6,327 nt of DNA. Source: Thermoplasmata archaeon (GTDB lineage Archaea > Thermoplasmatota > Thermoplasmata > Thermoplasmatales > Thermoplasmataceae). The DNA lies in contig JAJYDZ010000109.1 of assembly GCA_021790415.1 (NCBI GenBank), forward strand, positions 1 through 6,327, read 5' to 3'. Shown piece after piece: positions 1 to 6,327 of this stretch. The notes beneath the pieces are model-generated. The model ran no database searches. It had not been told where the DNA came from and saw nothing but the letters and a program-made list of their open reading frames with translations. Position 1 is the first letter of the stretch. Every line of letters starts with the position of its first letter. Made by a program: the position numbers and the translations under genes.

Positions 1-191
1 GTCATGTTGGCCTGCATCTTGGAAAGATGCGCATAATACACGCAAATGGAAGGCATGCCTCGGTTACAACAACAGATTTGTCGGATCAGAGTGAATATTC
101 AAAACGCCTTCTGGAGATATTCGAGCAGATAGGCAGAGTTGATATAAGATCTATAAGACTAGGAGAAAGAATAAAGAAGCGATATTCTTAA
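1..191 (+). CDS. NlpC/P60-family cysteine peptidase, C-terminal part (5' end outside window)
   Basis: Reading from base 3, the window opens inside a gene and gives 62 residues before TAA at 189-191. It begins HVGLHLGKMRIIHANGR, which matches the block around the catalytic histidine in NlpC/P60 domains (H-V-G/A-hydrophobic-hydrophobic-L-G, then hydrophobic-I-H-A). The first visible His would be the second catalytic residue; the catalytic Cys lies upstream and is not visible. Family members cleave peptide bonds in peptidoglycan stem peptides, often gamma-D-Glu to diaminopimelate, as YkfC does during murein peptide recycling. After the domain there is a charged tail of roughly 30 residues, rich in Arg and Lys, which may be an extra helix. 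The gene ends one base before the stop codon of the convergent anmK gene. The neighbours, all linked to peptidoglycan, support the call. Whether it is secreted cannot be told without the N-terminus. The motif is short, so the family is likely but not certain. Confidence 0.72.
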   Translation, partial: HVGLHLGKMRIIHANGRHASVTTTDLSDQSEYSKRLLEIFEQIGRVDIRSIRLGERIKKRYS

Positions 192-192
192 T

Positions 193-1314
193 TTACATTA
201 AGAGCTTGAATATCTGATCAAAATTTCTACCGGGAACTATCTTCCCAAGTACAGGTCCACTCATAGTCTGAATATCCGTCAATCTCCCAGCGGCGCCATG
301 TAGAGTCTGGTTTGCCAGGATAGCAAAGCCAAGGGCTTCTCTGAGATCGTCCCTGACTCCGGTACTGCTAAACGTCCTTACCTTGCCGTTAAAAAGCTCG
401 TTAAGATCCTGCATTAGAACTGGATTTTTTGTTCCACCACCTCCTACCACAATATCTGAAAACGGACTGTGAACGAACCTCTCTATCTGTTCGTGTATGC
501 TTACCGCCGTGAAACGAGTGAGTGTTCTAACCAGGTCCTCACCTCTCAGTGATGGGAATTTCCTCATGACATTTTGAAAATATTTCTTGCCGAAATATTC
601 CCGCCCGCTGTTTTTAGGAGGCTTTTTCTTAAAAAAAGGATCCTTCATAAGATATTCCAGCAACTTAGGGGAGATTGTACCGGACAAAGCTATTTGGCCA
701 TTCTTATCCATTCTTTGTCCATATATATTGAAAACTGCAAGATCAATCAACATGTTGCCAGGGCCGGTATCAAAGGCCAAAGAGCCCTTTGAGTCCAGGA
801 ATGTAACATTGGAAATCCCGCCTATATTTACTGTAAGGGTGCCAGGCTTTTTGAAGATGATATAGTCGCTCAATGCTATAAGTGGGGCTCCTAATCCCCC
901 GTATGCCATATCAGTTATCCTGTAATCTGTTATCGCCGTTTTACCAGATTTGGCCACTAAAAATGATATTTCACCAAGCTGAAGCGTGCCGTTTTCAACC
1001 TTCTCAACAGACGGTCCATGGTAGATGGTGTGCCCTGAATATGAAATCACGTCGTACTCAAGATCCATTGAAAGTACACTTTCACTTATAAACTTTCCAA
1101 GCCTGACATTTAAACGTGATATAAGTTCAGCATCAACCTTGGTATTTTCAGCTAACTTAAGAAGGTCCTCACGCAGTTTAATGGAGAATGGTTTATTCTT
1201 CCCTGACAAAATATTGTATTTAGTGTCCCGATTATAGCCATTTAACTCAATATTTGCTATACTTAGCCCATCTGTTGATGTCCCAGATACTATCGAAACG
1301 AACTTCACTTGCAA
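193..1314 (-). CDS. anmK: Anhydro-N-acetylmuramic acid kinase (AnmK)
   Basis: AnmK hydrolyses the anhydro bond of 1,6-anhydro-N-acetylmuramic acid and phosphorylates it with ATP to MurNAc-6-phosphate, a cytoplasmic step of murein recycling. The 373-residue product is of normal family length and carries the blocks in order: SGTSTDG (residues 10-16), GHTIYHGP (94-101), LQLGE (111-115), TDYR..D with GGLGAPL (129-145), NIGGISNVT (163-171), FDTGPGNMLID (181-191) with D182 as the expected catalytic base, PPKNSGREYF (232-241), TLTRFTA (264-270), GGGG..NP (291-298) and a closing VLG. Departures from the bacterial pattern are VSGTS for MSGTS, Ser for the second Asp of DGxD, and YSGHT for SHGQT. The longest start is TTG at 1314. 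GTG at 1308 gives MKFVSIVSGTS and sits about 25 nt from the centre of a TATA-like box, so 193-1308 (371 residues, leaderless) is my preferred start. It points away from the DUF218-to-lysA run but shares its theme. No MurQ etherase is visible. Confidence 0.95.
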   Translation of the reverse strand: MQVKFVSIVSGTSTDGLSIANIELNGYNRDTKYNILSGKNKPFSIKLREDLLKLAENTKVDAELISRLNVRLGKFISESVLSMDLEYDVISYSGHTIYHGPSVEKVENGTLQLGEISFLVAKSGKTAITDYRITDMAYGGLGAPLIALSDYIIFKKPGTLTVNIGGISNVTFLDSKGSLAFDTGPGNMLIDLAVFNIYGQRMDKNGQIALSGTISPKLLEYLMKDPFFKKKPPKNSGREYFGKKYFQNVMRKFPSLRGEDLVRTLTRFTAVSIHEQIERFVHSPFSDIVVGGGGTKNPVLMQDLNELFNGKVRTFSSTGVRDDLREALGFAILANQTLHGAAGRLTDIQTMSGPVLGKIVPGRNFDQIFKLLM

Positions 1315-1328
1315 CGATGTATATTTTG

Positions 1329-1337
1329 TTTATAAAA
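1329..1337 (-). promoter_or_regulatory. Putative TATA box of anmK
   Basis: Read on the minus strand this is TTTTATAAA. Its centre lies about 25 nt before the GTG at 1308 and 19 nt before the TTG at 1314. Archaeal TATA boxes centre about 26 nt before the transcription start, so the spacing favours a leaderless transcript beginning at or near the GTG. No Shine-Dalgarno sequence precedes either codon. Identified by eye only. Confidence 0.5.
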
Positions 1338-1415
1338 TTACTTCTTACAATTGAAGCAATGAAATACCGAATAGTAAAAAAGAAGATTGCGTAAGCAACT
1401 ATTATTTAGTGCAAT

Positions 1416-1423
1416 CATAATAT
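1416..1423 (+). promoter_or_regulatory. Putative TATA box of the DUF218 gene
   Basis: CATAATAT is centred about 26 nt before the ATG at 1446, the spacing expected if the transcript starts at the start codon. The match to a strong archaeal box is only moderate in this AT-rich intergenic stretch. It lies roughly 85 nt from the divergent anmK box, so a regulator bound between them could affect both genes. Confidence 0.35.
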
Positions 1424-1445
1424 CACTTTCAAGACTTCGATTTAT

Positions 1446-1970
1446 ATGAAAATTCTTGTAGTTCTTGGATGCATGCTCAATTCTTGCGCTGCAACCGAAG
1501 AAATGAAAGGAAGAGTAGAACGTGCCATTCAGTTTGCCCGCCTTGTACACCCTGAACGAATCATATTTTCTGGTGGAAAAACATCTCAAGATTGTTCTTA
1601 TTCGGAAGCAGGAATGATGAAAAAACTTGCTCTTGATATGGGCGCAGATCAAAACATCATCGAAGTCGAAGAGAAGTCAACGACCACTGTTGAAAACGCA
1701 GTTTATGTTCGAGAACTCCTTGAGAAAAGGCAATTTTTTGGTGATCTTTACATTGTAACATCTTGCTATCACTTAACAAGGGCCATTACTATTTTCAAGA
1801 TCATCATACCTTATGTGAATGCTTTTTCTGGCCTTTGTTTTGAATGCAAGCCAGAACGCCTGAAGTCAGAAGCTGAGAGGCTCATTATCGATCAGGATAT
1901 CATGTCACGAGTTTCATGGAAAGATCAGGAATGGTTGAAAAGTTATGAAAAAGTTAAGTCTTCGCTATGA
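1446..1970 (+). CDS. DUF218 (ElyC/SanA/YdcF-type) family protein, soluble
   Basis: A 174-residue protein with the DUF218 Rossmann-like layout: VVLG near the N-terminus (5-8), a conserved Arg (R23) on the following helix, IIFSGG (39-44), SEAGMM (53-58), E-x-S-x-T-T followed by E-N (76-84), and VTSCYHLTRA (104-113). In bacteria this family includes ElyC and SanA, which are linked to envelope integrity and peptidoglycan or lipid-carrier homeostasis, and the nucleotide-binding YdcF. The biochemical reaction is not settled, so I assign none. Unlike ElyC and SanA, this copy begins directly with the domain and has no signal peptide or membrane segment, so a cytoplasmic location is predicted. Five cysteines are spread through the chain (C9, C14, C50, C107, C131), with a sixth at C134. 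It opens the plus-strand run, 81 nt before the surface hydrolase gene, and is divergent from anmK. Its place among murein genes hints at a role with a sugar- or nucleotide-linked wall fragment (inference). Family call is firm; role unknown. Confidence 0.88.
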   Translation: MKILVVLGCMLNSCAATEEMKGRVERAIQFARLVHPERIIFSGGKTSQDCSYSEAGMMKKLALDMGADQNIIEVEEKSTTTVENAVYVRELLEKRQFFGDLYIVTSCYHLTRAITIFKIIIPYVNAFSGLCFECKPERLKSEAERLIIDQDIMSRVSWKDQEWLKSYEKVKSSL

Positions 1971-2022
1971 ACCAAATGCGCTATATGGTCAAGGGAGTCG
2001 TTTTTACCAATTCAAAAAATTC

Positions 2023-2035
2023 TTAAATATATAAA
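2023..2035 (+). promoter_or_regulatory. Putative TATA box of the surface hydrolase gene
   Basis: TTAAATATATAAA is the best archaeal TATA-like element in the window. Its centre is about 20-24 nt before the ATG at 2052, fitting a transcript that is leaderless or nearly so. It suggests that the hydrolase, the S13 peptidase and perhaps lysA form a transcription unit separate from the DUF218 gene. A short T-run at 2001-2005, after the DUF218 stop codon, could end the upstream transcript, but this is weak. Confidence 0.55.
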
Positions 2036-2051
2036 CTAGATTTCATGACCT

Positions 2052-3254
2052 ATGAAGTTTCTCACCCAGTCTAAGGCAATTTTTATTGTTACCTGTTTTT
2101 TAGTACTTGCACCTCTAGGAGGTGGAATCAGTCAAAGCATTCATATAAATCTGGTCTCCAAAATCCCGTCGCAAGCTAATGGCAGTTTAAAATATATACC
2201 TGCAATCCCATCTGGCTACTGTCTTTATAATTACAACCAATCTGCAGGAATTTCATATGCTCTGCTGATCCACGATAACTATTTTGGAATGGCAGAATAT
2301 CCTGCCGCAATTAATCTGTCAATAATGCAAAAGAATTTGGACTATTATAACAGTGAGGACTGTTCTCACTTTGTTTCTGAAGCTTTGATAGCTGGCGGAC
2401 TGAAGGAACTTGCTATTAATGCACCAAAGGGACCAGGTGACAACCTCACAGGATACAAAGGCGGGGAATTTGTTGGAAGCTATGGTATAGTAGGCGTCTA
2501 CAGACTGGTGAGTTACTTAGCTGGATACGTACTTCCAATCTTTTCAACAAATGCGACTGCGGAGGGAGTTCTTGGATATCAGCCTATTCCCGCATCTTTC
2601 CAAGGGTCCCCGCTTGCTTCTGTGTATTATGTTTTAAACGACAGTATGTATCCGGCTTACTATCTATCACCAGGCGATGTAATTGCAGATGGCGGTGTTG
2701 GTTCCGGTCATATCATGTATTACATAGGGAACGGCACCGTCATCCAAACTGATCCTGCAGCTGAATGGCATTATCAGCCTGGAACAGACTCAAACATCAG
2801 CTTATATGGACTCGACACTTTAAACGGGAAGAATGTTGTGGCACTTTATTTACATATTCCAACATTTCATGGGGCTAAGTCAGTCAGGATAACCGCCTTA
2901 TCTGGTGAATCGATCTTGAATCTTTCATCAAACGTAAGTGCAGGATCGAATGTTTATCTTATTGGATCTTTCCCGGATGGCGTTGGACTTGGGAATTACA
3001 CATATACCTGGACAGAGAATGGGAAGATAATTTCCAACCAACAGAATTTTACTTATCGCGTCGATGGAGGAGCCAACAACATAGAACTTATGTCTTCTGG
3101 TTCAAACGGCACAGCATATCAGAATATTACAATTTACGGAATTTCGAAAACGCCCATTTTGTCTGAGAATACTATAGATGCGTTGAGTATAACTATAGTT
3201 GTAGTTGCCACAATCGCGATTGCAGCAGTCCTAATATTGAAGAGGAGGCGCTGA
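2052..3254 (+). CDS. Secreted, membrane-anchored Amidase_6-like cysteine hydrolase with Ig/PKD-like C-terminal domain
   Basis: The 400-residue protein starts with a signal peptide: Lys at 2 and 8, then a hydrophobic core at about 9-21. Residues 60-120 resemble the Amidase_6 fold (papain/NlpC-like), with the nucleophile block NSEDCSHFVSEALIAGG (100-116; candidate Cys C104) matching the family's DCTNFVSQAL.AGG. LSPGDVIADG...GHIMYYIGNGT (205-229) supplies the candidate His H220. Such domains in bacteria are associated with cell-wall peptides or amides; the exact bond cut here is unknown. Residues 275-362 look like an Ig/PKD-type beta domain (GLGNYTYTWTENG at 312-324). A membrane segment at 377-396 followed by KRRR should anchor the protein, leaving the catalytic part outside the cell. 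Fourteen N-x-S/T sequons (first N43, last N358) fit an extracellular, glycosylated archaeal protein. It has its own TATA-like box and lies 7 nt before the S13 peptidase gene. The hydrolase fold is likely; peptidoglycan as substrate is inferred from the neighbours. Confidence 0.8.
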   Translation: MKFLTQSKAIFIVTCFLVLAPLGGGISQSIHINLVSKIPSQANGSLKYIPAIPSGYCLYNYNQSAGISYALLIHDNYFGMAEYPAAINLSIMQKNLDYYNSEDCSHFVSEALIAGGLKELAINAPKGPGDNLTGYKGGEFVGSYGIVGVYRLVSYLAGYVLPIFSTNATAEGVLGYQPIPASFQGSPLASVYYVLNDSMYPAYYLSPGDVIADGGVGSGHIMYYIGNGTVIQTDPAAEWHYQPGTDSNISLYGLDTLNGKNVVALYLHIPTFHGAKSVRITALSGESILNLSSNVSAGSNVYLIGSFPDGVGLGNYTYTWTENGKIISNQQNFTYRVDGGANNIELMSSGSNGTAYQNITIYGISKTPILSENTIDALSITIVVVATIAIAAVLILKRRR

Positions 3255-3261
3255 TAATTAT

Positions 3262-4377
3262 ATGATTAAAAATAAAAGTGACGATTTGCCATATGTTCTT
3301 TCATACAGTTTTAGACATAATGGGAAGGAGATCCAGTCTTTCAGGTCGAACCTTCCTGTACTTCCTGCTTCTAATATGAAGATTCTCACTGGTTTCTCTT
3401 CTTACAAACTTCTTGGAATGAATCATAAATTTATTACCGAGGTGAAGCAAGAGGGTAAACACATAATATTTTCAGGAGGACCATCCCCACTTCTTGATTT
3501 CAGTTCTATCGAAAGCATCACAGATTCTCTTGGCATTGGCAATCAAGACCTAGGGCATTCTGACCTTGTCATCAAAACGAGAAATAATAAAATTGATCAT
3601 CACCCGGTCAATCCTTCTTGGAATTACGATAATTCGGCATACTCATACCAACCCAAAATTACAAATTTTTCTCTTAATGAGAACTGCATACCCAAAAACA
3701 GTTCATTGCACAGCTTCACCCTCCAAGATCTTCATGAAAGAGAAGACACATTTATTCCAGCCAAGAACCCAAGGAATAACTTGAAAAATGGCATTATCGG
3801 CATAAGTTCCAAAAAGCATGAAAAGCTAGAAAAGGGAAAAGGTGGATCCGCAATTCATGCTGAAAGGTTGGGTGACATATTGGATCATATGGAGACCGTG
3901 AGCTGCAACTATTCTGCAGAGGTGCTTTTCAAATATCTTAGTTACGCAAGGACCTCGATACCCGGTTCTTGGAAAAGCTCATCAATGATTTTGGTGGACG
4001 AACTTAAAAAGTTTCTCGGGTATGATCCTCATATCTCCGTGGCAGATGGATCTGGGTTATCAAGATCCAATTTTGTCAACACTTCATTTCTCTCCGATCT
4101 CATAATGAAAATTCATCTTAAAGGGGGTGACGATTTTATACGGTGTCTTCCTAAACACGGTGTGGGAACACTGAAGAACAGGCTGAAGTCTTATCACAAT
4201 GCTTTGATTTTCGCTAAGACTGGTTCTTTAACAGGAGTGGCTGCTCTTTCCGGTTATATATATTCAATTGATACATCGTTCAGCATAATAATAAACAATT
4301 ATCTTGGCAGTGAGAAAATGACCTCTATTATTGATGATATACTAATTCAATTCCTCTCTGAAAACGAAATATCCTAG
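3262..4377 (+). CDS. dacB: D-alanyl-D-alanine carboxypeptidase/endopeptidase, peptidase S13 (PBP4/DacB type), no signal peptide
   Basis: S13 enzymes remove the terminal D-Ala of pentapeptide stems or cut D,D-crosslinks through an acyl-serine intermediate. All three active-site motifs are present: SxxK in PASNMK (S37, K40), SxN as S214-C-N216 followed by YSAEVLFKYL, and KTG at 319-321. Other S13 signatures are SGGPSPLL (71-78), W120 with SLNEN (137-141), and DGSGLSRSN (262-270). At 371 residues it is shorter than E. coli PBP4 (477 with signal). The SxxK-to-SxN distance is 177 residues against 244 there, so the inserted domains between them are reduced, while SxN-to-KTG (105 versus 111) is normal. 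The protein starts MIKNKSDDLP with no signal peptide or membrane segment, and a stop at 3238-3240 in this frame excludes a longer N-terminus, so cytoplasmic location is predicted. That is unusual, since PBP4 normally acts outside the membrane. It starts 7 nt after the surface hydrolase gene, probably cotranscribed; a GGAGG at 3243-3247 may be a distant ribosome site. A beta-lactamase or esterase activity is less likely. Confidence 0.9.
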   Translation: MIKNKSDDLPYVLSYSFRHNGKEIQSFRSNLPVLPASNMKILTGFSSYKLLGMNHKFITEVKQEGKHIIFSGGPSPLLDFSSIESITDSLGIGNQDLGHSDLVIKTRNNKIDHHPVNPSWNYDNSAYSYQPKITNFSLNENCIPKNSSLHSFTLQDLHEREDTFIPAKNPRNNLKNGIIGISSKKHEKLEKGKGGSAIHAERLGDILDHMETVSCNYSAEVLFKYLSYARTSIPGSWKSSSMILVDELKKFLGYDPHISVADGSGLSRSNFVNTSFLSDLIMKIHLKGGDDFIRCLPKHGVGTLKNRLKSYHNALIFAKTGSLTGVAALSGYIYSIDTSFSIIINNYLGSEKMTSIIDDILIQFLSENEIS

Positions 4378-4421
4378 GTTTTGGGAGAAAGATAGAATAC
4401 TTGTTCTGAAATAACCATTTC

Positions 4422-5705
4422 ATGCTCCAACGTATAATGAATCACTTTTCAAGTAAAAATGGAAATCTCTGTCTAGATGGAATGGATACCTGTGCTCTTG
4501 CTTTAAAATACGGAACTCCCCTTATCGTAACCTCTGAAAGGAGAATCAGATATAATGCTAGGAGACTAGTTAACGCAATTTCATCATTTTTCAATGACTT
4601 TGATGTAAAGTATGCAATGAAAGCTAACCCAAACCCCCGGATTCTATCCATTATCAGGTCAGAAGGACTGGGAATTGATGCCTCTTCGGAACATGAAATC
4701 AGATTAGCCTTGGAAACTGGATTCAGACCAGACCAGATATTATTTACACCAAATTATGCAAGAAGAAGTGAATTACTTTGGGCATCGTCCATTGGAATAC
4801 CGATTAACTTTGATAGTGTCAGCCAGTTTTGCCTGGTTGGAGAAAGAGTTCCGCAAACTGTCAGTTTCAGGATAAAGATAGAATACGGAAAAGGAGAATT
4901 CAAGGGCACAACCACTTCAGGGCATGATGCAAAATTTGGTATTATGGAGAAAGAAGCGGTATCTGCTTATAGAACTGCTAAAGAAGCCGGCGCAAGGAGA
5001 TTTGGTATACATGTAATGGCTGGCTCAAATGTGCTAGATACCGAACATACAGCTCGTGTAGCTGCTTCAATTCTTGAAGTGGTAAAAAAAATAACTGAGG
5101 CCAATGATATTGAGCTCAGCTTCATAGACCTAGGAGGCGGTCTTGGTGTACCTTATCAACCTGGCATCAATGAGCTGGACCTAGATGAAACCTTCAGAAA
5201 GGTACGCGACGCCTTTTCACAGATGTTCAACGGGGGAAGATTGCCAAGACTCTCAATTGAGCCGGGCAGGTACCTGGTTGCGGATTCCTCAGTACTTCTC
5301 GGATCAGTAACAGATATAAAGATGCAGGACGAGGCATTTCTTGGATCTGATATTAGCATGAATACTCTTATCAGACCTGCACTTTACGGTGCTAGGCATC
5401 ACATTGTTCTTGCTAATCGTTTGAATGATGAGATTTCTGGTAAATATCAAGTTGTGGGTCAGATTTGTGAAAACACAGATAGGATTGGAACTGACATAGA
5501 TTTGCCGGAGCCAAGGATCGACGATATATTGGCTGTGTTTAATGCCGGTGCTTATGTTGCCAGCATGGCGAGCAACTACAACGGAAGGCCTATTCCCGCT
5601 GAAGTTCTCATAAGTGATGCAGGAGAAGAGATTATTCGGTCTCCATCAACATTTTCAGACTACGTAAGAAACTATATCTTCAGCGGATCAGAGAAACAGG
5701 TCTAA
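4422..5705 (+). CDS. lysA: Diaminopimelate decarboxylase (LysA), PLP-dependent fold type III
   Basis: LysA converts meso-2,6-diaminopimelate to L-lysine and CO2. The 427-residue product has normal family length and the main motifs: VKYAMKAN with PLP lysine K67 (62-69), LGIDASSEHEI (83-93), KFGI (171-174), DLGGGLGVPY for the PLP phosphate loop (236-245), IEPGRYLVA (279-287), ICENTD with C349 and E350 (348-353), and GAYVASMASNYNGRP (376-390). The C-E pair and the SMxSxYNxRP segment are typical of LysA rather than of ornithine/arginine decarboxylases. The usual HIGSQ block is replaced by HVMAGSN (197-203), which is one residue longer and suggests a divergent LysA branch. ATG at 4422 is used; ATG at 4437 is an alternative that would lose five residues. 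The gene begins 44 nt after the S13 peptidase gene, with only a weak TATA candidate (about 4391-4400), so readthrough from upstream is likely. No other DAP-pathway gene is present. Beside murein-degrading enzymes, a role in converting salvaged DAP to lysine is plausible (inference). Confidence 0.93.
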   Translation: MLQRIMNHFSSKNGNLCLDGMDTCALALKYGTPLIVTSERRIRYNARRLVNAISSFFNDFDVKYAMKANPNPRILSIIRSEGLGIDASSEHEIRLALETGFRPDQILFTPNYARRSELLWASSIGIPINFDSVSQFCLVGERVPQTVSFRIKIEYGKGEFKGTTTSGHDAKFGIMEKEAVSAYRTAKEAGARRFGIHVMAGSNVLDTEHTARVAASILEVVKKITEANDIELSFIDLGGGLGVPYQPGINELDLDETFRKVRDAFSQMFNGGRLPRLSIEPGRYLVADSSVLLGSVTDIKMQDEAFLGSDISMNTLIRPALYGARHHIVLANRLNDEISGKYQVVGQICENTDRIGTDIDLPEPRIDDILAVFNAGAYVASMASNYNGRPIPAEVLISDAGEEIIRSPSTFSDYVRNYIFSGSEKQV

Positions 5706-5766
5706 ACGCTGGAAAAAGTTCCTAATTTCTGGGCAGAAATGTGTCATACCTTGGCATGCCCACAGG

Positions 5767-6327
5767 CTAAAGATCAAGCACCATAATGCTGAATTCTCTT
5801 GTTATTCTGAAACCATATCTCAAATAAAGATGGGATGCCTTTTCCGAGGTCCAGAGAAAATATGCGTGTCGAATCGCATTTGCCTTCATTGCGTTTAGTG
5901 TATGAACAAGAAGCATCGTACCAATGCCCATCGATCTGTGTGCCTCGCTCACCTCAAAGCATCCAAATCGTTCTCCAGGTGCAAATTCGAAAGGACCTTC
6001 CCCTGCCGCATACATTGCATATCCTGCGAATTTATCTTTCACTTTAGCTACTGTAATCTGTTGCAAGTCGCCTTCGTTGATAACGCCACTTGCCCGGTAA
6101 AAACAGTCTGCGGGGAAATTGTTCTCAATAAATTCCAGGAATTCCTCACTCTCGTCAATCTTGAGACTCCCTATATTGACATTATTATCCTTTATTTCTT
6201 TATACCAGTGTGCGCCTATCTCTGCCTCCATGGCAATTGCAACAGAATCTTCCTTAAAACCGGCTTCACTGAGTGAATCGAATACTTCCGGATATTTTTT
6301 CCTGTCTATTCCAGGAAAGAAATAGCC
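5767..6327 (-). CDS. GNAT-family N-acetyltransferase, C-terminal part (N-terminus outside window)
   Basis: The reading frame stays open to the window edge, so the ATG at 6231 is probably an internal Met: 32 further residues precede it, including GYFFPGIDRKKYPEVFD and an EAGF segment that looks like the end of another GNAT-like half. In all 186 residues are visible. Numbered from that Met, the acetyl-CoA motif is FEVSEAHRSMGIGTMLL (92-108), with R99-x-x-G102-x-G104, followed by a helix, a strand (HAYFLWTS, 122-129) and the typical ending HLYLRYGFRITREFSIM (134-150). GNAT enzymes transfer an acyl group from acyl-CoA to an amine; the acceptor cannot be inferred. The apparent preceding half suggests a tandem-GNAT protein. 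It is convergent with lysA, 61 bp between the stop codons, and is not obviously part of the murein-related set, although acetylation of an amino sugar or amino acid cannot be ruled out. The family is secure; substrate unknown. Confidence 0.85.
   Translation of the reverse strand, partial: GYFFPGIDRKKYPEVFDSLSEAGFKEDSVAIAMEAEIGAHWYKEIKDNNVNIGSLKIDESEEFLEFIENNFPADCFYRASGVINEGDLQQITVAKVKDKFAGYAMYAAGEGPFEFAPGERFGCFEVSEAHRSMGIGTMLLVHTLNAMKANAIRHAYFLWTSEKASHLYLRYGFRITREFSIMVLDL

Follow-up and report, generated by a model that had tools for sequence, protein, structure and literature searches.

The window, by which we mean the whole 6,327-nucleotide stretch of DNA analysed here, raises the question of why gene families that serve murein breakdown, recycling and diaminopimelate (DAP) metabolism in bacteria should lie side by side in what appears to be an archaeon lacking a cell wall. 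The sequence-only reading named six adjacent families of this kind, and the analysis recovered all six in their expected places, the NlpC/P60 peptidase through its copy in the contig L002 (Table 1). The window very probably belongs to an island for peptidoglycan catabolism in acid-loving Thermoplasmata that seemingly make no murein and would import the murein of other organisms and catabolize it in the cytoplasm. Gene content, family membership, clustering and archaeal genome context can be read directly from the sequences, and the pathway is what we infer from them. The genes do not form a single operon, because the AnmK and GNAT genes are on the minus strand.

Table 1. Genes of the window, with positions, strands and main evidence
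Feature	Position	Strand	Evidence
NlpC/P60 peptidase with SH3, C-terminal 62 residues	3..191	+	94% identity to L002 copy
AnmK-family anhydro-sugar kinase	193..1314	-	PF03702, E 6e-76
DUF218 protein	1446..1970	+	PF02698, E 3e-23
Secreted, C-terminally membrane-anchored Cys-hydrolase (predicted)	2052..3254	+	Cys/His set, predicted fold
S13 (PBP4-type) DD-peptidase, short form	3262..4377	+	PF02113, E 3e-34
LysA, diaminopimelate decarboxylase	4422..5705	+	TIGR01048, 333.9 bits
GNAT acetyltransferase, cut at window edge	5767..6327	-	PF13508, E 3e-8

The kinase scores 256.3 bits with PF03702 (gathering score 24), contains the motif FDTGPGN and reaches 372.9 bits with NCBIfam PRK09585.3-2, 14 bits under the cut-off of 387; because this equivalog cut-off is missed, we name it an AnmK-family kinase rather than the AnmK equivalog, and it is predicted to convert anhMurNAc to MurNAc-6-phosphate. 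The NlpC/P60 fragment retains the His region, the Cys lying outside it, and by itself gives no match in Pfam; it aligns with the C-terminal end of its L002 counterpart. That protein carries PF00877 (NLPC_P60, E 1e-22) and weak SH3_3/SH3_16 matches, and a PDB search gave entry 3h41, an NLP/P60 family protein, at E 7e-15. We take this peptidase to be YkfC-like, and it is predicted to act as a cytoplasmic L-Ala-gamma-D-Glu/DAP endopeptidase. The S13 protein (119.2 bits) shows the motifs SNMK 37, SCN 214 and KTG 319, and LysA, predicted to convert meso-DAP to L-lysine, exceeds the TIGR01048 cut-off of 297.9 bits. The DUF218 protein has no signal peptide and only an ElyC-like match far under the cut-off (E 4e-7); its gene recurs in the fetched stretches of 13 of 21 relatives.

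The protein described in the sequence-only reading as a secreted Amidase_6-like hydrolase keeps an invariant Cys/His set and a predicted NlpC/CHAP-like fold in its catalytic domain, but the Amidase_6 assignment itself falls under the Pfam cut-off (PF12671, 15.8 bits, E 0.015; gathering score 23.2; 19 and 16.5 bits in two relatives). Its layout comprises an NlpC/CHAP-like domain at about residues 50-272, an Ig/PKD-like domain at 274-365 and a C-terminal TM helix. The full-length fold search gave only the Ig/PKD-like domain among the matches listed, and the catalytic domain was therefore predicted and searched separately; Foldseek with this domain alone returned nothing with an E value of 0.001 or lower. 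Judged by its modelled fold, the protein probably represents a new family of extracellular peptidoglycan hydrolases, and a group of proteins without a Pfam assignment is put forward for this function.

The window ends before MurQ, which is found in relatives: the two named Thermoplasmata MAG contigs, L001 and L002, continue the locus with genes for a SIS/NagB-II-like protein, NagA, MurQ, a beta-lactamase-fold protein, NagZ, an Ala-Glu epimerase and NamZ, as well as an Opp-type ABC transporter. In L001 the SIS, NagA and MurQ genes lie on the side that corresponds to DNA left of window position 1. We mapped this neighbourhood in fetched stretches from 21 genomes (10-60 kb, often ending with the contig, which makes absences weak), among them 18 of the 20 NamZ genomes, with G037 and G182 left out. 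All 11 core functions occur together in five of the 21 genomes and at least seven in 16, and the six control stretches hold none or one each; G002:C44 and G065:C18, which were chosen for holding a MurQ or AnmK match, score 1 (MurQ or a weak epimerase match) and the other four 0. The sets in G113 (4/11), G082 (3/11) and G041 (2/11) are partial, at least to some extent because contigs or stretches end; MurQ and LysA in G041, and LysA in G065, lie on the same contig beyond the fetched stretch. In G076, four genes located by genome-wide searches fall within 12 kb of one 2.23-Mb contig. MurQ, NagZ, the epimerase and the transporter, all of which were looked for, thus share one neighbourhood in relatives; the gene set is conserved, while the gene order, whose conservation had been named as a check, varies. 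This co-location of 11 core functions, together with dN/dS values of 0.06-0.28 between the window and L001 (five genes tested), indicates that the clustering is not due to chance. Across 400 genomes of the class, MurQ is present in 19 of the 20 NamZ genomes (Fisher p 2e-28), counting only MurQ matches over the cut-off (22/400 genomes); a threshold of E 0.001 gives 357/400, mostly other SIS proteins by score.

The assignments within the extended island differ in strength, several enzymes scoring under their NCBIfam cut-offs. MurQ of L002 passes PRK05441 (304.5 bits, cut-off 168) and misses TIGR00274 (263.8 bits, cut-off 302). MurQ and NagZ align with solved bacterial enzymes through the active-site regions, including the Glu positions of L002 MurQ; we presume that these Glu residues are catalytic and that the active-site residues of both enzymes have the corresponding roles. 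NagA is over the cut-off of TIGR00221 (254.8 bits). The SIS protein has GlmS C-half and NagB-II/GlmD matches under cut-off and may be a GlcN-6-P deaminase, by family only; the BadF-type kinase (PF01869) is NagK-like, below cut-off, and the best NCBIfam match of the beta-lactamase-fold protein, PBP4B, is far below its cut-off. Among the island proteins tested, a strongly hydrophobic N-terminus occurs only on the SBP, the permeases and the Cys-hydrolase; NagZ, NamZ and the beta-lactamase-fold protein have none (three copies of each), and whereas PBP4/DacB is an exported enzyme, none of three S13 copies has a hydrophobic N-terminus. Because they carry no such N-terminal stretch, S13, LysA and NlpC should be cytoplasmic.

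The genes suggest what looks like an almost complete pathway, the individual steps of which are known from bacteria. The surface Cys-hydrolase would cut bacterial wall material, and the Opp/Dpp-type ABC transporter, whose specificity is not readable from sequence, would bring in muropeptides. In the cytoplasm, GlcNAc and MurNAc would be taken off by NagZ and NamZ, the peptide would be freed or trimmed by the beta-lactamase-fold enzyme, S13 (plus LdcA in some genomes) would remove D-Ala, and NlpC/P60 would separate L-Ala-D-Glu from DAP; the epimerase would then yield L-Ala-L-Glu, and LysA would turn meso-DAP into lysine. MurNAc-6-P is predicted to come from AnmK, acting on anhydroMurNAc, and/or from the BadF-type kinase; MurQ would convert it to GlcNAc-6-P and D-lactate, NagA would produce GlcN-6-P, and the NagB-II-like SIS protein would produce fructose-6-P. 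Foreign walls salvaged in this way would supply both central metabolism and lysine.

The earlier proposal of a catabolic route (cutting, trimming, phosphorylation, DAP to lysine) thereby gains support as an interpretation, with misfits in the DAP genes. We compared 20 carriers, the union of 11 genomes with AnmK (searched order-wide) and 17 from the order with NamZ (found in the 400-genome class sample), with 97 others among 117 order genomes, of which a few non-carriers may be misfiled. LysA occurs in 20/20 carriers and 36/97 others, and LdcA, which had also been named as a component to look for, in 13/20 and 47/97 (genome-wide; p 0.22); neither is specific to carriers, and LdcA is no discriminator, although it lies near NamZ/LysA in G050 and G055. 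DapB is found in six carriers (G032, G037, G050, G055, G082 and G113, the match in G113 being a 113-residue open frame) and in 9/97 others; some of these carriers might make DAP precursors, which runs against the simplest salvage story. Ddh was over the cut-off in none of the 117 genomes, its one match under the cut-off being in the carrier G066.

Several known systems resemble the island in part. The ykfABCD genes of Bacillus subtilis encode an epimerase, LdcA, YkfC and a transporter part; the island shares with them the Ala-Glu epimerase, NlpC/P60 with SH3, the Opp-type transporter and, in G050/G055, a nearby LdcA, and differs in joining this peptide branch with the amino-sugar branch. We take ybbC to encode NamZ, and AmiE to have the beta-lactamase fold. 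Passages of PMC5061867 describe the B. subtilis cluster murQ-murR-murP-amiE-nagZ-ybbC, which likewise unites MurQ, NagZ, a NamZ-type protein and a beta-lactamase-fold enzyme. The archaeal host, however, lacks the tested murein-synthesis domains, and AnmK and BadF sugar kinases are found instead of a MurP/MurR-like gene, none of which was found among the scanned island genes. According to the same passages, AmiE and NagZ are extracellular in B. subtilis, whereas the archaeal NagZ and beta-lactamase-fold enzyme are predicted to be cytoplasmic; because these two and NamZ have no hydrophobic N-terminus, we file the island as a variant of this type rather than a member. The Escherichia coli operon murQ-murP-yfeW (PBP4B), described there as well, likewise has MurQ with a PBP4B-like neighbour (the match of the archaeal protein being far below cut-off), but the island shows no PTS transporter and brings far more functions together.

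Scavenging of muropeptides is described for Tannerella forsythia in excerpts of PMC6448482, PMC5388701 and PMC7670621, and this heterotroph likewise uses muropeptides of other bacteria; it needs MurNAc for its own wall, whereas these archaea apparently have none, so that their use of it should be nutritional. Peptidoglycan-degradation genes are also mentioned for the Aenigmarchaeales (DPANN) in a passage of PMC9939782 citing Vigneron 2022, that is, for archaea of another lineage and with no gene set given in that passage. We found no description of the Thermoplasmata gene set in the open literature searched, nor a paper on NamZ+AmiE+NagZ or on archaeal peptidoglycan recycling with NamZ; the available portions of PMC9939782, PMC9162777, PMC7511781 and PMC5814848 do not describe the pathway in Thermoplasmata.

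L001 is only 9.9 kb long, but that the contig is chimeric, or bacterial and wrongly placed in an archaeal MAG, is barely credible. A large share of the genes turns up again in the fetched genomes, and two of the contigs that carry the island, of 2.23 and 1.94 Mb, approach the size of a whole genome; EF-1A/S10/EF-2 adjoin the island in G085 and EF-2 in G084 (recognized by inspection of their sequences). Five proteins of the window share 83-89% identity with those of a named Thermoplasmata MAG, the AnmK identities to the two named MAG contigs being 84% and 89%. For the relatives we reject contamination on the strength of recurrence in 21 genomes, the two large contigs and the adjacent archaeal translation genes; through these relatives the assignment of the window to a Thermoplasmata archaeon is supported, as the archaeal layout had suggested. 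We regard it as highly improbable that the archaeon recycles a wall of its own or some polymer resembling murein, although bacteria use the same enzymes on their own walls (PMC5061867, in excerpt). Mur ligase and transpeptidase domains each occur in one of the 117 order genomes (G026, a non-carrier), and SEDS and DapF in none; none of these four domains was found in any carrier of the order. One carrier appears to be Cuniculiplasma divulgatum S5, a cultured archaeon, and this species is cell wall-deficient and S-layer-deficient according to passages of PMC5155288. Own-wall recycling is rejected because the Mur ligase, transpeptidase and SEDS domains are absent from the order carriers.

We consider it improbable that the kinase really serves levoglucosan or another anhydrosugar and that the genes around it are a loose assortment for scavenging sugars and peptides. 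Levoglucosan kinase is its best PDB match (E 4e-47; the AnmK match has E 3e-41), and the missed equivalog cut-off points the same way; yet MurQ, NamZ, NagZ and NagA adjoin the kinase gene, and we know of no role of MurQ and NamZ outside MurNAc chemistry. Nor does the pathway hang on AnmK, since eight of the nine carriers without it (of 20) have MurQ over the cut-off. Antibacterial use, in which neighbouring bacteria are lysed by the surface hydrolase and the remaining enzymes clear away the products, so that the archaea graze rather than purely scavenge, is a possibility that we regard as rather unlikely. The hydrolase is predicted to be secreted and membrane-anchored with a CHAP/NlpC-like fold, and bacteria-killing archaeal peptidoglycan hydrolases, with homologues prominent in Thermoplasmata's phylum Thermoplasmatota among others, are reported in the accessible text of PMC12352652. 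The present enzymes are likewise archaeal and predicted to act on bacterial murein, but those, which combine a catalytic with a wall-binding domain, are treated there as weapons, whereas nearly all of ours are predicted to be cytoplasmic and catabolic. The C-terminal domain of the Cys-hydrolase is Ig/PKD-like and may or may not bind wall; AnmK, MurQ, "recycling" and "catabol" are absent from the main text of that paper. Moreover, no copy of the hydrolase was found in 11 of the 21 fetched stretches, and in a twelfth, L001, it is a relic; in G065 the secreted family has a member, P0143, on the same contig outside the fetched stretch.

Murein is among the most abundant bacterial polymers. Building on import and cytoplasmic catabolism, we tentatively propose, while holding it somewhat doubtful as a whole, that these wall-less Thermoplasmata are murein eaters, perhaps grazers: a new surface-anchored NlpC/CHAP-like family would open walls, glycosidases that are exported in bacteria such as B. 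subtilis would act in the cytoplasm, murein would become fructose-6-phosphate, D-lactate, acetate and amino acids, and where DapF and Ddh are missing from the genome LysA would make lysine from wall meso-DAP, leaving the archaea dependent on bacterial walls for an amino acid. C. divulgatum S5 is reported in part of PMC5155288 to have no complete lysine pathway. A murein-eating pathway in archaea that make none would form a nutritional link between archaea and bacteria, could partly account for LysA where DapF is lacking and would suggest why acid-mine archaea live as scavengers; the island in the apparent C. divulgatum S5 makes such a pathway directly testable in culture.

A tree of AnmK sequences (98 rows, mostly unlabelled) does not point to a particular donor. 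The clade of the window includes Caldivirga and G076; a second, well-separated clade comprises G084 (whose row fills 45% of the columns only), G085, G154, G168 and G039. Two of the branches, G065 and G039, are long and cannot be placed with certainty. The window yielded no match in an Rfam search and no tandem repeats with TRF, and its 21 sigma-70 promoter sites, against 16.6 expected (sd 4.7), leave a bacterial sigma-70 promoter reading unsupported. The GNAT gene lies next to LysA/S13 in L001 and G115 as well, and has a dN/dS of 0.062 between the window and L001. By eye, AT-rich TATA-like stretches can be seen upstream of the AnmK gene and of the gene starting at position 2052.

The sequence-only reading described the window as a peptidoglycan-salvage cluster in a seemingly wall-less archaeon, and all six families it named were recovered in place by open reading frames and family scans. 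For the truncated first gene, 62 residues are insufficient alone, and the NlpC/P60 label is based on the full-length protein of a relative, locus L002, which has a PF00877 match along with weak matches to bacterial SH3 domains. An Rfam scan of the window gave no match.

Genes of the window and the basis of their assignment
Feature	Position	Strand	Basis
NlpC/P60 protein, last 62 residues	3-191	+	94% identity to L002 protein end
AnmK-family kinase	193-1314	-	ORFs and family scans
DUF218 protein	1446-1970	+	ORFs and family scans
400-residue protein, hydrophobic N-terminal segment and C-terminal TM helix (predicted secreted Cys-hydrolase)	2052-3254	+	ORFs and family scans
S13 DD-peptidase	3262-4377	+	ORFs and family scans
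LysA	4422-5705	+	ORFs and family scans
GNAT acetyltransferase, cut	5767-6327	-	ORFs and family scans

An AnmK scan of genome contigs returned two loci, L001 (89% identity; Thermoplasmata MAG FK5.bin124) and L002 (84%; Candidatus Thermoplasmatota MAG FK_Sedi_A_Bin.85). The dN/dS values between the window and L001 (AnmK 0.098, DUF218 0.280, S13 0.098, LysA 0.141, GNAT 0.062) argue that these five genes are maintained by selection. Collinear with the window, L001 extends beyond it with NlpC/P60, a SIS protein, NagA, MurQ and a partial beta-lactamase-fold protein; its secreted Cys-hydrolase gene is a short relic of the C-terminal domain (3776-3996) between S13 and DUF218, with intact neighbours. 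L002 adds, on one side, a CocE/X-Pro peptidase-like protein, NagZ, an L-Ala-D/L-Glu epimerase-like enolase and NamZ, and on the other a five-gene Opp/Dpp-type ABC transporter. The partners that a salvage route had been expected to have, MurQ, NagZ, the epimerase and an oligopeptide-type transporter, are all present in L002, and MurQ also in L001. Among the best curated NCBIfam matches, NagA is above cut-off, MurQ is above that of PRK05441 and below that of TIGR00274, and NagZ (191 versus 207), the epimerase (243 versus 500) and the beta-lactamase-fold protein (nearest PBP4B, 124.5 versus 385) fall below; the SIS protein resembles the GlmS C-terminal half and NagB-II/GlmD deaminases, below their cut-offs. 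A 253-residue metagenomic protein (P0207), annotated NlpC/P60 plus SH3, aligns with the secreted family along 17% of the query and is possibly a fusion or an assembly chimera. A GNAT family accompanies LysA/S13 in several genomes (the window, L034 2664-3548 and L067 12608-13486).

AnmK occurs in 11 of the 117 genomes of the order and NamZ in 20 of 400 genomes sampled from the class. MurQ, counted only above cut-off (22/400; at E 0.001, 357 match, by score mostly other SIS proteins), shares 19 genomes with NamZ (Fisher p 2e-28, assuming that both draws are the same 400 genomes, as their handles suggest); NamZ stands without MurQ in G082, and MurQ without NamZ in G003, G125 and G146. Surroundings fetched for 11/11 AnmK and 18/20 NamZ genomes, together 21, were scored for 11 core functions (S13, LysA, NlpC, SIS, NagA, MurQ, beta-lactamase-fold, NagZ, NamZ, epimerase and DUF218). 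Five genomes hold all 11 (G050, G084, G085, G097, G115), and others hold 10 (G055, G065, G076), 9 (G002, G066, G114), 8 (G001, G154), 7 (G038, G039, G168), 6 (G030, G032), 4 (G113), 3 (G082) or 2 (G041), so that eight or more occur in 13 of the 21 genomes and seven or more in 16; the window holds four. Six control stretches from carriers (the 20 genomes of the order with AnmK or NamZ) scored 0, 0, 0, 0, 1 and 1, and both scoring 1 had been fetched for a MurQ or AnmK match there. In G076, searches of the whole genome placed four genes inside a 12.1-kb segment of a 2.23-Mb contig (uniform-placement chance ~6e-7). The expected conservation of the neighbourhood thus holds for the clustered gene set and fails for gene order, which varies among genome groups; the cluster therefore withstands rearrangement. 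One locus, L033 (G114:C51), is a mosaic in which NlpC, SIS and NagA share 91-94% identity with G002, against 60% for AnmK and 53% for the transporter SBP, which suggests recombination at the AnmK/NlpC junction. G002 carries a second MurQ, above the TIGR00274 cut-off, immediately after another Opp-type ABC transporter (L025, G002:C44, 8047-14741), and further second high-scoring copies occur in G055, G125, G154, G168 and G182.

Judging from flanking genes and contigs, the hosts of these islands are archaea rather than bacteria, as the window had suggested. The island begins directly after EF-1A, S10 and EF-2 in G085 and after EF-2 in G084, and lies close to S24e-like and RpoE-like genes in G115 (all named by reading translations, not by search); in G076 and G050 it lies inside near-genome-size contigs (G076:C1, 2,226,687 bp; G050:C1, 1,938,699 bp). 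The G076 AnmK matches P0051, filed at NCBI under 'uncultured archaeon IX51_09220'. About 7 kb from the G085 island, the archaeal contig G085:C17 carries a HEARO RNA (RF02033, 117 bits; L029 6839-7067, minus strand). The murein-synthesis search comprised the Mur ligase N-domain, transpeptidase and SEDS. No carrier matched any of the three among the 117 genomes of the order, which bears out the predicted lack of Mur ligase and transpeptidase; these absences are read in genomes without reported completeness, two carriers being near-genome-size contigs. SEDS was found in 0/117, and the other two domains in one non-carrier, G026 (transpeptidase twice). The models work, since 10 of 14 control genomes, all bacteria, match in each search. 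The G026 matches, on C127, C118 and C158 of a genome without AnmK, are perhaps bacterial contamination in the bin.

Gene content, clustering, the relatives' host and the absence of the tested synthesis domains are established here; from family membership we infer each reaction and the import step. Murein fragments would be imported and then converted by the enzymes to fructose-6-phosphate, D-lactate, acetate, alanine, glutamate and lysine. DUF218, which lacks a signal peptide in the window and occurs in 13 of the 21 fetched stretches, has no step in this scheme. The AnmK label is among the least certain of the set, because among solved enzymes levoglucosan kinase comes nearest and the score falls narrowly short of the equivalog cut-off; AnmK is missing from 9/20 carriers, eight of which have MurQ.

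LysA acts on meso-DAP. It was found (E 0.001) in 20/20 carriers versus 36/97 other genomes (p 5e-8), above cut-off in 19, the remaining one (G113) being cut by a contig end. Since the enzymes that normally supply meso-DAP are absent, with DapF in 0/117 genomes (9/14 controls match) and meso-DAP dehydrogenase above cut-off in 0/117 (one weak match, G066; 2/14 controls match), imported murein would be an attractive source of DAP for the carriers' LysA. It is not the whole story: DapB occurs in 15/117 genomes, six of them carriers, and there are LysA-positive non-carriers. LdcA, the other expected partner, is present in 13/20 carriers but also in 47/97 others and is therefore no discriminator.

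A strongly hydrophobic N-terminal stretch was seen only in the substrate-binding protein, the permeases and the secreted Cys-hydrolase (Kyte-Doolittle 2.1-2.7 versus at most 1.4 for the rest, a simple hydrophobicity measure rather than a signal-peptide predictor); NagZ, NamZ, NlpC/P60, S13 and the beta-lactamase-fold protein lacked one in three copies each. Unlike B. subtilis, whose AmiE and NagZ are described as acting extracellularly (PMC5061867), these archaea therefore probably import first and digest later.

The enzyme families are those of known bacterial murein-recycling clusters, such as E. coli murQ-murP-yfeW and B. subtilis murQRP-amiE-nagZ-ybbC (PMC5061867), and muropeptide scavenging is described in Tannerella (PMC6448482). 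Archaeal peptidoglycan hydrolases have been presented as weapons, with Thermoplasmatota among the prominent phyla (PMC12352652, whose main text does not contain AnmK, MurQ, 'recycling' or 'catabol'), and peptidoglycan degradation genes in Aenigmarchaeales are cited in PMC9939782. Searches of the open-licence literature turned up no paper describing a pathway of this kind for Thermoplasmata; what appears new is a bacterial-type catabolic set of known families in an unexpected host.

One carrier, G050, appears to be a cultured organism, Cuniculiplasma divulgatum S5, which makes the pathway testable and its interest high. The G050 island stretches have a GC of 36-37%, and that of C. divulgatum S5 is given as 37.3% (PMC5155288). 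C. divulgatum is described as an S-layer-deficient scavenger with an incomplete lysine pathway (PMC5155288, whose main text does not contain 'peptidoglycan' or 'murein') and as having no bona fide S-layer by cryoET (PMC12448462). By Pfam, the G050 island comprises two BadF kinases, SIS, a NagA-like amidohydrolase, a MurQ-type SIS protein, NagZ-like GH3, NamZ, a beta-lactamase-fold protein, an epimerase-like enolase, NlpC, LysA, S13, LdcA, CocE, DUF218 and an SBP_bac_5 protein. The order-wide search found no AnmK in G050, where a BadF kinase may substitute for it. The same island (L066 9324-16692) carries a TrmB-type regulator, a GH31 glycosidase and an SBP_bac_1 sugar ABC transporter, a possible sugar-uptake branch. 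Outside the class, a Caldivirga AnmK (46% to the window's, within its clade) and a MurQ in a Conexivisphaerales archaeon (P0052, P0056, P0057 and P0318 together) indicate that the pathway may exist beyond Thermoplasmata.
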